A stretch of 64,000 nucleotides of DNA from Kiritimatiellaceae bacterium. GTDB lineage: Bacteria; Verrucomicrobiota; Kiritimatiellia; Kiritimatiellales; Tichowtungiaceae. The first letter of the stretch is position 1; the number at the start of each line of letters is the position of its first letter. Positions 1-64,000 of the stretch are shown here, piece after piece. The notes beneath the pieces were generated by a model. It saw only the letters and a program-made list of their open reading frames with translations. It did not search any database and was not told the origin of the DNA. Where the stretch lies: positions 62,001 through 126,000 of the forward strand of contig JABFQY010000002.1 of assembly GCA_013141415.1 (NCBI GenBank), written 5' to 3'. The translations under genes and the position numbers were made by a program.

Positions 1-1040
1 GTGCGGTGGTTTTCGGCGGCAATGCGCAGCAGTTCCGCCGTGCGGACTTCGACGGAAGTGATCCAGCGATAGCCCTCGCCGACAAGCAGGTCGCCGGCAT
101 TGATGGCGACCGGAATGCCGTACTGCCGGTGAAACGTCGGCTCGCCGTAACGCAGATCATCGCTGTCTTCAATATCGTCATGAATGAGCGAAGCCTTATG
201 GAAACATTCGACCGCAATGGCAAGGCGGCGGACTTCATCGGGCAGATCGGTGATTCCGTCGCTGAGTGCGCTGTAGGTGCAGGCGAGCAGATAGGGCCGC
301 CAGCGCTTGCCGTCCTTGAGCAGCCAGTCAACCGCAATCTGTTCGGTGCGGGTTTCGGTTTTCCATGCGCCGGAATCTGCGAACCACCCGTCAACGACTT
401 GATGCAGGCGTTCCGTGTCGAGCGTGTTTTTCCAAGGCGTAGAAGATTTCAGCCGGATGGCGTCGCGAACGTGATCCACATCCATCTTGGTGCCGATACA
501 CCCGTCAACCGTGAGCGGGACGGCCAGACCGGGAATCGCGCCATCCGCCATCTGCGGAAAAGATTTTTCGAGCGCGTTCAGACAGCTGACGCCGACGACG
601 GCATCCACCTTGCCGCCATCCAGCAGCTTGGAAACAACGGTGGAGCCTTCAGCGACGAGGACGACATAGCCGAGATCTTCGGCGAGCGACTGAAGTTCGC
701 CGATATGGCAACATCCGCAGGCTTCGCATAGCAGACCGAATTCATCCATTTTAGCCGGACAGTCCCGCTGACTGCGCAGACATTGCGGAAGGAGAAGAAG
801 GCGGCGTTCGTAGGGAATGGAGGCAACCGTGTCGCGCCAGACTTCGTTGTTGAGCAGTACCATCACATAGCCGATCGCGCCTTGGCCCGGTGCGATCTGT
901 TCAGCATGGTCGCGCAATTCTTCCATGGAAAGCGGCGGCACGAGCTGGTGTTCCGCGGCATAAACGGAAACCTCGCGCATAAGCTGGTCGCGCTCGAACC
1001 GTTCCGCCGGAACTCCGTACTTTGGTTGGGTCTGCTGCAT
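1..1040 (-). CDS. DUF116 domain-polyprenyl synthetase fusion protein (3' end outside window)
   Basis: An open frame runs from ATG at 1040 to the left edge, giving 346 residues without a stop. Residues about 75-195 match DUF116: a cysteine-rich segment with C87, C94, C105, C108, C110 and C111, then C153 and C181, suggesting a metal or Fe-S site. Residues from about 205 are an all-alpha prenyltransferase. They contain the GKRWRP substrate-binding motif at 244-249, the first Asp-rich motif DDIED at 288-292, and the following RYGEPTFHRQYG and INAGDLL segments. Family knowledge: such enzymes condense isopentenyl diphosphate with an allylic diphosphate using Mg2+. The second Asp-rich motif would lie outside the window. 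The start codon overlaps the TGA of the radical SAM gene by one base, so translation is probably coupled. The role of the DUF116 part is unknown. Confidence 0.85.
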   Translation of the reverse strand, partial: MQQTQPKYGVPAERFERDQLMREVSVYAAEHQLVPPLSMEELRDHAEQIAPGQGAIGYVMVLLNNEVWRDTVASIPYERRLLLLPQCLRSQRDCPAKMDEFGLLCEACGCCHIGELQSLAEDLGYVVLVAEGSTVVSKLLDGGKVDAVVGVSCLNALEKSFPQMADGAIPGLAVPLTVDGCIGTKMDVDHVRDAIRLKSSTPWKNTLDTERLHQVVDGWFADSGAWKTETRTEQIAVDWLLKDGKRWRPYLLACTYSALSDGITDLPDEVRRLAIAVECFHKASLIHDDIEDSDDLRYGEPTFHRQYGIPVAINAGDLLVGEGYRWITSVEVRTAELLRIAAENHR

Positions 1041-2233
1041 CACCCGTAGGCTCCAAATCCGAAAAACCAGTTTTTCTTGGCAAAGCGATACGCCCAACTG
1101 CGCTCCGGAATTTCGCTGCCGGGCTGATGATGACTGCCGCACGGACACATCTGGTTCAGCTCGGCCAGCAATGTGCCGCGCCCGGAGCTATCGACCGCGT
1201 CTTCGTCTTTGATGAATCCGGCAAGCTGTTTCGGGTTCTCCATGATGATGCAACCCTGCGTGGTCTTGCAGCACATGGTGCGGAATTTTTTTAGAAATGC
1301 CGATTCGTTGAATAGCTTGTATAGTCCGGTGCCGTCGCCGATATTATCTTTGGCAAACTGAAGCGGCGGACACGGCTCGACGAAGCCGTCGGGGCTGACG
1401 TGATTAGCGATGCCGACCGCCGCCGGACAAAGCGCCCTGCCCTTATCATCCCAATAAGCATCAACGACCACGACCGGTGCCGTGAGGCGGATATCCACAA
1501 TGAAGCGGCGCAGCGCTGTGACCTGTCCGGCGTCGAGCGCCAATTCGGGCGACGCATTCGGGCCAACGGGACGGTAGATGTAATACCAAAGATAATGCGC
1601 GCCGAGCGCGGCGATTTCGTTCACAAACTTTTCGCTGGCGAGGTCGGCGATGTTGGACTTGCAGACGCTGGTGCAGACGCCGGTGACGAGGCGATGCTTT
1701 CGGCAGTTCGCCAGCCCCGCCAGCGTCTGTTCGTAAACGTTTTTTCCGCCGCGCCGCTCGTCGCTCACTTTTTCAAGCCCTTCAATACTAATGAGCGGGC
1801 TGATGTTGCCGATCCGGCGCATTTCTTTGGCAACGGCATCGGTGATCAGCGTGCCGTTGGTGAAGAGTAGAAAATAACAGTCGGGATGTTTTTCGAAAAC
1901 TTCAAAGAGGCCGTCGTAGAGCAGCGGTTCGCCGCCGAGAATTCCGAAGAAGCAAGAGCCTTGCGCTTTGCATTCGCGGATGACGTTGTCGAGCGTGCCA
2001 GGCGCAATCTGTTTGGGCGGATTAGATTGCGACACCCAGCATCCCTGACAGGCAAGGTTGCAGGCGTTGGTGACGGACAGGAAAAGAAACGCCGGGAAAT
2101 ATTCGCCGCGCTTGAGACGCTTTTGAAATTTTTCGATGGAGCGCATGCCTTTGTAGCCGAAGTTATAAGCAAACTTCCAAAGGAGCCGCTTGTCGGGCTC
2201 GGTCAGCATTCGCTTCATCAGCGCGATACTCAT
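1040..2233 (-). CDS. radical SAM protein with C-terminal cysteine-rich region
   Basis: 397 residues. The cluster motif CNLACQGC lies at residues 58-65 (C58, C62, C65, the CX3CX2C that binds the SAM-cleaving 4Fe-4S cluster). A glycine-rich segment FFGILGGEPLLY follows, as in the SAM-binding GGEP motif. The C-terminal third has further cysteines (ALCPAA, EPCPPL, CCKTTQGC, CPCG), consistent with a SPASM-like auxiliary cluster region. I chose ATG at 2233 because it overlaps the upstream TGA as ATGA and is preceded by a strong GGAGGAG site; an in-frame ATG at 2251 is also possible. It sits between a ferredoxin gene and a prenyl synthetase fusion gene, so the substrate may be isoprenoid-related, but that is inference. 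Overall it resembles the large SPASM/HpnH-like radical SAM group without matching one characterised enzyme. Confidence 0.85.
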   Translation of the reverse strand: MSIALMKRMLTEPDKRLLWKFAYNFGYKGMRSIEKFQKRLKRGEYFPAFLFLSVTNACNLACQGCWVSQSNPPKQIAPGTLDNVIRECKAQGSCFFGILGGEPLLYDGLFEVFEKHPDCYFLLFTNGTLITDAVAKEMRRIGNISPLISIEGLEKVSDERRGGKNVYEQTLAGLANCRKHRLVTGVCTSVCKSNIADLASEKFVNEIAALGAHYLWYYIYRPVGPNASPELALDAGQVTALRRFIVDIRLTAPVVVVDAYWDDKGRALCPAAVGIANHVSPDGFVEPCPPLQFAKDNIGDGTGLYKLFNESAFLKKFRTMCCKTTQGCIIMENPKQLAGFIKDEDAVDSSGRGTLLAELNQMCPCGSHHQPGSEIPERSWAYRFAKKNWFFGFGAYG

Positions 2234-2931
2234 ACTTTCTCCTCCGCGCATTTTTTCCGTTCCGCCAGCGCCTGTTCGACCTTCTTCTGGTTCAGCAACG
2301 TGCGGCGTTTCTGTTTGCGGGCATTGAGCGCGGCATAAACATCGTTGCCGAGAATTTCATCTACGTTGATTTTGATGTTCGCCTTGAGGGCTTCTTCGTC
2401 GGAGATTTCCGCGCCGTTGATCGGAGCCTCGCCGACTTTCGGAAAGATGATGGCGGCTTCAGGACAAATCCGCGCGCAGGCCGGACAATTGTTTTTACAG
2501 CTCTGCGGATTCGTCACGCGCACTTTGCCGTCCGCATCTTTTTCATAAACTCCGAACAGGCAGAACTCAAAACACTGTCCGCAGTTCGTGCAGCGGTCGC
2601 CATCGATGACCGGGAACCATGAGAGAGTTTGGGAGTGAGGGAGTACGGGAGTGCGGGAGTGTGGGAGTACGGGAGTACGGAGGTTAATGAACTCGGCGCT
2701 TTCAGGAAGCGGATATCCGGCAAAGGCAAACAGCGCCCGGACGGCACGGGGGTGGCAGGCATAGATGACGGGATACTCTGCCGCCGCGATGTCTTTGAGT
2801 CGCGGATCATTTTTCTGAGCGGCGCAACAGAGGTCGGGCACAACGAGCCCGGAAACCTCGTCCGCATTTCCAAGGTTCAGCAGGCCGCGCTCTGCGCATT
2901 GGCAGATCAGGATGGTTTTATTTGCTGACAT
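2230..2931 (-). CDS. 4Fe-4S dicluster ferredoxin-type protein
   Basis: 233 residues. Two cluster motifs are visible: CTNCGQCFEFC at 114-124, and C145-X3-C149-X2-C152-X3-C156, which ends in a typical CPEAA. The N-terminal hundred residues form a separate small domain with cysteine pairs (CQC near 10, CC at 35-36) and C59. The C-terminal tail is lysine-rich and probably helical. The start at 2931 lies 14 bp inside the upstream PQQ-type gene, and the stop overlaps the radical SAM start, so this is an internal operon gene likely to supply electrons to the radical SAM enzyme (inference). Residues about 85-101 read as a repeated RTPVLPHS unit, translated from an inserted 8-bp tandem repeat between the two domains. 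That stretch is unlikely to belong to the original fold. Confidence 0.85.
   Translation of the reverse strand: MSANKTILICQCAERGLLNLGNADEVSGLVVPDLCCAAQKNDPRLKDIAAAEYPVIYACHPRAVRALFAFAGYPLPESAEFINLRTPVLPHSRTPVLPHSQTLSWFPVIDGDRCTNCGQCFEFCLFGVYEKDADGKVRVTNPQSCKNNCPACARICPEAAIIFPKVGEAPINGAEISDEEALKANIKINVDEILGNDVYAALNARKQKRRTLLNQKKVEQALAERKKCAEEKV
2631..2678. repeat. 8-bp tandem repeat (six GGGAGTNN units) inside the ferredoxin gene
   Basis: Six consecutive octamers read GGGAGTGA, GGGAGTAC, GGGAGTGC, GGGAGTGT, GGGAGTAC and GGGAGTAC on the plus strand. The array is read through in frame on the minus strand, and three octamers give one eight-residue peptide unit. A related octamer array with both orientations lies at the start of larC (34192-34288). 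Confidence 0.9.
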
Positions 2932-4114
2932 TGATCGCGACGAGCGTTCCTTTGTCGTTGCGGCAATAGATGATTCCGTTCGCCAGAACCGGCGGCGTCC
3001 AGCACAGCTGACCGAGCCCGGTGTCCATTTTTGAAATCTCGTTATATTTATCCGGCGCGGTAGCCGCAAAGTAGAGCGTTCCGGATTCGCCCAACACAAT
3101 CAGCTTGCCGTCCGCCGCGATCAATGAGCCGAAGCCGATCTGTTCGCTCCATTTTTCGGAGCCGTCGGCGGCAGAGATACAGCGCAGGGTTCCCTTCGAT
3201 TTGGTCTGGCCGTCAATTCCGTAAATGTACCCGTCAATATAAACACAGCTGCTGAACTGGGTTTTCAGAGCCGTGCTCTCCCACAGCTTATTCAGTTCAC
3301 CGGAGGAAAAGTCGAGCATGGCGCAACCGCGATCGTAGCCGGAAGAAATGAATATCTTATCGCCGATAACAAGCGGGTCGGCCCCGTTGATATCGAACTT
3401 GGTGATCCACTCAATGGACGCGATCTGCTTTCCGGTTTTGGCATCAACCGTTTGCAGGCCGGACGCTGTAAACATTGCGGCACACCGCTTGTCTGCGCGG
3501 TCGAACACAACCGGCGAAGCATAGCTTGGCGCTCCGACACTGCTCCATTTGATGCTTCCGCTGTTCTTGTCGAGCGCCACTCCGGCAGAACCGATGTTCA
3601 GCAGAATCATATTCCCTTCGATAACCGCTGAAGATGAAATGCCCCATCTGATGTTTTTGTTACCTGTCTTGCCGGGTACATCAGCCTGCCATTTTATTTT
3701 TCCCGACGCCGCATCGAGGCAAATGACCAGCCCGTCCTGACTGACCGTATAGACACAATCCCCGTCAATCACAGGAGTGGCGCGCGGCCCTTTATACTTT
3801 CCTCCTGTTTGCGAAGCATAAGAATAGCTCCAGACTTCTTTCCCGGTTTTTGCGTCCAGACAATAAACCGTGTCTTTGCCTGCTTTATCATCAGCCGACT
3901 CATGCCCCATGGTGTAAAGTTTATCGCCCTTGACGCTGACCGACGAATAACCGGCGCCCAGCTCCTTCGTCCAAAGCGTTTTTGCCCCGCTGGAATCCCA
4001 GCCGGTTTCTTTTGAAATTCCATTGCCATCCGGACCGCGCCAGACCGGCCAGTCGTTGGCGTATCCACCGGCGGCTGCCGCCGCAACTGTCAGGTACAAC
4101 ATCCAGTTCTTCAT
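2918..4114 (-). CDS. secreted PQQ-type beta-propeller protein
   Basis: 398 residues. An N-terminal signal peptide (about 1-20, positively charged start then an Ala-rich core) precedes DWPVWRGPDGNG, a hallmark opening of PQQ-like WD propeller proteins. The rest is a run of blades with the recurring pattern of an Asp/Ala-x-Thr/Ser-Gly-Lys turn followed by a Trp, such as LDAKTGKEVWSY and LDAASGKIKWQA. The family includes BamB-like scaffold proteins and quinoprotein-like proteins; nothing here shows that PQQ is actually bound. A GAGGAG site precedes the ATG. It is the first gene of the four-gene minus-strand operon and overlaps the ferredoxin gene by 14 bp. Location should be periplasmic or cell surface. 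Confidence 0.85.
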   Translation of the reverse strand: MKNWMLYLTVAAAAAGGYANDWPVWRGPDGNGISKETGWDSSGAKTLWTKELGAGYSSVSVKGDKLYTMGHESADDKAGKDTVYCLDAKTGKEVWSYSYASQTGGKYKGPRATPVIDGDCVYTVSQDGLVICLDAASGKIKWQADVPGKTGNKNIRWGISSSAVIEGNMILLNIGSAGVALDKNSGSIKWSSVGAPSYASPVVFDRADKRCAAMFTASGLQTVDAKTGKQIASIEWITKFDINGADPLVIGDKIFISSGYDRGCAMLDFSSGELNKLWESTALKTQFSSCVYIDGYIYGIDGQTKSKGTLRCISAADGSEKWSEQIGFGSLIAADGKLIVLGESGTLYFAATAPDKYNEISKMDTGLGQLCWTPPVLANGIIYCRNDKGTLVAINVSK

Positions 4115-4291
4115 CGCGATCTCCTCTTGCTGAATAACTCTCCGTCAGGAAGGAAAGGAAACCAAATCCGACTCCTTTTTACACTCCCTAACTGCTGAAA
4201 ATTGAATCCGGGGCGGACAAACTATGCGACGGCACTGGATACTTCGTTGCGCCAATCGGTCTTTCCAGAACAGGCAAGGTCACCCCAGAAC

Positions 4292-4321
4292 AAAAAGCCC
4301 CCCGCTCCGGAGAGCGGGGGT
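4292..4321 (-). terminator. rho-independent terminator of the large GH-like gene
   Basis: A GC-rich stem (CCCCCGCTC with GAGCGGGGG around CGGA) is followed on the minus strand by a run of T. It lies just downstream of the stop codon at 4358. The rest of 4115-4357 shows no gene. Confidence 0.8.
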
Positions 4322-4357
4322 CATGACAACTCACTTGTTATTCGAGCAGTCTGGTTT

Positions 4358-7300
4358 TTACTGCTGAACCCATTTGATCGCATCCGCGCACGGGCGTTTG
4401 CCGCCGGCGACGTCAGCGCCGATTTCAACATAGTTACCGCTCGTGAAGTTAAACGTGCCAAGCGAAACCCACGTTCCGCCATTGATCGTCTGGTTCACCC
4501 GGGTCGTCTGACTGCCGTTCTGATGAACAACAGTGTAAGGACAGTTCGTTCCCGCAGTAGCCCAGCCGGAAGCGTATTTTGCAAACACCTCATACGAACC
4601 CGTCGTTGGAAGCGTCGGGGTGTACCGGCGCCACGCGGTGGTGCTACTGGCGATGGTCATGAAGTTGGTTCCTTGATACCCGGTACCTGCAACAACACCA
4701 TACCACGCTCCAGAGGCTGTCACTCCGGCGGCATTATTATCCAGGATCACTTCCGCGCCGCCGGGCGGGGTAACGACCTGATTGATTTTTAGATTATCAA
4801 TCGCGCCAAACGCATTGGCCCCGGCTTTATAGAATCTAAAGTCGGCCTTCGTAATCCCGACCGCGTCCAGCGTGGCCGGAACAAGGATAGCCGCAGTCTG
4901 CAACGGAATAGCAATATTGGTCGTGGCAATTGTGCCGTTCGGATAGGCCAACGTGATGGTACACTGGTCTGCCAGATTATTCCCTTCTCCCACGTCCACT
5001 GAATACAGGTCAAACGGCTGTCCATCCGTTCTTTGCACACTGAGCAACCACCCCGCTGACTTGGCATGCAACACTTTACTTGGCCAGCCGAGGGGCCAGC
5101 CGTTGGTTGCATTAAATATCTTCAATCCGTTCGTTGAGCTGCCATTGACCGTATAGGCTCCGATCACCATCGGTTGCGGCGCGGAGGCTGTCCCGATGCT
5201 CAACGGCTGAGTTTCGAAGTTAATCGTGGCGGCCGGTGTGGATCGTTGGAAAACCTGCACAGTGAAGGTTCTCCATGCCGGGTCTTTGTCGGCATCCAGA
5301 ACACGCAGATAAACGTATCCGTCACCTTTAGCCGTCGGAGTACCTGTGATTTTCTTGGTGCTCGCGTTGTAGGTCAGCCCGGCAGGCAGAAGAGATGCAA
5401 TGCACTCTACCGTTAGGGTTCCGTTTCCACCGCTGACTGCGATGGTCTGATTATACGGTGTACCCACTTCCACGCGCGGCAACGCCGCTGCGGTGGTAAA
5501 CTGCGGTACCAAACCCTTAGGTGTATGGATCGACCGGATCGTCTTAAACTCATCAATGACGTCGAGTATGAGCTGATATTTCGGCGCGTTGCTGGTCGGC
5601 TGATCGATATATTCCAGATGGCCCCACTGCCCGTTTTTTCCCCACTGGCCCGCATCGGTGAACATGCAATCCACCCGCAGACCTTTTTCAAAGGACATAT
5701 TGACGTGAGCATAGTAGATGTCCGCGAACCCCGGATGGCGGTTCATCGCTTCCATCAGCAGAGTAACGCCGTCATCGGTTGTGGGAGGGCCGTCAAAGCT
5801 TGACGTATAAACCGACGGGCCGCCTTCATAGGCCACGAGCGGTAGATTATTGCTCAGAGCCAGCGGCAGCATGTAATCCGTAATCCCGCCGCGAACCCCC
5901 AATTCATCCGGGCCGGTGTCGCCACTGTTTTGTGTTCCGGACAACACATACTCCATCCACTTGGTAAGCGTGGCTTGAAGATCGGTTTCCAACCGGGCGC
6001 TCGCCCAGTAACTGTCGGTCCACGGTGTGGCGTTCGTCGGAACAAAGTTCTGATCCTTCGCCCAATACTGAATGCCGTTTCCAAAATAGGTGGTTACGGC
6101 CAGCACTTCGGGCTTCAGTAGACTGGCGTTGTTGTAAAATTCAGCCACATACGGCGTCGTGTAATCTGATCTGGCGGTCCACGCACCGGCAACACGCACC
6201 ACGCGAGCCGCAGTTAGTTTACTTTCAAAAATCTCCCACAATCTGGAACCTCTGCGGGCAATAAACTGCGCCTTGGTAATTCCCGCCGCCGCTGCCTGAT
6301 TGGCAGCCCAAACACCCTGAGCGAATTCGTCGTTACCCGCCCAGATTTCGTTGGAATATTCCAAGTAAACTTTCAGCGCGCTGTTAAGCGGCTTCCATAC
6401 TGGGTTGGCCTGCACCGAGGTATAGGCATTGGTTCCGTCCGAACCGAATTTAATCAGATTGGCCAGATTGGTCACAAAGGTATCGTTGGCCAAATGCGGG
6501 ATGTTAAGCCACATGTCATTGGTCGTTTGATTGCAAAGCGCAACCATGTATTCAAAGGAAACGCCCGTGTCACGGTTTCCGGCATATATCCCATCACCGT
6601 AAGGCTTAACGCCACCTTCTGTCGGATCGCGCGGATTCAACGCTCCGTCCTGGAAGGCATACGCCGGTATGCGGCGGTCACTCCAGTTCTTTTGGGGGTT
6701 CTGATTCACTGATCCGAGATTCATAAACCGGATCCAGGACCATCTCCGCTCTTGCAGATGCTTCAGAAAAGCCGGGTGGAACAGTTGATTTTCGAGCGAT
6801 TTGTTATTGGGATCGGTCGGGTCGGGCAGCCAGCACTTCACGTCGGTTAACGGAGTGGCTCCCAGCGCGTAAATATTGACGGAGGGTCTCAAACCCGGAG
6901 CCAGCGTATAAACACGCGTACCGTTGGTTGCCACGCCGGTGGCCGCAACGGTTGATTTGGCGGCAACATACGTTCCGTTGGCGCTGCGCACATCGGCGCC
7001 GCCTTTCCACGTTATAACAATCTGACCGGCATAAAGACCGCTTCCATCCGGCCAGGAATCCGGTTTATTAACGGGAGTCACGGAATTCTGCAATACCTGC
7101 ACAACCTGCGTGGCGGTTGCGATTAAAACGGTCGGGTAGCCGAATTTATTTAACTGATTAGTTGGATATACTCCGGTGCCGCCGGAAATAAACTTCCAGC
7201 CCTGATTGTCCGCAGAAAGGGCGTTGGCAAAATAGGCCGCGCTGTAAGGGAAGCCCGTATGGTACGCCACCGGCGGAGTGTTTGTATCGAACGCTGCTTG

Positions 7301-7405
7301 CGAGCTGCCCGCCCAGAATACGGCGAGCGTTGCGAGGAGAAGCGACAGGTTGCGCAAATGCCGCAATCCGCCGGACGGCTTGAAACGAGGACTCATTTTC
7401 ATCAT
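4358..7405 (-). CDS. large secreted GH-like protein with putative Ig domain and golvesin-type C-terminal domain
   Basis: 1015 residues. Residues 1-38 are a signal peptide ending near SSQAAF. The central part up to about 620 looks like a TIM-barrel glycoside-hydrolase-type region, with segments such as LKVYLEYSNEIW and LPLVAYEGGPSVY that place glutamates where retaining hydrolases of the GH-A clan have them; I did not match it to a numbered GH family. About 640-725 is a putative Ig (He_PIG) domain with the motif LPAGLTYNASTKKITGTP. About 885-1015 resembles the golvesin C-terminal or xylan-lyase-associated domain, ending ADAIKWVQQ. It is transcribed divergently from a LacI regulator at 7586, which probably controls it. 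Two start codons are close together (7405 and 7402). Its role in polysaccharide breakdown is inferred. Confidence 0.75.
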   Translation of the reverse strand: MMKMSPRFKPSGGLRHLRNLSLLLATLAVFWAGSSQAAFDTNTPPVAYHTGFPYSAAYFANALSADNQGWKFISGGTGVYPTNQLNKFGYPTVLIATATQVVQVLQNSVTPVNKPDSWPDGSGLYAGQIVITWKGGADVRSANGTYVAAKSTVAATGVATNGTRVYTLAPGLRPSVNIYALGATPLTDVKCWLPDPTDPNNKSLENQLFHPAFLKHLQERRWSWIRFMNLGSVNQNPQKNWSDRRIPAYAFQDGALNPRDPTEGGVKPYGDGIYAGNRDTGVSFEYMVALCNQTTNDMWLNIPHLANDTFVTNLANLIKFGSDGTNAYTSVQANPVWKPLNSALKVYLEYSNEIWAGNDEFAQGVWAANQAAAAGITKAQFIARRGSRLWEIFESKLTAARVVRVAGAWTARSDYTTPYVAEFYNNASLLKPEVLAVTTYFGNGIQYWAKDQNFVPTNATPWTDSYWASARLETDLQATLTKWMEYVLSGTQNSGDTGPDELGVRGGITDYMLPLALSNNLPLVAYEGGPSVYTSSFDGPPTTDDGVTLLMEAMNRHPGFADIYYAHVNMSFEKGLRVDCMFTDAGQWGKNGQWGHLEYIDQPTSNAPKYQLILDVIDEFKTIRSIHTPKGLVPQFTTAAALPRVEVGTPYNQTIAVSGGNGTLTVECIASLLPAGLTYNASTKKITGTPTAKGDGYVYLRVLDADKDPAWRTFTVQVFQRSTPAATINFETQPLSIGTASAPQPMVIGAYTVNGSSTNGLKIFNATNGWPLGWPSKVLHAKSAGWLLSVQRTDGQPFDLYSVDVGEGNNLADQCTITLAYPNGTIATTNIAIPLQTAAILVPATLDAVGITKADFRFYKAGANAFGAIDNLKINQVVTPPGGAEVILDNNAAGVTASGAWYGVVAGTGYQGTNFMTIASSTTAWRRYTPTLPTTGSYEVFAKYASGWATAGTNCPYTVVHQNGSQTTRVNQTINGGTWVSLGTFNFTSGNYVEIGADVAGGKRPCADAIKWVQQ

Positions 7406-7516
7406 ACCAGCACCTTTCTATTTCGGTTTGGAAACGACCTGACTAATGACCCATTCCGTTTGCGGCGCTCTTCGTGATGATCCCACTAAAAGCACCACAT
7501 ACTCCTGCCGTATTAC

Positions 7517-7579
7517 GCCTCAACTTTATTTGCCTCAACCATAGTCCTGTCTTGAAAAATACAAGCTGATGCATAAAGT
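7517..7579 (+). promoter_or_regulatory. possible promoter/operator region between the GH-like gene and lacI-type gene
   Basis: The 180-bp divergent intergenic region holds a direct repeat, GCCTCAAC at 7517-7524 and 7532-7539. It also holds a plausible -35/-10 pair TTGAAA and TAAAGT with a 16-bp gap just before the lacI-type start. No clear palindromic LacI operator is seen. This is a weak call. Confidence 0.3.
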
Positions 7580-7585
7580 GGCCCT

Positions 7586-8605
7586 ATGAGCAGATCCGTC
7601 ACCCTGAGAGATATTGCTGAGGCTCTTGGCGTGGATATGTCAACGGTCTCACGGGCGTTAAACAACAGCCCCCGTATCCGGCAGTCCACCGCCGAAAAAG
7701 TCAGAGCTAAAGCCGCCGAAATGGGCTACCGCCCGGATCCCTCCTTGCGTCGGCTGACCCAACTCCGCTGGACAGGTGAAACATCGGCAAGACCGGTGTC
7801 GATTGCGCTTATCAAATGGCTGAAAGCCGATTGCCCCTTCCGAACGCAGGAACTCATCGCCCCCGTCCGGATTGCGGTTGAATCGCTGGGCTATGGATTC
7901 GAAACCTTTTGTGTCGAGGATTACAAAAGTCCGGCAGAGGCCGCACGGTTGATGGAAGCGCGCGGCGTGGCAGGACTGATTCTATTGCCGTCCAATTATC
8001 CATCGGCCTGGACCGGGTTTCCGTGGGCCCGGTTTACAGCGATTCACCTTCTTATGGGAAAAGAGCTTCCCACCGGGCTGTCTTATGTTGATCAAGGCGC
8101 CTTTCGCGTCATGCTGGATGCGGGGCGGCGCGTGGCGGAAGCCCGCCCGAAGTCGGCTGCCATTTGTTTTTTCAGCCCGCCGAGTGAAACACCGGAAGGC
8201 TTACAGAGCTATTCGGCGGCAGTAACGGTAATCGAATGGTGGAAGAAAGCGGGCATCGCCTGCCAGCCGCCGCGCCTGTTTGACGGGATCGAGATCATGC
8301 GGCAAATGGCGGAATGGCTCGCCAAAGAAAAGGTGGAGGCCGCGATTGTTCCCAACGCGGGAATCGACGCGTGGAAAAAGCCAAACGGCCAACCCATCCT
8401 GCCGGAAAAAACAAAATTGATTGCTCTGGATCGAAGAGGATGGTCGGACTTTGCCGGCTATGAGCGGCAAAGCGATCTTCTGGCGCGGCGAGCCGTGCAA
8501 TACATTGACAGCTTAATCCGCCACGGCGAGCGCGGATGCCCCGCTCTGCCGGAAACGATTCTGGTTCCCCTGCTCTGGGTTCCCGGCCCCAGCTTTCCGG
8601 AATAA
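7586..8605 (+). CDS. LacI-family transcriptional regulator
   Basis: 339 residues. The N-terminal helix-turn-helix is clear at residues 5-27 (VTLRDIAEALGVDMSTVSRA), followed by the family's hinge region near MGYRPDP. The remaining 270 residues are a periplasmic-binding-protein-like sensor domain, somewhat more divergent than in sugar repressors. The DNA-binding part fits repressors that respond to sugars. It sits divergent to the large secreted GH-like gene, so it likely regulates that gene and itself. It ends 8 bp before the convergent CAAX-like protease gene, leaving no room for a separate terminator. The effector is not predictable from sequence. Confidence 0.9.
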   Translation: MSRSVTLRDIAEALGVDMSTVSRALNNSPRIRQSTAEKVRAKAAEMGYRPDPSLRRLTQLRWTGETSARPVSIALIKWLKADCPFRTQELIAPVRIAVESLGYGFETFCVEDYKSPAEAARLMEARGVAGLILLPSNYPSAWTGFPWARFTAIHLLMGKELPTGLSYVDQGAFRVMLDAGRRVAEARPKSAAICFFSPPSETPEGLQSYSAAVTVIEWWKKAGIACQPPRLFDGIEIMRQMAEWLAKEKVEAAIVPNAGIDAWKKPNGQPILPEKTKLIALDRRGWSDFAGYERQSDLLARRAVQYIDSLIRHGERGCPALPETILVPLLWVPGPSFPE

Positions 8606-8613
8606 AATGGAAG

Positions 8614-9366
8614 TTACCAAAACCAATAGGCGCCGGTATAAACAGCGTACCAGCCGAGCAGTCCATTGGTAACAGCGTGCGCCAGGACGGCGGCCCAGAT
8701 ATCGCGGGTTTTCACCATCAACCAGGTGAAGATCAATCCGCAGAGGAATCCCATCAGCCATTCGTTGTGTTCAAGCGCGAACAGCACGGCGACCAGAATG
8801 CACATTCCGTTGTCAAGCTTGCCGATGTCCTTTTGGAAAAACGGACTGCCCTGCATCCAGCGGTAAACGAAGCCGCGGAAGAAAAACTCCTCAATCATGC
8901 CGATTACCAGCGTCGTGCCGAGCATGTGAACCCAGAACAGCGGCCAGCCGGTGGTGCGCGGGTCGTAGTGGTAAAGTCCGTTCGCGCCCATTTCGAGCGG
9001 CTCGCGCAATTTGCCGAATTTCGTCATCCCGACCAGATAGCGCTCATAGAATTCGCTGATCTTCGGAAAGACGCTTTTGAAAAATTCCGATTCGAGGCCG
9101 ACCCAGAAAACAAACACCAGCAGGCCGACCGCCAGCGCGAGCGGAACGTTCTTGAGTTTCGGCGGCGTGTACCAGCGCCACGGTCGGCAGATCAGCAGGA
9201 GAATAATTCCGCCGAGAGTCTGAATGGCGTAACGGGGTCCGGACGGATCGCCCAGCAACGACATCATCAACAGCCACGCCAAATACGGAATGGAATGCAC
9301 CCAGACCGCTTTGTCGTTTTCCTTATCCAGCTCCGGCGTCCAATCGTCTTTTAGTTTTGCAGACAT
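8614..9366 (-). CDS. CPBP-family intramembrane protease, CAAX prenyl protease-related (PEP-CTERM-associated type)
   Basis: 250 residues with about seven or eight hydrophobic segments. It has the family's conserved EExxxR (EEFFFR, E159/E160/R164), a downstream His in FALEHNEW (H200) and AHAVTN (H230, N234). These make up the metal-binding site of CPBP/Abi proteases. The overall form and the C-terminal YAVYTGAYWFW resemble the CAAX-related proteins that co-occur with PEP-CTERM/exosortase systems, and a PEP-CTERM protein lies at 56259-56873 in this window. No exosortase gene is in the window. No good ribosome binding site is seen before the ATG at 9366. The first 30 bp of this gene are found again at 11882-11911 with one mismatch. 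Confidence 0.8.
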   Translation of the reverse strand: MSAKLKDDWTPELDKENDKAVWVHSIPYLAWLLMMSLLGDPSGPRYAIQTLGGIILLLICRPWRWYTPPKLKNVPLALAVGLLVFVFWVGLESEFFKSVFPKISEFYERYLVGMTKFGKLREPLEMGANGLYHYDPRTTGWPLFWVHMLGTTLVIGMIEEFFFRGFVYRWMQGSPFFQKDIGKLDNGMCILVAVLFALEHNEWLMGFLCGLIFTWLMVKTRDIWAAVLAHAVTNGLLGWYAVYTGAYWFW

Positions 9367-9403
9367 GCGGCGGAAACTACCGGACGGATTCCCGGCAGAA
9401 AAG

Positions 9404-9436
9404 CAAAAACGCCGCCCTCAGATAAAAGGGCGGCGT
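9404..9436 (-). terminator. rho-independent terminator of the FAD oxidoreductase gene
   Basis: The stem CGCCGCCCT/AGGGCGGCG with a short A-rich loop is followed on the minus strand by TTTTT. It lies directly after the stop at 9453. Confidence 0.85.
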
Positions 9437-9452
9437 CCGCGAAAACAGAAGA

Positions 9453-11828
9453 TCAGTGCGTTGCGGCAGCAGCGTAACAGCGGATCTCTGCAATGGCCGC
9501 CGAAGGGTCACCGCCGGTTGCCTGAATCAGTACGCGGAGCCGTTTGACGGTTACCGGTTGCGGCAGATCGTGGTTGCGGCGGCGGTTCCAGTTGTCCCGC
9601 ACCCGCACCACCTCATTCCACACGCCGTTGCCGGCATCCACTTCAATTGAATATTCGCGGGCATTTTGCGAAGCGCGGTAGAATGGCGGCTCGCTGTGAA
9701 CCTCCAGCAACATCTGTCCCGGAAAAGTCAGCTCAACGCGTTTGATCGTTTGCGGAACATCCCAGGCCAGCTCCAGCCATTGCGGCAGAGAACGGTCTGG
9801 TGCGCTGCGCCAGCATTCCGGCCCCACCCCGGGCCGGGTGCGTCCACTGAGAACAGAGGCGGGTTCATACACCGCCTGCACCGGTTCAATCTGGAACGAA
9901 AGTGTATGGTGGTGGCTACGCTGCTTGGATGGCGATACTCTGCGGCGGGACGAATGCCCCGGCAGGCGGTACTGTGTGGAACGCCAGACGGCTCCGGCGC
10001 AAGGCCCCGCCTGCAGGCAGACATAGCCATCCGGAACATTCTCGAGCGAAACATCCCACCAGACCCAGCGGCTTTCGCCGGGCTGCGCTGTAATTACCCC
10101 TTCGGCCAATACACCTGCGCCATCGGTTCTGTAATCAAAGATGTCCGTCAACCGCACCAATCGAACCGGGATGTTCACTGCGCTGTCACCTTCAACATTA
10201 AGACACAGACCCAGCCGATCAATCCGCCCGCCGGAAACCGAGATCAACTGGCCAGGCAATACATCCAGAGACAGCGACCCTTCCAGCCAGCGAGTCAGAC
10301 CCGCTTCGTTGGACTGATCGAGCGGGGAAACCCCCGAGACGGTCGCGCTGGAACTTGCTGTGACACGGGCCAGCCGCGCAATGTCGCTGGCATCGGTGTT
10401 GCGCAGATTCGGCAGGAAACAGCCGTCGCGCAACAGCTGCTGCTGAATCTCGCGGATGGCGCTGCCGCCAGCGGCGGCATCGGCGGCGAGATCTGGCAGG
10501 CTGAGGTTGCGGGCTCTGGCCAGCCCGGCGGCCGTGCCGATCGCCTGACCCATGAGAGCGGTTGTGGCCATAACGCGGACGGTTCCCAGCGCGGCGCGAG
10601 TGACGGAAATGCACCGGCCCGCAAGCATCAGGTTGTCCACATCCCGGGCGATCAGACTGCGAAGCGGTATTCCATACGGGCCGACATAACTCTTGGCCTG
10701 ATATTCGCTGTCAGCGCTATACCCTTCCGCGCTGGAAGGTTCAGAGGTAGAAGCCAGAAGTCCTCCCGGTGTATGCAGATCAACAAACCAGCCGCCATAC
10801 GCCACTTCATCCGGAAACTTATTTTTCGCCTGTATATCGTTTTCGGTCAGCCAATAGCGGCCGACGACACGGCGGCTTTCCCGCTTACCGGGAACCTGTC
10901 CGATAAAATCCAGTGCAAAATTTTTGCAGGCTTCTTTCATGCGGGGGTCACGGTTTTTCATCCAGTCCCACACACCGAGCGCATGGCGCGTCAATTCGCG
11001 GCGAATAGTTTCGTTTTCGTGGATCGTGTGCCACGGAATGCCGATTTCAATCCACCAGTATCCACCGGTCGGGTCGGACGGCGGACGCCCCTGTTTATAG
11101 AAAAAGTCGGCATCGTCGTAATATACCGCCCAGTCTGGCGCCTGAAAGGGACACGGGTGCCCCATATCGCGGCCGCGAAGAAGAATCGTACTTCCCATCG
11201 TGTCTGTGCTGGCGGTTTGAGGTGCATGAACCTCTCCGGTTTCAGCCTGAGATTCGCTTCCCATGCGCCACTCGCAACCGGCCTGGTCGGCAATAAAACC
11301 GTCCCCGGTGCAATCAGCGAACAGTGGCGCCCGAAGCTCCAGTTCCAGCTCGGCGGAAAGTGTGCGGGCGACTACTGCTGTAATCTGACGGCTGGTGGCG
11401 CACGCTTTACGCAGATAATACCCGGACTTTGTGTCCGGCAGATGACTCGCCGCCGCGCCGTGATCCATTAGAACATCCACGACGCAGGTGTTGAGATGCA
11501 ACGTGAGATTGGGTGTGCGGGAAACCAAATCATAAATCGCCATATCAAATATGCTGTTGGTCCAGCCGGTTTCATTGATGGTTTCATGATTAGCCTGTCG
11601 TTCCGCCTCCAGAATTTCATGAATAATGCCGGTTTCTCTGGCATACGCATGGTGGCAGGCCGCGCCGTGTATGGTCACGCGGGTTTCAGAACTGGCAACC
11701 CCGCCCAGAACAGGCCGCTCATGAACCAGGCAGGTGCGCAATCCCTGCCGGGCCGCCGCAATCGCCGCACACACGCCGGCCATTCCGCCGCCGACTACAA
11801 CAAAATCATACTCTTGAATCTGCTTCAT
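9453..11828 (-). CDS. FAD-dependent oxidoreductase with C-terminal beta-sandwich region
   Basis: 791 residues, cytosolic (no signal peptide). The N-terminal Rossmann FAD site is visible as VVVGGGMAGVCAA (about 10-22), with EDR-like ERPVLGG next. Further conserved pieces are FADCTGDGFIADQAG and the late MLAGRCISVTRAALG that closes the FAD site, typical of the FAD_oxidored family often encoded beside glycan-degradation genes. From about residue 560 the protein changes to a beta-rich part ending in a discoidin-like region (ELTFPGQMLLEVHS; ITAQPGESRWVWWDV), possibly carbohydrate-binding. The substrate is unknown. Its ATG overlaps the TGA of a 28-codon relict ORF upstream as ATGA, so expression may depend on translational coupling. 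Confidence 0.85.
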   Translation of the reverse strand: MKQIQEYDFVVVGGGMAGVCAAIAAARQGLRTCLVHERPVLGGVASSETRVTIHGAACHHAYARETGIIHEILEAERQANHETINETGWTNSIFDMAIYDLVSRTPNLTLHLNTCVVDVLMDHGAAASHLPDTKSGYYLRKACATSRQITAVVARTLSAELELELRAPLFADCTGDGFIADQAGCEWRMGSESQAETGEVHAPQTASTDTMGSTILLRGRDMGHPCPFQAPDWAVYYDDADFFYKQGRPPSDPTGGYWWIEIGIPWHTIHENETIRRELTRHALGVWDWMKNRDPRMKEACKNFALDFIGQVPGKRESRRVVGRYWLTENDIQAKNKFPDEVAYGGWFVDLHTPGGLLASTSEPSSAEGYSADSEYQAKSYVGPYGIPLRSLIARDVDNLMLAGRCISVTRAALGTVRVMATTALMGQAIGTAAGLARARNLSLPDLAADAAAGGSAIREIQQQLLRDGCFLPNLRNTDASDIARLARVTASSSATVSGVSPLDQSNEAGLTRWLEGSLSLDVLPGQLISVSGGRIDRLGLCLNVEGDSAVNIPVRLVRLTDIFDYRTDGAGVLAEGVITAQPGESRWVWWDVSLENVPDGYVCLQAGPCAGAVWRSTQYRLPGHSSRRRVSPSKQRSHHHTLSFQIEPVQAVYEPASVLSGRTRPGVGPECWRSAPDRSLPQWLELAWDVPQTIKRVELTFPGQMLLEVHSEPPFYRASQNAREYSIEVDAGNGVWNEVVRVRDNWNRRRNHDLPQPVTVKRLRVLIQATGGDPSAAIAEIRCYAAAATH

Positions 11829-11911
11829 CTTTTATCCTCATAACCGGCCTTGTCGAAATAACCGGCCTTGTCGAATTTCGTCGTCCAATCGGCTTTTAGT
11901 TTTGCAGACAT
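11825..11911 (-). pseudogene. 28-codon relict of the CAAX-protease-like gene, now a mini-ORF overlapping the FAD gene
   Basis: The first 30 bases (11911-11882) match the first 30 bases of the gene starting at 9366 with one mismatch, encoding MSAKLKADWT against MSAKLKDDWT. Homology then stops. The frame continues through two 18-bp tandem units that encode FDKAGY twice and ends in a TGA overlapping the ATG of the FAD oxidoreductase gene. It could act as a translated leader. Confidence 0.75.
11840..11875. repeat. 18-bp perfect tandem duplication
   Basis: The unit ATAACCGGCCTTGTCGAA occurs twice in direct succession (11840-11857 and 11858-11875), in frame within the mini-ORF upstream of the FAD oxidoreductase gene. 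Confidence 0.9.
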
Positions 11912-11959
11912 GGTGCGCAAGGTATCGGAAGCGGTTCTTTTCTGAAAGAAAAAATCGGG

Positions 11960-12418
11960 TCAGTTCATCGCCGCGATGACTGTGTTGAGTGCGCCGGCAA
12001 ATGAAACCCATAGAAAATACGGAATCATCAGCCACGCCGCCAGACGACTGCGCTGACTGAAGGCTCCGATACAAATGAGAATCGAAAACCAGAGCAGGGT
12101 CAGCACAATCAGCGCCGAGTCCGGACGATGCAGTCCGAAAAATACCGGACTCCAAAGTGCATTAAGAAGCAGCTGTGCGCCGTACGCGGTAAAAACTGCG
12201 CGCCGTTCCTCGCGGCATCCGCGCGTCCAAGCGAGGTAACCGGCCAGACCGATCATCAGGTAAAGCGTCGACCACACCGGGCCGAATATCCACGACGGAG
12301 GATTCCACGACGGTTTGTTCAACGCCTCATACCAGCCGCCGATGTTTACAAAAACCGCGCTGAGCGCCGGTAGAAATGCGATACCGATGAATAAAAGAAC
12401 TAGCCCCGCTTTTTTCAT
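11960..12418 (-). CDS. tspO: TspO/MBR-family membrane protein
   Basis: 152 residues with five predicted transmembrane helices, the usual size and fold of TspO. Conserved Trp/Pro-rich motifs are visible: WYEALNKPSWNPPSWIFGPVWSTLY in pieces such as KPSWNPP and FGPVWSTLY, then NALWSPVFFG and WFSILI. Family knowledge: TspO binds porphyrins and other hydrophobic ligands and is linked to tetrapyrrole handling and stress. The gene stands alone between the FAD oxidoreductase relict and the trehalase-like gene. No specific ligand can be inferred from context. Confidence 0.9.
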   Translation of the reverse strand: MKKAGLVLLFIGIAFLPALSAVFVNIGGWYEALNKPSWNPPSWIFGPVWSTLYLMIGLAGYLAWTRGCREERRAVFTAYGAQLLLNALWSPVFFGLHRPDSALIVLTLLWFSILICIGAFSQRSRLAAWLMIPYFLWVSFAGALNTVIAAMN

Positions 12419-12443
12419 ATTTTAATTCCTATCAGGTTGTCGG

Positions 12444-13676
12444 TCAGTCACAGGTGCTTTGAACATATTCGTGCAACGTCAGAAATACTCCGGCGGACCA
12501 GCCCATCATCGGCGCGGCTTCGTATTCGCCGCCAGCCACCTCGCCGGTTTCGGCGTCGGTCTTTTCCCAGAGCTGGCCGGTCTTTTCAAACAGCAAGATC
12601 GCGGTCTGAATATATTTCCCGGCAATGCGCCGCGCTTCTTTTTCGTATCCGTAACGGCGAAGTCCTTCAACTGTGATGTAAACCAGCGGCGGCCAGACAT
12701 TGGGATAATCCCACTGGAAGCCTCGCCGCTGTTCGGGTTCCGCCGCGCAAGAAATTCCATGCTCGCGCTCAAACAGCGGCAGGTTGGCGACCATTCGCGC
12801 GGCCTGCTCTTCGCTGGCCAGGCCCGCGGCCAGCGCGTTGAATCCGGCGAGCGACGGAGCCGGACTGGACTTCCCGTTTACAAAGTCGTAGTCGAGGAAC
12901 AGGCCGGACTTTTCATTCCACAGATACCGGTTCATCCGCTCGTGTCTCTGCGCCGCGCGGTTTTTCCACAGCGCCGCATCGCCCCAGCCGAGCGACTCCG
13001 ACACGTCCAGCAAATACACTTCATACTCGTAGAGAAGCGCGTTCAACTCCACCGGACAATAATCCAGACAGCGTCCTTCGAAGCGCGGAGTGAAGTCGCA
13101 ACCGGACTCCGCCTCCGCCATATAGTGCCCACCGACGTGGACTTTTTCTTCTGAAGAGGCGGCGGGTGAAAATTTGAGCCGGTCGATCAGGTACTGGTTA
13201 TAAAAACCTTCACAGCCTTCCGCCGTGTCATGATGTCCGTAGCGATTCAGTCCGACAGGTGTAAAGCGCGCCGTCGTCCAGAAGTGATATTCCTGCCGTA
13301 ACCCGTCCGCGCACTCGGCAAGGAAATCGCAGTCGCCGGTCGCCGCGATATATTCTTTGACCATGCGGCAGAGATACGGCGCCTGCGAACGGTTATAGAG
13401 GCCGATATAATTCGGCATGTAACCCTGCCGCTTGATCAGCCAGAGCATGTTCTGAATGTTGGCCTTGGCAATTGCCGCGCGGCCGCTTCGAAGCAGTCCG
13501 GCATTGGTGAAATACGTGTCCCAGTAGAAAAAATAGTAAAACTTCCCTTTGCCCTTTATGCAGGGCGAGGTGTACGGGAACGGAAGATCCACGCCGCCAA
13601 AGCCAGCACCGGGCGCGTCTCGGTAAATCGAAGACTCCCAGTTTGCCTCAATGTAGGAAAGGATGTCCTGCCTCAT
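12444..13676 (-). CDS. trehalase-like glycoside hydrolase (GH37 type)
   Basis: 410 residues from the ATG at 13676, chosen because GGAGAAAAAT precedes it; an upstream in-frame ATG at 13751 would add 25 unlikely residues. The two family signatures are recognisable in altered form: KFYYFFYWDTYFT corresponds to the PGGRFxExYxWDxY motif, and QWDYPNVWPP to QWDxPxGWxP. The protein is an (alpha/alpha)6-barrel type enzyme, shorter than E. coli trehalases (about 540 residues), and has no signal peptide, so it acts in the cytosol. Substrate may be trehalose or a related alpha-glucoside; the altered first signature makes the exact specificity uncertain. Confidence 0.75.
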   Translation of the reverse strand: MRQDILSYIEANWESSIYRDAPGAGFGGVDLPFPYTSPCIKGKGKFYYFFYWDTYFTNAGLLRSGRAAIAKANIQNMLWLIKRQGYMPNYIGLYNRSQAPYLCRMVKEYIAATGDCDFLAECADGLRQEYHFWTTARFTPVGLNRYGHHDTAEGCEGFYNQYLIDRLKFSPAASSEEKVHVGGHYMAEAESGCDFTPRFEGRCLDYCPVELNALLYEYEVYLLDVSESLGWGDAALWKNRAAQRHERMNRYLWNEKSGLFLDYDFVNGKSSPAPSLAGFNALAAGLASEEQAARMVANLPLFEREHGISCAAEPEQRRGFQWDYPNVWPPLVYITVEGLRRYGYEKEARRIAGKYIQTAILLFEKTGQLWEKTDAETGEVAGGEYEAAPMMGWSAGVFLTLHEYVQSTCD

Positions 13677-13817
13677 ATTTTTCTCCGTGCGGTTGCTGGA
13701 CACGGAATCTATCCGAGCCTTGGTCAATGCAAAAGCTGAATTCATCGCCAACCGTAGCGTGCCACCAGAGCTGGTCGCAGTGGACGGCGGCGGAGTCTTG
13801 TGTTACACCCTCACGCC

Positions 13818-14843
13818 ATGCCGATTCTCCTCAAAAACCAGACCGCCGAAGAACTGCACAGTCAGCTCGGCATTACGCTCCGTCAGGCGCGGATGATTCA
13901 AGCCGTCGTCATCCGGAAAGGCAAACTGCCGGAGGCGCAGGCCGAGATTTCAGAAAAGGCGCTGAAAGCTCTCCGCGCCGCGACAGAGATTCCTAACCTG
14001 ACCGTTTCAGATAAACAAATTTCGCCGCAGGACGGCTTCGCCAAATATCTGTTTCACGGCGACGGCCCGGAACCGTTCGAAGCTGTCCGCATTCCGCTGA
14101 TGCACCGCGCGGAAGATCAGAAATATATTGTCTGCGTCAGCTCGCAGGTCGGCTGCGCGATGGGCTGTTCGTTCTGCTACACCGGCAGAATGGGATTTAT
14201 CCGCAACCTCTCCGCATGGGAAATGGTCGATCAGGTACTCAAAATCCGCGACGACTCCGAACATCCGGTGCGCGGCGTGGTCTTCATGGGCATGGGCGAA
14301 CCGCTCCTTAACTACGACGAAGTCATCCGCGCCGCACGCATTCTCTCCGAACCGTGCGGCGGCGCCATTTCCGCCAAAGCCATCACCATTTCCACCTCCG
14401 GTATCACGCCCGCCATCCGGCGGTTCACGGCGGAGCAATATCCTTTCCGGCTGGTCGTCTCGCTCACTTCCGCCGATCCGCAAAAACGGCTTGAACTCAT
14501 GCCGGTTGAAAAGTTGCACCCGACCGCCGAACTGATGGACGCGCTCCGTGAACGCCACCATGTCACCAGAAAGCGGATTCCCTTGGCGTGGATTATGATC
14601 TCTGGAGTTAACACCGCTGAAAAAGATGCCAAGCAACTGGCGGAACTGACGCGCGGAATTCCGGTCATGCTCGATCTGATCGACGTCAACGATCCGTCTG
14701 GAAAATTTGTTCCGCCCTCACCGGAAGAACTGTCTGCGTTCCGCGACGCCTTACGTCTTCATCTCGCCGCACCCGTCACCCGCCGTTACAGCGGCGGCAA
14801 AGATATCGGTGCAGCCTGTGGCATGTTAGCTGGCGCGGAATAA
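13818..14843 (+). CDS. rlmN: RlmN-type 23S rRNA/tRNA adenine-C2 methyltransferase
   Basis: 341 residues. The radical SAM cluster motif is C113-AMG-C117-SF-C120. The preceding C106 in VCVSSQVGC and the C-terminal C334 in GAACGML correspond to the two catalytic cysteines of RlmN (C118 and C355 in E. coli), so the enzyme should be active. FMGMGEPLLN is the SAM-binding motif. Family function: methylation of A2503 in 23S rRNA and A37 in some tRNAs. I started at ATG 13818 (MPILL); an upstream in-frame ATG at 13800 is also available. The last 123 bp occur again in diverged form at 16040-16162, evidence of recombination at the 3' end of this gene. Confidence 0.92.
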   Translation: MPILLKNQTAEELHSQLGITLRQARMIQAVVIRKGKLPEAQAEISEKALKALRAATEIPNLTVSDKQISPQDGFAKYLFHGDGPEPFEAVRIPLMHRAEDQKYIVCVSSQVGCAMGCSFCYTGRMGFIRNLSAWEMVDQVLKIRDDSEHPVRGVVFMGMGEPLLNYDEVIRAARILSEPCGGAISAKAITISTSGITPAIRRFTAEQYPFRLVVSLTSADPQKRLELMPVEKLHPTAELMDALRERHHVTRKRIPLAWIMISGVNTAEKDAKQLAELTRGIPVMLDLIDVNDPSGKFVPPSPEELSAFRDALRLHLAAPVTRRYSGGKDIGAACGMLAGAE

Positions 14844-14873
14844 TGAAATGGAATTAAAGGAAATTTTACGTGT

Positions 14874-15905
14874 TCACACGGCGCCTTTAGTACGGGCCGA
14901 GACGCAAGATTCTGGTGTGTTGTTGATCCGATCATCAATTGTCGCTTCATACTCAAACACATAATCTCCAACGGGAAGATTGACCCCAAAAGCCATTGAC
15001 TTAAGCCCAATGTGAAAATCAAAGTTCGTCCCAGTGCCGGGGGCAAAACGAAAATCGCCAGCAATCAGATCCGGCGGATGCGAGACCAACTTTGTTGAGA
15101 TACGCGGCACACTCCGCATTTGTGGAGCCAGACGGCCCGACCCTGTAGCTCGGTATACCGGCCTCAGAAGGCGCACCCTAAGGGTTCCTTTCTGTTTAGA
15201 ATCTGTCCCACCGGCAATATTTTGTTCAACACTAACTGCCGGTGGTGGAGGGGCTAATCGAACAAAACTTTGCTGTATCGGTAATTGTTTTTTCGCATTT
15301 TCGATTCGTTCTTCAACAACTCGCAGTTGTTCGGTCACCTTGGGCTCATCGATCTCACTGACAGCGCCTGTACTTCTCTCGGCCTTAAGACGTTCATAGG
15401 TCTCATTATCTTGCAAATACTCGCGGAGTTTATCGTACTTCTTTTCAATGGTTTTCCGAGACGCCAGCGAAACGACGCCCAGCCAGTCATTGCGAAAGGC
15501 CTCATTTGATGAGGCTAGTGATGCAGTCATATCTGCTGCAGCCTCGACCCGATGGCGGTACGCGTTTATCGCGGCGGCAAGATGAATGGCGGACTCGTTG
15601 TCTGCTACATCAAGAGTCTCTTGAAGATAGCTTTTGAGGTGCTGGAGCTGTAGAGAGAGATGAACCATCTTCTCTGTTGACTGTTCCGCGATGGTATCGA
15701 CTTTCTCCGACGTACTGCTTCTTGCAAAAAAATATCCAGTAATAACTGCAGATATACTGGAAAGCCCAAACAGAATGATGTTAAGAAGATTTGTAACCAT
15801 TGATGATGGCGCGGGCGAAAGCCACGCGAGAGCAATCAGGGCGATCGCACCAATCAGACTGACTCCGAGGATAATCAATGCCGTTATGTCTTTGAATTTG
15901 TTCAT
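14874..15905 (-). CDS. unknown membrane-anchored coiled-coil protein
   Basis: 343 residues, not recognised. Two hydrophobic helices near the N-terminus (about 8-29 and 37-60) are followed by a long charged helical stretch to about 215, rich in Glu, Lys and Gln and likely coiled coil. A proline-rich patch APPPPA comes next, then a beta-rich C-terminal domain of about 100 residues. A likely topology is two membrane helices with a cytosolic or periplasmic rod. Its base composition looks more AT-rich than the flanking genes. It lies in the segment bounded by two copies of the rlmN 3' end, which suggests that it arrived by horizontal transfer. Function unknown. Confidence 0.7.
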   Translation of the reverse strand: MNKFKDITALIILGVSLIGAIALIALAWLSPAPSSMVTNLLNIILFGLSSISAVITGYFFARSSTSEKVDTIAEQSTEKMVHLSLQLQHLKSYLQETLDVADNESAIHLAAAINAYRHRVEAAADMTASLASSNEAFRNDWLGVVSLASRKTIEKKYDKLREYLQDNETYERLKAERSTGAVSEIDEPKVTEQLRVVEERIENAKKQLPIQQSFVRLAPPPPAVSVEQNIAGGTDSKQKGTLRVRLLRPVYRATGSGRLAPQMRSVPRISTKLVSHPPDLIAGDFRFAPGTGTNFDFHIGLKSMAFGVNLPVGDYVFEYEATIDDRINNTPESCVSARTKGAV

Positions 15906-16039
15906 AGTATCTCCTTTTTTATGCCGCCATTATATTATGTTTTTTGAACATAGCGGACGGCGCGTCAGACTGCAACAGAAGTTTCTTTTATAGAAACTCT
16001 TCAAGGTTGCGAAGCGAAGGAAAAACGTAGACGTTTTCG

Positions 16040-16162
16040 CCGGAAGAACTATCTGCATTCCGCGACACCCTACGGCTTCACCTCGCCGCGCCCGTCACCC
16101 GCCGTTACAGCGGTGGTAAGGATATCGGCGCCGCCTGCGGCCTGCTCGCCGGCGTGGAATGA
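16040..16162 (+). pseudogene. relict second copy of the rlmN 3' end
   Basis: These 123 bp align without gaps to 14721-14843, the end of rlmN, with 19 differences by my count (about 85% identity). Read in the rlmN frame it gives the same C-terminus including GAACGL-L and ends in TGA. Only three amino acids differ (A to T, M to L, A to V); the other changed sense codons are synonymous. There is no rlmN coding sequence upstream of 16040. Confidence 0.9.
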
Positions 16163-16515
16163 TGGGATCCAGAAAATCGAAGCTGATTCAAAACGGTCTT
16201 CATAAAATCCGCCGACAGCTCTTCATGGCCATCCGCGAAACGGATCGTGTAGGATGATCCGCTCATGATGGATTTCGTGGCGCAAAGCTCTATAAAATCT
16301 TCTGCCGTGCGGATTTTCTGACTTTGCTTGGTCCATTTGAGCTTCAGATGATCGGCGGCCTCTGCAGGAGTATGCTCACTGCCGTTCCTGATGAACACCG
16401 CGCCACCCAGACTTCGTACCGTCTCGATCAGCGCCTCAATCTCGGCCGCTGGTTCAGCATAAGAACATGCTGTAATGCCTAGAAAAGCCATGACGGTAAT
16501 AAATCTTCGGAGCAT
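16105..16515 (-). CDS. DUF5329-family (YfeK-like) periplasmic protein with altered C-terminus
   Basis: 136 residues from ATG at 16515, preceded by AGGATC. Residues 1-20 are a signal peptide ending near TACSYAEP. The body carries the DUF5329 pattern: EIEALIETVRSLGGAVFIRNG, then HTPAEAADHLKLKW, TAEDFIELC and SIMSGSSYTI. E. coli YfeK (about 124 residues) is of this family; its function is unknown. The last 20 or so residues (from about HHSTPASRP onward) are read from the antisense strand of the relict rlmN fragment, so the original stop has been lost and the tail replaced. Confidence 0.8.
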   Translation of the reverse strand: MLRRFITVMAFLGITACSYAEPAAEIEALIETVRSLGGAVFIRNGSEHTPAEAADHLKLKWTKQSQKIRTAEDFIELCATKSIMSGSSYTIRFADGHEELSADFMKTVLNQLRFSGSHHSTPASRPQAAPISLPPL

Positions 16516-16542
16516 AAATGATCCTGTAGTCTTTAACCCAGC

Positions 16543-16665
16543 TAAACAACCGAAGCCGCGAATGTAGCCGGACGGTTTGTGTGTGGCAAACTGGAAATGG
16601 TTGCGTCCGAGACAAGGCAGGCGGAACGCCTGCGGTACGTATCGTAACCGTCCCGGTTGCCTTGG
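16543..16665. repeat. long direct repeat, copy 1, with internal hairpin
   Basis: About 120 bp, starting TAAACAACCGAAGCCGCGAA, closely match 16944-17088. It contains the hairpin GCAGGCG-gaa-CGCCTGC at 16617-16633, followed by GGTACGTATCG. No gene is seen in it. Immediately after come further GC-rich inverted repeats up to about 16715. Confidence 0.9.
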
Positions 16666-16725
16666 AGGGACGGCGGCCTCGCCGTCCTTGGTCACCGAGG
16701 CCGGTGCCCCTCCAAATGAATCGCA

Positions 16726-16905
16726 TCACCAAACGCGCCAGAGCTGCTTCCACTTTTTCAGTCCACGCTCCCAGAACAAGGCCAGGACCGCTCCGACCGG
16801 AATGGCGAGGAGGAGCCGCCTCTTTTGCGGCATGGACGCCAGGATCAGCGCAATGGGCGCGAGGATAACCAGCCAATAGGTCACCAGACAAAAAATCTTT
16901 TTCAT
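16726..16905 (-). CDS. small membrane protein, unknown
   Basis: 59 residues from ATG at 16905 (an in-frame ATG at 16950 would add 15). It has two hydrophobic helices, KIFCLVTYWLVILAPIALIL and LLLAIPVGAVLALFW, then a basic, Trp-rich tail. The ribosome binding site is weak (GCGAGAAG next to the ATG). The gene sits exactly between the two copies of the long direct repeat, so it looks like a cassette carried with that repeat. Not recognised; coding status is moderately sure because of the membrane-protein pattern. Confidence 0.5.
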   Translation of the reverse strand: MKKIFCLVTYWLVILAPIALILASMPQKRRLLLAIPVGAVLALFWERGLKKWKQLWRVW

Positions 16906-16943
16906 CTTCTCGCGTCCAAACAGGGTTTCAGTTTCTTGCGGGT

Positions 16944-17088
16944 TAAACAACCGAAGCCGCGAATGTAGCCGGACGGGTTGTGCGTAGCAAACTGGAAATG
17001 GCTATGTCCGGGACAAGGCAGGCGGGACGCCTGCGGTACGTATCGTAACCGTCCGGTTCGACAGGCTCACCACAGGCCGGTTGCCTTG
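16944..17088. repeat. long direct repeat, copy 2, with internal hairpin
   Basis: Second copy of the 16543-16665 repeat, 401 bp downstream. The hairpin here is GCAGGCG-gga-CGCCTGC at 17018-17034. An extra segment of about 20 bp (GGTTCGACAGGCTCACCACA) lies between GTAACCGTCC and GGTTGCC. Confidence 0.9.
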
Positions 17089-17160
17089 ACTCGCCCGCTG
17101 AGGGCAGCGGGCCTACAAACCCAATGTAGGCCGGGTGCCCTCACCCGGCGAACGTTTCGG
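17089..17160. repeat. cluster of dispersed-type GC hairpins
   Basis: Two perfect inverted repeats follow each other: GCCCGCTG-aggg-CAGCGGGC at 17093-17112 and CCGGGTG-ccct-CACCCGG at 17131-17148. No coding signal is seen between 16951 and 17206. Confidence 0.8.
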
Positions 17161-17206
17161 GATTGCGAAACCGCGCTGAACCATGGACACTCCCGACGCT
17201 TAAACC

Positions 17207-18475
17207 ATGAATCCTCAATCGCAAATCATAAATCGAAAATCGGCAATCGAGCTAATGAGCCCTGCGGGCTCCGAGGCGGCACTGGCGGCGGCGATCCGCG
17301 CCGGCGCGGATTCCGTTTATTTCGGTGTCGGCAAACTCAATATGCGTGCCCGTTCCGCCGGTCTGGCGCCGGAAGACCTGCCGAAAATTGCACGTCTTTG
17401 CAGCACGGCGGGCGTGAAGAGTTACCTCGCGCTGAACACGATTGTTTACGACGGCGAGATGGAGGAGATGCATGCGCTGTGCGATGCCGCCAAAGCCGCC
17501 GGGGTTTCCGCCGTGATCGCCACCGACATCGCGACGATTGAATATGCCCGCGCCATCGGCCTGGAAGTTCATATTTCGGTGCAGGCGAACGTCACCAATT
17601 TTCAGGCGCTGGAATTTTATGCCCGCTACGCCGATACGGTGGTGCTGGCGCGCGAACTCTCACTCGAACAGATTTCCGCCATCGCGAAAAAGGTTCAGGA
17701 TAAAAACCTGCGCGGCCCGTCCGGCGAGCTGATCCGCCTCGAACTGTTCGCCCACGGCGCGCTGTGCGTCGCCGTCAGCGGCAAATGCTACATGAGCCTC
17801 GCGCAGTATGACCACTCCGCCAACCGCGGTGCCTGCTTCCAGCCGTGCCGCCGAAGTTACCGCGTCACCGACGAGGAAACCGGCGCGGAACTGGTGATCG
17901 ACAATAAATATGTCATGTCGCCGAAAGACATCTGCACGGTTCAATATCTGGACAAAATTACCGCCGCCGGAATTTCGGTGCTGAAAATTGAAGGACGCGG
18001 ACGTTCCGCCGATTACGTCGCGACGGTGACAAAGGTTTACCGCGAGGCGCTCGACGCGCTGGCCGCCGGAACCTATACGCCGGAAAAATTTGATCCTTGG
18101 ATTGCCGAGCTGAGCAAGGTGTTTAACCGCGGATTCTGGCACGGCGGCTATTATTGCGGTGAAAAGCTGGGCGAATGGGCGGGAGCCGCCGATTCGCAGG
18201 CGACCGAACAGCGCGACGAAGTCGGCGTGCTCAGTAATTTTTTTGCCAAGACCAATATCGCCGAATTCACCGTGCGGCGCCACGCGATTAAAAACGGCGA
18301 CTCGCTTCTGCTTGAAGGGCCGACGACCGGCGCGCTGCGGTTTACCGTCGAGAATCTACGCGTCGGCGGCGAACCGGCGGACGAAGCGCAGCCGAACGAT
18401 GTCGTTACGCTCGCCCTGCCCCGTAAAGCGCGGCGGCAGGATAAAGTTTTCCTACTGACGCCGCGCGGAAATTAA
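17207..18475 (+). CDS. trhP: peptidase U32-family tRNA hydroxylation protein (TrhP/YegQ-like)
   Basis: 422 residues. It opens with the typical IELMSPAGS and contains the U32 signature ELFAHGALCVAVSGKCYMS near 185-203, with further conserved cysteines in GACFQPCRRSY that together coordinate a cluster. Later segments YVMSPKDICT and LKIEGRGRSADY are diagnostic for the family. Known members (TrhP, RlhA, UbiU/V) are Fe-S proteins for oxygen-independent hydroxylation that use prephenate; TrhP hydroxylates tRNA U34. The assignment to TrhP rather than a sister family rests on length and overall look. The start at 17207 keeps the usual IEL before the SPAG motif. The gene overlaps the convergent GH116 stop by 4 bp. 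Confidence 0.8.
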   Translation: MNPQSQIINRKSAIELMSPAGSEAALAAAIRAGADSVYFGVGKLNMRARSAGLAPEDLPKIARLCSTAGVKSYLALNTIVYDGEMEEMHALCDAAKAAGVSAVIATDIATIEYARAIGLEVHISVQANVTNFQALEFYARYADTVVLARELSLEQISAIAKKVQDKNLRGPSGELIRLELFAHGALCVAVSGKCYMSLAQYDHSANRGACFQPCRRSYRVTDEETGAELVIDNKYVMSPKDICTVQYLDKITAAGISVLKIEGRGRSADYVATVTKVYREALDALAAGTYTPEKFDPWIAELSKVFNRGFWHGGYYCGEKLGEWAGAADSQATEQRDEVGVLSNFFAKTNIAEFTVRRHAIKNGDSLLLEGPTTGALRFTVENLRVGGEPADEAQPNDVVTLALPRKARRQDKVFLLTPRGN

Positions 18476-20970
18476 CCAAGCGTGATGATGATTTCCTGCG
18501 CGCTGATTTCTTTTCCGAAATCAACGGTTAAGATTTTGCCTTCGATCCGGACATCGCCGGGAACAGACACTTTGGCCGAGGCGGCCGGAGCGGCCAGCTC
18601 AACCGTGAGCTTTTTAATTTTCAGTTCGCCGCCGGCGGTTTTAATTTTCACGCTACCGGATGTGCGAATGAAATGTCCGTAGGTGTCGGGAGCGGCAAAG
18701 AACAGTTTGACGTCGGCCCGGTTCAGCTTCGGAGCAAAGGTGTATTCTCCGTGTTTGATCCCCAGCCCGGCCATGGCGTTAATGATCGACCAAGCCGACA
18801 TCGGACGGAAGTAGTGTCCACCGTATTCCTGATGGTCGAAGTACATTCCGTTTTTCCGGTAGCGGTCATCAACGTTTTTGATGAGCATCAGCCCTTCGTC
18901 GAGCATTCCTTCGTAAATCAGGAACGAAGCCATCTCCAGCTCCACGCCGGTCCAGCAGGTGTTGGCCTGATCGACCCAGATGTCTTTGTCGATCTGATGG
19001 AAAAATTTATCCTGCGGCCACTGACAGTTGCGCAGGCCCTGCCAGGAGCGATAGTTGTGCTTGAGTATATTTTTGAGCGCGGTTTTCACTTTGCACTCGT
19101 CGTACAGATGGCCGAAGCCAACCTGATGCGCCGCCCACTGACTGATGAGCTGGTCGCTCAGACAGCCTTCGTCGATCAGCGGCGGATTGCGGTTTTCGTC
19201 TTTGCATAGACGGAAATATTCGCCATTCCACAGCTGATCTTCAAACCGTTTCCGGCCCCGTTCATAGAGAGCGGAATATTTTGCGACATCCTCCTTTTCG
19301 TTCAGAAGTTCCGCGGCTTCCGCCAGCGCTTTGAGCGCCACAATAAACTGTCCGGCCACGAAGGAGGCGACACCGAACATGGGGAAGTTGTCGTAGCTGC
19401 ACATGATGCCTTCCATATCCGGCAGTCCGTCTTTGTTCATGTCGCGATGTGTGAGCACATACTCCACAGCGGCTTTGGCCGACGGATACATTTCCTTGAG
19501 ATAGTCGCGGTCATTACACCAGAACGCATCACGCAGCGTCATGAAGGCGTGCTGCGCCGGAAGATCGAGGCGGTTGGATGTGCCTTCGCTTTTATCCATC
19601 ACCGCGAAATTTTTCCGGATGGAATGCGCGACGGAACCGTTTGCATTCTGGAATCCGGCGTAGTCCCGGTTGACTTGTCGGGAAAGACCGGGGAAAAGCG
19701 CGGCGTACATCACGCCGCCGTACATAGCCACGTCGGTGGTGGAAAGTCCGGCAAAGGACGCCGCCGGAGCCATTCCTTCGACAATGCCGAAGTGCCCTTC
19801 GCGGGTGAACCAGCTTGAGGTCACCATGGTGTTCAGGTTCGAGGCCACCTGATCCAGCACATAGTCCGGCGCGTCGGAGTCGTAATAGGCATCCACAAAA
19901 GCCTGCGAGCGCGATTTCAAATCCGCGTGATGAGCCGCGATGTATTCACCCGCTTCGGCGCTGCTGCTGAAGAAGTTGTTGTAGTAGTGGCCTTCGTTCC
20001 GCGACGGATCAAATGTTGCATTGTCTCTGCCGGTAAACTTCGTCGTATCTCTGGCGTAATTGTTCGGAAAATTCCAGGAGGCAATGAAGGTGTGCTCAAA
20101 TCCGGCGCCGGAATTCAGTTCGCGCTGTACCGCGATGGTGCTCCAGCAGCGGTTGTTGTTGATGCGCATTTTGCCAGTTTCCTTATCAACCTTGTTGCGG
20201 CCATCGACGTCGCTGACTTCCGGAAAAAGGTCTTCGCCCAGAAAGCGTTCGTAGTACGGATGCGGATGCTCCCAGCCGAGATAGCACCTGGAGTCCGCCG
20301 ACAGGCTGGTGATTCCCATGGTGCCGAAGGAAACGTGATTCGCTTCCACATGGCCGACGGAATGCATGAATGAACGGCAATTTTCCCCGTCAACGGCTTC
20401 GGCGGTGTAGTAGCGATCCGGACGATCATACGCCACCATGTTGCGCTGACAGGCCGCCAGTGTGATTTTCAGTTTTTTGTCGGCTTTCGAGGTGATCTTG
20501 AAATCAAACACCGCTCCCGGAAGCGCCGAATTTTTTTCGTCGAACGGAATGAACGGACTCCACGCGTTCAGCTCCGCTTCAAACGGCATATCGTCCGCGC
20601 TGAATTTAAGTGTGGCGAACGGAAAGGTGGCTTCAAACTCGATTGTGTCCACGCCGGTCAGCCAGGGGAAGATGTACTGGATTTCATGGCTGACCAGAGA
20701 TGCCGCGCCGTGGCTTTCCTCGATTTGGAACAGCTTCATGCGCGGCTCTTCGCCTTCGTACTGCCACTTCGCCACGAAGAAAAGATAGGAGTGCGGCACG
20801 AACTCCAGAATCGGCAACAGCGGGCCGTGTCCCAGCGGAGCGTTGTTGAAAATATTCCAGTTGGCGGTGGTTCCGTCCTGACGGATTTCAAACCATCCGG
20901 CGCCGATGCCGCCCAAAGCCATCCCGCTGCGCGGCTTTTGTGTTCGTTCGGTTCTGATTTTGTAGGACAT
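18472..20970 (-). CDS. GH116-family glycoside hydrolase (GBA2-type, DUF608)
   Basis: 832 residues without signal peptide. The N-terminal domain begins with GMALGGIGAGWFEI, the conserved opening of GH116/DUF608 proteins, and is a beta-sandwich. The (alpha/alpha)6 catalytic domain begins around 390 and contains HAFMTLRDAFWCNDRDYLKEMYP, KDGLPDMEGI and SYDNFPMFG, equivalent to the TYDxWxxxG segment that carries the acid/base in the family. Family members hydrolyse beta-glucosides, beta-xylosides or glucosylceramide. Substrate is not predictable here. It neighbours no transporter, but the window has many other carbohydrate enzymes. Confidence 0.85.
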   Translation of the reverse strand: MSYKIRTERTQKPRSGMALGGIGAGWFEIRQDGTTANWNIFNNAPLGHGPLLPILEFVPHSYLFFVAKWQYEGEEPRMKLFQIEESHGAASLVSHEIQYIFPWLTGVDTIEFEATFPFATLKFSADDMPFEAELNAWSPFIPFDEKNSALPGAVFDFKITSKADKKLKITLAACQRNMVAYDRPDRYYTAEAVDGENCRSFMHSVGHVEANHVSFGTMGITSLSADSRCYLGWEHPHPYYERFLGEDLFPEVSDVDGRNKVDKETGKMRINNNRCWSTIAVQRELNSGAGFEHTFIASWNFPNNYARDTTKFTGRDNATFDPSRNEGHYYNNFFSSSAEAGEYIAAHHADLKSRSQAFVDAYYDSDAPDYVLDQVASNLNTMVTSSWFTREGHFGIVEGMAPAASFAGLSTTDVAMYGGVMYAALFPGLSRQVNRDYAGFQNANGSVAHSIRKNFAVMDKSEGTSNRLDLPAQHAFMTLRDAFWCNDRDYLKEMYPSAKAAVEYVLTHRDMNKDGLPDMEGIMCSYDNFPMFGVASFVAGQFIVALKALAEAAELLNEKEDVAKYSALYERGRKRFEDQLWNGEYFRLCKDENRNPPLIDEGCLSDQLISQWAAHQVGFGHLYDECKVKTALKNILKHNYRSWQGLRNCQWPQDKFFHQIDKDIWVDQANTCWTGVELEMASFLIYEGMLDEGLMLIKNVDDRYRKNGMYFDHQEYGGHYFRPMSAWSIINAMAGLGIKHGEYTFAPKLNRADVKLFFAAPDTYGHFIRTSGSVKIKTAGGELKIKKLTVELAAPAASAKVSVPGDVRIEGKILTVDFGKEISAQEIIITLG

Positions 20971-21136
20971 ATGAATACTTCCGGGTTGTGGAAAAACAGG
21001 GGTTCATTTTGTAGTCCTTCGTCCGGCGGCCCGCAACACAAACTTAAATCAAAAACGGAATGCCGCGCTGTTTGATAAATTGCTGGCAATCGAATGAGGG
21101 TGACCTTATGGTTTGTCCCCTAACAAAAGGGTTTCT

Positions 21137-21724
21137 ATGCGCATACGATCGGCTTCGGTTCTAACACTTCTCGCTCTTTCGGTTGCACTCTCCGGCTGCA
21201 AAAAAAAGCCGGAGCCTGTTTTGCCTCCGCCGACAGCTGAAGCTATCGCCGCGTTTGCGGAAGCCGCCTTCAACGGAAACACTGCGCAGGTCTCCGCCGC
21301 ACTGAAAACCGGAATGCCGGTTGATCAGGTGGAAACCAACGGCAACAGCGCACTCATGCTGGCCTCCTTCAACGGACATGTCGAAACCATACAGGTTCTT
21401 CTCGATGCCGGCGCAAAGATCAACCTTCACGACGGCAACGGGCGTACGCCCCTGATGTTTGCCGCCTCCGGCCCTTTCCCGGCGGCGGTAAAACTGCTCC
21501 TCGAAAAAGGCGCCGATATTAACGCAACGGATAAGGTGGATCATTTCAGCGCGCTGATGTTCGCCGCCGCCGAAGGGCTTTCGCCGATTGTCGATATCCT
21601 CCTTGAAAAAGGCGCTGACCCGAAACTGAAAGACAAGGATAACGACACGGCTGCCAGTTTTGCCCGCAAACGCGGATTCACCGCACTGGCCGATAAACTT
21701 CAAGCCCTGATCGACGCGCCATAA
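21137..21724 (+). CDS. ankyrin-repeat lipoprotein
   Basis: 195 residues. A lipoprotein signal with lipobox LSGC (Cys near residue 20) precedes a Pro-rich spacer and four ankyrin repeats, for example GNSALMLASFNGHVETIQVLLDAG and RTPLMFAAS with GADINATD. It should be anchored in a membrane facing the periplasm and mediate protein-protein contacts. The ATG at 21137 has AAAAGGG upstream. The following methyltransferase starts 11 bp after its stop, so the two probably share an mRNA, although no functional link is known. Confidence 0.88.
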   Translation: MRIRSASVLTLLALSVALSGCKKKPEPVLPPPTAEAIAAFAEAAFNGNTAQVSAALKTGMPVDQVETNGNSALMLASFNGHVETIQVLLDAGAKINLHDGNGRTPLMFAASGPFPAAVKLLLEKGADINATDKVDHFSALMFAAAEGLSPIVDILLEKGADPKLKDKDNDTAASFARKRGFTALADKLQALIDAP

Positions 21725-21735
21725 CGGAGAATTTC

Positions 21736-22554
21736 ATGACCGACGATACATTGTCCGATGCCGGTTCCTATAAATTTGGCAAGTTCGAGAAGAACGCCGA
21801 GGAACTCGCGCGCCTTAAATTGCAGGCAACCATTGCGATTGAAGTGGAGCGCGACGTCTGGAAAAATGCCGGACTGAAACCCGGCATGAACGTACTCGAC
21901 GTCGCCTGCGGCCCCGGCTTCACCGCTTGTGAATTGGCGAAAGCTGTAGGAAACGGCGCCGTGACCGGCGTGGATATTAATGAGGAGCTGATTTTTACCG
22001 CTCAGCAGGCCAAGGCTTCGGAAAAAGTCGCCAACGTCTCGTTCCGCACCGGTAATCTCTACGAACTCGATCTGCCGGAAAACGCCTTCGACTTCGTCTA
22101 TGCCCGCTTCGTCTTTCAGCATTTGGAAAAACCGCAGCTCGCACTGAAAAATATTCTGCGCGTCCTCAAGCCCGGCGGCATTCTCTGCATTCTGGATATC
22201 GACGACAACTGGACCAGCTTCTCGCCGGAAAGCGCCGCGTTCGTCAAATTCATCCGCAAAGCGGGCGCCGGACAAAAACGTAAAGGCGGCAACCGGCTGA
22301 TCGGCTCACAGCTTTTCGGCATACTAAGCGAAGCGGGATTTAAAAACGTCTCCACCAAAATCCGGCCAATCACCACCGAAGACCTTGGCGTGCGCTACTT
22401 CCTCGGCGTGGCGGTTCTCTTCCGCGTAGAAATGCTGAACAAATTCCAGAAGCTGCTGGCGCTTCCGCAACTCCGGAAAATCAAAAAAGCCGCACAGGCT
22501 CCAAATGCATGGGGATCAGTCGGCGTCTTCGTCTCCACCGGCACGAAAGCTTAA
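21736..22554 (+). CDS. class I SAM-dependent methyltransferase
   Basis: 272 residues. Motif I is VLDVACGPGF (about 53-62), then TGVDINEEL and the acidic GNLYELDLPENAFDFVYARFVFQHL, the usual post-motifs of UbiE/type-11 methyltransferases. The C-terminal 80 residues carry no recognised substrate motif. It probably methylates a small molecule or lipid; the target is unknown. It follows the ankyrin lipoprotein gene closely and ends one base before the convergent hisD stop. Confidence 0.85.
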   Translation: MTDDTLSDAGSYKFGKFEKNAEELARLKLQATIAIEVERDVWKNAGLKPGMNVLDVACGPGFTACELAKAVGNGAVTGVDINEELIFTAQQAKASEKVANVSFRTGNLYELDLPENAFDFVYARFVFQHLEKPQLALKNILRVLKPGGILCILDIDDNWTSFSPESAAFVKFIRKAGAGQKRKGGNRLIGSQLFGILSEAGFKNVSTKIRPITTEDLGVRYFLGVAVLFRVEMLNKFQKLLALPQLRKIKKAAQAPNAWGSVGVFVSTGTKA

Positions 22555-23862
22555 TTATTTCTTAAGCCGAATCGTGGCGGAGCGGGCATGGGCGTCGAGG
22601 GTTTCGACACGGCCGAAGGCTTCGACGACAGAGACCGTTTCTTTCAGGTCTTCTTTGGTGAAGTGGATCAAACTGACGCGGCGACGGAAGTCTTCGACCG
22701 TCAGGCCGGAGAAAAAGGCCGCCGTGCCGCCGGTCGGCAGAACGTGACTGGGGCCAGCCGCAAAATCGCCAACCGCTTCCGGTGTCCACGGACCGATGAA
22801 AATAGCTCCGGCCCGGTAAATTTTTTCTGCAACCCGTTCAGCGTTTTTAACAATCACTTCCATGTGTTCCGGCGCAAAGCGGTTGCAAAGTTCGATCCCT
22901 TTTCCAATGTTTGGAACCACAACCAGAATACAGCCGTGAGCCAGTACTTCGGCCACCGGTTTCTGGCGAATCAACTGCGCGGACTGCGCTTCGAGTTCGG
23001 CGCGAACAGCTTTCGCCAGCTTTTCAGAAGTTGTGATCAGTAGAGCTTTTTCGGAGCCGGTGCCGTGTTCGGCCTGCGAAAGCAGGTCGGCGGCGACGTG
23101 CGCCGGATTGGCGGTTTCGTCGGCCAGTACGGCGATTTCGCTCGGACCGGCAACCATGTCGAGCGCGACTTCGCCGTACACCAGCCGCTTGGCGGCAGTA
23201 ACGTACGGCCCGCCGGGGCCGACGATTTTCTGAACTTTCTTGATCGTCTTGGTACCGTAGGCCATCGCGCCGATGGCCTGAATGCCGCCGACTTTGTAAA
23301 TTTCGGTCGCGCCGGCAAGGTCGAGCGCAAAAAGAATATACGGATTGACTGAGCCGTCCGCCGTGGCCGGTGTGCAGGCAACCCGCTCCGGAACACCGGC
23401 AACTTCGGCCAGCGTCAGCGTCATCAACGCGGTCGAGGCCAGCGGCGCGGCGCCGCCGGGAATATAAGCACCGACACGGTCGAGCGCGACAAATTTTTCG
23501 CCGAGCCAGCCGCCCTGCGGCGCAGGCATCCGCCAGTCCTCGCGCAGTCCGGCAATGGCAAATTCCGTGATCCGTTTATGCGCTTCTTTGGCCGCTTTCT
23601 TGAAATCGGCATCCACCGTTTTTTTGGCGGCGGTGATTTCGGCCTTTGTGACACGCATCGTGGCCAGCGTGACCGGCGACCGGTCAAACTGCTGAGCATA
23701 TTTCACGACGGCGCTGTCGCCGTGCGCTTTGATATCGGCCAGCACACCGGCAGCGATTTTGTCCGCGCCTTTTTCGACCGGCGGGCGGAGCATAAAATCG
23801 TCAATTTTGGCCGAGCGCCCCTTGGCGCTGTATTTCAAAATGGGTGCGTCGGTCTTTTTCAT
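22555..23862 (-). CDS. hisD: histidinol dehydrogenase
   Basis: 435 residues, the normal length. Conserved blocks are present: RVGAYIPGG, NPYILFALDLAG, LDMVAGPSEIAVLADETANP (about 235-254), DLLSQAEHG, and NRFAPEHMEV followed by GPSHVLPTGG. The enzyme performs the last two steps of histidine synthesis, oxidising L-histidinol to histidine with NAD+ and Zn2+. No other his gene is in the window, so histidine genes are scattered or lie elsewhere. The UXS gene ends 7 bp upstream in the same direction. A perfect TTCCAA-N3-TTGGAA palindrome lies inside the gene at 22902. Confidence 0.95.
   Translation of the reverse strand: MKKTDAPILKYSAKGRSAKIDDFMLRPPVEKGADKIAAGVLADIKAHGDSAVVKYAQQFDRSPVTLATMRVTKAEITAAKKTVDADFKKAAKEAHKRITEFAIAGLREDWRMPAPQGGWLGEKFVALDRVGAYIPGGAAPLASTALMTLTLAEVAGVPERVACTPATADGSVNPYILFALDLAGATEIYKVGGIQAIGAMAYGTKTIKKVQKIVGPGGPYVTAAKRLVYGEVALDMVAGPSEIAVLADETANPAHVAADLLSQAEHGTGSEKALLITTSEKLAKAVRAELEAQSAQLIRQKPVAEVLAHGCILVVVPNIGKGIELCNRFAPEHMEVIVKNAERVAEKIYRAGAIFIGPWTPEAVGDFAAGPSHVLPTGGTAAFFSGLTVEDFRRRVSLIHFTKEDLKETVSVVEAFGRVETLDAHARSATIRLKK
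22902..22916. repeat. TTCCAA-tgt-TTGGAA palindrome in hisD
   Basis: Perfect 6-3-6 inverted repeat. One of six perfect copies in the window. Confidence 0.9.
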
Positions 23863-23868
23863 GTGCGG

Positions 23869-24819
23869 TCAGGCGTACTGTTTGAAGTATTGGATCGTGT
23901 GCTTGAGCCCTTCCTGCAACGGCACTTTCGGCTCCCAGCCCAGCTTTTCTTTGGCGACGGTGATGTTCGGCTGGCGCTGTTTCGGGTCGTCGGACGGAAG
24001 CGGTTTGAAAATCAGTTCGGATTTGGAGTCGGTCAGCTTGATGACCGTTTCAGCCAGCTCCAGCATGGTGAACTCGCCGGGGTTTCCGAGATTGACCGGG
24101 CCGGTGACGTCGTCCGGCGAATCCATCAGTTTCAGAAAACCGGCAATCAGGTCGCTGACGTAGCAGAATGAGCGGGTCTGCTGTCCGCTGCCGTAAATGG
24201 TGATCGGCTCGCCGCGCAAAGCCTGCATGATGAAGTTACTGACGACGCGTCCGTCGTTGGGATGCATGTTCGGGCCGTAGGTGTTGAAAATTCGTGCGAC
24301 TTTGATTTTGACGCGGTTCTGGCGGTGATAATCAAAGAAGAGGGTTTCCGCACAGCGCTTGCCTTCGTCGTAGCAGGAGCGCGTTCCGATCGGATTGACG
24401 CGGCCCCAATAGCTTTCCGGCTGCGGATGAATTTCCGGGTCGCCGTACACTTCGCTGGTCGAAGCCTGAAAAATCTTCGCGCCGACGCGTTTGGCGAGGC
24501 CGAGCATGTTGATGGCGCCGATCACGCTGGTCTTGGTGGTCTGTACCGGATCGTGCTGGTAGTGCGGCGGCGAGGCCGGACAGGCCAGATTGAAAATTTC
24601 ATCCACTTCGACAAACAGCGGAAACGTTATGTCGTGCCGCAGGATTTCGAAGCGGGGATTGTCCAGCAGATGCGCCACGTTGCCGCGCCGTCCGGTGAAA
24701 AAGTTGTCCGCGCAAACGACATCGCAGTTGCGTTGGAGCAGTGCTTCGCACAGGTGGGAGCCGAGAAATCCCGCGCCGCCCGTGACTAGAACCCGTTTAT
24801 TGGAGTGGTAATTCTTCAT
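23869..24819 (-). CDS. uxs: UDP-glucuronate decarboxylase (UDP-xylose synthase), extended SDR
   Basis: 316 residues. The NAD-binding [10 protein letters not shown] lies at 14-23, the catalytic triad includes STSEVYG and Y-DEG-K ([11 protein letters not shown]), and the sequence [17 protein letters not shown] is diagnostic for UDP-glucuronate decarboxylases. Reaction: UDP-glucuronate to UDP-xylose and CO2 with internal NAD+ recycling. UDP-xylose would feed glycan synthesis. It is immediately upstream of hisD (7-bp gap), an unusual pairing. Cytosolic. Confidence 0.93.
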
Positions 24820-24872
24820 GCGTTGTTTATCCTCTGCTTTTCAAAAACAGGGCGATGCTATCTTTCCAACCT

Positions 24873-25433
24873 ATGGAAACCAAACAAAAACTGATTCTGG
24901 CCAGCACATCGCCGCGGCGGATCGAACTGCTGCAAAGCGCGGGGATCGCTTTCACGGTCGTCCGCCCGGATGCCGACGAAAAACTGCACGCCGGAGAAAC
25001 GCCGGTGGAGTACGCCGTCCGTACCGCACGGGAAAAAGCGGAAAGCATAAAGCCTCCGTTCGACTCAATTGTGCTCGGCGCGGACACCGTGGTGGCCGCC
25101 GAGGGTCGTATTCTCGGTAAACCGGCTGACTCCGCCGATGCCAAAGCGATGCTGCATCTGCTGTCAGGAAAAATGCATGAGGTGATCACCGGCGTCTGCC
25201 TGCGCTCAGCGGAAAAAACCGTCTGCTTTCATGTCGCTACGGCGGTTCTTTTCCGCGACCTTTCCGAAGAAGAAATTGTCGCCTACGTCGAAACCGGCGA
25301 CCCGCTCGATAAGGCGGGCGCTTATGCGATTCAAAACGGCGCGGCAGGCATGGTGCGGCGCATCGACGGCTCCTACTCGAATGTGGTCGGTCTGCCGCTT
25401 TGCGAAGTCATTGAAGCGTTGGAGAAATTCTAA
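24873..25433 (+). CDS. maf: Maf-family nucleoside triphosphate pyrophosphatase
   Basis: 186 residues from ATG 24873, placing the typical ILASTSPRRIELL near the N-terminus; an in-frame ATG at 24855 is also possible and neither has a good ribosome binding site. Conserved motifs include VRPDADE, VLGADTVVAAEG with the catalytic Asp, GKPADSADA and GDPLDKAGAYAIQ. Maf proteins hydrolyse non-canonical or modified nucleotides (dTTP/UTP/CTP or m7GTP types). The start codon lies inside an imperfect copy of the TTCCAA-N3-TTGGAA palindrome (24864-24878). Its stop overlaps the rsmI start as TAATG. Confidence 0.9.
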   Translation: METKQKLILASTSPRRIELLQSAGIAFTVVRPDADEKLHAGETPVEYAVRTAREKAESIKPPFDSIVLGADTVVAAEGRILGKPADSADAKAMLHLLSGKMHEVITGVCLRSAEKTVCFHVATAVLFRDLSEEEIVAYVETGDPLDKAGAYAIQNGAAGMVRRIDGSYSNVVGLPLCEVIEALEKF

Positions 25434-26110
25434 TGGACGCAGGTCTTTATATTGTGGGAACCCCGATCGGCCATCTCGGCGACATGACCGCGCGCGGCAT
25501 TGCCACGCTCAAAGAGGCGTCGCTGGTCATTGCCGAAGACACGCGGACAACGCGTAACCTGTTGAACCACTTTGAGATAAAAACCCACTGCATCAGCTGC
25601 CACAAATTCAACGAAGTGCAGCGGTGCGACGAAATTATCGAGCGCATCCGGCGCGGCGAAGCCGTGGCGATGGTAACCGACTCCGGCATGCCCTGCATTT
25701 CCGATCCCGGAGCCCGCGTCGTGGAAGCCTGCCGCGCGGCAGGCGTTCTAATTACGTCCGCGCCGGGCCCGACGGCCGTGACGACCGCGCTGGCCCTGAG
25801 CGGATTCGGCGGACACGGGTTTCTGTTTGCCGGGTTTCTGCCGCGCAAACCCGGAGCCCGCCGTAAAACTCTGGAACAGTGCGCCGCTCTACCGGTTCCA
25901 GCCATCTTTTATGAATCGCCCTATCGCCTGCTGAAACTGCTTGAAGAAATCGAAGCGGTCATGGGCGCAGAACGGCGGGTTTTTGTAGCGCGCGAACTGA
26001 CCAAAAAGTTTGAGGAGCTGCTCAGCGGTACTCCGGCGGAAATCCGGCAGCGGTTCGGCGAGCGCACCGTCAAGGGCGAATGCGTGGTCATCATTGATTC
26101 GGCGGAATAA
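25433..26110 (+). CDS. rsmI: 16S rRNA (cytidine-1402-2'-O)-methyltransferase
   Basis: 225 residues. Family motifs are clear: LYIVGTPIGHLGDMT at the N-terminus, IAEDTRTTRNLLNHF, MVTDSGMPCISDPG and GPTAVTTALALSG, then FYESPYRL and RELTKKFEE. The enzyme is a tetrapyrrole-methylase-fold protein that methylates the 2'-OH of C1402 in 16S rRNA. At 225 residues it lacks the short C-terminal helical extension of E. coli RsmI (about 286 residues). It overlaps the maf stop codon by one base. Confidence 0.93.
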   Translation: MDAGLYIVGTPIGHLGDMTARGIATLKEASLVIAEDTRTTRNLLNHFEIKTHCISCHKFNEVQRCDEIIERIRRGEAVAMVTDSGMPCISDPGARVVEACRAAGVLITSAPGPTAVTTALALSGFGGHGFLFAGFLPRKPGARRKTLEQCAALPVPAIFYESPYRLLKLLEEIEAVMGAERRVFVARELTKKFEELLSGTPAEIRQRFGERTVKGECVVIIDSAE

Positions 26111-26190
26111 GGTTTTGCATCTTATCATTTGCACTGCCTTATGGTGCCGACTAGACTTTGGCCGTCCTGAAATTGAGGAATTTTTGACTT

Positions 26191-26709
26191 ATGCCTGAAC
26201 CAGAACAAAGCAACGACGATTTACAGGCCGCGATTGTCGGCGAGAAAGTGTTTATCCGGGTGACCGGACGCGGCTCTTTTAAGGTGAGCGCCACGTTGAA
26301 GCAGTTCATTGCCGAGGTCGCCGCAAAACAACCCGTCACTTTTGTGGTGCTTGACCTGGACGACTGCATCGGCATGGACAGTACCTTTATGGGCGTTCTC
26401 GCCGGACTTTCCGGACGGCTGAAACAGAGCGGACAGACATTGGAACTGATCAACCTTTCAGAAAAAAACGAAGCCCTGCTGGCCACGCTGGGCGTGGATC
26501 ATGTCATCACTCATTACCGCCACAGCCACGGACACGAGCTGCCGAATCAGCCCGCAGAATCGCTGCCGACGGCATCGGCGACAAAAAAAGAGCTGGCCGA
26601 AACCGCGCTGCAGGCGCACGAAACTCTGGTTGAGCTCAGCGAAGAAAACCGGCCCCGCTTTAAACGCGTCATTGAATACCTGAAGGCTGACGTAGACCGG
26701 CTTAACTAA
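26191..26709 (+). CDS. STAS-domain protein (anti-sigma factor antagonist type)
   Basis: 172 residues. A STAS domain covers about 12-110: VFIRVTGRGSFKVS, then FVVLDLDDCIGMDSTFMGVLAGL, where the DST motif holds the residue normally phosphorylated by an anti-sigma kinase. The C-terminal 60 residues are charged and helical, beyond the usual STAS length. The PP2C phosphatase gene starts 5 bp downstream. Together they form half of a partner-switching module; no serine kinase or sigma factor gene is adjacent. GAGGAA upstream is the likely ribosome binding site. Confidence 0.88.
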   Translation: MPEPEQSNDDLQAAIVGEKVFIRVTGRGSFKVSATLKQFIAEVAAKQPVTFVVLDLDDCIGMDSTFMGVLAGLSGRLKQSGQTLELINLSEKNEALLATLGVDHVITHYRHSHGHELPNQPAESLPTASATKKELAETALQAHETLVELSEENRPRFKRVIEYLKADVDRLN

Positions 26710-26713
26710 AGTT

Positions 26714-28168
26714 ATGACTGAACACCCGTCATCATGGGCGACCCTGTTTCTGATTTTCATGCTCGGCGCAGTTCTGTCAGCCCTGCTCTGCCGGATATTC
26801 TGCCGGAGCCGCCAGCTTCGGCGCCAGAATCTGGCGCTGCGGCAGGAACGTGAGGTTATTTTCGATTTCATTCATAACATCGGCGAGGTATTTGCCGATG
26901 CGGAAGAAATCCACATCGAGTCGCTCCTGAAGCGCATTCTGTTTTTCGCCACCAAAACCGGAAAATCCGCGTCCGGCGTCGCCTATCTTTACAACGCCGA
27001 CCGCACCCAACTGTTCGCCCGCGCCGTCTCCGGCATTTTCCCGCCGCTCTACGATGCCGATCAGGTGCATACCGAACAGCTCCTGGCCAAGTCGCAGCAC
27101 CTCGAAACGCTGGTAAAAACCCGTCCGGTCGCCGACGGCGAAGGCCTCGTCGGTTCTGCCGCCGCAATCGGCAACGGCATCATCATCGAAGATGCGGAAA
27201 TCGACGCGCGGGTTCCAAACTACACCGATGAATTTCTAAAAATCCGATCCCTGCTGATCGTGCCGATGCGCTTCGGTAACGAAGTGCTCGGCGTTATCGC
27301 GCTTGCCAACCGCACCGACGGACAGCCTTTCACCGCTGGCGACCTCAACCTGCTTCAGGCGATGGCCGATCAAGCCTCGGTGCCGGTTCACTATGCCGGA
27401 CTCAAGGCCGATCTGGATCGTAAGCGGCAGCTCGACCGCGATATGCAGGCGGCCCAGCAGATTCAGGCTTCCCTGCTTCCGCAACAGCTCCCGCATATTG
27501 AAGGCGTAAAACTGGCCGCCTGCAACCTGCCCGCTTTCAACATCGGCGGCGACTATTACGACGTCATTCAAATCGACAGCGATCACCTCGGCATCGCGAT
27601 TGCCGACGTTTCCGGCAAGGGCATTGGCGGGGCGATGATGATGGCGGTTTGTCAGGGCGTTCTGCGGGCCCGCGCACCGCAGGAAAAAAGTCCGGCGCGC
27701 ATGCTTTCTGAGCTTAACCGCGTTCTAAGCGCCAACCTTGCCGAAGACATGTTCATCACGATGCTCTATATGGTGCTCAATACCCGCACCCGCGAACTCA
27801 AATTCGCCCGCGCCGGCCACGAACGCCCGCTGCTTAAACGGATCGGGCAGAACACGCCCGAAGCACTCGATTCCGCCGGCATTGCGATCGGTCTGGCCGA
27901 TGCAGAAATTTTTGACGGAGCCATTAAAGACGCGTCCATTCAGCTCGCCACCGGCGATGTCGTGGTGGTTTATACCGACGGCATCACCGAAGCGCTCAAC
28001 GAGAAAAATGAGGAGTGGGGAACCGTCAACCTCCTTCAAACCATCAATACCGAAACGTCCGGCGGAGTGGATGTGCTCATTCAGGCTGTCCGCTCACAAC
28101 TGGCCCGGCACATCGGTGCGCAGCAGCAGTACGACGATATGACCCTGCTCGCTCTCGAAGTCCACTGA
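26714..28168 (+). CDS. GAF-PP2C (SpoIIE/RsbU-type) serine phosphatase
   Basis: 484 residues. One N-terminal transmembrane helix (about 8-24) is followed by a GAF sensor domain (about 50-225, including LLIVPMRFGNEVLGVIALANR), a helical linker AAQQIQASLLPQQLP typical of RsbU-like proteins, and a PP2C domain with NIGGDYYDV, IADVSGKGIGGAMMM and VVYTDGITEALN carrying the metal-binding aspartates. Predicted to be anchored at the inner membrane facing the cytosol and to dephosphorylate the neighbouring STAS protein in response to a ligand of the GAF domain (inference). It is translated right after the STAS gene. Confidence 0.92.
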   Translation: MTEHPSSWATLFLIFMLGAVLSALLCRIFCRSRQLRRQNLALRQEREVIFDFIHNIGEVFADAEEIHIESLLKRILFFATKTGKSASGVAYLYNADRTQLFARAVSGIFPPLYDADQVHTEQLLAKSQHLETLVKTRPVADGEGLVGSAAAIGNGIIIEDAEIDARVPNYTDEFLKIRSLLIVPMRFGNEVLGVIALANRTDGQPFTAGDLNLLQAMADQASVPVHYAGLKADLDRKRQLDRDMQAAQQIQASLLPQQLPHIEGVKLAACNLPAFNIGGDYYDVIQIDSDHLGIAIADVSGKGIGGAMMMAVCQGVLRARAPQEKSPARMLSELNRVLSANLAEDMFITMLYMVLNTRTRELKFARAGHERPLLKRIGQNTPEALDSAGIAIGLADAEIFDGAIKDASIQLATGDVVVVYTDGITEALNEKNEEWGTVNLLQTINTETSGGVDVLIQAVRSQLARHIGAQQQYDDMTLLALEVH

Positions 28169-28180
28169 TTCTGTCCGGCA

Positions 28181-28208
28181 TTGACTAACCGTCATAAATG
28201 CGTATTTT
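28181..28208 (+). promoter_or_regulatory. likely sigma70-type promoter of grpE-dnaJ-rsmE
   Basis: TTGACT (28181-28186) and TATTTT (28203-28208) are separated by 16 bp. An imperfect copy of the TTCCAA-N3-TTGGAA palindrome (28208-28222) begins at the end of the -10 element. I saw no CIRCE heat-shock element. Confidence 0.45.
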
Positions 28209-28256
28209 TCCAACCCTTGGACAGCCTTTACAGCGTCCGATAGAGGAATCTGAATC

Positions 28257-28784
28257 ATGAACAAAAAACACAGAAAAGAAGACGCGCCGGAACAGCCGGA
28301 CATCGCCGCGGAACAGGTCGTTACGCCGGAGGTTGAAGCGGAAGAACCGCTGAAAAATCAGATGCTCCGCCTGCAGGCCGACTTCGACAACTTCCGTAAA
28401 CGCACTCAGCGCGAACGCGGCGAGCTTTTCCTGTTCGCCAATGAAGCAATCTGCCTTGAAATGTTGCCGGTCATTGACCATTTCGAAATGGGATTCAAAA
28501 GCGCGGAAGCCCACCAGACCGACTGCTCCGTCACCGAAGGGTTTCGCATGGTTTATAACCAGCTACTGGATGTCCTGAAGAAATTCAACGTCACCGCGAT
28601 CGACGCCGTCGGCGAACCGTTTAATCCGCACCGCCACGAAGCGATCCTGCACATGCCGTCGGACAAACCGGCGGAAACCGTTTTGGAACAGGTGCGCCGC
28701 GGCTACATGCTCGGCGACAAACTGCTGCGCGCCGCGCAGGTCATCATCTCCAGCGGCCCCGCCGAACAGAAGGAATCTGAATAA
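28257..28784 (+). CDS. grpE: nucleotide exchange factor GrpE
   Basis: 175 residues. An acidic, disordered N-terminus precedes the long helix ([23 protein letters not shown]), the classic GrpE signature. The C-terminal beta domain has [20 protein letters not shown] and [18 protein letters not shown]. GrpE releases ADP from DnaK. The gene overlaps dnaJ as TAATG; no dnaK is in the window, so the chaperone itself must be encoded elsewhere. GAGGAA precedes the ATG. Confidence 0.95.
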
Positions 28785-29977
28785 TGCCCGGTCAAAAAAG
28801 AGATTATTACGAAGTGCTGGGAATCGCTAAAGGCGCGTCCGCCGAGGAGATCAAGAAGGCCTACCGCAAAATGGCCATTCAGTATCACCCAGACAAAAAT
28901 CCCGGCGACAAAGCCTCCGAAGAAAAATTTAAGGAAGTTTCCGAAGCCTACGAAGTACTGAGCGACGAAACAAAACGCCAGCAGTACAACCAGTTCGGCC
29001 ACGCCGCCTTCGGCGCGGGACGCGGCGGCGGTGGCGGCGGAAGTTATGGCGGATTCGGCGGCGGCGGAATCGACCTTGAAGAAGCGTTACGCACCTTCAT
29101 GGGCGCATCCGGTGGCGGCGGCAGTATTTTTGAAAACTTTTTCGGCGGCGGCGGACGGTCACAAAACCCCAACGCTCCGCAGGAAGGCGCCGATCTGCGC
29201 TTCGATCTCGAAATCGATTTCGAGGAAGCCGTCCTTGGCTCCTCGCGCGAAATCCGCATCAACGTCAACGAAACCTGTGACCGTTGCAAAGGCAGCGGCG
29301 CGGAACCGGGCTCCGGACGGAAAACCTGCGCGACCTGTCGCGGCCAGGGCCAGGTCGTCAACGGCGGCGGCTTTATTCAGTTCCGCCAGACCTGCCCGAC
29401 CTGCCGCGGCTCCGGCCAGGTCATTGAAAAACCCTGCACCACATGCCGCGGACAGGGCCTGGTTCGCAACAAACGCACCATCGACGTAAAAATTCCCGGC
29501 GGCGTTGAAACCGGCTCGCGTTTGCGTATCGCCGGTAAAGGCGAAGGCGGACTGCGCGGCGGCCCGGCGGGCGATCTCTACATTGTCCTGCACGTTCGTG
29601 AACATGAATTTTTCAAACGCAACGACCTCGATATCATTTGCGAAGTTCCGGTGCCGTTTTATATCGCCGCGCTCGGCGGCGAAGTGCACGTACCGACCAT
29701 TCACGGCGGCGCGGAACTGAAAATTCCGGCTGGCACGGAAAACGGAAAAGTGTTCCGGATGAAAGGCAAAGGCATCACCAGTCCGCGCTACGGCACCGGC
29801 GACCAGCACGTCGTCGTGCAGATTGAAATTCCGCAGGGACTCGGCGGCAAGGAAAAGAAAAAGCTGGAAGAAGCCGTCGCGCTGTTCACCGAAAAGAATT
29901 TCCCGCTGACGCAGAAGATGCACAAGGCGGCCGAAAAATTCTACGAACACAAACGGGCTTTGGAAAAAGAGAAATGA
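28784..29977 (+). CDS. dnaJ: co-chaperone DnaJ
   Basis: 397 residues. The J domain has [21 protein letters not shown] and HPD near residue 34. A Gly/Phe-rich region follows (about 70-125) and then four zinc-binding repeats, [24 protein letters not shown] and CTTCRGQG. The C-terminal substrate-binding domains include [22 protein letters not shown]. It stimulates DnaK ATPase and delivers unfolded proteins. The TGA overlaps the rsmE ATG, so grpE, dnaJ and rsmE form one operon. Confidence 0.97.
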
Positions 29978-30753
29978 GGATTAACAGCTTCGTGACACCT
30001 GAGGCGCTGAAAGCCGACATCGTCGTGCTTTCGCCCGAAGAGTCGCACCACCTCGCGCGGGTTCTCCGCGTCGAGGCCGGTCAGGAGCTGACACTTTTCG
30101 ACGGACAAGGAATGCGCGCCGAAGGCGTCGTTGATTCCGTTACGAAAAAAGAAGTAACCGTCCGGATCACCGCGCGCGAAACGGTTCCGCCGCCCGCTGT
30201 CGAAATCACCCTGATCCAATCCGTCTGCAAACCCGACCGCTTTGAACTGATCCTGCAAAAAGCCACCGAACTGGGCATTCGCCGGATTCAGCCGGTCATT
30301 ACAAAAAATGCCAGTTTGCCCGCCGGTAAAATTGAAAAGATGGCTGAACGCGGCGAAGCGATCATCCGTAACGCAGCCCAGCAGTGCGGCACCGCCTGGC
30401 TGCCGGACTTCCAACCCTTGGAAAAAATGGAACGGATCATTCCAACCATTGGAAACTTTGATGCTGTTTTCATCGGCTCGTTGCATCCGGAGGCCAAACC
30501 GTTTAAGGAAGCCTTCAGAAATTTATCCAAGGCCGCCGGGACGGCGGCGATACGTACCGCAAGCGTCTCGCTTGCCCTGCCAAATATCAAAACCGCCGCC
30601 CTGCTGATCGGGCCGGAAGGCGATTTCACGGAAGAAGAAGTAAACGCCGCCGTCGTAGCGGGCGCGATTCCCGTTACGTTCGGCAACCAAATCCTGCGAA
30701 CCGAAACCGCCGCCATTTTCGGGTTGAGCGTGCTGGCTTATGAGCTATTCTAG
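29974..30753 (+). CDS. rsmE: 16S rRNA (uracil-1498-N3)-methyltransferase with repeat-derived insert
   Basis: 259 residues. Conserved family motifs: [16 protein letters not shown] near the N-terminus, [48 protein letters not shown] and the final [11 protein letters not shown]-like [13 protein letters not shown]. The enzyme is a SPOUT methyltransferase. Between about residues 184 and 205 the protein reads [18 protein letters not shown], translated from a dispersed hairpin repeat (30549-30582) also found at 16.6 and 17.0 kb. Two perfect TTCCAA-N3-TTGGAA palindromes also lie inside the gene (30409, 30440). All these inserts keep the frame, so the enzyme is probably functional. Confidence 0.93.
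30409..30423. repeat. TTCCAA-ccc-TTGGAA palindrome in rsmE
   Basis: Perfect 6-3-6 inverted repeat; the next copy begins 31 bp downstream. Confidence 0.9.
30440..30454. repeat. TTCCAA-cca-TTGGAA palindrome in rsmE
   Basis: Perfect 6-3-6 inverted repeat, second copy within rsmE. Confidence 0.9.
30549..30582. repeat. dispersed hairpin repeat embedded in rsmE
   Basis: The segment matches the reverse complement of the repeats at 16543-16665 and 16944-17088 (shared GATACGTACCGCA). The stem is GCAAGCG-tct-CGCTTGC at 30559-30575, against GCAGGCG/CGCCTGC in the other copies. Both sides of the stem have changed together, so pairing is kept. Confidence 0.8.
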
Positions 30754-30760
30754 CCCGCAC

Positions 30761-31639
30761 ATGAGCACTAAAGTTATTGCACTCGCGAATCAAAAGGGCG
30801 GCGTCGGTAAAACGACGACGGCCGTCAATCTGGCCGCCGCGCTGGCCGAACGCCGTAAGAATGTTCTGCTGATCGATCTCGATCCGCAGGCTAACGCGAC
30901 GAGCGGCGTCGGCCTCGAAAAGGAAGACGGCGCGAGCATCTATTCCGCGCTGCTCGGCGAAGCCGACGCCCGTACGCTGATTAAGCCGACGGCGACCAAG
31001 CGGCTGCATGTGATTCCGTCGGAACTCGATCTGGCCGGTTGCGAAGTGGCGATCGCCCGTCAGGATAATTATCTGCACTGCCTCAAAAACGCTCTGCGCC
31101 CAATTGTTGAGCAGGATGAGTATGACGTGATCCTGCTCGACTGCCCGCCGTCGCTCGGCATCCTCTTCATGAACGCGCTCTACGCCGCCGACTCGATCGT
31201 CATTCCGATTCAAGCGGAATATCTGGCGCTCGAAGGGTTGAGCGTCATGCTGCGAATTATTGAACAGGTGCGCGCCGCCGGCAATCCGGGACTGCAAATC
31301 GAAGGGATTGTGCTGACGATGTACGATGCACGCACCAATCTGGCCCAGCAGGTGGCGGCGGAAGTTCATAAACATTTCGGCGACCGGCTGTATAAAACAT
31401 ATATTCCGCGCAATATCCGGCTGAGCGAAGCGCCCAGCCACGGCCAGCCGATCACCGAGTACGATACGGCGTCCAAGGGCGCCAACGCCTACCGTCTGCT
31501 GGCCAGAGAATTCCTCAACCGTCAGGATGCGGAGCGCATTCCGAAGCCGGACGCATCATCCATTTATTCCCTGCCGGATGAATCCGCTGAACCGTTCGAA
31601 AATGGCTTGGCAGACACTACCGAAGACACTACCTTGTAA
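30761..31639 (+). CDS. parA: ParA-family chromosome partitioning ATPase
   Basis: 292 residues from ATG 30761, 7 bp after rsmE. The deviant Walker A KGGVGKTTTAVNLA is at about 10-23, with LIDLDPQANATSG (A' motif) and VILLDCPPSLG (Walker B). The sequence is of the chromosomal Soj/ParA type, including IPIQAEYLALEGL and NIRLSEAPSHGQP. The ATPase drives segregation or positioning of ParB-bound DNA. No parB follows; the next gene is a tRNA. The C-terminal 35 residues are an unusual acidic tail. Confidence 0.92.
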   Translation: MSTKVIALANQKGGVGKTTTAVNLAAALAERRKNVLLIDLDPQANATSGVGLEKEDGASIYSALLGEADARTLIKPTATKRLHVIPSELDLAGCEVAIARQDNYLHCLKNALRPIVEQDEYDVILLDCPPSLGILFMNALYAADSIVIPIQAEYLALEGLSVMLRIIEQVRAAGNPGLQIEGIVLTMYDARTNLAQQVAAEVHKHFGDRLYKTYIPRNIRLSEAPSHGQPITEYDTASKGANAYRLLAREFLNRQDAERIPKPDASSIYSLPDESAEPFENGLADTTEDTTL

Positions 31640-31650
31640 CACCTTTTCGC

Positions 31651-31738
31651 GGAGGGGTGGCTGAGTGGTTGAAGGCGCGCGACTCGAAATCGTGTGTACC
31701 GCAAGGTATCGGGGGTTCGAATCCCTCCCCCTCCGCCA
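31651..31738 (+). tRNA. tRNA-Ser (anticodon CGA)
   Basis: 88 nt including encoded CCA. The acceptor stem pairs GGAGGGG with CCCCTCC, the anticodon loop CTCGAAA has CGA at 31685-31687, a long variable arm is present, and the T-arm reads GGGGGTTCGAATCCCTC. All are typical of bacterial tRNA-Ser. Confidence 0.95.
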
Positions 31739-32047
31739 GTTTTTGCGCCGCAAAAACTGATTCAAAGGGATGAGAACCCCACGGGGGTTCGAGCCGAGGC
31801 CGCCGGCCGAGACAGGCCCCGAAACTTCGGGGCAGTGAACAAAGTGAACGTCAATCCCTCCTCCTCCGCCAACTTTCGTAGAGCGAAAGTTGCCTCGCCG
31901 GAGCTTTACGCGAAGGCTGGCTATTATTTCTTTTTAAACACCGTCCACAGCCAAAAGCGAAATCGTTGCCAAGGCGTTGGTTTGGGATGGCGGGATCGCG
32001 CCGACGGCGCTTTCATGTAATCTCTGTCGTAAATGCCCATAATGAAA
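31739..32047. other. non-coding tRNA-flanking region with hairpins and a tRNA-derived relic
   Basis: About 310 bp without a supported gene. It begins with the hairpin GTTTTTGC-gcc-GCAAAAAC (31739-31757), possibly a processing or termination signal for tRNA-Ser. It then contains the split tRNA 3'-end relic (31783-31871) and, from 31873, the hairpin-like ACTTTCGTAGAGCGAAAGT. Confidence 0.6.
31783..31871 (+). pseudogene. tRNA-Ser 3'-end relic split by a 60-bp insert
   Basis: GGGGGTTCGA (31783-31792) and AATCCCTCCTCCTCCGCCA (31853-31871) together nearly repeat the T-arm, acceptor strand and CCA of the tRNA-Ser just upstream. They are separated by 60 bp that include a CCCCGAA/TTCGGGG stem. The break lies in the T-loop. 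Confidence 0.7.
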
Positions 32048-32123
32048 TGGAGCGGGTGAACGGATTCGAACCGTCGACAATCACGTTGGCAACGTGATGC
32101 TCTACCAACTGAGCTACACCCGC
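32048..32123 (-). tRNA. tRNA-Gly (anticodon GCC)
   Basis: 76 nt including CCA, on the minus strand. The acceptor GCGGGTG pairs with CACCCGC, the D-loop region reads AGCTCAGTTGGTAGAGC, the anticodon loop TTGCCAA has its anticodon at 32088-32090, and the T-arm has GGTTCGAATCC. A cloverleaf is fully formed. Confidence 0.96.
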
Positions 32124-32228
32124 GTTAGAAAGGTTGGCGATTATGCGAATATAGAACCCCTTTGCAAGCCGGAATTTGAAAATTTGCCGCTGTTCTCCGT
32201 CCGCCGTTCATGGTTTGCTTCTGTCCGC

Positions 32229-32630
32229 ATGATTACGCAGGAAAAATGGGAAAAATTGTACGAACGGATGGCCGCGCTGGGCATCCGCGAAGAGGAGCTG
32301 ACAGAAAATTTTATCCGCGGGTCAGGCTCCGGCGGACAGAAAGTTAACAAAACCTCTTCCTGCGTCCAGTTGCGCCATGCGCCGTCCGGCATGGAAGTCA
32401 AATGCCAGTCTTCCCGCCTGCAGGGATCAAACCGCTTTTTCGCCCGCCGCGACCTGTGCGATAAGCTGGAAGAGCAAAAACTTGGCGCACAAAGCAAACG
32501 GCAGCAGGAGCAGGAAAAGATCCGCCGCCAGAAACGCCGACGTTCCCGCCGCGCCAAAAACAAAATGCTCGATGGAAAACATAAGCACGGCGAAAAAAAG
32601 GCGCTGCGTCGTCCGATGAAAGAAGAATGA
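32229..32630 (+). CDS. release-factor-like protein with GGQ domain
   Basis: 133 residues. It contains the class I release factor catalytic segment GSGSGGQKVNKTSSCVQLRH, whose GGQ motif hydrolyses peptidyl-tRNA, and a basic C-terminal tail (KIRRQKRRRSRRAKNK), but no codon-recognition domain. This makes it resemble the ArfB/YaeJ or C12orf65 class that rescues stalled ribosomes, although bacterial 'release factor-like' proteins of this length are also of unproven function. ATG at 32229 was chosen because the domain begins soon after; upstream frame overlaps the tRNA gene. The dispersed inverted repeat follows its stop directly. Confidence 0.85.
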   Translation: MITQEKWEKLYERMAALGIREEELTENFIRGSGSGGQKVNKTSSCVQLRHAPSGMEVKCQSSRLQGSNRFFARRDLCDKLEEQKLGAQSKRQQEQEKIRRQKRRRSRRAKNKMLDGKHKHGEKKALRRPMKEE

Positions 32631-32632
32631 AA

Positions 32633-32693
32633 GTAGGACAGGCTTCCAGCCTGTCTACCCATGCACCGCAGACAGGCTGGAAGCCTGTCCTAC
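32633..32693. repeat. perfect 24-bp inverted repeat, dispersed type
   Basis: The arms 32633-32656 and 32670-32693 are perfect reverse complements around a 13-bp spacer. Each arm is itself a small palindrome, ACAGGCT-tcc-AGCCTGT. It fills the gap between the release-factor-like gene and larE and could also act as a terminator. Confidence 0.95.
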
Positions 32694-32701
32694 ATTAGAA
32701 A

Positions 32702-33514
32702 ATGAAAACGGAAGAAAAGTTGAATCGGCTGGAAGAAATTTTCCAGTCATTAGGAAAAACGGTCGTCGCTTTTTCCGGCGGCGCGGACAGCACCTTTCTG
32801 ACTGCCGCCGCCGTCCGCGCACTCGGAAAAGAAAATGTACTGGCCGTCACCGCCGTTTCCGCCACGCTCACCGATGACGAACAGGCCGAGGCGGTAACAC
32901 TGGCCGGAAAGATCGGCGTGAAGCATGTTCTGCTCGAGACCGACGAGTTCAGCGACGCGCTTTTCACCGCCAATTCCGCCGAGCGCTGTTACTTCTGTAA
33001 AAAAATACGTTTTCAGGCGCTCGTCGGCTGGGCCGCCGACCGCGGTTATTCATGGATTGTCGAAGGAACCAACGTGGACGACGCCGGCGACTACCGACCC
33101 GGCAGCCGCGCCGTCGCAGAACTGCCCGCCGTGCGCAGTCCGCTCAAAGAAGCCGGACTGACCAAAGCGGAAATCCGCGAAGTTTCCAAACAGTGGAACC
33201 TGCCGACGTGGGAGAAGCCGAGCGCCGCCTGTCTCGCCTCGCGTATCGAATACGGACTGCCGCTGACACCGGAACGGCTAAGGCAGGTCGAAGAAGCCGA
33301 AAAACTGATCCGTCCGTTTTGCAAAGGCCAGCTCCGCGTACGGCACCACGGCTCGCTGGCACGCATCGAAGTCGAACCAGAATGGATTTCAAAACTGGCG
33401 GAGCCGGAAACGGCGCGGGCGATCTCCGGCAAACTGAAATCACTTGGGTTTCATCACGTCGCGCTGGATTTATCCGGCTACAAAATGGGCAGCCTGAATC
33501 AGGATTTGAAATGA
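32702..33514 (+). CDS. larE: ATP-dependent sacrificial sulfur transferase LarE
   Basis: 270 residues. The PP-loop SGGADS lies at 25-30. The motif [16 protein letters not shown] holds the cysteine that in Lactobacillus LarE is converted to dehydroalanine while giving its sulfur to the cofactor precursor. [14 protein letters not shown] is also conserved. It is the first gene of a larE-larB-larC run and overlaps larB as ATGA. The pathway makes the nickel-pincer nucleotide cofactor of lactate racemase and related enzymes. Confidence 0.95.
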
Positions 33515-34185
33515 AACCAAAACTGTTCGAGGAAATGGGGTTCGCGAAGATCGATCATCATCGCACGGAGCGGTGCGGCGCGCCGGAAGCGATTTACTGC
33601 CAAGGCAAAACGGCGGAGCAGGTGGCGCAGATTGTCGAGCGGATGAATCAGGGCGCACATGATATTCTGGCGACGCGGGCCAATGCCGAGACCTTTGCGG
33701 CGGTTAAAAAACTGGTGCCGGAAGCGGAATACCACGAAACCGCCAAACTGATCATCGTCCGCAAGGAAACGCTTACGCCTGACCCCGACCGCTTCATTCT
33801 CGTGATAACCGCCGGAACCAGCGATATCCCGATTGCCGAAGAGGCCGCGCTGACGGCGGAGCTGATGGGCCATCGCGTTGAGCGCGTGTTCGATGTCGGC
33901 GTCGCCGGAATTCACCGGCTGTTCGCGCAGGAAGAAAAAATCCGCAGCGCCAATGTGATTATCGTCGCCGCCGGAATGGAAGGCGCGCTCGCCAGCGTAG
34001 TCGGTGGACTGGTGAATAAGCCGGTGATTGCGCTGCCGACGAGCGTCGGCTACGGCGCGAGTTTTGAAGGACTGGCCGCCCTGCTCGGTATGCTGAACAG
34101 CTGCGCCGCAGGCATTGCGGTGGTGAATATCGACAACGGCTTCGGCGCGGGCCGCCTCGCCGGAATGATGAATTCGATGAGATAG
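33511..34185 (+). CDS. larB: nickel-pincer cofactor biosynthesis carboxylase LarB
   Basis: 224 residues. The C-terminal half is PurE-like, with [40 protein letters not shown] and [18 protein letters not shown]. LarB carboxylates and hydrolyses nicotinic acid adenine dinucleotide to pyridinium-3,5-biscarboxylic acid mononucleotide. It starts four bases inside larE. The octamer repeat array lies just after its stop, before larC. Confidence 0.95.
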
Positions 34186-34191
34186 GAAGAG

Positions 34192-34288
34192 TGGAGTATT
34201 GGAGTAAGGGAGTACTGGAATAATGGAAAAGAAAAAAACAGCAGTAAATCAACACTCCAACACTCCAGCACTCCACTCATCCACTCTC
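34192..34288. repeat. octamer repeat arrays in opposite orientation at the larC start
   Basis: Left arm: TGGAGTAT, TGGAGTAA, GGGAGTAC, TGGAATAA (34192-34223). Right arm: CACTCCAA, CACTCCAG, CACTCCAC and a degenerate unit (34253-34288). The arms can pair as a long hairpin. The larC ATG lies at the end of the left arm and the right arm is translated. Confidence 0.85.
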
Positions 34289-35428
34289 TACCTCTCCGGC
34301 TTTGCCGGAATCAGCGGCAATATGTTTGTCGGTGCGCTGCTGGACGCCGGGCTTCCGGAAAACGTTTTCCGGAACATGGTGAGCGCTTTGCCCGTTTCTG
34401 GCTATCAGTTGAAAATAGAAAAAGTCGTGAAGCACGGAATCAGCGCGACGCATTTTGATGTAGTGCTGGATCGCGACGGACACCAGCCGCACCGCCATCT
34501 CGCCGACATCGTAAAAATCATCGAGGGCGCGAATCTCTCCGCGACGGTGAAAGCCCGAAGCATTGCTGTTTTCACCCGGCTTGCCGAAGCGGAAGCCAAG
34601 GTGCACGGCACAACGGTGGAGAAAATTCATTTTCATGAAGTCGGCGGCGTGGATGCCATCATTGATATCATCGGAACGGTGTTCGGACTCGAAGCGCTCG
34701 GCATCGAAAAAGTTTACGCCGGAAATTTGCGCACCGGACACGGCATAATCCAATGTGCCCACGGTGCCATGCCGATCCCAGCACCAGCGACAGCGGAACT
34801 TTTGACCGGCATTCCGTACACGCACGGCGATATTGAAAAAGAATTGCTGACGCCAACCGGCGCCGCGCTGCTCGCCGTACTGTGCGACGGCTTCGGCGAC
34901 CGGCCCGCCGGTTTTGTTTCTGAAAAAATCGCCTACGGCGCGGGCGGCTGGGATCTCGATATTCCGAATGTCCTGCGTGTGCAGCTCGGCACCATTACGG
35001 AAAAATCCGACGAACTGCTGGTGATGGAAACGAATATCGACGACTGCAATCCGCAGATTTTCGATTATGTGATGGAGCGGCTTTTCAAAGCCGGCGCACT
35101 GGATGTCTGGCTAACGCCGATTCAGATGAAAAAGAACCGCCCGGCCGTGACACTTTCCGTGCTGGCGCCTGCCGCACTTCAGGACGAAGTGGAAAAAATA
35201 ATTTTCACAGAAACCACGACGATCGGAATCCGCCGCTACACTGTGCAGCGTACGGCCGCCGAGCGCCGCGAAGAAACCGTCAACACACCGTGGGGCACTG
35301 TGCGGATGAAGATCAGCTCCATCAACGGCAACGTCTGCACGGTCACACCGGAAGTGGATGACTGCCGAAAGATCGCGACGGCTACTGGCGTGCCGCTTAA
35401 AGAAGTGCTGGCTTCAATAAGAAATTAA
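34223..35428 (+). CDS. larC: nickel insertion protein LarC
   Basis: 401 residues. The real family start LYLSGFAGISGNMFVGALLDAG begins only at about residue 22. Residues 1-21 (including HSNTPALHSST) are encoded by the octamer repeat and linker, because no other ATG is available before the conserved region. Other motifs: HRHLADI, KIHFHEVGGVDAIIDI (His/Asp-rich metal site), ELLTPTGAALL and METNIDDCNPQIFDYVMERL. LarC inserts nickel into the pincer cofactor using CTP. In some species larC is split in two by a programmed frameshift; here it is one continuous frame. Confidence 0.93.
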   Translation: MEKKKTAVNQHSNTPALHSSTLYLSGFAGISGNMFVGALLDAGLPENVFRNMVSALPVSGYQLKIEKVVKHGISATHFDVVLDRDGHQPHRHLADIVKIIEGANLSATVKARSIAVFTRLAEAEAKVHGTTVEKIHFHEVGGVDAIIDIIGTVFGLEALGIEKVYAGNLRTGHGIIQCAHGAMPIPAPATAELLTGIPYTHGDIEKELLTPTGAALLAVLCDGFGDRPAGFVSEKIAYGAGGWDLDIPNVLRVQLGTITEKSDELLVMETNIDDCNPQIFDYVMERLFKAGALDVWLTPIQMKKNRPAVTLSVLAPAALQDEVEKIIFTETTTIGIRRYTVQRTAAERREETVNTPWGTVRMKISSINGNVCTVTPEVDDCRKIATATGVPLKEVLASIRN

Positions 35429-35478
35429 AGCCGTTGATTTCTGAGAGGGAATCCCCTACATTGCGCGCCAACGCGAAT

Positions 35479-35673
35479 ATGAATGCACAGGCATCCAGAA
35501 AAAGGCTTTGGCGCCGCGACCCGCCAATTCCGAATCCGTACCGTGACACGCTGAGCCAGGAAATCGGCTATAAGCTGGACGCCCGCTATGCCGGATGTCT
35601 GCTTATTGCGCTGGCCACAGGCGTGCTGATGGTTTCCGGCGGATCCTTCGTCGTCTACTGGCTCCTGCACTAA
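35479..35673 (+). CDS. small single-span membrane protein, unknown
   Basis: 64 residues from ATG 35479 (a TTG at 35434 could extend it by 15). A basic N-terminus (SRKRLWRRDPPIP) is followed by IGYKLDARYAG and one hydrophobic helix, CLLIALATGVLMVSGGSFVVYWLL, reaching the C-terminus. Not recognised. No convincing ribosome binding site. It lies between larC and the convergent typA. The membrane pattern supports coding, but it could be spurious. Confidence 0.45.
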   Translation: MNAQASRKRLWRRDPPIPNPYRDTLSQEIGYKLDARYAGCLLIALATGVLMVSGGSFVVYWLLH

Positions 35674-35699
35674 GTCGCTGTTCCCGATTATCGGAAAAT

Positions 35700-37517
35700 T
35701 TATTCCTCGTCGGCGGCGGAGCGTTTCATCCGTTTGCGTTCGTTGTCGGTGAGGTAGCGTTTGCGCAGGCGAACGTTGTGCGGCGTGACTTCAACCAGCT
35801 CGTCGTCTTTGATGTATTCCAGCGCTTCTTCAAGGCTCTGTTTCTGCGCGGGAGCAATCTTCATGGCGCGATCGGAACCGGAGGCGCGCATGTTGGTAAG
35901 CTGTTTGGCTTTCTGGACGTTGACGAGCAGATCCTTGTCGAGGCAGTGCTCGCCGACAATCATGCCCTCGTAGCAATCTACGCCCGGATCAATGAAGAAG
36001 ATGCCGCGCTGCTGCAGGCCGTCGATCGCAAACGCAACCGAACCTCCGTTGCCCATGCTGATCAGCACGCCGTTGTTGCGGTGGTTGATTTCGCCGGTAT
36101 AGGGCGCGTAGTGCAGGAAGCGGTGATTAATAATCCCTTCGCCCGCCGTGGCGGTCATCATCTTGCTGCGCAGCCCGATCAGTCCGCGGGTGGGAATGTG
36201 AAAGGTCATATTTTTGCGCAGGCCAAGCTGATCCATGCGGATCATTTCACCGCGGCGCATACCGATCAGTTCGATGGCTTTGCCGGCGTATTCGTCCGGC
36301 ACGTCCACCGTCAGAATTTCAATAGGCTCCTCTTTCACGCCGTGATGTGTGCGGAAAATAACGCGCGGCTGTGCGACGGTCAGCTCGAAGCCTTCGCGGC
36401 GCATGGTTTCGATGAGAATGGAAAGGTGTAGTACGCCGCGACCGCTGACGATAAAGGAGTCGCCGCCGAATTCTTCGACGCGTAGCGCGACGTCACGCTC
36501 GGTTTCCTTAAGTAGCCGTTCACGAATGTGGCGACTGGTAACAAATTTGCCGTCTTTACCGAAAAACGGTGAATCGTTGACTCGGAAGGCCATGGAAAGA
36601 GTCGGCTCGTCGAGCGCGATCAGCGGCAGTGCTTCGGGATGTTCGGCGTGGGCGATGGTATCGCCGATATCGATGTCCATGATTCCGGAAATGGCGCAAA
36701 GGTCGCCGCACGGAATACTGGTGGTCTTAACGCGGCCGAGGCCTTCGAAGGTTTGCAGTTCCTTGAGCTGAACATTCCGTACCGATCCATCGCGCTTGAT
36801 GATGCAAGTCGGCGTTTTCAGGTCGAGTGTACCGCGGTAAACGCGGCCGATGCCGATACGGCCAACATAGTCGTTGTAGTCCAGCGTGGTCGCCTGCATC
36901 TGAACCGGACCTTCTTTGACCGGCGGACCCGGAATGTACTTCACGATGGCATCCATCAGCGGCTTGATGGTGTCGCGCGGGTCGTTCAAGTCGGTGACAG
37001 CCCAGCCGTCACGGCCACTGGCGTAGATCACCGGGAAATCAAGCTGGTCATCATTCGCTTCGAGTTCGGCGAATAGATCGAAAACCATGTTGTGAACTTC
37101 GTCGCAGCGCGCATCCGGCTTATCCACCTTATTAATAACTACAACTGGTTTCAAATTCAGTTCAAGCGCCTTGTCCAGAACGAAGCGGGTTTGCGGCATC
37201 GGACCTTCAGCAGCATCCACCAACAGAAGTACGCCGTCGGCGAGGTTGAGTACGCGCTCGACCTGTCCGCCGAAATCGCTATGGCCGGGGGTGTCGATCA
37301 CGTTGATCTTCACGCCGTTATAAACAATGCTGATGTTCTTGGATAGAATGGTAATGCCGCGCTCGCGCTCCAGATCGTTGCTGTCGAGCAGGCAGGTTTG
37401 GAACGCTTCGTTGTCGCGCAGAATGTGGGCCTGTTTAATAATCTGATCGACCAGCGTGGTTTTGCCGTGGTCGACGTGCGCGATAATCGCGACATTGCGG
37501 ATTTGCTCGTTTCTCAT
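35700..37517 (-). CDS. typA: translational GTPase TypA/BipA
   Basis: 605 residues. The G motifs are [10 protein letters not shown] (G1), RGITI (G2), DTPGHSDFG (G3) and NKVDKPDA (G4), followed by elongation-factor domains II-V and the TypA-specific C-terminus ([11 protein letters not shown]). It binds ribosomes and helps large-subunit assembly and stress adaptation. I chose ATG 37517, with CCGGAGAA upstream; an upstream in-frame ATG at 37568 is less likely. Monocistronic between convergent neighbours. Confidence 0.96.
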
Positions 37518-37616
37518 AAATTCTCCGGATAAGGGCGGAGAATCTACGCACCTGCCCGGAAAAAGCAACCTTTCGGGCGTTAATTCTGTGTGTCCTGAAT
37601 TCCGAGGCGGCGGCGG

Positions 37617-38165
37617 TCAAAAAATGTGGCAGGCGGGGCCGCCGTTTTTCTCAAAATAGCGCTGGTGATATTCCTCAGCGCGGTAGAACGGCCCAGCAGG
37701 CAGAATCTGCGTCGCGACCGGCTTTTTATATTTTCCGCTCTTATCCTGTGCAGCTTTGGCGGCTTCGGCGGCGGCCTTCTGTTCCGGCGAATGGCAGAAG
37801 ATCGCCGAGCGATATTGCGTACCGACGTCCGGCCCCTGCCGGTTAACCTGCGTCGGATCGTGCATCTTGAAAAAGAGTTCTAGCAGTTTTCCGTACGAGA
37901 CCCTCGCCGGGTCAAACGTGATTTCAATCGCTTCAGCATGGCCGGTGGCATCGGTGCAGACCTCTTTATAGGTCGGCTTCTCCGTTTTTCCGCCGGTATA
38001 GCCGACCTGCGTGTCGATCACGCCGGGCACCTGCCGGAATGCGGATTCAACGCCCCAGAAACATCCGGCGGCAAACGTGGCTTTTTCGGTTTTCATAGCG
38101 CCCTCCTCTGCCGGAGAATGTCCGGCAATTGCGGCAATCAGCACGCTGAACAGCATCGCTTTCAT
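37617..38165 (-). CDS. msrA: peptide methionine-(S)-sulfoxide reductase MsrA, exported form
   Basis: 182 residues. The catalytic GCFWG has its Cys at residue 35. Other family motifs: [44 protein letters not shown]. Residues 1-19 look like a signal peptide ([19 protein letters not shown]), so it should repair oxidised methionine in periplasmic or exported proteins. A second start at MKTEK (residue 24) would give a cytosolic form. Its ATG overlaps the upstream DUF2851 stop. Confidence 0.92.
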
Positions 38166-39472
38166 GAAGGCATTGTACCGCGAAGGATGAAATCATGGAA
38201 CATCTGAATGAGCCCCTGACGCGCCAGCGCCGTGCGGTAAAGCTTCGGCGAATGGTCGGGGCCGAAGAGCGTATAGGCCGTTTCTCGGATGACGCTGTTC
38301 ATCGGTTCGACCGGCAGATTGTTCAAAGCCGAACTATCCCCCTTCGCCAACCGGTATGGCGCGATCACGTTTAACTCAATCGCATTTAACCGGTCTTGGC
38401 CGACCAGCTCCGCCGGCTTTTCTTTTCCCGTCCACCCCGCATGACGGCTCCAGTAACAGTCCTCCGGTGTTTGGAAAGACCCGAGAGCAATATACTGCGC
38501 CAAAGCGCATAGGCGGCGAACCGGATGATTCAGCGGACGCACACCGGCGAGCCGCCATTCGCTTTTATCGAGCGGCGCGATCTCTTCCCATTTATGCTGT
38601 TCGCGCCACCAGCAATCCCAAAGGGAGCGCAGTTCTGTTTTGGAAGATTGCGGCCAGCTGGCGGCAGGTTGTTTCGGAAGCAGTCCGGAGATGCCAAGCA
38701 AGACGGCATAAACTGTTTTCCAGTCCGCGCCGTACGGCGTGAGCGCTTCGAGCGAAAGTCTCTGCGCCAGTTTACGGAACGGCGCCTTATTGTGTTTATA
38801 GCCGAGCGCGGCGGCGGTTTCTTCGTAGAGCGCCTGCGCTTCGCCGCGCCGCTGAATCAGCCAGGCCATCCGCAGCGTTTTCTGCCGGAGCCGTTCTTCG
38901 CCCGCGCTTTCCAATATGCGGATAATTTCGTCCGGCGATTTTTCAACCATAGGAAACTCCGCCGTGGCGCGCGGCTCGTGATACGGATAAGCGGAAAGAT
39001 CGATGCTCTCCAGATCGGCGGTGCAACTATCCGCCAGAACAATATGAACGGTTCCGGGCGGGAAAAGCGTTTCGTCAACTTTCCCAGTAAACCAGGTGAT
39101 GTGAAATCGGACGTTTGAATAGCGCGGATCGGTGTGGTGCCCGTGGTTTTTCCAGTCGTTGGGAAAAATATGAATCTCGGCGTCGCCTGCCACGCGCCGC
39201 TTCTCGCGACCAATCAGAAGTACCGCGCCGGAAAAGTCCGGCCCGGCTTCGAGATTCCAGCGGCCGGGAGTTTCAACCGTCACCGGTTCGCCGCGCGACG
39301 TTTTCAGATTTTGCGGACGCAACCGGTTGTCGAACCAAAGCGCATGCAGATGACGTTCGCTGTACGGGAAATAGTGTCCAGCGGTTTCGCGGACTTCGCC
39401 GGGAGAAATCAGTTTGCGGTAGTCCGCCGCGTTCGGGAAAAACGTTTCCGGAATGGGCGGTGCGGCATACAT
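38162..39472 (-). CDS. DUF2851-family protein
   Basis: 436 residues from ATG 39472. The pattern [49 protein letters not shown] is characteristic of DUF2851, a conserved family of unknown function in Bacteroidota and PVC bacteria. The histidine/aspartate-rich core suggests metal binding. The rest is helical with many Trp residues. The ATG comes 4 bp after the HPr stop, and the gene's own stop overlaps msrA, so HPr, DUF2851 and msrA are probably one operon. Function unknown. Confidence 0.82.
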
Positions 39473-39476
39473 CCGT

Positions 39477-39755
39477 TCAACGCCCCGCGTTAGGAAAGTC
39501 GAACTCGGTTTCGAAGAGTTCTTTGAATTTCGCGGCGGCGGCGGCTTCGTCGGAGCCGTTTGCTTGAATCGTGATTTGGGTGCCGTGTTCAAGGCCGAGA
39601 ATCATCAGCTCCAGCGCGGAGCCCAGCTCGCAGGAGCCCGAAGGGGCCGTGACGGTGACCGTACTTTTGAATCCGGCAACGGTCTGAGTGATAACGGCCG
39701 TCGGTCGGCAATGAATGCCCGCCTCGTTTTTGATGACTGCCTTTACCTCAACCAT
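39477..39755 (-). CDS. HPr-family phosphocarrier protein
   Basis: 92 residues from ATG 39755. H15 in AGIHCRPTA matches the PTS phosphorylation site exactly, and S46 (ELGSALEL) sits at the HPr kinase site. The fold pattern TVTVTAPSG...MILGLEHGTQITI fits HPr. It could serve a sugar phosphotransferase system or, if no EII is present, a regulatory PTS. No EI, EII or HPr kinase gene is in the window. The C-terminal ten residues are slightly longer than usual. Confidence 0.85.
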   Translation of the reverse strand: MVEVKAVIKNEAGIHCRPTAVITQTVAGFKSTVTVTAPSGSCELGSALELMILGLEHGTQITIQANGSDEAAAAAKFKELFETEFDFPNAGR

Positions 39756-39929
39756 AGTGCGGCAAATCATGCGCACAGCGGCAGCTTTTTCAATCCTTAT
39801 CTCAGAAACACTTCCCGTTTTGTTTCCGGAAGCCCACGTTTGATTAAGCCCCGCCTGAGCGCTTGCCCGCAAAAGTCAGCCGTGTTTAACTGGCGCCCCA
39901 TTATAATGAAACAAGCTGGAGGAAAGCAG

Positions 39930-42467
39930 ATGCTGAAACGAAACCTTGCTGTTGCCGCAACCTTACTACAGTCCAACCCTCTTCCCGCGGCTTTGCCGGA
40001 ACTGAATACGTCCTTCGGTCATGCAAAGGTGCAGACGCAGGATAATGGGCTGATCGTTTCGACCGGCAAGGTTGAGCGGCGCTGGATGTGGACAGGCGGC
40101 GGCTTTACCACCGTTTCATTGAAGGATCTCAAATCCGGCAAGGAATGGATTTCCGCAAAGACCGGCGCGGCATCCGACTGGCAGATTCCCGGTATAAATG
40201 AAACCGTCGGCCAGCTGGTTTCGCTGACCGCCGAAGAGAGCACAGATGAGGGGTTCACCTCTCCGCATTTGAATGTTCAAGCCGAGATCGCCTATCCTGT
40301 ATCAGGAAAAACGGTTCGTTACCGCATATGGGCCTATCCGGACGCTCCGGGACTGCGCACTCAGGTCGGAGTCAAAGGCGGAACCTTATCTGCCGCCGCA
40401 TCCGCCAAGGAAGCCGTTGAAATTGTCCCGCAAACAGGCCGGGATATCGATAAAGACAACATCGCCGTGCGGGCGGGAACCAATGGCGTGTGCTCTTTTG
40501 CTGTGAAAGGACTGGATCCGGCCAAATCATATCAACTCGGACTCAGCTGGATTGATCTCTGGGGACAGAACCGCACACAGACTGTTACGGTTTTTTCCGG
40601 CGACAAAGAATCGTCCCAGATTATTATTGAGGCGAACAAACTGCCTCAACCGGATGCGCTGCCCGAGGCCCTCTCGGTCGGCATCACCCGGGCGCTGTAT
40701 CACAGCGGCACCTGCACAATTCAAATTACAAATCAGGGGAATTATGATCCGGTTATTTCCGAACTTTGGATCAATGAATCAGAACCCGGGGACAAAAAAA
40801 GCGCCGTCGCCTATCTGAACTGCGGAGCTGCAAAGGCGCAAGACGCGATGACGAATATGGAGGATCAAGAAGGGGTTGCTGATACACTGCCTGTAAATCT
40901 GTGCGGCTTGCGCCTGATTGCATGGGGATACGCGGATGACACACAATCCATCAACTCGCCAACCATGCCGATTCTCCGCGAGCAAAACACCGATTCCTTA
41001 GGCCCGGTCGGCGAAATCATCTGGGCGAGCGGCATGGATCTGTCAGATCAAAGTGGACACCTGATTGTGGTCAAAGAATCCAATAAGTGTTTCAACACGG
41101 ACTTCGCCGCCAACAACGGGCGGTTTGCATGGAGCGCCGCCGGGCTTCGCAACACCGGGCTTGGATGGCTTCCGGAGGAGCTGTCCGGCGACAACTACAA
41201 AGACGGATGGGCCACATGGATCATGCTCGGAAACGGCTCTGATGATGAGGCTCAGCTGGTACTCAAACAATTCGATCGATTCCGTTACCCCGTCCATCCG
41301 GGAAAGGATATTTACATCCTCGCCAACACCTGGGGCAGCGCCGCCGCCAAAATCGACTCCCAGCTGGCGGCCCGGGAAAGCAATCTTCTGCGGGAGATTG
41401 ATAGCGCAGCGGATCTGGGTATTGATATTCAGCAGGTCGATGACGGTTGGCAGGGCTACGAGACCGGCGGAAAAAACTGGCGTCCAATCGCCTCACTGCA
41501 AGCTCCGGACGGTGCCTGTGTAATCGAAGAGTACGGTTCGGAAACAATCCCTGTCTATCCTGACGGATGGGTCAATATTCGGAAACACGCTCAGCAAAAA
41601 AACATCAAACTCGGCCTTTGGGTACACGGCTCCGCCGTGCCGATTGAAGACCTGATCTGGAATCAGCGGCAAGGCGGATTCTCCGTTGTTAAGTATGACT
41701 TTTTCAACATGAGGACTATGGCCGAAGCACAGATGCATCTGAACAAAATGCGTACATTTATAAAGGCGGCCGATCATCAGGTGCGGGTGAACTGGGATGT
41801 CACCGACAAGCCGCGCATCGGGTATTATCTCGGACGCGATCAGGGCGCCATTTATCTTGAAAACCGCAAGCCGAAAAGTCCGGCCAGCGTGATTTATAAA
41901 CCCTATCTGGTTCTGCGCGACGCATGGGAAATCTCAAAATACGTGAATCTCAACAAGTTCGAACTCACCGTTCAAAACGCAGACCGCGTCAGCCGGAATC
42001 CGGATTCATACGGCGAAACCAGCGACGCCTGGAAACATCCGCATGACTACTGCTTCGCGCAAACCATGATGGGCACGCCGATCTTCTTTCAGGAAACACA
42101 ACTCTACACCCCGGAAGCACGTGCGCAGCTCAAGCCGTTAATTGCGCTCTATCGGAAACACCGTGCCGCACTTTATGCAGGGTATGCGTTCGCATTGGGG
42201 GCCCAGCCTGACAACCGGAACTGGTCCGGATTTCAAAACTATAATCCGGAAACCGGGGTTAGCTATCTCACGGTATTCCGACAGATTGAAAACTCTCTGA
42301 CGGAAAATGAAATCGACATAAAGTTCTACCCGCCGGAAAGCCGCCTTCGCGTCACAAACCTTGTAAATAACGAATCAACGGATCGCATCGTCGGGAACAA
42401 CGGCGCAGTAAAATTGACCATTCCTCAAGCTCCCGGGTTTCTGTTCCTTCGCGTAGAAAAAATGTGA
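39930..42467 (+). CDS. secreted GH36/GH-D clan alpha-galactosidase-like protein
   Basis: 845 residues from ATG 39930, preceded by GGAGGAAAG; a TATAAT at 39902-39907 may be the -10 element. Residues 1-25 are a signal peptide. The N-terminal half is beta-rich (galactose-mutarotase-like sandwich). The catalytic barrel has LGIDIQQVDDGWQGY, the GH-D clan D-D-G-W motif, and FSVVKYDFFN, whose Asp is the expected nucleophile (KxD). NWDVTDKPRIGYYLGRDQGAI follows. The family acts on alpha-galactosides, raffinose-type sugars or related alpha-linked substrates; exact substrate unknown. Confidence 0.82.
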   Translation: MLKRNLAVAATLLQSNPLPAALPELNTSFGHAKVQTQDNGLIVSTGKVERRWMWTGGGFTTVSLKDLKSGKEWISAKTGAASDWQIPGINETVGQLVSLTAEESTDEGFTSPHLNVQAEIAYPVSGKTVRYRIWAYPDAPGLRTQVGVKGGTLSAAASAKEAVEIVPQTGRDIDKDNIAVRAGTNGVCSFAVKGLDPAKSYQLGLSWIDLWGQNRTQTVTVFSGDKESSQIIIEANKLPQPDALPEALSVGITRALYHSGTCTIQITNQGNYDPVISELWINESEPGDKKSAVAYLNCGAAKAQDAMTNMEDQEGVADTLPVNLCGLRLIAWGYADDTQSINSPTMPILREQNTDSLGPVGEIIWASGMDLSDQSGHLIVVKESNKCFNTDFAANNGRFAWSAAGLRNTGLGWLPEELSGDNYKDGWATWIMLGNGSDDEAQLVLKQFDRFRYPVHPGKDIYILANTWGSAAAKIDSQLAARESNLLREIDSAADLGIDIQQVDDGWQGYETGGKNWRPIASLQAPDGACVIEEYGSETIPVYPDGWVNIRKHAQQKNIKLGLWVHGSAVPIEDLIWNQRQGGFSVVKYDFFNMRTMAEAQMHLNKMRTFIKAADHQVRVNWDVTDKPRIGYYLGRDQGAIYLENRKPKSPASVIYKPYLVLRDAWEISKYVNLNKFELTVQNADRVSRNPDSYGETSDAWKHPHDYCFAQTMMGTPIFFQETQLYTPEARAQLKPLIALYRKHRAALYAGYAFALGAQPDNRNWSGFQNYNPETGVSYLTVFRQIENSLTENEIDIKFYPPESRLRVTNLVNNESTDRIVGNNGAVKLTIPQAPGFLFLRVEKM

Positions 42468-42524
42468 TTTGCCGGGAATAGCGGTTCATGTTTAACTGCC
42501 GCCCTGTTTTGAAGGAACTGAACT

Positions 42525-44918
42525 ATGAAATTTGCGCTGAGCTGGCTGAAGGAATATGTGGATTTTGACGACACGATCGCGGGGCTTTCGGACAAACTGA
42601 CGTTTGCCGGGCTCGAGGTCGAACATATCGAAACGCTGGGCGGCACGTTTGAAGGCGTGGTCGTCGGCGAGGTGAAGCAGGTCGAGCCGCATCCGGACGC
42701 CGATAAACTGCGCCTCTGCACCGTCGAATACGGCGCCGCCGAAACGTTGCGCGTCGTCTGCGGCGCACCGAACGTCGCGGTCGGCGGCAAATATCCGTTC
42801 GCCACCGTCGGCACCACCCTGCCGTGCGGCATTAAGCTCAAGAAAGCCAAAATCCGCGGCGTCGAATCGCTCGGTATGCTTTGCGCCAAGGATGAACTCG
42901 GACTCGGCGAAGACCATTCCGGTCTGCTGGTTCTCGACGCATCGCTCAAACCCGGCACGCCGCTCGCCGCCGTCATGGGCCCGGCGGAAACCGTTTTCGA
43001 ACTGGAAATCACGCCGAACCGCCCCGACTGTCTCAGCATCATCGGCGTCGCCCGTGAAGTCGCCGCCATCTACGGCAAGCCGCTCAAGATGCCGTCCATC
43101 GATCTGAAAGAAGCTTCGGAGCCGGCCGAGAAAGAAGTCAGCGTGGAAGTGAAAGATTCCGGCAAGTGCCCGCGCTACACCGCCCGCGTTTTGAAAAACG
43201 TCCAAATCGGCCCGTCGCCGGACTGGATGAAGCGCCGCCTCGAAGCCTGCGGCATCCGTTCGATCAATAACGTCGTGGACATCACCAACTACGTCCTGCT
43301 CGAAACCGGCCACCCGCTCCACGCCTTCGACTACACTTTGCTCAAGGACGGAAAAATTATCGTCCGCCACGCCGCCAAAGATGAAAAGTTCACCACGCTC
43401 GACAGCGTGGAGCGTCGGCTGACCGAAGAGATGCTGGTCATCGCCGACGCCGGTAAAGCCGTCGCGCTCGCCGGAGTCATGGGCGGCGCCAACACCGAAA
43501 TTAAAGACGACACTTCGACCGTGCTGATCGAGGCCGCGACGTTTGAACAGTCCGGCATCCGCGCCACTGCCAAAGGACTCAGCCTTTACACCGACAGCTC
43601 CTACCGTTTCCAGCGCGGCGTCAACGGCTCCAGCGTGGAATGGGCCAGCCGCCGTGCCGCCGCATTGATGCACGAACTGGCCGGCGCCAGCGTCTGCAAA
43701 GGCGTCGTCGATGTTTATCCGACACCGAAAACTAAACGGCAAATCACCGTCCGCTGGCAGGCGGCCTGCGACTTGATCGGCATGAACGTGCCGGTTGAAG
43801 CGATGAAGAAAATTTTCCAATCCTTGGAAATCGCCATTCTCTCCGCCGACGCCGAAAAAGCGGTTCTGGAAATTCCGACGTTCCGCGACGACCTCGAACG
43901 CGAAGTGGACATCATCGAAGAAGTCGCCCGCATGAACGGCGTGGACAAGATTCCCGAAAAACTGCCGGTTGCCGAAACGGTCGCCGGAGTCAGCGACAGC
44001 CGCGTCCGCGCGATTACCGCCTGCCGTAAAAATCTGGTCGGACTCGGCGCGCGCGAAATCATGAACTACACGCTGGTCAGCCATCCGCTGCTCGACCTTT
44101 TCGGCAAAGACGATGCCGCCGTCCGCGAAGAATTGCCCCACCCGATCAGCGCCGAACAATCCGTCCTGCGCACGTCGCTGATTCCGCAGATGATCGAAAG
44201 CCTCGGTCGCAACAAGTCGCGCCAGATTGATGAAGCGGTCTTTTTTGAAATCGGCCGGACGTTTGCCAAGACGGTACAAACCGAAAAGGTCTGTCTCGGA
44301 CTAATGGGAGCCGCCGGGCGCGGCGCACTCGACAAACAGCGCGCCCTCGGCGAAGAGGAAGTTTTCCTCTGGCTCAAAGGACTCATCGAAAAACTGCTCG
44401 CCGCACAGAAAGTTTTGGATGTGAACTTCCTGTCCATTGAAAATCCGGCTTTCGAAGCGGGCCGCGCCGTAGATGTATTTTCCGGCAAAGAAAAAATCGG
44501 CGTCATCGGTCTAATCAATTCCGCCGCACGCAAAGAATGGCGATTGAACGATCCGGTCGCCGCCGCCGAACTGAATCTTGAGCCGCTGATTTCCAATGTT
44601 TGGAAACGGAGTGCGGTGCAGGACATCCCGACTTATCCGGCGACGGAACGCGACTTCGCCTTCATCGTTGATGAAGCGGTGCGTCATGAAGAAATTCTGG
44701 CGGCGGTCCAGTCCGCCGCGCCCGCCGAACTCGAAAGCGTGAAACTCTTCGACGTCTTCCGTGGCAAGGCGATGGAGAAAGGCAAGAAGAGCGTCGCCTA
44801 CAGCTTTGTTTACCGCTCGCCGTCCGGCACACTGACCGATGAAAAGGTCAACGCCTTCCACGAGGCCGTTGGCAAAAAAGTTTGCGCCTCCGTCTCTGCC
44901 GTTATTCGCGAAGGATGA
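42525..44918 (+). CDS. pheT: phenylalanine-tRNA ligase beta subunit
   Basis: 797 residues, full length. Order of domains: N-terminal and tRNA-binding (EMAP-like, GEVKQVEPHPDADKLRLC), B3/B4 editing domains (EITPNRPDCLSI), B5, core (IIEEVARMNG) and the C-terminal FDX-ACB domain (YPATERDFAF). The alpha subunit gene pheS is not adjacent, unlike in most bacteria. The gene contains two perfect TTCCAA-N3-TTGGAA palindromes (43815 and 44591). Cytosolic heterotetramer charging tRNA-Phe. Confidence 0.96.
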   Translation: MKFALSWLKEYVDFDDTIAGLSDKLTFAGLEVEHIETLGGTFEGVVVGEVKQVEPHPDADKLRLCTVEYGAAETLRVVCGAPNVAVGGKYPFATVGTTLPCGIKLKKAKIRGVESLGMLCAKDELGLGEDHSGLLVLDASLKPGTPLAAVMGPAETVFELEITPNRPDCLSIIGVAREVAAIYGKPLKMPSIDLKEASEPAEKEVSVEVKDSGKCPRYTARVLKNVQIGPSPDWMKRRLEACGIRSINNVVDITNYVLLETGHPLHAFDYTLLKDGKIIVRHAAKDEKFTTLDSVERRLTEEMLVIADAGKAVALAGVMGGANTEIKDDTSTVLIEAATFEQSGIRATAKGLSLYTDSSYRFQRGVNGSSVEWASRRAAALMHELAGASVCKGVVDVYPTPKTKRQITVRWQAACDLIGMNVPVEAMKKIFQSLEIAILSADAEKAVLEIPTFRDDLEREVDIIEEVARMNGVDKIPEKLPVAETVAGVSDSRVRAITACRKNLVGLGAREIMNYTLVSHPLLDLFGKDDAAVREELPHPISAEQSVLRTSLIPQMIESLGRNKSRQIDEAVFFEIGRTFAKTVQTEKVCLGLMGAAGRGALDKQRALGEEEVFLWLKGLIEKLLAAQKVLDVNFLSIENPAFEAGRAVDVFSGKEKIGVIGLINSAARKEWRLNDPVAAAELNLEPLISNVWKRSAVQDIPTYPATERDFAFIVDEAVRHEEILAAVQSAAPAELESVKLFDVFRGKAMEKGKKSVAYSFVYRSPSGTLTDEKVNAFHEAVGKKVCASVSAVIREG
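43815..43829. repeat. TTCCAA-tcc-TTGGAA palindrome in pheT
   Basis: Perfect 6-3-6 inverted repeat, read as IFQSLE in the protein. Confidence 0.9.
44591..44605. repeat. TTCCAA-tgt-TTGGAA palindrome in pheT
   Basis: Perfect 6-3-6 inverted repeat, second copy in pheT. Confidence 0.9.
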
Positions 44919-45184
44919 TGTGGGGAATCTCACCACAAAAGTGAACTGGCCGCTTGACCGGAAAATACCGCAGGCGTAACATCTGAGTCGTGAGGAAGAG
45001 AAGAAGCGAAACCTCACTTGATCTTTCAAAATTTAGCCCGCCCGGTCAGGCAACAAGTTTCCGATCCGTTAAACAAAATAATAAAGGGCGCTCAGGACAG
45101 TGATGGTGTATCCCACCAGCACTTTAGGGCGCCCACCTTGTAAATCAGGGTTCGGAAATGAGCCTCCCGGATACGGGCCTTCTT
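44919..45184. other. structured intergenic region, possible small RNA
   Basis: No open frame with coding features. Several stems occur in series: GTGAGG/CCTCAC (44990-45017), then a nested structure GGGCGC (45086-45091)/GCGCCC (45129-45134) enclosing AGTG and TGGTG paired with CACCA and CACT. A terminator follows at 45185. It does not match tmRNA, RNase P, SRP or 6S RNA motifs known to me. Confidence 0.4.
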
Positions 45185-45218
45185 AAAAACCGCCTCGATG
45201 TAAATCGGGCGGTTTTTT
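45185..45218. terminator. bidirectional rho-independent terminator
   Basis: AAAAACCGCC ... GGCGGTTTTTT forms a stem with A and T tails on both sides. It serves the sulfatase gene (minus) and pheT or an intergenic RNA (plus). Confidence 0.85.
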
Positions 45219-45219
45219 G

Positions 45220-46710
45220 CTATGCACCAACCCGCGGCTGGAATTTCCCTTCGGGCGCGGTACGGATGCACCACTGAATCAGTTTTCCCATGAGCATCCG
45301 GATCGGTTCGTCGTACCCGGCCCGGCCCCATAGGTTGACCAGTTCGGACGGATCATTTTCCATGTCGTACAGCTCGTGATCGTCCGTCTCGCGCATGACG
45401 AGTTTCCATTTCTCTGTGCGAACCATCCGGGTGCGCGCCATGGTATCGGGATATTTGGAATAGGTTTCCTGTTTGCCCAGCGTCGCAGGCCGGGTTAATC
45501 CGTCGTGCACCTCGGAGGGCGAAACATTAAACCGCGCGCGCATCGAAGTTTCGTGACCTCCGTCAGCAAAAACAGCTTCTTTGCGTTTTTCTCCGCGAAT
45601 GGCCGGAAGCATAGATTCGCCGTGGATATCCCAATTGCCTTCCAGTCCGAGAACGCTGAGAACAGTGGGAACCAGATCGATGTGCTCGGTCATACTGGAA
45701 ACGCGGGTTCCTTCTGAAAGCCCGGGGACATGCATGATGAACGGAACGCGGGTCAGGCAGTCGTTCATCACAGTGTCCCACTTTTCAGGAAGGCCGTACT
45801 GGCCGGCGAAATCGCCGTGGTCAGATGTGAAGACGACGATCGAATTCTCAAGAAGCCCTTCCTCTTCAATGGCTTTCAGCACGCGGCCCATCAGGTCGTC
45901 CACTTTGGAGATCATTCCGTAATACACGGCCTGAATCTGACGGAAGTCTGCCTCGGTGGCATTCGGGCCGGAACGCACTTCGCGCATTTTCTGAATACAC
46001 AGCGGCGCATTTTCCGGCACGCTATGGGGGTACGCTTTAATCTCATTCCGGTCGTACATGGAAAACCACGGCTCCTCCACCTTGTATGAAGGATGCGGCG
46101 CGCTGATGTTGAGCTGCATGAAAAACGGTTTGGAGCGATCCCGGACATTTTTCAGGTAATGGATTGCCTGTTCCGCGCGATTGTCGTCACAGAATCCCTT
46201 CAAAGGGTCTGTCACCCGGCCAACGCGCAGGTTGACCGCTCCGTCGTTTACGTGAACCGGCGCACTGTCTGCGCCGGGCTGTTCGACTTCCCATGTCCGC
46301 TCGAGAAGCGGAGCAAAATTCTCCGGCTCGAACGACTGGTAATCGACCACGCCGGAACTCTTTTTATTGTTGTCGCCGAAAAAGTTTTCCCAAACATGAT
46401 TCAGACCAAACACGGCGGTTTCGTAGCCGGCACCGCGCAGCGCGGCGAGCAGATTCGGACGATCCACGGGCAGCAGATTGGTGTCGTTGACCGTTCGAAT
46501 GCCGTCGGCATGGGCGTACCGTCCGGTCGCCAGGGCGCAACGGCTTGGAACGCATTTGGTATGAACAGTAAAATGGCGTTCAAAAACAATCGAGCGAGCC
46601 GCGAAGCGATCAAGCTCTGGAGTTTTGCAGTCCGGGTTTCCTGTGAATCCGGGAGCGTCCCCTCTCATTTCATCTGAATGCAGGATGATCAGGTTTTTTA
46701 CACGTTTCAT
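45220..46710 (-). CDS. sulfatase, formylglycine-dependent (CxPSR type)
   Basis: 496 residues from ATG 46710. C53-V-P-S-R57 followed by ALATGRYAH is the type I sulfatase signature; C53 is expected to become formylglycine by a maturase encoded elsewhere. HSDEMRGD near the start and FTSDHGDFAGQYG supply calcium ligands; KWKLVMRE and ELYDMENDPSEL are conserved at the C-terminus. No signal peptide is seen, so it acts in the cytosol or uses another route. Substrates are likely sulfated glycans, consistent with PVC lifestyles, but the subfamily cannot be assigned by eye. Confidence 0.92.
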   Translation of the reverse strand: MKRVKNLIILHSDEMRGDAPGFTGNPDCKTPELDRFAARSIVFERHFTVHTKCVPSRCALATGRYAHADGIRTVNDTNLLPVDRPNLLAALRGAGYETAVFGLNHVWENFFGDNNKKSSGVVDYQSFEPENFAPLLERTWEVEQPGADSAPVHVNDGAVNLRVGRVTDPLKGFCDDNRAEQAIHYLKNVRDRSKPFFMQLNISAPHPSYKVEEPWFSMYDRNEIKAYPHSVPENAPLCIQKMREVRSGPNATEADFRQIQAVYYGMISKVDDLMGRVLKAIEEEGLLENSIVVFTSDHGDFAGQYGLPEKWDTVMNDCLTRVPFIMHVPGLSEGTRVSSMTEHIDLVPTVLSVLGLEGNWDIHGESMLPAIRGEKRKEAVFADGGHETSMRARFNVSPSEVHDGLTRPATLGKQETYSKYPDTMARTRMVRTEKWKLVMRETDDHELYDMENDPSELVNLWGRAGYDEPIRMLMGKLIQWCIRTAPEGKFQPRVGA

Positions 46711-46835
46711 GGTTGTTTTAAGGTGCAACAGTTGTCAGGAGTCGTCAATATTCAATCCATTCAAAAACTGGAGCCGCGTCATTGAGTTGAGGATAAATGC
46801 GGCGCCGGAACAAAAAACGGATAGGATTTGCCGCG

Positions 46836-47459
46836 ATGAAAGAGAATTTTGGACTCTATATGGTCATGACCGATCCGGTCGTTGGATATGAAGCCTGCGC
46901 CCGGGCCGCCGTAAACTGCGGACTGCGCTACGTCCAGTTACGGATGAAAAATGCGCCCCGCGCCGCGATCCTGTCTGAAGCCAAAAAAGTCCGCGCCGTC
47001 ACGGCCGGCACCGGAACGCTTTTCATTATGAATGACGATGTGGAACTCGCCTGGGCATCCGGTGCCGATGGTGTTCATCTCGGCCAAGGCGATATGCCGC
47101 TCGATGAAGCGCGCAAACTCTGGAACGTGCCGGGAAAAATATTCGGTCTTTCCACACATAGCGAAGCACAGGCGGAAGCGGCGGTCGTGCTGAAACCGGA
47201 CTACATCGGCGTCGGCCCGGTATTTCCCACGCCGACCAAAACCATCGCTGATCCCGCGCTCGGCATTGAGCGCGCCGGAACGATTATCAAAAACTCGCCG
47301 CTGACCTGCGTGGCGCTCGGCGGACTCGACGAAACCAATCTCGCCGCCGTGCTGAAGGCCGGTGCGGTCAACTTTTGCGCCGTCCGCGCCATTATGCAGA
47401 ATCCGGAGCCGGAAAAAGTGATCCGCGCGCTCCAGCAGATCGGTCGCACCGCAGTCTGA
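46836..47459 (+). CDS. thiE: thiamine-phosphate synthase
   Basis: 207 residues from ATG 46836 with AGGA upstream. The TIM-barrel motifs are RYVQLRMK (pyrophosphate binding), LFIMNDDVELAWASGADGVHLGQGDM, GLSTHSEAQA and DYIGVGPVFPTPTK, ending with VALGGLDETN. It joins the thiazole and pyrimidine parts of thiamine. The usual R-x-K-x4 of E. coli is conserved. No TPP riboswitch was seen upstream, and no other thi gene is in the window. Confidence 0.92.
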   Translation: MKENFGLYMVMTDPVVGYEACARAAVNCGLRYVQLRMKNAPRAAILSEAKKVRAVTAGTGTLFIMNDDVELAWASGADGVHLGQGDMPLDEARKLWNVPGKIFGLSTHSEAQAEAAVVLKPDYIGVGPVFPTPTKTIADPALGIERAGTIIKNSPLTCVALGGLDETNLAAVLKAGAVNFCAVRAIMQNPEPEKVIRALQQIGRTAV

Positions 47460-47518
47460 GCTTCCAATGGCTGGAGAAAATCAGCTAGTCTCTCGAGACT
47501 TTTTTTCAGGAGAACCCT

Positions 47519-48754
47519 ATGAAACTCAAACTCGCCGTTATGCTGTCCGTACTCTTCGCTTTCACCGCCGCCCCGCGCGCCGCGGAATCCTACACCAACG
47601 CCTACGAAGCCATTACGCTGTTCACCAAAGTGCTTGAAGAGGCTCACCGCAGTTACGTGGATACCAACGAGGCGGGCTATGACTCGCTGATCCGCCATGC
47701 GCTGACTGGAATGCTGCAGGATCTCGATCCCTACAGTCAGTTTCTGGATAAAGAATCTTACGGCGATATGAAGGACGATACAGCCGGACGTTTCAGCGGC
47801 GTCGGACTGGTTGTCAGTATAAAAGACGGCCTGCTGACGGTTATTGCGCCGATGGAAGATACGCCGGCGTTCCGCGCCGGGCTTCTTTCCGGCGACATCA
47901 TCGTCGAAATCGACGGCAAAGAGACGCGGGAAATGTCGCTTTCGGACGCCGTGAAAAAGATGCGCGGTGAAGCCGGGGCGGGCATCAAACTGAAAGCGAT
48001 CCGGCCTTCGACGCACGAAGTGAAGGAGCACTCGATCATCCGCGAGGAGATCGTGGTCGCCAGCGTAAAGGACGACAAGCTACTGGAAGATCACATCGGC
48101 TACATCCGCGTCACCCAGTTCAATGAGCCGACAGCGGCAGATTTGAAAACCGCGCTGAAAAAGCTGGTGGATCAAAAGATTAAAGCGCTGGTTCTCGACC
48201 TGCGCGGTAATCCCGGCGGACTGCTGACCGCCGCGGGCGGCGTCGCGGAACTTTTCCTTCCGCGCGGCGAACTGATTGTTTTCACAAAAGGGCGCGAAGG
48301 CGAAAAGGCGGATCAGCGGATCACTTCGTCCGGAACGACACATTACACCGATTTCCCAATGGTAATTCTGGTCAACGGCGGCAGCGCCAGTGCCTCGGAA
48401 ATTGTTTCCGGTGCGCTGCAGGATCATAAACGCGCGGTGCTGGTCGGCGAAAAAACGTTCGGCAAGGGTTGCGTGCAGAGCGTCCTGCCGCTGGAAGACG
48501 GCGCAGCCATCAAGCTGACCACAGCGCTTTATTACACGCCCGGCGAACGGGTCATTCAGGATCACGGTATTGAGCCGGATGTGAAAGTTGTCATGAATCC
48601 GGAAGACCTTTTCAAAATCCGCATGAAGCAGGCCCTTCAGAACAGCGACACAAATAAGGTTCTGTCCGTGGAGCCGGAAGTCCGCGACGTTCAGCTCGAC
48701 TACGCCATCGGCACGCTCAAGGGCATGATGATTCAGCAGGAATGGATGAAGTGA
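47519..48754 (+). CDS. ctpA: C-terminal processing peptidase, S41 family
   Basis: 411 residues. Residues 1-22 are a signal peptide (ending PRAAES). A PDZ domain is at about 95-180 (GVGLVVSIKDGLLTVIAPMEDTPAFRAGLLSGDII). The catalytic dyad is S291 in GSASASEI and K316 in TFGKG, 25 residues apart as in E. coli Prc. Periplasmic serine protease that trims protein C-termini. TCAGGAG precedes the ATG. The gene overlaps tsaD by 13 bp. Confidence 0.93.
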   Translation: MKLKLAVMLSVLFAFTAAPRAAESYTNAYEAITLFTKVLEEAHRSYVDTNEAGYDSLIRHALTGMLQDLDPYSQFLDKESYGDMKDDTAGRFSGVGLVVSIKDGLLTVIAPMEDTPAFRAGLLSGDIIVEIDGKETREMSLSDAVKKMRGEAGAGIKLKAIRPSTHEVKEHSIIREEIVVASVKDDKLLEDHIGYIRVTQFNEPTAADLKTALKKLVDQKIKALVLDLRGNPGGLLTAAGGVAELFLPRGELIVFTKGREGEKADQRITSSGTTHYTDFPMVILVNGGSASASEIVSGALQDHKRAVLVGEKTFGKGCVQSVLPLEDGAAIKLTTALYYTPGERVIQDHGIEPDVKVVMNPEDLFKIRMKQALQNSDTNKVLSVEPEVRDVQLDYAIGTLKGMMIQQEWMK

Positions 48755-49809
48755 TTCTCCTCGGTATAGAAACTTCGTGCGACGAAACCGCCGCCGCCGT
48801 GCTGATTGACGGAGCCGTTCGCTCAAATGTCATCTATTCCCAGATTGCCAAACACGCTCCGTACGGCGGTGTCGTTCCGGAAATCGCCTCGCGAGATCAC
48901 GTCAAAAAACTGCCGGGCATTATCGAGGAGGCGTTGCACGGCGCCAACTGCTCGTTCAAGCAACTCGACGCCATCGCGGTGACATACGGCCCCGGACTGG
49001 CCAGTTCGCTGCTGATCGGCTATTCCGCCGCACGGGCGCTCAGCCAGCGGCTCGGCATCCCGCTCACCGGCGTGCATCACCACGAAGGTCACATCTATTC
49101 CGTTTTTTTGGGCGAAAATCGGCCCGTACTCGATGGCGCATTTCCGATGATGGTTCTGCTCGTCTCCGGCGGCGACACCAAGCTGGTTTATATGAAAGCG
49201 CCCGGCCGGTACGAAATCGTCGGCCAGACCATCGACGACGCGGCGGGCGAAGCGCTTGATAAAGGTGCGCTCCTGCTGGGCCTCGGTTATCCCGGCGGGC
49301 CGGTTATTCAGCGCACCGCCGAAGGCGGCAATCCGTACGCCGTGCGCTTTCCGCGCGGCCTCGATAACGTCGGCGGCGAATGGAAATACGAACTCGACCG
49401 CAAGCTTTGTTTCAGTTTCAGCGGACTCAAAACCGCCCTGCTCTATCATGTGCAGAATCATCCCGAAACGATGAAAGACGAAGCCGCCAAAAAGGATTTG
49501 ATTGCCAGCTATCAGGAAGCCGTCGCCGACGCGCTCACGGTCCGGGTTGAGAGAGCGCTGGAACAATATGACTGCGCCTCATTCGCCTGCGCCGGCGGCG
49601 TATCGCTCAACAAAGTCCTGCGCGAAAAACTGGGCTGTCTGTCAGAAAAATCCGGCGTTCCGCTACGGCTTTCTTCGCCGAGACTTTGTACCGATAATGC
49701 CGCCATGATCGCCGGAGCCGCTTACATTAAATGCTCCGCCGGACACGCATTTGTCACGCCGGAAGATGTGAACCCCGCTTTACGGCTAGAAAATTGGAAT
49801 ATTCGTTAA
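48742..49809 (+). CDS. tsaD: tRNA N6-adenosine threonylcarbamoyltransferase TsaD
   Basis: 355 residues. Opening GIETSCDETAAAVL, metal-binding GVHHHEGHIYS, LLVSGGDTKLV, IDDAAGEALDKGALLLGLGYPGGP and CAGGVSLNKVLREKL are all characteristic. It transfers threonylcarbamoyl to A37 of ANN-decoding tRNAs with TsaB/TsaE. The end (CTDNAAMIAGAAYI) completes the ASKHA fold. Translationally coupled to the upstream protease gene through a 13-bp overlap. Confidence 0.95.
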   Translation: MDEVILLGIETSCDETAAAVLIDGAVRSNVIYSQIAKHAPYGGVVPEIASRDHVKKLPGIIEEALHGANCSFKQLDAIAVTYGPGLASSLLIGYSAARALSQRLGIPLTGVHHHEGHIYSVFLGENRPVLDGAFPMMVLLVSGGDTKLVYMKAPGRYEIVGQTIDDAAGEALDKGALLLGLGYPGGPVIQRTAEGGNPYAVRFPRGLDNVGGEWKYELDRKLCFSFSGLKTALLYHVQNHPETMKDEAAKKDLIASYQEAVADALTVRVERALEQYDCASFACAGGVSLNKVLREKLGCLSEKSGVPLRLSSPRLCTDNAAMIAGAAYIKCSAGHAFVTPEDVNPALRLENWNIR

Positions 49810-49960
49810 TGCAGGAATCTGGCTGTGTCCGCAAAGCACTACGTTCGCGAGCAGTTTCATTTATGTAAGGCTGCCGAGTCGCAGTCCAAAACCTGACCCG
49901 TTTTCGCCGGGAAAGCACCTGCTGTGCTTTCATACAATCCCCTATCAGAAATCGGTTCTC

Positions 49961-50242
49961 TCACTCGGAGCAGAGTTCTTTAAGAGAATCCTTGCACATC
50001 AACTTGAGAGTGCGCTTGCCGGACGAACTTTTAAAATAGATTTCCCGGCGCATGGCGGCCCGTTTTGCGAGGTGATATTCACAATACGGTAGAGCAAAGG
50101 GACGGCGCGGAGCTGTGGCAGGAGATTGCCCGTGAAAATGTGCCGTGAGCCGTTGTTGAAGGTTCTCGGTATATCCGATGTAGAGTTTTTCATCGGCATG
50201 ACTGAATAGCACATAAACGCAATATTTCAGCTTTTCGGGCAT
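49961..50242 (-). CDS. stand-alone GIY-YIG domain protein
   Basis: 93 residues from ATG 50242. The catalytic pattern KYCVYVLFSHADEKLYIGYTENLQQRLTAHF has the V-Y-V and Y-I-G strands with the Arg of the family, then the aromatic and Glu (REIYFKSS) positions. Members (UPF0213 type) are short single-domain nuclease-like proteins of unknown role, common beside tRNA genes. It is encoded 44 bp from tRNA-Ser(GGA) on the same strand, so it may share its promoter. Not linked to an intron here. Confidence 0.85.
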   Translation of the reverse strand: MPEKLKYCVYVLFSHADEKLYIGYTENLQQRLTAHFHGQSPATAPRRPFALPYCEYHLAKRAAMRREIYFKSSSGKRTLKLMCKDSLKELCSE

Positions 50243-50286
50243 GCCGGGATTATTTTCACGAACAGACAGAAGAATCAACCATTGAC

Positions 50287-50377
50287 TGGCGGAGGGGGGG
50301 GGATTCGAACCCCCGGTACCGGTTTAGGGTACACACGCTTTCCAAGCGAGCTCATTAAACCACTCTGACACCCCTCC
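50287..50377 (-). tRNA. tRNA-Ser (anticodon GGA)
   Basis: 91 nt including CCA, minus strand. The acceptor GGAGGGG pairs with CCCCTCC. The anticodon GGA is at 50341-50343 in loop CTTGGAAAG. A long variable arm and T-arm GGGGGTTCGAATCCCCC are present. Confidence 0.95.
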
Positions 50378-50495
50378 ACAAATTGAGCGCGAGAAGCTAA
50401 CACTTCCTTCCTGAGAAATCAACCGGCCCAATATGATTAATTTCGGCCTGACAGATGATAATGTCTTGCTCACTTGTGTTTGTTGATATTACTTT

Positions 50496-50521
50496 TTGCA
50501 AGTTTTAATCGTATCTTGCAA
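50496..50521 (+). promoter_or_regulatory. inverted repeat adjoining the secretin ribosome binding site
   Basis: TTGCAAG (50496-50502) and CTTGCAA (50515-50521) are perfect inverted repeats with a 12-bp spacer. The second arm runs straight into AAGGAGG, the ribosome binding site of the secretin gene. It may be an operator or an RNA hairpin that limits translation. Confidence 0.5.
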
Positions 50522-50531
50522 GGAGGTTGGT

Positions 50532-52298
50532 ATGAGAAGAGTTTTCAGCCGGTTGTTTGCGGCTTTCGTTTTGGCGCTCATCGTCTCACGGTCCGCTTCC
50601 GCCGAAGACCGTCGCGACACAAAAAGACAGGAAACCGTTCGCACCCGTATGCTGGAGACCGTGCAGGAGGCGTGGAATACTCCGGGAAGCGAAAAAGAAA
50701 GTCCGGAAGCCGGACCCGGACAGCGCGACCTGTCTGCCGATGAAAAGCGAGCCTCCGCCCTGCGCGATAAACTGGAAAGCATCCGTATTCCGGACATCGC
50801 GTTTCAGAACGCCGATATTCAGCAGGTGGTGATGGAACTTTCCGCCACTTGCCGGAAACTCGATCCGGATCATACGGGTGTCAATCTGGCGATCTTCGGT
50901 ACAGCGGGAACAAACCTGCCCTGCATCACCTTTTCCGGCACGGATCTGTCCGTATTGGAAACGCTGGACATCGTTACTCAACTATCCGGCATGAAGTATG
51001 AAATCAGACCCGGCATGGTCAGCCTGACGCCGGTCGGCTATGAACTGCCGCAGCAGATGGTGTCGGCGGAGTTCGATATCACGCCGCTGGTTGGAACAAA
51101 AATGGCGGCGCGCTCAGGCGGACAGTCCGCGGGATTGCTGGATATGCGCGACTTTTTCGGTACAGTGCCCTTCCCGCTCGGAGCAAGCGCACAATACAAT
51201 CCGGAATTCAATATCCTGCTGGTTCGCAATGTGCCGAAGCACATTGAATCTGTGGCGGCACTGCTCGACCGCTGCAACCGCAAAGCGATTGAAGAGCGGT
51301 CGCGGCAAGTTGAAATCGAAACCAAATTCATCGAAGTCTCTCAAGGCGCTCTTGATGAACTTGGCTTTGACTGGACGCTCGGAACAGCCGGAACCGACCT
51401 GACTGCCGGTAAGTTTGCCATGCCCGGCGGACAGAAAATTTTCACAGACAGTCTGCGCGACGGACAAGACACCTTTAACCCCGGCGTGAATCAGGCGGGC
51501 CGCGCAACTTCGTTTAATTCCTACGCGGGCGCCGTCGCTGATCCGACCGGCACCGGGCTGATCGGAACTGCAGGCGAACTTCTGGTTCAAAAAGTGAAAG
51601 GGACTCCGGTGGATCTTGTCATCCGTGCACTGGAACGGACGGCGGGAGGCGATCTGCTGTCCGCGCCAAAAATTCTCACGAAGAGCGGAGAGTCCGCCAG
51701 CATTCACGTTGGCGAAGTACACTGGTTCCCGACGGCCTTCGATATCGGAATCGAACGTTACGCGCAACCTGGCCTGATTCCGCTCAATTATGCCGAAGAG
51801 AAAACCGGCGTTATGCTGGAAGTCACGCCGGAACTCGATCCGGAAAACGGAACGATTAATCTTAAACTTTCGCCGGAAATCCGGGAGCTGGCCGGATTTG
51901 ATGAACAGCACGTCGCCACCATTTGGCCGGAATACGGCAACGAATCGCTCGACATGAACAGCGATACGCCAGCCAATAACAACCTGATCGACTTCCTCAC
52001 CCGGCGCGAAGAAAGCCGTACCGCCAGCGCCGACCGGCTGATCGCCCGCCGGCCGATTTTCAAATCCCGCAAAGTGAATACGACGGTGACGATTGAGGAT
52101 GGCAGCACGATTGCGATGGGCGGACTGATCAAAGAGCAGCTCGAGACATTCAAGGACAGCGTTCCGGTTCTCGGAAAAATTCCGCTGCTCGGCCGTCTCT
52201 TCCGCTCGGAAGGAGAGCGCAGTACAAAGCGCAATCTGCTGATTTTCGTCACCGCAAGCCGGGTGAACACTTCCGGTTATAAGAAACCAGTCCAGTAG
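50532..52298 (+). CDS. secretin-domain protein (type II secretion/type IV pilus family)
   Basis: 588 residues from ATG 50532 with AAGGAGG upstream. Residues 1-24 are a signal peptide ending SASAED. After a low-complexity segment, N0/N1-type domains (about 90-260) include FNILLVRNVPKHIESVAALLDRC. The secretin core has VEIETKFIEVSQGALDELGFDW and TVTIEDGSTIAMGGLIKE, with the hallmark VPVLGKIPLLGRLF near 555-568. It should form a ring pore in the outer membrane. No pilus or type II motor genes are nearby, similar to the stand-alone secretins seen in Verrucomicrobiota. The next gene starts 9 bp after its stop. Confidence 0.88.
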   Translation: MRRVFSRLFAAFVLALIVSRSASAEDRRDTKRQETVRTRMLETVQEAWNTPGSEKESPEAGPGQRDLSADEKRASALRDKLESIRIPDIAFQNADIQQVVMELSATCRKLDPDHTGVNLAIFGTAGTNLPCITFSGTDLSVLETLDIVTQLSGMKYEIRPGMVSLTPVGYELPQQMVSAEFDITPLVGTKMAARSGGQSAGLLDMRDFFGTVPFPLGASAQYNPEFNILLVRNVPKHIESVAALLDRCNRKAIEERSRQVEIETKFIEVSQGALDELGFDWTLGTAGTDLTAGKFAMPGGQKIFTDSLRDGQDTFNPGVNQAGRATSFNSYAGAVADPTGTGLIGTAGELLVQKVKGTPVDLVIRALERTAGGDLLSAPKILTKSGESASIHVGEVHWFPTAFDIGIERYAQPGLIPLNYAEEKTGVMLEVTPELDPENGTINLKLSPEIRELAGFDEQHVATIWPEYGNESLDMNSDTPANNNLIDFLTRREESRTASADRLIARRPIFKSRKVNTTVTIEDGSTIAMGGLIKEQLETFKDSVPVLGKIPLLGRLFRSEGERSTKRNLLIFVTASRVNTSGYKKPVQ

Positions 52299-52307
52299 CC
52301 GCTGTTT

Positions 52308-54071
52308 ATGAAACGGTTTCTATTTGTTTGTATTTTATGGTGCGGCCTCGCCGCCGTTGATGCCGCCAGCATCTGGCAGGAAAACTTCAGCAGTTATACC
52401 GGCGCCGGCGTCACTGGACTGGGGCCGACCAATTATCCCGCCGGGATAACAAACTGGAGTTTGAACGCTGGCGTCTGCGCTACGCTGAATCCCGGCAGCG
52501 GCAGCGCCGGAGATTATTTCATGGCAACATCCACCAGCGGCGGACGGCTGGAGGCTGTAAATGTGGACGGTGAAGCGGTCTGGTCTTCCGCTGTCATCCA
52601 CATCGCTGATTGCGCCAACGTTTCGCTTTCCGCTATCGCCTCCGAAACTGGTTCGTCCGTCAGCACGAATAAATATGTGAAACTGTTTTACCGGTTAGAC
52701 GGCGGCGCGGAAACCGCATTCACCGTCAATCCGGCGAACGTCGGCAACTGGGGTTCAGCGGCGGCAGTGCAGAGTAATTTGTGCGGAACGACCGTACAGA
52801 TCATCGCGCGAATGAATAATCCGAACGTCAGCGACAAATCCATACTGGACGATGTGATCGTGTCCGGCGACCGCGTTGCCGTTCCTCCGCCGCCCGCTTC
52901 GGACTGTTCGCGGATTGCCGGATTTTTTTATGGCTGGAGCGGCGACACTATTTTCAAACTCGCCGGCGGACAGTTCTGGCAGCAAAGCACCGCAGGAACT
53001 AGGGCGGTCAGTCCGGCACTTCGCCAGCCGTATGTGACGATCACAAACGTTTCCGGCCAGCGCCGGATGATTGTGACCAATGTCACCGGTTATGTGGTTG
53101 TGGCTCCGCTGACGGTTACTGAAAGTGCCGTGACCAATACGTTCGCCGGACTGCATTATCAAAACCTTTATCAGCTCGCAGATGGAACAGCGTGGAAACA
53201 GATTTCGTTTGAAACGGTTTCCAGCGCGGCTTCGCCGGTCACCGTCTGGCGCTGGATAAAAGATGGGCAGCAAATGCTGCGCTTTTTGAATCGCGACAAC
53301 GCCGTCATTGGCACCTGTACCGGCGAAGCTGTTGTTCCGGCTACCGACACAAAAACTCACAGCAAGATCGCCGGAAACTTTTACGGCTTCGGACACGGAA
53401 ATCTTTTCCGCCTCGCTGACGGTTCGTGGCGGAAACAGATTTCGTTCGAACGCTCCGACTCCGTGCGCAGCAATCCCGATGTGCTGGTGTGGAACGAAGA
53501 CGGAGCAGATTTCTTAGAAATGCCCGACGAGGCTCGCCGCGTCACCGTCGAAAAGTTAGCCGTACAACTGGAAAGCACCGTTACCAACACATTCACCGGG
53601 CTGCACCACGGCAATCTCTACCGGCTCGCAAACGGCGAAAAGTGGATGCAGCTCAGTTTTGAAAATATCAGCACCAACGTCATCAGTCCGAATATCATGC
53701 TTTGGTCTGACGAAACGAAAACCAATCTGCTGTTGCGCGACAGCCGCGACGTGACAATCGGAATCTGTACGGTCGCCGATCCGAACGCCGACTCCGACAA
53801 CGACGGACTCAGTGATGCGGCGGAAATTCTGGCCGGAGCGGATCCGCTCGATTCCGAGTCGCGCTTCGAACTCCGCCAGACCGGCCGCAATGTGCTGAGC
53901 TGGAACGCCGTCGAGGGTCGCGTTTACACGATTGAATGGAGTCCGTCGCTGACAGAAATTTTCCAGACATTGGAAAATAATATTATCTGGCCGCAGAACA
54001 GCTGGACCGACACCGTCCACTCCGCCGAAACAAAAGGCTATTACCGCATCACCGTCCGCCGCGCGGAGTAA
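52308..54071 (+). CDS. secreted repeat protein with thrombospondin type-3-like calcium motif
   Basis: 587 residues. Residues 1-19 are a signal peptide. About 20-200 is a beta-rich domain (FSSYTGAGVTG, DDVIVSGD) of the LamG/discoidin look. Four repeats of about 65-75 residues follow (200-485), each with a G-x-x-x-G-(N/D)-x-(F/Y)-x-L-A-x-G core and then W-(K/Q/M)-Q-(I/L)-S-F-E. Next comes DPNADSDNDGLSDAAEILAG, a calcium-binding TSP3/EF-hand-type repeat, and a C-terminal domain beginning LSWNAVEGRVYTIEWS common to secreted proteins of Verrucomicrobiota. It is co-transcribed with the secretin and is a candidate substrate or surface partner of that pore (inference). Confidence 0.82.
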   Translation: MKRFLFVCILWCGLAAVDAASIWQENFSSYTGAGVTGLGPTNYPAGITNWSLNAGVCATLNPGSGSAGDYFMATSTSGGRLEAVNVDGEAVWSSAVIHIADCANVSLSAIASETGSSVSTNKYVKLFYRLDGGAETAFTVNPANVGNWGSAAAVQSNLCGTTVQIIARMNNPNVSDKSILDDVIVSGDRVAVPPPPASDCSRIAGFFYGWSGDTIFKLAGGQFWQQSTAGTRAVSPALRQPYVTITNVSGQRRMIVTNVTGYVVVAPLTVTESAVTNTFAGLHYQNLYQLADGTAWKQISFETVSSAASPVTVWRWIKDGQQMLRFLNRDNAVIGTCTGEAVVPATDTKTHSKIAGNFYGFGHGNLFRLADGSWRKQISFERSDSVRSNPDVLVWNEDGADFLEMPDEARRVTVEKLAVQLESTVTNTFTGLHHGNLYRLANGEKWMQLSFENISTNVISPNIMLWSDETKTNLLLRDSRDVTIGICTVADPNADSDNDGLSDAAEILAGADPLDSESRFELRQTGRNVLSWNAVEGRVYTIEWSPSLTEIFQTLENNIIWPQNSWTDTVHSAETKGYYRITVRRAE

Positions 54072-54075
54072 GAAG

Positions 54076-55338
54076 TCAGCGCCCGCGTTTTTCCGGCGGA
54101 ACCCAGTTGATCGGCAGGTGCAGCACGGCGCGAATTATTCCGTTACTGACGTGGAAGAGCATGATGAAGCCAATGGTGTAAGAGGCGATGATCAGTTTGC
54201 CGGCCCCTTTGATCCCGAAGCCGCTGGAAAATCCGGCGCAGATGGTGGCGACGAGCGCGCCGCAGGAAATGACAATCCGCCAGAGATTGCCGACGGTTCC
54301 CTGCACAGAAACCTGCAATGAGTCGTCCATATGTCCGGCGCCCTGCACCAGCATGTGGACAAAGCCCAGCATGGTGCTGATGAACACCAGAAAGCTGACG
54401 GCGTAGCCGGAGCTGACTACTGCGGCGGCGATTTTGTTGCCGACGGTCGCTTTGCGGGAAGTGTAGAGCGCACGGCTGCGTTTGAGCGCGGTTTCGACAA
54501 CGCCGTAGGCCCAGCGTTTCTGCTGGCGGAAAAGGTCGTGCGCCGTGTGCGGAACTTCGCAGTCGCAGGTGACATCCGGGCAATAGGCGATGCGGTAGCC
54601 GTTGGTGAAAAAGCGAAAGCTGAGATCAATGTCTTCGATCATGGTGCTGGTTTCCCAGCCGTTCATTTCAACCATCGCCTGACGTTTGATGAGCATGGCT
54701 GAACCGCAGAGAAAGCTGGTTTTCATAAACCGGTCGAACAGCGGCAACATGATGAAGTGGGTGACATTGATAATGCCCGCGCCGAGCAGTGTCGTCAGAC
54801 TTTCGTGCGCATCGGTGATGTGCCAGCGTGCCTGCACCGCCGCGGTCCCAGGATCAGCGACGGCATGCGCCGCCAGTCGCCGCAGAAAATCCGGTTCCGG
54901 CAGAAAGTCGGAATCCATGACGAGAATATATTCTCCGGTGGTGTATTCGTTAACGTGGTTCAAGTTGCCCGATTTAAAACCGATCCGGTTGTTCCGCCGC
55001 AATATTCTGACGCGCGGATTATGTTCCGCGAAATGATCAATCTCCTGCATGACGTTCGGATTGTTGCTGTCATCTCCCAGCAGAATCTGAAGCTTATCCT
55101 CAGGATAATCGAAAGCCATGCAGCAGCGGGCGCAGTCGAGCGCCACCAGCTCGTTGCGGGAAGTAATCTGCACAGTAATCGTCGGCAACTGTTCATCCAG
55201 CACGAGCGGACTGACTTTTTTCTGACGGCAGGTCAGCACCGAAATCAGTGTGGTGATTAAATAGGTAATTGAGATCCCGGTGATCAGGGAAAACAGGACG
55301 GTTGACAGCCCGTCGATCAGATTGCTCAGCATATTCAT
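54076..55338 (-). CDS. membrane glycosyltransferase, GT2 family
   Basis: 420 residues from ATG 55338 with TTGGAG upstream. One N-terminal helix anchors the protein; the GT-A domain has QITSRNE, LLGDDSNN, the DxD-like VMDSDF, EDIDLSFRF and QQKRWAYG (QxxRW), the set found in processive GT2 enzymes such as cellulose or hyaluronan synthases. Three or four helices follow at the C-terminus. It likely makes a polysaccharide or glycolipid from UDP-sugar. No accessory secretion genes (bcsB, algG types) are adjacent. It is downstream of the Minf_1886 gene on the same strand. Confidence 0.88.
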   Translation of the reverse strand: MNMLSNLIDGLSTVLFSLITGISITYLITTLISVLTCRQKKVSPLVLDEQLPTITVQITSRNELVALDCARCCMAFDYPEDKLQILLGDDSNNPNVMQEIDHFAEHNPRVRILRRNNRIGFKSGNLNHVNEYTTGEYILVMDSDFLPEPDFLRRLAAHAVADPGTAAVQARWHITDAHESLTTLLGAGIINVTHFIMLPLFDRFMKTSFLCGSAMLIKRQAMVEMNGWETSTMIEDIDLSFRFFTNGYRIAYCPDVTCDCEVPHTAHDLFRQQKRWAYGVVETALKRSRALYTSRKATVGNKIAAAVVSSGYAVSFLVFISTMLGFVHMLVQGAGHMDDSLQVSVQGTVGNLWRIVISCGALVATICAGFSSGFGIKGAGKLIIASYTIGFIMLFHVSNGIIRAVLHLPINWVPPEKRGR

Positions 55339-55361
55339 AAAGAACTCCAAAAATCAGTTGG

Positions 55362-55751
55362 TTATTTCCCGGTGCGCGGATTCGCAACAGGACGGAACGG
55401 GTTGCGAAAAACTTCGTCGAAATCGTATCCGTTGGCGAAATCGGCGCGGCTGTCTTTTTCGGTTTTACCCAGCATTCCGGTTTCGACCATATTGAAAACA
55501 ATTTCGCCAATATCTTCGGTCCGCCGGACTCCCCAGTCGTTGAGAACAGTTTTTGTCATCGGCCCGAATTCGAAAAGCGCAAACTCGCGGATGCCGTCGA
55601 GCAGTTCCTGTCCGCTGATGTGCCGCGGCTTTTCAAGGCGGCGAACCGTATGGTCGAGTCCGGCGCGAACAAAGGCATAGGCGTCCACGGCGTAGCGCGA
55701 GTCGCGGGCCATAATTCCCGCCAGCAGTTCTTCGGCGTTCGGGTGCTTCAT
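55362..55751 (-). CDS. Minf_1886-family protein
   Basis: 129 residues. It matches a small conserved family named after Methylacidiphilum Minf_1886, found mainly in PVC bacteria: YAFVRAGLDHTVRRL, HISGQELLDGIREFALFEFGPMTKTVLNDWGVRRTEDIGEIVFNMVETGML. Function unknown; sequence is globular and cytosolic. Its start codon overlaps the HIT gene's stop by 4 bp, indicating coupled translation. A phylogenetic clue to the host group. Confidence 0.88.
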   Translation of the reverse strand: MKHPNAEELLAGIMARDSRYAVDAYAFVRAGLDHTVRRLEKPRHISGQELLDGIREFALFEFGPMTKTVLNDWGVRRTEDIGEIVFNMVETGMLGKTEKDSRADFANGYDFDEVFRNPFRPVANPRTGK

Positions 55752-56161
55752 TCGGCCAGTCCTTTGCGGATTTTCGCGGCGATATTTTCCATTTCGACCG
55801 AATTATCGTACTTCTTGGCGTTCCAGTTCCAGTGATGGCCGTCTCCCTCAAAGCGCGGAATGACGTGAAAGTGGATATGCGGCACCACTTGACCTGCGAC
55901 GGCTCCGTTATTCTGGATGATATTCACGCCGTCCGCGCCAAGCTCCCTGATTTGTGCGGCGGCAATCCGCTTGCAAACCGACATCAGCTTGGCGAGCACC
56001 TCGTCCGGCGTTTCAGTGACAGGGTTGTAGCAGGTTTTCGGAATAACCAGCGTATGCCCTTTGATAATCGGGCCGATGTCCACGAATGCCAGTGTGTCGG
56101 AATCCTCATAGACAATGGTCGCCGGAATTTCGCGATTCACGATTTTTTCAAAAATATTCAT
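55748..56161 (-). CDS. HIT-family nucleotide-binding hydrolase
   Basis: 137 residues. The histidine triad reads HIHFHVIP at about 95-102. The N-terminus FEKIVNREIPATIVYEDSDTLAFVDIGP and LVIPKTCY are the usual HIT opening. These enzymes hydrolyse nucleoside phosphoramidates or similar nucleotides. It is the first gene of a minus-strand group with Minf_1886 and the glycosyltransferase. A perfect TTCCAA-N3-TTGGAA palindrome lies 29 bp upstream of its start, between it and the terminator of the PEP-CTERM gene. Confidence 0.93.
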   Translation of the reverse strand: MNIFEKIVNREIPATIVYEDSDTLAFVDIGPIIKGHTLVIPKTCYNPVTETPDEVLAKLMSVCKRIAAAQIRELGADGVNIIQNNGAVAGQVVPHIHFHVIPRFEGDGHHWNWNAKKYDNSVEMENIAAKIRKGLAE

Positions 56162-56190
56162 GGGCGCAGTGTACCTGTTCCCGGCCTTTT

Positions 56191-56205
56191 TTCCAATGCT
56201 TGGAA
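56191..56205. repeat. TTCCAA-tgc-TTGGAA palindrome upstream of the HIT gene
   Basis: Perfect 6-3-6 inverted repeat, the only perfect copy in an intergenic position. Confidence 0.9.
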
Positions 56206-56238
56206 AAAAGAAAAGCGCTCCGGAATTCCGGAGCGCCT
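56206..56238 (-). terminator. rho-independent terminator of the PEP-CTERM gene
   Basis: The stem GCGCTCCGGAATTCCGGAGCGC is followed on the minus strand by a T-rich stretch. Confidence 0.85.
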
Positions 56239-56258
56239 CCCGTCAGCCGCAACACATG

Positions 56259-56873
56259 CTATTTTCGCGAAGCGCGGCGGACAACCCAAGCCATCAACCC
56301 GCCAAGCGCAGCCAGACTTGCGGTTGCCGGTTCAGGAACGGCTTCCACGGTAAACGAATTGAGAATCCAGCCGTTTCCTCCGCCGGTATTCATTGCGATT
56401 ACCTTGAAATAAGAACCCTGATTCAGCGCGGCATCAATCGTATAGGTTCCGCTGGCTGTAAAATTCACGAGGCTTCCGCTCGCTACCTGATACGCGCCGG
56501 TTTCAACATTCCCGCCGGTGAAGCTGGAAACGGCAATGGACTTTACCGTTACCGCACGATTAAATGAAACCCACAATGCCTCCTGTCCATTAACTGTATC
56601 AAACAAGGATGTCGCATCTCCGGCACCCGCCGCATTCATCCCGAATTCGGTCGCCGTCGAATTCAGCTGGCTCCCGAAACTGTAACTTCCATTCAGATAT
56701 GCAAACATGGCCGCTTCCAAAGTCAGCCCGCTGCCGGCATTGGTGCAAACGCCGGAAGACGCCCCATCCCATGATGCACCGTTCTTGTTGACCAGATCGA
56801 AGGTGAATAGCTCGGCGCAAACGTCATCCAAAGCAGCCCCCATGAGCAAAACAACCGCGATGATTTTCTTCAT
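56259..56873 (-). CDS. PEP-CTERM sorting-domain secreted protein
   Basis: 204 residues. Residues 1-20 are a signal peptide ending VCAE. The mature part is a Ser/Thr/Gly/Ala-rich beta domain (about 25-175). The last 26 residues are the PEP-CTERM tail: VPEPATASL, a hydrophobic helix and a basic end RRASRK. Proteins with this tail are processed by an exosortase and usually end up on the surface or in extracellular polymer. No exosortase gene is in the window, but the related CAAX-like protease is (8614-9366). Monocistronic, with a terminator just downstream. Confidence 0.93.
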   Translation of the reverse strand: MKKIIAVVLLMGAALDDVCAELFTFDLVNKNGASWDGASSGVCTNAGSGLTLEAAMFAYLNGSYSFGSQLNSTATEFGMNAAGAGDATSLFDTVNGQEALWVSFNRAVTVKSIAVSSFTGGNVETGAYQVASGSLVNFTASGTYTIDAALNQGSYFKVIAMNTGGGNGWILNSFTVEAVPEPATASLAALGGLMAWVVRRASRK

Positions 56874-56966
56874 GTTTTTCTTTCCTTGTTAGACGAAGTA
56901 AATGCCGAGCATGTTACTCTTTAACTTTTTGGTGTTAAGAACTTTTTGAAGAAAAGTTGAATGGAC

Positions 56967-57437
56967 TCACCACCGGGCAATGGGACAGCGGGCGAGCGCG
57001 GCGTTGGTGTAACGATGGTCATGAGAGACTTCTTCGCCCAGCCACTCCGGTTTTTCGAACGACTGATTTTCACTTTCAAGTTCGATTTCAGCCAGAATCA
57101 ATCCGGCGTTCGGCCCGGAAAATTCATCGATCTCCCAAACCACCTGATCGATTCGCAGTGTATAACGTCTTTTTTCGATCTGCCGCCCGCCGCAAAGGTT
57201 TTGAATCATATACTCGGCCTCTGCCACCGGAATTTCATATTCCAGTTCGGGCCGGGAAATCCCTTGAGTAGCGCCTTTGATCGTCAAAAACCCCTTTCCG
57301 CCCAGCAACCGGACGCGAACGGTCGCCCCGTCCGGCGCGGAGGTGATGTAGCCCTGCCGGCAGGACAATCCGTCTCCGGCGGTTTTGCGCCATCCATAAC
57401 CAGTTACCAGAAATTTGCGTTCGATTTCCTGCTTCAT
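56967..57437 (-). CDS. CYTH-domain (triphosphate tunnel) protein
   Basis: 156 residues from ATG 57437 with AAGGAT upstream. The opening EIERKFLV carries the ExExK motif that binds triphosphate and metal. The remainder alternates charged strands (TVRVRLLGGKGFLTIKG, RPELEYEIP, YTLRIDQVVWEIDEF, LILAEIELESE), the eight-stranded tunnel of the family. Bacterial members are often inorganic triphosphatases. No partner domain (CHAD) is fused. It is divergent to pyrF. Confidence 0.9.
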   Translation of the reverse strand: MKQEIERKFLVTGYGWRKTAGDGLSCRQGYITSAPDGATVRVRLLGGKGFLTIKGATQGISRPELEYEIPVAEAEYMIQNLCGGRQIEKRRYTLRIDQVVWEIDEFSGPNAGLILAEIELESENQSFEKPEWLGEEVSHDHRYTNAALARCPIARW

Positions 57438-57509
57438 GAACAAATCCTTGCTTTCGGTCTGCGGTTCAGGGATTTTTAGCGCAACTGATTTCGAATGAAA
57501 GGAATAAAA

Positions 57510-58205
57510 ATGAAACCTGCCCTGATCGTCGCGCTGGATGTTCCGACCGCCAAAGAGATGGAAGAAGCGCTCACCCGCCTTCCGGACAGCATTGAGTGGT
57601 ATAAGGTGGGTCTCGAACTGTTCTGCGCCGAAGGCCCGTCCATTCTTGACCCGCTGAAACGGCGGAATAAAAAAATATTTCTGGACCTCAAACTGCACGA
57701 TATTCCGCGCACGGTTGCCAATGCGGTAAAAACCGCCGCCAGCCATGGCGTCAACCTGATGACGGTGCACGCCATCGGCGGACGGGCCATGCTGGAAGCC
57801 GCCGCTGAAGCGGCGCGCGAATGTTCCAATCCGCCGAAACTGGTGGCTGTGACCACGCTCACCAGTCTTTCGCAGGATGACTTTGCCGATCTAGGCATCG
57901 GTCGCAGCGTGTCAGATCAGGCTCTGGCGCTGGGCGAACTTGCCATTTCTTCCGGCATCGATGGATTGGTGACCAGTGCTCACGAAGCGGGCGCATTGCG
58001 GAAAAAATTTCCGCAGGCACTGCTGGTAACCCCCGGCATCCGCATGCCGGACGGGGAGGCTGGCGACCAGAAACGGGTCGCGACACCAGCCTTCGCCGTG
58101 CAGCAGGGAGCCACTCATCTGGTGGTCGGCCGTCCGATTCTGCAGGCGGAAGATCCGGCCTTAGCGGTTCGGGCGATTTTCGCCGACATAAAAAATGCCC
58201 CGTAA
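57510..58205 (+). CDS. pyrF: orotidine 5'-phosphate decarboxylase
   Basis: 231 residues from ATG 57510, chosen because AAAGGAA lies at the correct distance; an ATG at 57495 is also in frame. Opening LIVALDVPTAKE, catalytic DLKLHDIPRTV, TVHAIGGRAM, VTPGIRMPDGEAGDQKRV and VVGRPI are all present. It converts OMP to UMP, the last step of pyrimidine synthesis. A terminator overlaps its final codons. No other pyr genes are in the window. Confidence 0.95.
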   Translation: MKPALIVALDVPTAKEMEEALTRLPDSIEWYKVGLELFCAEGPSILDPLKRRNKKIFLDLKLHDIPRTVANAVKTAASHGVNLMTVHAIGGRAMLEAAAEAARECSNPPKLVAVTTLTSLSQDDFADLGIGRSVSDQALALGELAISSGIDGLVTSAHEAGALRKKFPQALLVTPGIRMPDGEAGDQKRVATPAFAVQQGATHLVVGRPILQAEDPALAVRAIFADIKNAP

Positions 58206-58221
58206 TTACGGGGCATTTTTC
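58195..58221 (+). terminator. rho-independent terminator of pyrF
   Basis: The perfect palindrome ATGCCCCGTAATTACGGGGC is followed by T residues and partly overlaps the pyrF stop. A second AT-rich hairpin, AATATTTT-cata-GAAAATATT, follows at about 58224-58244. Confidence 0.9.
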
Positions 58222-58265
58222 CAAATATTTTCATAGAAAATATTTGTCGAAGTTCGGAATGGTTC

Positions 58266-58448
58266 CTACTTCTTTTCGGCCAGAGTCAGCTTCTTGCCTG
58301 ACTGGAGCCACTGTTGCAGAACGATCTTGCAGTATTTGCTTTTGGAAATGTGCATAGAGTCTGCACGTTTTTCCAGATCGTCTGCCATGGTCTTCGACAT
58401 ATTGATACCAATCGTCTTGGTACCTTTTCCGATGGGGTTTGTTGCCAT
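58266..58448 (-). CDS. small ribbon-helix-helix-type DNA-binding protein
   Basis: 60 residues. The pattern TKTIGINMSKTMADDLEKRADSM has a beta strand and two helices (second helix KSKYCKIVLQQWL), the size and form of Arc/CopG-type proteins. GAAGGAGAAG precedes the ATG. It could be a small transcriptional repressor or an orphan antitoxin; no toxin gene is adjacent. The AT-rich region upstream (58449-58560) likely contains its promoter. Confidence 0.75.
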   Translation of the reverse strand: MATNPIGKGTKTIGINMSKTMADDLEKRADSMHISKSKYCKIVLQQWLQSGKKLTLAEKK

Positions 58449-58580
58449 AACATCTTCTCCTTCTCTGTTGTTATGTTGGCTATATCCTACAAAAATAGAT
58501 GGCTATTACCAAGTTTGTTTTTTGAAGAATGTACGGTATTTCACCACACTTATTTCTCTTGTCTTCCGTCCGTCCGCAAA

Positions 58581-58609
58581 AAACCCGCCTCGGAATCCGA
58601 GACGGGTTT
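58581..58609 (-). terminator. rho-independent terminator of ahcY
   Basis: A stem AACCCG-CTCGG/CCGAG-CGGGTT is followed on the minus strand by TTTTTT. It ends the sahR-like-ahcY operon. Confidence 0.8.
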
Positions 58610-58629
58610 CGGCGAGATCGGCCTGCCTT

Positions 58630-60048
58630 TTAATACCGGTAATGCGCCGGTTTAAACGGGCCGGTCGTCGATAAGCCAAGATATTTAGCCTGAGCGCGGG
58701 TCAGTTTTTCCAGCTTTACGCCGATCTTTTCCAGATGCAACCGCGCGACTTCTTCGTCGAGGTTTTTCGGCAGTGTGTAAACTCCCACCGGATATTTGCC
58801 GGGGTTGCAGTAGAGCTCCATCTGCGCCAGCACCTGATTGGTGAAGCTGTTTGACATGACGAAGCTCGGATGGCCAGTTGCACAACCGAGGTTGACTAAA
58901 CGTCCTTCCGCGAGCAACAGAATGCTCTTCTTGGTCGGGAAGGTGATTTTGTCCACCTGCGGCTTGATGTTGGTCCATTTATATTTCTTGAGCTTCTCGA
59001 CCTGAATTTCGCTATCGAAATGGCCGATGTTACAGACGATCGCCATGTCTTTCATCTTCCGCATGTGCGTTTCCGTGATGACATCGCAGCAGCCGGTCGT
59101 GGTAACGAACAGATCGCCGAGGGCGCAGGCATCGTCCATGGTCATCACTTCGTACCCTTCCATCGCGGCCTGCAAAGCGCAGATCGGGTCAATTTCCGTG
59201 ACGACAACCCGCGCGCCCTGCCCTTTAAGCGACTGGCAGGAACCTTTGCCGACGTCGCCGTAACCGGCGACCACACAAACTTTTCCGGAAAGCATCACGT
59301 CGGTGGCGCGCATAATTCCATCCACCAGCGAGTGACGGCAGCCATAGAGATTATCGAACTTCGACTTGGTCACCGAGTCGTTCACATTAAACGCCGGGAA
59401 AAGCAGTTCGCCGCGTTCCATCATCTGGTAAAGACGATGAACCCCTGTGGTGGTTTCTTCGCTGACGCCGATAATGCCTTTGGCGATGCGCGAGAAACGT
59501 TTCGGGTCTTTCTTAAGCGCCGTCTTCAGCTGCGCCAGCAGAACTTTTTCTTCGTGGCTGCCCGGCTTGCGATCGAGAATCGAAGGGTCGCTTTCAGCCC
59601 GCAGTCCGAGGTGGACAAACAGCGTCGCGTCGCCGCCGTCATCGAGAATCATGTTCGGACCTTTACCGTTGCCCCAGTCGAGGATGCGGTCGGTGTAATC
59701 CCAGTACTCTTCCAGCGTCTCGCCCTTCACCGCGAAAACCGGCGTACCGGTAACAGCAATGGCGGCAGCGGCATGATCCTGCGTGGAATAAATGTTACAG
59801 CTCGCCCAGCGAACCTTCGCGCCGAGAATCTGCAGTGTCTCGATCAGCATCGCCGTTTGAATCGTCATGTGCAGCGACCCGGTGATGTGCGCGCCTTTGA
59901 GCGGCTTCTCTTTACCGTATTTTTCACGCAGCGCCATCAGACCGGGCATTTCATATTCCGCCAGCTCCATTTCCTTGCGCCCGAATTCTGCCAGCGACAG
60001 ATCCTTGACCAGATAATCACCTTTTTTTGAAATCGCTTTCTTCGCCAT
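58630..60048 (-). CDS. ahcY: adenosylhomocysteinase
   Basis: 472 residues, full length. Conserved blocks: [55 protein letters not shown], the NAD-binding [18 protein letters not shown] and the C-terminal KPAHYRY. It hydrolyses S-adenosylhomocysteine to adenosine and homocysteine. The gene starts 2 bp after the stop of the HTH-methyltransferase regulator, so both form one operon regulated by that protein (inference). Cytosolic homotetramer. Confidence 0.97.
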
Positions 60049-60050
60049 AT

Positions 60051-60998
60051 CTATTTGCTCCGTTTCTTCTCTTCTTTAGTTGCCACAATCATCACCACAG
60101 AAAAAGCCGGCGTCGGCCCCTCCAGCGTTTGGAAAATCTCCATCTTAAATCCTGTGCCGGCCAGCCAGCCGCGCAGTTCGCGCTCGTCGAATCCGAGCCA
60201 CTGATCCGCCCACTCTGTCCTCACCCATTCCTGATCGTGCTGGGCCAGATCGAGCAGAATCAGCCGTCCGCCCGGTTTCAGGATTCGCGCCGCTTCCGCC
60301 AGCGCCTTTTCCGGCCGCGCGGCATGATGCAGAACCTGACTCACAAAAGCGGCGTCCATGCTGTTTGATTCCAGCGGAAGTTTTTCCAGATCGCCGCGAC
60401 CCACCGTCACGCGCCGCGCCACGCCCGCTTCTTCGGAACGTTCCTGCACCACGCGCAGCATCTGCGCCGAAAGGTCAACCGCCACGACCCGCTTTGCGAA
60501 GCGCGCCAGCAGCAGCGTCAGATCGCCTTCGCCGCAACCGATATCCGCCACCGTCTGTCCGGCGAATCCGGCGGCCAGTGCGGTAGCCAGAGCCTGCCAG
60601 CCGCCGCCCGGCTGAGTCAGCGAGCCATAGCGTCCGGCGATTTCGTCAAAAAATTTCGTGCTTTCCTTGCGGCGCAGCTCAATCGCGCGATCCACCGCAG
60701 CGCGGTCGCGGCTGGCACCGCGCAACTCGGCCAACTTTTCGCTCATCAGCTGAGCAAAGGTCTGATCCTGAAAAACCGGCCCGCGCCGGTAATAAACGGA
60801 AGTCCCCTCGCGGCGGGTATCGAGCAGTCCGCTGTCGCGCAACGGCTTCAAGTGGCGGCTCACCGACGACTGCGGCATTTTTAGCGCCTCGACGATTTCG
60901 GCCACCGACAGCTCGGAAATCTCCACAGCTCGCAGAATCCGCAAGCGACCTTCATCGCCCAGCGCCTTAAACACTTCCAGAATGTTGGTTTCGGTCAT
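60051..60998 (-). CDS. SahR-like regulator: ArsR-type HTH fused to SAM-dependent methyltransferase domain
   Basis: 315 residues. Residues 1-95 are an ArsR winged helix ([45 protein letters not shown]). From about 115 a class I methyltransferase domain follows, with [25 protein letters not shown] and [30 protein letters not shown]. The same architecture is known for SahR of Proteobacteria, which senses S-adenosylhomocysteine and controls methionine-cycle genes. Immediate linkage to ahcY supports this role. An inverted repeat is found just upstream of its start (61008-61023). Confidence 0.88.
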
Positions 60999-61007
60999 AC
61001 TTCATTT

Positions 61008-61023
61008 ATCCGCTTGTCCGGAT
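61008..61023. promoter_or_regulatory. candidate operator of the sahR-like-ahcY operon
   Basis: ATCCG-cttgtc-CGGAT is a perfect 5-6-5 inverted repeat 10 bp before the start codon. A second symmetric pair GTCCG/CGGAC lies around it (61016-61040). Position and symmetry fit autoregulation. Confidence 0.5.
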
Positions 61024-61055
61024 GAAAGGATATTTACGGACCGGAAGCAAGACAG

Positions 61056-61085
61056 AAAAAGGCGCCCCGGAATCCGGAGCGCCTT
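61056..61085 (-). terminator. rho-independent terminator of the rubredoxin-like gene
   Basis: AGGCGC-CCCGG/CCGG-GCGCCT stem followed on the minus strand by TTTTT. Confidence 0.8.
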
Positions 61086-61119
61086 TCAGGTTTCAAGCTT
61101 CAGCTCTCAGCTTTTCGCA

Positions 61120-61455
61120 TCAGCCCCACTTGCCTTTTTTCATGTGGCCCTGCATTTCGGTCAGCGAAAGCTTCATCATCTGCCACGCCATCGCACGGGA
61201 TTTGGTGAACACGTCCACACAGCCGGGATCGAGCTCGTCTTTAATCCCCGCGTTGCAGGCCGCTTCCAGCTGGCGGGCCAGATCAATGACGTGAGCGTGC
61301 AGAGTATTGGTGTGGCGTGAGCGCTCAACCAGTTTGGCCGCGGCATCGTCGAGCTGTTTAAACTGCTCCTTCGGCGCTCCGCACTTCGGACATTTGCAAG
61401 GCGCTTCATCCCCATCATGAATATATCCGCAGGCTTCACATTTCCACTTCTTCAT
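61120..61455 (-). CDS. rubredoxin-like zinc-ribbon protein with C-terminal helical domain
   Basis: 111 residues. Residues 3-32 have CEACGYIHDGDEAPCKCPKCGAP, the two CxxC pairs of a rubredoxin-type iron site as found in rubrerythrins. Residues 35-111 are helical (DDAAAKLVERSRHTNTLHAHVIDLARQLE), not ferritin-like in full. Probably a small electron carrier or redox-stress protein of anaerobes. GGAGGAAAG precedes the ATG. It is divergent to the EamA transporter. Confidence 0.82.
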   Translation of the reverse strand: MKKWKCEACGYIHDGDEAPCKCPKCGAPKEQFKQLDDAAAKLVERSRHTNTLHAHVIDLARQLEAACNAGIKDELDPGCVDVFTKSRAMAWQMMKLSLTEMQGHMKKGKWG

Positions 61456-61589
61456 CGTCTTTCCTCCGGTTGAGTTACTGTTCAGGCGCTTTCATCGTAA
61501 CCAAGCGCACTTGTGATTGTCTGCGGCAAAGCCTACACTGCGGCGCATGAAACTCAAAACATTAATCCGCCGGTAAAGGATCGTCCGAT

Positions 61590-62477
61590 ATGCCGGTCTA
61601 TCTTCTTCTCGCTCTGATCGCCGCGCTGGGCTACAGCACCGGCAGCATCTTCAACAAGCAGGCTATGACCGAAGGGTGCGGCGTCTTCCGCGTCTTCGCC
61701 GCCATGACCTGGACAACCACCGTTCTTCTTCTTCCCTTTGTGCTTCTCGCCGGAACCGCCGCGCCGTGGCATCAGTTTTATCAACCGATGCTCGCCACCA
61801 TCTGCTGGCTAGGCGGAGCGTCGCTGTGGATGAGCGCCCTGCGCACCGGCGAAGTCAGCCTGATCGCGCCGGTGGCGGGAATGAAGCCGGTCTTTAACGC
61901 CCTGCTCACTGCGCTACTGCTGGGCGCCCCGCTTTCACCCAACGTCTGGGCTGCCTGCGGACTCACCGCCGTCGCCCTGCTGGTTATGCGCACGCCGGAC
62001 CCGAAAACCCATGCGTCGTTTCTAAAAACCGCAGGACTGATGGCTGGCGCGGTTTTCTGTTACGCGCTCTGCGACGTCTGTCTGCAAAAATGGGCGGGCG
62101 GCTGGGGCGCCCTGCGCTTCACCGGACTGATGTTTATGATGGCCTCCCTGCTGATGTTCACGCTGATTCCGCGCTTCGGAACACCCTACCGCGACCTATC
62201 GCGCCCCGCACGGCGGCACCTAAAAACCGGCATGATGATCGCTTCACTGCCAGGTATCTGTATGGGGCTGGCGGTCGGCCGCTACGGTCACGCGCCGGAA
62301 GTGAACGTCATGTACAGCTCACATGCTCTCTGGAGTGTTCTGTTGGTCTGGGCGTTCGGGCGGCATATCGGCAACCTCGAACACACCGCCGGACGCGGCG
62401 TCATGCTCCGCCGCCTGGCCGGTGCGCTGATTCTGCTCACCGCCATCGTCCTGATTATTTCCGGACGCGCTCCTTAG
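61590..62477 (+). CDS. EamA-family (drug/metabolite transporter) membrane protein
   Basis: 295 residues with about ten hydrophobic segments in two similar halves, the EamA layout. Recognisable pieces are ALGYSTGSIFNKQAM, LIAPVAGMKPVFNALLTALLLG near the end of the first half, and SSHALWSVLLVWAFG in the second. AAAGGATC precedes the ATG. Substrate cannot be predicted. The trmO gene starts 26 bp after its stop on the same strand, and the two probably share a transcript. Confidence 0.85.
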   Translation: MPVYLLLALIAALGYSTGSIFNKQAMTEGCGVFRVFAAMTWTTTVLLLPFVLLAGTAAPWHQFYQPMLATICWLGGASLWMSALRTGEVSLIAPVAGMKPVFNALLTALLLGAPLSPNVWAACGLTAVALLVMRTPDPKTHASFLKTAGLMAGAVFCYALCDVCLQKWAGGWGALRFTGLMFMMASLLMFTLIPRFGTPYRDLSRPARRHLKTGMMIASLPGICMGLAVGRYGHAPEVNVMYSSHALWSVLLVWAFGRHIGNLEHTAGRGVMLRRLAGALILLTAIVLIISGRAP

Positions 62478-62503
62478 GCAAATATTGGATTGGAAAAGTC
62501 GCC

Positions 62504-63172
62504 ATGAATATCGAACCGGTCGGAATCATTCGCTCCTGCTTTAAGGAAAAGTTCGGCATCCCGCGCCAGCCGGGACTGATCAAAAGCGCGACCGCCACGC
62601 TCGAACTGCTCCCGCCGTACAACGTCGCCGAAGCACTGCGCGGCATTGAGAAGTTTTCCCATCTTTGGATCGTGTTCGCCTTTCATGAAAGCATCTGCGA
62701 AACGTTTCAGCCGACGGTTCGTCCGCCGCGCCTCGGCGGCAATACCCGCCTGGGGGTTTTCGCCACACGCTCGCCGTTCCGTCCCAACCCGATCGGTCTT
62801 TCCGTCGTCGAACTCAAAGCCGTGCGCGGCACAACACTGGAACTCATAGGCGGCGACTTTCTCGACGGAACTCCGGTTCTGGACATTAAGCCGTACATTC
62901 CGTACGCCGACAGCATTCCCGGCGCGCGCGGCGGCTTCGCCGACGACGCGCCGGAACCGGTCAACACGGTTGCTTTAACTCCGGAAGCGCAGACGGTTTT
63001 CCAGACCTTGGAAAAAAATCAGCAGCAGCTCATCACCGACGTCCTCAGCTACAACCCGCGCCCCGCCTATCAGGACGATGACCCGGCGCGGATTTTCGGA
63101 ACCCGGCTATTCGACTTCGATGTGAAGTGGAAACACGCCGGCAAGTCCGTAACCATCATTTCTATAATTTAA
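62504..63172 (+). CDS. trmO: tRNA (N6-threonylcarbamoyladenosine-37-N6)-methyltransferase TrmO
   Basis: 222 residues from ATG 62504. Family motifs: VGIIRSCFKEKFGIPRQPGL at the start, HLWIVFAFHE, TRLGVFATRSPFRPNPIGLS (the SAM-binding core) and VLDIKPYIPYADSI. TrmO methylates t6A37 in some tRNAs. It is functionally linked to TsaD, which is also in this window but not adjacent. An imperfect copy of the TTCCAA-N3-TTGGAA palindrome lies within the gene at 62999-63013. Confidence 0.93.
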   Translation: MNIEPVGIIRSCFKEKFGIPRQPGLIKSATATLELLPPYNVAEALRGIEKFSHLWIVFAFHESICETFQPTVRPPRLGGNTRLGVFATRSPFRPNPIGLSVVELKAVRGTTLELIGGDFLDGTPVLDIKPYIPYADSIPGARGGFADDAPEPVNTVALTPEAQTVFQTLEKNQQQLITDVLSYNPRPAYQDDDPARIFGTRLFDFDVKWKHAGKSVTIISII

Positions 63173-63194
63173 TTTGTATGTTACGGAGAAACTT

Positions 63195-63265
63195 ATTGCT
63201 CAATTATGGCTTTTTTTGACTTTATGAGCAATTTTATGCTCTCTGCGTTTATTGTTTAATGAGCA
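63195..63265 (+). promoter_or_regulatory. GAGCA/TGCTC operator-like repeats upstream of hipB-like gene
   Basis: In an AT-rich leader, ATTGCTCAAT (63195-63204), GAGCA-atttta-TGCTC (63226-63241, a perfect inverted repeat) and GAGCA (63261-63265) recur. HipB-type regulators bind such inverted repeats to repress their own operon. Confidence 0.5.
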
Positions 63266-63283
63266 TTTAATTTAACTTTTATC

Positions 63284-63311
63284 TTGCCTGACGCCTGAAA
63301 ATGACGATAAT
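63284..63311 (+). promoter_or_regulatory. likely promoter of the hipB-hipA pair
   Basis: TTGCCT (63284-63289) and GATAAT (63306-63311) with a 16-bp gap, directly downstream of the operator-like repeats. Confidence 0.4.
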
Positions 63312-63317
63312 TCCACC

Positions 63318-63668
63318 ATGATGAATATGGAAACAGCCAGCAACGAGGCGATCCGTCAGGAGATCGGAAAGCGCCTGCAAAGCGAGCGCCTCAACCGGAA
63401 TATCACGCAGGCGGCACTGGCCGAAAAGGCCGGTATCGCCCGCCGCACACTGGTCGGAGCCGAGCGCGGCGAAAGCTTCACTATCGACACCCTGATCTCC
63501 ATCCTCCGGGAACTGGGATGCCTGTCGCAACTCGACCTGTTTCTTCCCGAACCGGAAATCAGTCCGGTACAACTCTCGAAGCTCAACGGGAAGAAGCGCA
63601 AAAAAGCTTCCGGCAAGTTCACCTATCCGCAACCCCGCACGACACCGTGGGTCTGGAATGAAGAATGA
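63318..63668 (+). CDS. HipB-like XRE-family antitoxin/regulator
   Basis: 116 residues. A helix-turn-helix of the Cro/C1 type spans about 12-66 (IGKRLQSERLNRNITQAALAEKAGIARRTLVGAERG). The C-terminal tail is basic and then aromatic (TTPWVWNEE). Three close ATG codons (63318, 63321, 63327) make the exact start uncertain. Its stop overlaps the hipA start as ATGA. It likely neutralises HipA and represses the operon. Confidence 0.88.
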   Translation: MMNMETASNEAIRQEIGKRLQSERLNRNITQAALAEKAGIARRTLVGAERGESFTIDTLISILRELGCLSQLDLFLPEPEISPVQLSKLNGKKRKKASGKFTYPQPRTTPWVWNEE

Positions 63669-64000
63669 ATCCGTCCGTCACAGCTGATGTGCTCCTGTGG
63701 GGTAACGTCATCGGATCGGCCTCGTGGGATGCTGACCGGCAGCTGGCGCTGTTTGAGTATGCGCCGGACTTCCTCGACAGCGGCATTGCACTCGCGCCGC
63801 TCACCATGCCGCTGCGCAAGCAGGTCTATTCCTTTCCCGAACTGGCGCGCGAGTCGTTCCACGGACTGCCCGGTATGCTGGCCGACGCCCTGCCCGACCG
63901 GTTCGGTAACCTGCTGATCGATGAATGGCTCGTCCGCACCGGACGCTCTCCCGCCGACTTCACGCCGGTCGAGCGACTCTGCTACCTCGGACAGCGCGGC
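63665..64000 (+). CDS. hipA: HipA-type serine/threonine kinase toxin (5' part)
   Basis: 112 codons are visible before the window ends. The N-terminal domain reads LLWGNVIGSASWD, FEYAPDFLDSGIALAPLTMPL, then ESFHGLPGMLADALPDRFGNLLIDEWL and SPVERLCYLG-like TPVERLCYLGQRG, all typical of HipA. Known HipA phosphorylates glutamyl-tRNA synthetase and induces dormancy. The kinase domain lies outside the window, so activity cannot be judged. The gene overlaps the hipB-like gene by four bases. Confidence 0.9.
   Translation, partial: MNPSVTADVLLWGNVIGSASWDADRQLALFEYAPDFLDSGIALAPLTMPLRKQVYSFPELARESFHGLPGMLADALPDRFGNLLIDEWLVRTGRSPADFTPVERLCYLGQRG

Follow-up and report, generated by a model that had tools for sequence, protein, structure and literature searches.

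Which product could be made by a gene cluster in which a DUF116 domain (PF01976) is fused to a polyprenyl synthetase (PPS, PF00348) and encoded together with a radical SAM enzyme and a ferredoxin? This question is raised by the left end of the window analyzed here, a stretch of 64,000 nucleotides from a Kiritimatiellaceae bacterium (assembly GCA_013141415.1, contig JABFQY010000002.1, positions 62,001-126,000; host genome G000, contig G000:C2). Four genes of the operon lie in it, all on the minus strand, with their starts set at those conserved in relatives:

1-1040, minus strand: N-terminal part of the DUF116-polyprenyl synthetase fusion (Pfam, start from relatives, alignment, AF2 model with pLDDT 82)
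456-878, minus strand: DUF116 domain of the fusion (Pfam)
from about 332 to the left edge and beyond, minus strand: PPS domain of the fusion (Pfam)
1040-2233, minus strand: radical SAM protein of 397-403 amino acids with CxxxCxxC and the further invariant cysteines C275, C294 and C334 (Pfam, NCBIfam, alignment, start from relatives)
2230-2931, minus strand: ferredoxin with two clusters and a cysteine region (CxC...DLC...ACxPR) at its N-terminus (Pfam, alignment, start from relatives)
2918-4114, minus strand: PQQ_2/BamB-type propeller, with which the operon begins (Pfam, synteny)

The propeller and ferredoxin genes overlap by 14 bp, the ferredoxin and radical SAM genes by 4 bp, and the radical SAM gene and the fusion (start at 1040) by 1 bp, which bears out the overlaps of 1-14 bp given by the first-pass annotation. 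The fusion gene is cut by the window and its remainder reaches G000:C2:61541 (L003:15541-17040). Its retrieval gave a complete protein of 535 amino acids, and PPS is not the end of the operon, which extends at least 14.5 kb further to the left. Next past the window edge further isoprenoid genes were indeed found in the same operon, namely those for a toroid (Prenyltrans) protein and a squalene-hopene-cyclase-like (SHC-like) enzyme with the catalytic DxDD motif, besides a membrane redox module. This NADH-linked module of Kiritimatiellia and Lentisphaeria consists of NuoEF/NuoG-like and NapH-like proteins, a Tat ferredoxin and propellers.

The presence of a cysteine-rich DUF116 and a prenyl synthetase in one frame, as claimed from the window alone, reflects a real fusion. 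On the host contig the whole gene is a single open frame with no stop. DUF116 is matched with 127 bits at residues 91-231 (Pfam gathering cut-off 25 bits), followed in the same frame by polyprenyl_synt from residue 273 (83 bits for the part in the window, 141 bits for the whole gene). A frame error with a missed stop is ruled out because 33 homologues, from Kiritimatiellia, Lentisphaeria, Planctomycetota, Acidobacteria and Bacteroidales, align across both domains. Their first Asp-rich motif of PPS is DDIED in nearly all cases and DDVQD in one; at the second Asp-rich position the host has DDLEE, many homologues DDxxD and others NDLKD. According to chain-length rules a small residue before the DDIED motif suggests a long chain, and the alanine at position -5 before the first motif thus suggests a product longer than C15-C20. 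In DUF116 seven cysteines (C123, C130, C141, C144, C147, C189 and C217) are invariant among 15 fused and 16 standalone domains.

The radical SAM protein matches Radical_SAM (PF04055) with 61 bits, above the Pfam cut-off, and C64, C68 and C71 of its CxxxCxxC motif are invariant in an alignment of 14 sequences. The ferredoxin (Fer4_10, 30 bits) is the likely electron donor; its identity with HgcB of mercury methylation was rejected (35 bits, cut-off 99). The propeller (PQQ_2, 116 bits) was rejected as a core component: among the phyla sampled it is conserved at this place in Kiritimatiellia and Lentisphaeria only, and the others carry GcvH-like, CobW and NifS-like genes instead.

The core of ferredoxin, radical SAM enzyme, DUF116-PPS, toroid protein and cyclase is found in syntenic arrangement in four or more phyla. 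Within Kiritimatiellia radical SAM and cyclase genes accompany the fusion in 17 of 17 genomes tested; in relatives without the fusion the radical SAM gene occurs in 0 of 12 and the cyclase is absent from 11 of 12. The link with the radical SAM gene is replicated in Planctomycetota (56 of 63). L041, labelled Kuenenia, has 68% GC and was left out as evidence on anammox bacteria. A chance neighbourhood was rejected on the grounds of this synteny and co-occurrence. The outcome named beforehand as refuting the pathway idea, a majority of relatives with the fusion alone, was not observed, and the idea thus withstands that test. The first-pass annotation had proposed a dedicated isoprenoid pathway under anaerobic conditions. 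Comparative genomics, including the toroid and DxDD neighbours, supports such a pathway of DUF116-PPS, radical SAM enzyme and ferredoxin well; its restriction to anaerobic conditions is unsupported, because the cluster occurs commonly in lineages of Planctomycetota, and PF00494 (the squalene/phytoene synthase family) is also present in several of them.

The DxDD motif of the SHC-like cyclase (PDADDTA/PDGDDTS) is kept in 17 of 17 sequences. In the PDB the enzyme is closest to squalene-hopene cyclase (138 bits); class II cyclases of the drimenyl and copalyl diphosphate synthase type are also among the matches, those of the class II diterpene cyclase type scoring 36-68 bits. In the toroid protein no near-invariant Cys or His was found as zinc ligand among 19 homologues, and protein prenylation was therefore rejected.

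How, then, could the prenyl chains be coupled before cyclization? PF00494 is absent from 19 of the 27 fusion genomes with cyclase, including the host genome, which gave no match; in the other eight it is also present. A possible answer is offered by carotenoid genes. A carotenoid desaturase is found in 50 of 338 Verrucomicrobiota genomes, 37 with and 13 without PF00494, and standalone DUF116 occurs in 13 of 13 without versus 0 of 37 with PF00494, so that none of the 50 has both and none has neither. In 8 of the 13 it adjoins the desaturase gene. These 13 genomes are not independent because the carotenoid-linked DUF116 form a single clade, and four further genomes have standalone DUF116 and no desaturase. 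In methanogen controls DUF116 was matched and PF00494 was not; Methanosarcina acetivorans is a methanogen that has DUF116.

We therefore suggest, with a probability of about 45%, that the cluster is a dedicated route to a polycyclic isoprenoid without PF00494 synthase in which DUF116 couples prenyl chains. The PPS domain, judging from its family, would make an all-trans prenyl diphosphate. DUF116 would carry an Fe-S centre on its seven invariant cysteines, be fed by the ferredoxin, reductively remove diphosphate and join two chains head to head in the role of squalene synthase; this assignment is drawn from carotenoid clusters in which standalone DUF116 takes the place of PF00494. The comparison of genomes thus suggests a squalene synthase function, i.e., a 1,1'-linked product. 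The SHC-like protein, with the toroid protein as putative partner, would protonate and cyclize the coupled product via its DxDD motif, and the radical SAM enzyme may tailor the ring system as a functional parallel of HpnH. In Kiritimatiellia and Lentisphaeria the membrane redox module may either supply electrons or use the product.

The known hopanoid pathway (HpnC/HpnD/HpnE, HpnF, HpnH) similarly encodes prenyl coupling, a DxDD triterpene-type cyclase and a radical SAM enzyme together. In contrast, most carriers of the present cluster lack the PF00494 proteins HpnC/HpnD and have DUF116 fused to PPS instead, and both enzymes fall below the respective cut-offs (84.6 vs 431.1 bits for the NCBIfam hopene_cyclase TIGR01507; 40.6 vs 225.05 bits for HpnH, TIGR03470), so that neither was assigned to these families. 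C30 carotenoid clusters (CrtM/CrtN/CrtP/AldH) that miss the PF00494 synthase contain standalone DUF116, whereas the cluster studied here encodes a cyclase and a radical SAM enzyme and lacks a carotenoid desaturase.

In a broader and somewhat more tentative formulation, DUF116 may be a new, non-homologous class of Fe-S, ferredoxin-fed head-to-head coupling enzymes that replaces PF00494 in C30 carotenoid clusters, initiates a new pathway to polycyclic terpenoids in PVC bacteria when fused to the prenyl synthase and might explain squalene-type hydrocarbons in PF00494-free methanogens. To our knowledge, synthesis of squalene and phytoene is taken to depend on a single protein family. If there were another route, based on Fe-S chemistry, the early evolution of hopanoids and carotenoids would have to be reconsidered; DUF116 would gain a function and be a candidate for the synthase that forms the isoprenoid hydrocarbons of methanogens. 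Undescribed polycyclic lipids would be predicted in cultivable bacteria, e.g., Pontiella sulfatireligans, whose strain F21 has the complete operon and gave no match to PF00494. A literature search, with incomplete coverage of work on squalene evolution, found no paper tying DUF116 to isoprenoids.

Head-to-head coupling might also be dispensable. PPS would then make a regular head-to-tail long prenyl diphosphate that the SHC-like enzyme cyclizes directly in the manner of class II diterpene and sesquarterpene cyclases, and DUF116, ferredoxin and radical SAM enzyme would modify chain or ring by adenosylation, alkylation or reduction. The lack of PF00494 in most carriers and the small residue before DDIED accord with this, as do the copalyl and drimenyl diphosphate synthases, which share DxDD chemistry, SQHop_cyclase_C similarity and independence from squalene synthase. 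We consider it unlikely, since it leaves the replacement in carotenoid clusters unexplained and the cyclase is closer to squalene-hopene cyclase (138 vs 68 and 36 bits). A further difference from the copalyl and drimenyl diphosphate synthases is that this cyclase accompanies DUF116 and a radical SAM enzyme.

IspH (LytB) is a ferredoxin-fed Fe-S reductase of allylic diphosphates, and the coupling chemistry proposed for DUF116 would resemble it in that an oxygen leaving group in allylic position is lost reductively at an Fe-S cluster. In sequence there is no detectable similarity between DUF116 and IspH, and a fold search, which was uninformative, returned nothing significant for IspH or for a synthase. 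The IspH gene adjoins that of DUF116 divergently in three genomes (G486, G618, G592), a neighbourhood that also accords with coupling by DUF116; many Planctomycetota encode DUF116 within def-fmt-DUF116-rsmB operons, a translation context that speaks against coupling, and the model is small (about 150 amino acids), cysteine-rich and Rossmann-like. These features would suit a helper of IspH and other Fe-S isoprenoid enzymes, active in electron transfer, repair or regulation; in the 13 genomes an unrecognized synthase would then make the backbone of the carotenoid. Such a role is improbable, as it does not explain the exact match to the PF00494 gaps and most IspH-bearing bacteria do without DUF116 (absent from 268 of 338 Verrucomicrobiota). 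The def-fmt-rsmB operons and the fusions beside PF00494 nevertheless point to a possibly broader role.

Finally, function may not transfer between fused and standalone DUF116, because they form separate deep clades; that only the standalone form couples chains and the fused domain does another job, e.g., reducing the prenyl chain or priming it for the radical SAM enzyme, would fit this division and the eight carriers with PF00494, but is equally doubtful given that all seven cysteines are common to both clades. Coupling by the fused domain agrees better with L039, L043 and L044: here it has lost cysteines, and these genomes have neither the radical SAM gene nor a close cyclase, a joint loss that would follow if the pathway includes the Fe-S chemistry.

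The four overlapping genes described by the first-pass annotation lie on the minus strand, with overlaps of 14, 4 and 1 bp if the conserved starts are taken, and Pfam upholds the identities of the PQQ_2 propeller, the two-cluster ferredoxin and the radical SAM protein. The gene cut by the left window edge was retrieved on the host contig as one 535-aa open frame with both domains, and it is a true single frame in which DUF116 is followed by a polyprenyl synthetase (PPS; Pfam polyprenyl_synt). On this contig (genome G000; 2.2 Mb, 7 contigs, 95.5% complete; window at G000:C2:62001-126000) the operon extends past the edge within the stretch L003 (G000:C2:46001-66000; window position p equals L003 p+16000), therefore the window holds just the first part of the cluster.

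Host genes past the left window edge, from the fusion onwards
L003:14755-15534, first gene after the fusion, Prenyltrans toroid protein, 259 aa
L003:13968-14636 (G000:C2:59968-60636), transposase-like gene between toroid and cyclase genes
L003:12223-13959, SQHop_cyclase N+C protein, 578 aa, motif PDADDTA
after the cyclase, two PQQ_2 propellers and an NHL protein
then a ferredoxin with Tat-like RRDFIK start, a NapH-like polyferredoxin and another propeller
last, a NuoE/NuoF-type fusion (781 aa) and a NuoG/GltD-like protein (444 aa)

The toroid and cyclase genes are adjacent or overlapping in relatives, which lack the transposase-like gene at this place; by eye this small gene has an IS200/REP-associated look. 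The NuoEF fusion, the NuoG/GltD-like protein, the NapH-like polyferredoxin, the Tat-type ferredoxin and the NHL and PQQ-like propellers form a membrane redox module (L003:1026-9453; G000:C2:47026-55453), which shares the operon with the core genes in Kiritimatiellia and Lentisphaeria. Inside the window (11960-12418, minus strand) a frame resembles, by eye, a TspO/MBR-type membrane protein.

In a scan of named genomes, with metagenome bin labels taken as given, the fusion was seen in Kiritimatiellales (including Pontiella sulfatireligans), Lentisphaeria, Verrucomicrobiales, Planctomycetota (Fimbriiglobus, Pirellulaceae), one acidobacterium and one Bacteroidales bacterium. The order ferredoxin, radical SAM, DUF116/PPS, toroid, cyclase is syntenic across these phyla. 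Beyond Kiritimatiellia and Lentisphaeria the propellers and redox module are often replaced upstream by a CobW-type GTPase and a GcvH-like protein that carries the lipoyl lysine; in some cases a NifS-like gene is present as well.

GcvH-like and CobW-type genes before the core genes (Planctomycetota, Acidobacteria, Verrucomicrobiales)
L031:5900-7496
L033:1567-3403
also in loci L126 and L127

The cyclase DxDD motif is present in all 17 homologues, and the cysteines of the radical SAM protein and the ferredoxin as well as the first PPS motif are retained near-universally.

This comparative genomics backs the earlier idea that the operon encodes a dedicated isoprenoid pathway. Relatives do not mostly carry the fusion alone, as judged from 45 whole genomes and from Planctomycetota: all 17 Kiritimatiellia with the fusion possess both the radical SAM and the cyclase gene, whereas the 12 without it all lack the former and 11 of them the latter. 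Among 294 Planctomycetota genomes DUF116 occurs in 58 of the 59 with a radical SAM orthologue, and the radical SAM gene in 56 of the 63 with long-frame DUF116 (Fisher p 2e-48, uncorrected for relatedness). At three loci examined residue by residue (L039, L043, L044) the fused DUF116 misses some or most cysteines, and the same genomes have neither the radical SAM gene nor a close cyclase; both genes are likewise absent for L042.

The cyclase is a member of the squalene-cyclase superfamily (top PDB match squalene-hopene cyclase, 138 bits) and falls under the hopene cyclase cut-off, thus by that criterion it is not a hopene cyclase. The squalene/phytoene synthase family PF00494, matched by the same search in 7 of 14 control genomes, was not found in 19 of 27 genomes with fusion and cyclase, including the host and P. 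sulfatireligans (taken as G024), so that in most carriers a known squalene/phytoene synthase cannot be the source of the cyclase substrate, unless gaps in the assemblies hide one.

DUF116 itself, as a candidate replacement for this synthase, is the more surprising lead. In two close relatives (G003, G008) a C30-carotenoid-type cluster has a 150-aa standalone DUF116 between an aldehyde dehydrogenase gene and CrtI-family desaturases, which are called CrtN and CrtP from their arrangement, and PF00494 is absent from both genomes. We compared DUF116, PF00494 and the desaturase in one set of 338 Verrucomicrobiota genomes, of which 50 carry the desaturase. PF00494 occurs in 37 of these, none with standalone DUF116, while the remaining 13, from ten families, all have standalone DUF116, adjoining the desaturase in eight; only 4 of the 288 desaturase-free genomes have it. 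Judged from these gene contents, the distribution is a pattern of non-orthologous replacement, and mainly because of it, though it is not proof, a coupling function of DUF116 is proposed. The carotenoid-linked DUF116s sit on one side of the DUF116 tree, so independent events are fewer than 13, and the p-values of this comparison take no account of relatedness. The contrast also partly reflects differing carotenoid cluster types: some PF00494 genomes have distant desaturases only (about 30% identity), but 14 with desaturases 43-64% identical to the query nevertheless use PF00494. Fused DUF116s form a separate deep clade; the seven cysteines are invariant across the two clades. In three genomes (G486, G618, G592) standalone DUF116 is the divergent neighbour of IspH, which exceeds the TIGR00216 cut-off in both genomes scored.

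Divergent DUF116-IspH pairs
L182:7143-8596
L184:8416-9900
L190:7485-8950

Among the 14 control genomes only Methanocaldococcus jannaschii and Methanosarcina acetivorans have DUF116, and neither gave a PF00494 match. Squalenes are widespread in methanogens. The methanogen M. vannielii is reported to contain C25 and C30 isoprenoid hydrocarbons, and Thermococcus C30-C40 ones (PMC10821996). Some Planctomycetota with low-GC, closed or near-closed genomes, which going by size and GC only may be anammox bacteria, have DUF116 within def-fmt-DUF116-rsmB, and five of them carry an SHC and an HpnH-like gene no more than about 6 kb away; the one pair scored exceeds both cut-offs (hopene cyclase 758 vs 431 bits, HpnH 444.6 vs 225).

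def-fmt-DUF116-rsmB near hopene cyclase and HpnH
L206:1420-9511
similar in L203, L211, L212 and L215

The fmt/rsmB neighbourhood is evidence for a possibly wider or different role of DUF116.

Gene order, domains, motifs, co-occurrence, the lack of PF00494 and the replacement pattern are observed; the pathway built on them is inferred. In it PPS would supply a prenyl diphosphate, probably one with a longer chain, as the known chain-length rules suggest for the Ala at -5 before DDIED. DUF116, using a putative Fe-S cluster and fed with electrons by the ferredoxin of the operon, would join two prenyl chains, the cyclase would form rings and the radical SAM enzyme would tailor them. The Kiritimatiellia redox module may feed the pathway or use its product. 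Carrying the function over from standalone to fused DUF116 is the weakest link because eight genomes with fusion and cyclase also hold PF00494. AlphaFold2 models the fusion with confidence (pLDDT 82, pTM 0.81), and the PPS half of the model matches FPP/GGPP synthases. DUF116 is modelled as an alpha/beta unit, for which a PDB fold search gave no significant match, so its fold speaks neither for nor against the proposed chemistry.

In other Planctomycetota (L130, L131, G284:C353) the radical SAM proteins belong to another, distant subfamily that scores 206-245 bits against the profile and sometimes occurs as tandem pairs. A cysteine-poor DUF116-PPS close to those of other Planctomycetaceae was seen at L041 in a bin labelled Candidatus Kuenenia stuttgartiensis; with 68% GC this contig is probably misbinned or mislabelled.

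Follow-up and report, generated by a model that had tools for sequence, protein, structure and literature searches.

How did this bacterium come to carry the 3' end of an rlmN gene twice, 1.3 kb apart, with another gene in between? The window, that is, the whole stretch of 64,000 nucleotides that was analysed, lies within contig C2 (301,554 bases) of a 2.2-Mb genome in 7 contigs. The closest named relatives were metagenome genomes labelled Verrucomicrobia and Pontiellaceae, and the broader match set took in Kiritimatiellae, Lentisphaerae and others. The locus was compared with congeners G005, G008, G012, and G013, among 13, and with class sets of 345 genomes for the rlmN tail and 332 genomes for the inserted (cargo) gene. 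The genome has three RlmN-like genes; for the one at this locus, the best NCBIfam model was PRK14470, with a score below the cut-off of that model. Close orthologues of this accessory rlmN (75-88%) were found in 4 of the 13 congeners (G008, G013, G005, and G012). The features of the locus, and of comparable loci elsewhere in the genome, are listed in Table 1.

Table 1. Features of the rlmN-U32 locus and of other loci with gene-end remnants. Positions without a contig name are those of the window.
Feature	Position	Strand	Basis or remark
Full-length accessory rlmN-like gene (radical SAM methyltransferase) with copy A as its end	13818..14843	+	ORF; Radical_SAM; orthologues
Copy A, 3' end within full rlmN	14718..14845	+	Repeat alignment
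Cargo gene, 343 aa, hydrophobic N-terminus, without family	14874..15905	-	ORF; family searches
P, U32-gene leader at right end of insert	15928..16036	+	Homology to G013 and G005 U32 leaders
Putative illegitimate junction, leader P / rlmN stump	16033..16040	.	U32-leader homology fades, rlmN homology starts
Copy B, orphan rlmN 3' end	16037..16164	+	Repeat alignment
DUF5329 gene, last ~20 codons antisense through copy B	16105..16515	-	PF17263, 4e-24
74-aa ORF; in G013 directly after rlmN	16726..16950	-	86% over 222 bases to G013
P', present U32-gene leader, G008-like	17154..17206	+	Leader comparison
U32 peptidase family gene, native neighbour to the right of rlmN	17207..18475	+	PF01136; gene order in congeners
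Rce1-like (CPBP) gene 5' end; full gene 8614-9366	9321..9384	-	Second site of similar kind
Diverged 5' remnant of Rce1-like gene beside tspO	11866..11929	-	80% identity
leuS 3' end, cargo of 202 aa, leuS 3' stump	C2:131326-132549		Repeat of 270 bases, 95%
Radical SAM gene: stump, AAA_14/DUF4143 ATPase cargo, full gene	C2:224979-226450		Repeat of 119 bases, 90%
HEAT-repeat gene, cargo TPR protein			Repeat of 137 bases, 91%
Pseudouridine synthase gene, weaker case	C3:115110-116232		Repeat of 66 bases, 85%; cargo of 303 aa, no Pfam family

Divergence of the two rlmN 3' ends

The original prediction held that the last bases of rlmN recur 1.3 kb downstream without gaps, with about 19 differences, nearly all of them synonymous. 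The alignment agreed with this: copies A and B form a gap-free direct repeat of 128 bases with a spacing of 1319 and 84% identity (blastn E 5e-33 in a 460-kb sample of the genome). The homologous stretch runs from about 14718/16037 to 2 bases beyond the stop codon; left of 16037 the resemblance to rlmN ends, and right of the stop codon it ends in both copies. Of the 40 coding codons compared, 17 differed, at 18 bases in all, with 15 synonymous and 3 non-synonymous changes (dN 0.047, dS 0.65). A split of 15:3 has a P of about 2e-6 if all changes are neutral. This pattern of purifying selection is seen directly in the two copies, and it bears out the claim that both were under selection in working rlmN genes.

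Polarising the changes with four congeners assigned 6 synonymous and 0 non-synonymous derived changes to copy A and 3 synonymous and 2 non-synonymous changes to copy B, while 7 (6 synonymous, 1 non-synonymous) were ambiguous. At the rate on the A side, a neutral copy B was expected, by simple arithmetic, to have gained about 16 non-synonymous changes, against the 2-3 observed, which rules out that B was a bare neutral stump from the start. A recent duplication was ruled out by the synonymous pattern of the A/B changes. The sequences thus indicate that most of the divergence built up while both copies belonged to working genes, and, because few non-synonymous changes are found in B, that it became a stump only recently.

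In a tree of the tail, which rests on few sites (120 bases), A and B formed a pair (UFBoot 92), yet their branches were long (0.08 and 0.13) and comparable to the branches between congeners. A grouping of the copies as recent duplicates had been named beforehand as evidence against replacement; the grouping was found, but not the recency. At the 18 differing sites, the matches of the four congeners to A and B were 9:8, 6:9, 9:6, and 7:7. A second orphan rlmN 3' copy was found nowhere else in the 48 of 345 class genomes that matched the last 41 residues (E < 1e-10). The orphan piece thus occurred only here among the 48 class genomes with this rlmN subfamily, and the suggestion that the rlmN 3' end is a recurrent target did not hold up.

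Layout between rlmN and the U32 gene

The 343-aa ORF is the sole ORF of the insert, and family searches assigned it to no recombinase family. No full-length relative of this cargo gene was found in the other 331 of the 332 class genomes, which gave four weak short matches; the rlmN body beside it is homologous to that of the congeners. Phages and viral contigs gave no match to the cargo, and the one match in plasmids covered the C-terminal part only. Residues 222-323 are similar (34%, E 7e-8) to a portion of a plasmid protein from Sphingomonas that carries the annotation PIN domain-containing. Structure prediction from the single sequence gave a mean pLDDT of 47; the product would be a membrane-anchored accessory protein at most. 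The G+C content of the insert was lower than that of its surroundings. The insert does not look like a transposon, since no transposase family was found in it, nor any inverted repeats pairing both ends beyond short weak matches.

The right end of the insert, P, is homologous to the U32 leaders of two congeners, with 72% identity over 95 bases in G013 (whole-genome search, E 2e-6) and 85% over 33 bases in G005. The leader scores of P were 87 for G013 (best of 200 shuffles 27), 46 versus 26 for G005, and 26 versus 26 for G008. The U32 gene itself stands 1.2 kb to the right of the P-B joint and has its own leader, P', the best match of which was the G008 leader (score 92, against a shuffle best of 27). 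Two leaders are therefore present, with no similarity to each other above shuffles and with affinities to different congeners. Because the insert ends in a U32 leader while the native U32 gene keeps leader P', the locus consists of two stacked rlmN-U32 intervals: copy A, the 343-aa gene, and P, followed by copy B, the DUF5329 gene, the 74-aa ORF, P', and U32. At the joint between them, a U32 leader ends and rlmN sequence from within the gene begins, with no noteworthy shared stretch; at a guess, microhomology there may amount to three to four bases.

The DUF5329 gene is without its usual end, and the rlmN stump (16105-16162), read antisense, adds about 20 codons to it; relatives of this protein in the class stop a few residues past the domain. 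A 111-base direct repeat (93%; 16543-16653 and 16944-17054) lies on both sides of the 74-aa ORF, and 25 places in the genome match parts of the stretch 16543-16720. To the left of rlmN, a trehalase-like gene (12444-13751) separates it from tspO; the two are adjacent in G008, G013, and G005.

In G008 and G013, a single contig carries rlmN followed by U32, the two genes being separated by about 11 kb and 2.5 kb of other content. In G005, contigs C80 and C230 overlap at their ends; read across the overlap, the order is rlmN, one other gene, a leader, and U32. The interval between rlmN and U32 thus varies within the genus. The comparison with relatives lacking the insert, proposed at the outset, was informative in this respect, but rlmN beside the 343-aa gene was not found in other genomes, and a donor arrangement was thus unseen for the rlmN site. 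Sliding identity and informative sites gave no clear breakpoint in the rlmN body. Both results weigh against the import proposed below.

Possible origin of the stacked intervals

The best explanation, to which we give a probability of about 0.68, is that the rlmN-U32 interval of a congener was imported, with one end joined by homology and the other illegitimately. DNA from the congener's version of the locus would have entered the cell, and homology would have joined one of its sides to the chromosome; this would have happened in or past rlmN, or in or past U32, according to which version was foreign. At the other end, the leader before the U32 start would have been attached within rlmN, some 120 bases short of its stop codon, with a few bases in common at most. 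The result would be one full rlmN, one full U32, both versions of the interval in tandem, and the rlmN 3' stump B at the joint. Stacked intervals with an illegitimate joint are the remnant expected from an import that is homologous on one side. The incoming version may have been A, in which case the crossover would lie to the left, or B, in which case it would lie in or beyond U32. From the sequence we infer that a congener was the source, that a crossover by homology took place, on one side only as would define this route, and in which order the steps occurred. No published work on natural transformation in Kiritimatiellota was found.

It had been proposed that foreign DNA replaced rlmN or its 3' end and left the old 3' end behind. 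Two joined alleles with a kept stump are indeed the most fitting reading, and the proposal is largely right; it was incomplete, as the insert also carries a U32 leader, and either copy may be the native one.

An old tandem duplication of rlmN within the lineage, extending through leader P, would also produce a tandem layout and the sister placement of A and B in the tail tree, provided that both copies stayed functional for long before the 5' part of one disappeared and the genes in the interval changed. Such a history is unlikely: it requires several events, it does not account for leaders P and P' being dissimilar and aligned with different congeners, and as an early stump B should bear far more non-synonymous changes than 2-3.

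Import joined by homology on one side is known in kind as homology-facilitated illegitimate recombination. Kirchberger et al. (2017; PMC5361080) propose this recombination for Vibrio T6SS immunity arrays, point to orphaned Rhs 3' regions, and cite experiments in Streptococcus, Pseudomonas stutzeri, and Acinetobacter; PMC3240628 reports the same process in conjugation in E. coli. In that process, one end is joined by homology and the other without it, and DNA is gained beside the anchor, as would also hold for the present locus; non-homologous DNA beside a homologous anchor, and another joint with a few matching bases at most, were both found here. The present case differs in that a partial heteroallelic duplication of a gene end was kept, at ordinary genes and in an uncultured lineage, and in that uptake and crossover are deduced from sequence. 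The immunity arrays and orphan Rhs 3' regions of PMC5361080 likewise have a new module after the anchor and an old 3' part moved downstream and kept, but no toxin or immunity gene is known here, and the stump is debris of a housekeeping-type gene. What is of interest, the recurrence at ordinary genes in an uncultured lineage, is as yet no more than suggestive.

Gene-end stumps at other genes

A full 3' end, a cargo gene, and a downstream 3' stump were also found at leuS, a radical SAM gene, and a HEAT-repeat gene within 859,554 bases (39% of the genome). A pair scan, from which alignments of <50 or >1000 bases, spacings of >10 kb, and families with >3 other matches were dropped, gave 27 pairs in the own genome, 16 in G009, and 22 in G023. 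The five named 3'-stump genes (rlmN, leuS, radical SAM, HEAT, and pseudouridine synthase) were chosen by eye from the 27. The 303-aa cargo at the pseudouridine synthase gene presumably resembles REP-associated transposases, as judged by eye. Farther along C2, at 273854-274313, the 3' end of a gene for a small membrane protein is repeated in tandem (97%) together with the bases downstream of it, without cargo.

The leuS copies differed by 10 synonymous and 3 non-synonymous coding changes, and so did the radical SAM copies. At the insert-free leuS site of G013 the next gene follows after 236 bases; in the own genome, a fitting distance of about 223 bases separates the stump from that gene. An insert-free HEAT site was found in G008. 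In G004, the radical SAM gene and the ATPase cargo are neighbours on a single contig (83% over 3,005 bases; cargo 88% over 519 bases), which is an arrangement expected of a donor, and radical SAM copy A was nearer to G005 (94%) than to copy B (91%). In G008, a decayed radical SAM 3' stump lies beside the same neighbour, followed by another gene and with no body in that contig; such stumps thus exist in an independent assembly. A site of similar kind at a gene's 5' end was found 5 kb to the left of rlmN, where an FAD-dependent oxidoreductase gene (9453-11828) stands between the 5' end of the Rce1-like gene and its remnant; G008 has tspO directly beside the Rce1-like gene. All four stumps (rlmN, leuS, radical SAM, and HEAT) are downstream of the full gene. 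A simple reason would be that the only joints to survive are those leaving one intact gene with its promoter.

We also applied a uniform rule, which took the last or first 300 bases of each ORF (E 1e-6) and required the repeat to reach the gene end and the other copy to lie outside same-strand ORFs. Of 34 rows in the own genome, 6 remained: the four loci with a downstream 3' stump (rlmN, leuS, HEAT, and radical SAM), the rlmN pair seen from the DUF5329 gene, and a short 5' tandem on C3. In the relatives, the numbers were 0/13 in G009, 2/55 in G023, 0/15 in G013, and 0/0 in G008, and the two rows of G023, one 5' and one upstream at 67%, differ in architecture. The rule does not detect the pseudouridine synthase pair on C3 or the Rce1-like 5' pair. 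With 859,554 bases scanned in the own genome and 1,188,129 in the four relatives together, the chance that all 4 loci fall in the own genome at equal rates is about 0.03 by simple arithmetic, so the excess over the relatives is only suggestive.

These loci also bear on whether metagenome assembly joined two strain alleles end to end. False joining would give the same layout, the layout recurs within this assembly, and the uniform scan found none in the samples of G013, G009, and G008. Against such an artefact, which we regard as quite unlikely, the copies differ by 5-16% across pairs, the joint has no long shared word, the genome is in 7 contigs, and the radical SAM stump beside the same neighbour in G008 comes from an independent assembly. 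Stumps can also stem from gene loss, because the G008 contig with the radical SAM stump has no full copy of the gene. Applied to rlmN, loss would have left the 3' stump, beside which rlmN and the cargo gene were later re-acquired; this is very unlikely, as the few non-synonymous changes in B point to a short time as a bare stump and leader P in the insert is left unexplained.

SCC elements at rlmH are genomic islands that restore the 3' end of the gene. A site-specific mobile element of this kind would, like the present loci, insert at the 3' end of a gene, supply a substitute end, and recur at 3' ends. It is nevertheless a highly improbable source: the insert has no recombinase and ends on the right in a U32 leader, there is no identical core, the repeats here are 84% identical over 128 bases and across genes vary in length from 60 to 270, the genes differ, and an orphan rlmN end was found in 1 of 48 genomes.

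Import of congener DNA joined by homology on one side thus remains the preferred reading of the rlmN locus. It is a more tentative idea, and one we would not yet favour, that the lineage repeatedly stacks gene-plus-neighbour intervals of congeners, so that one-sided recombination with relatives would be recorded across the genome in datable 3' stumps at housekeeping genes. One-sided gene gain has been demonstrated in the laboratory and is hard to spot in nature. Diverged gene-end stumps, together with insert-free relatives, would provide a readable and countable trace of it in an uncultured group. The stumps could reveal which genes act as anchors and the age of each event, and the repeated scars at ordinary genes make a genus-wide count worthwhile.
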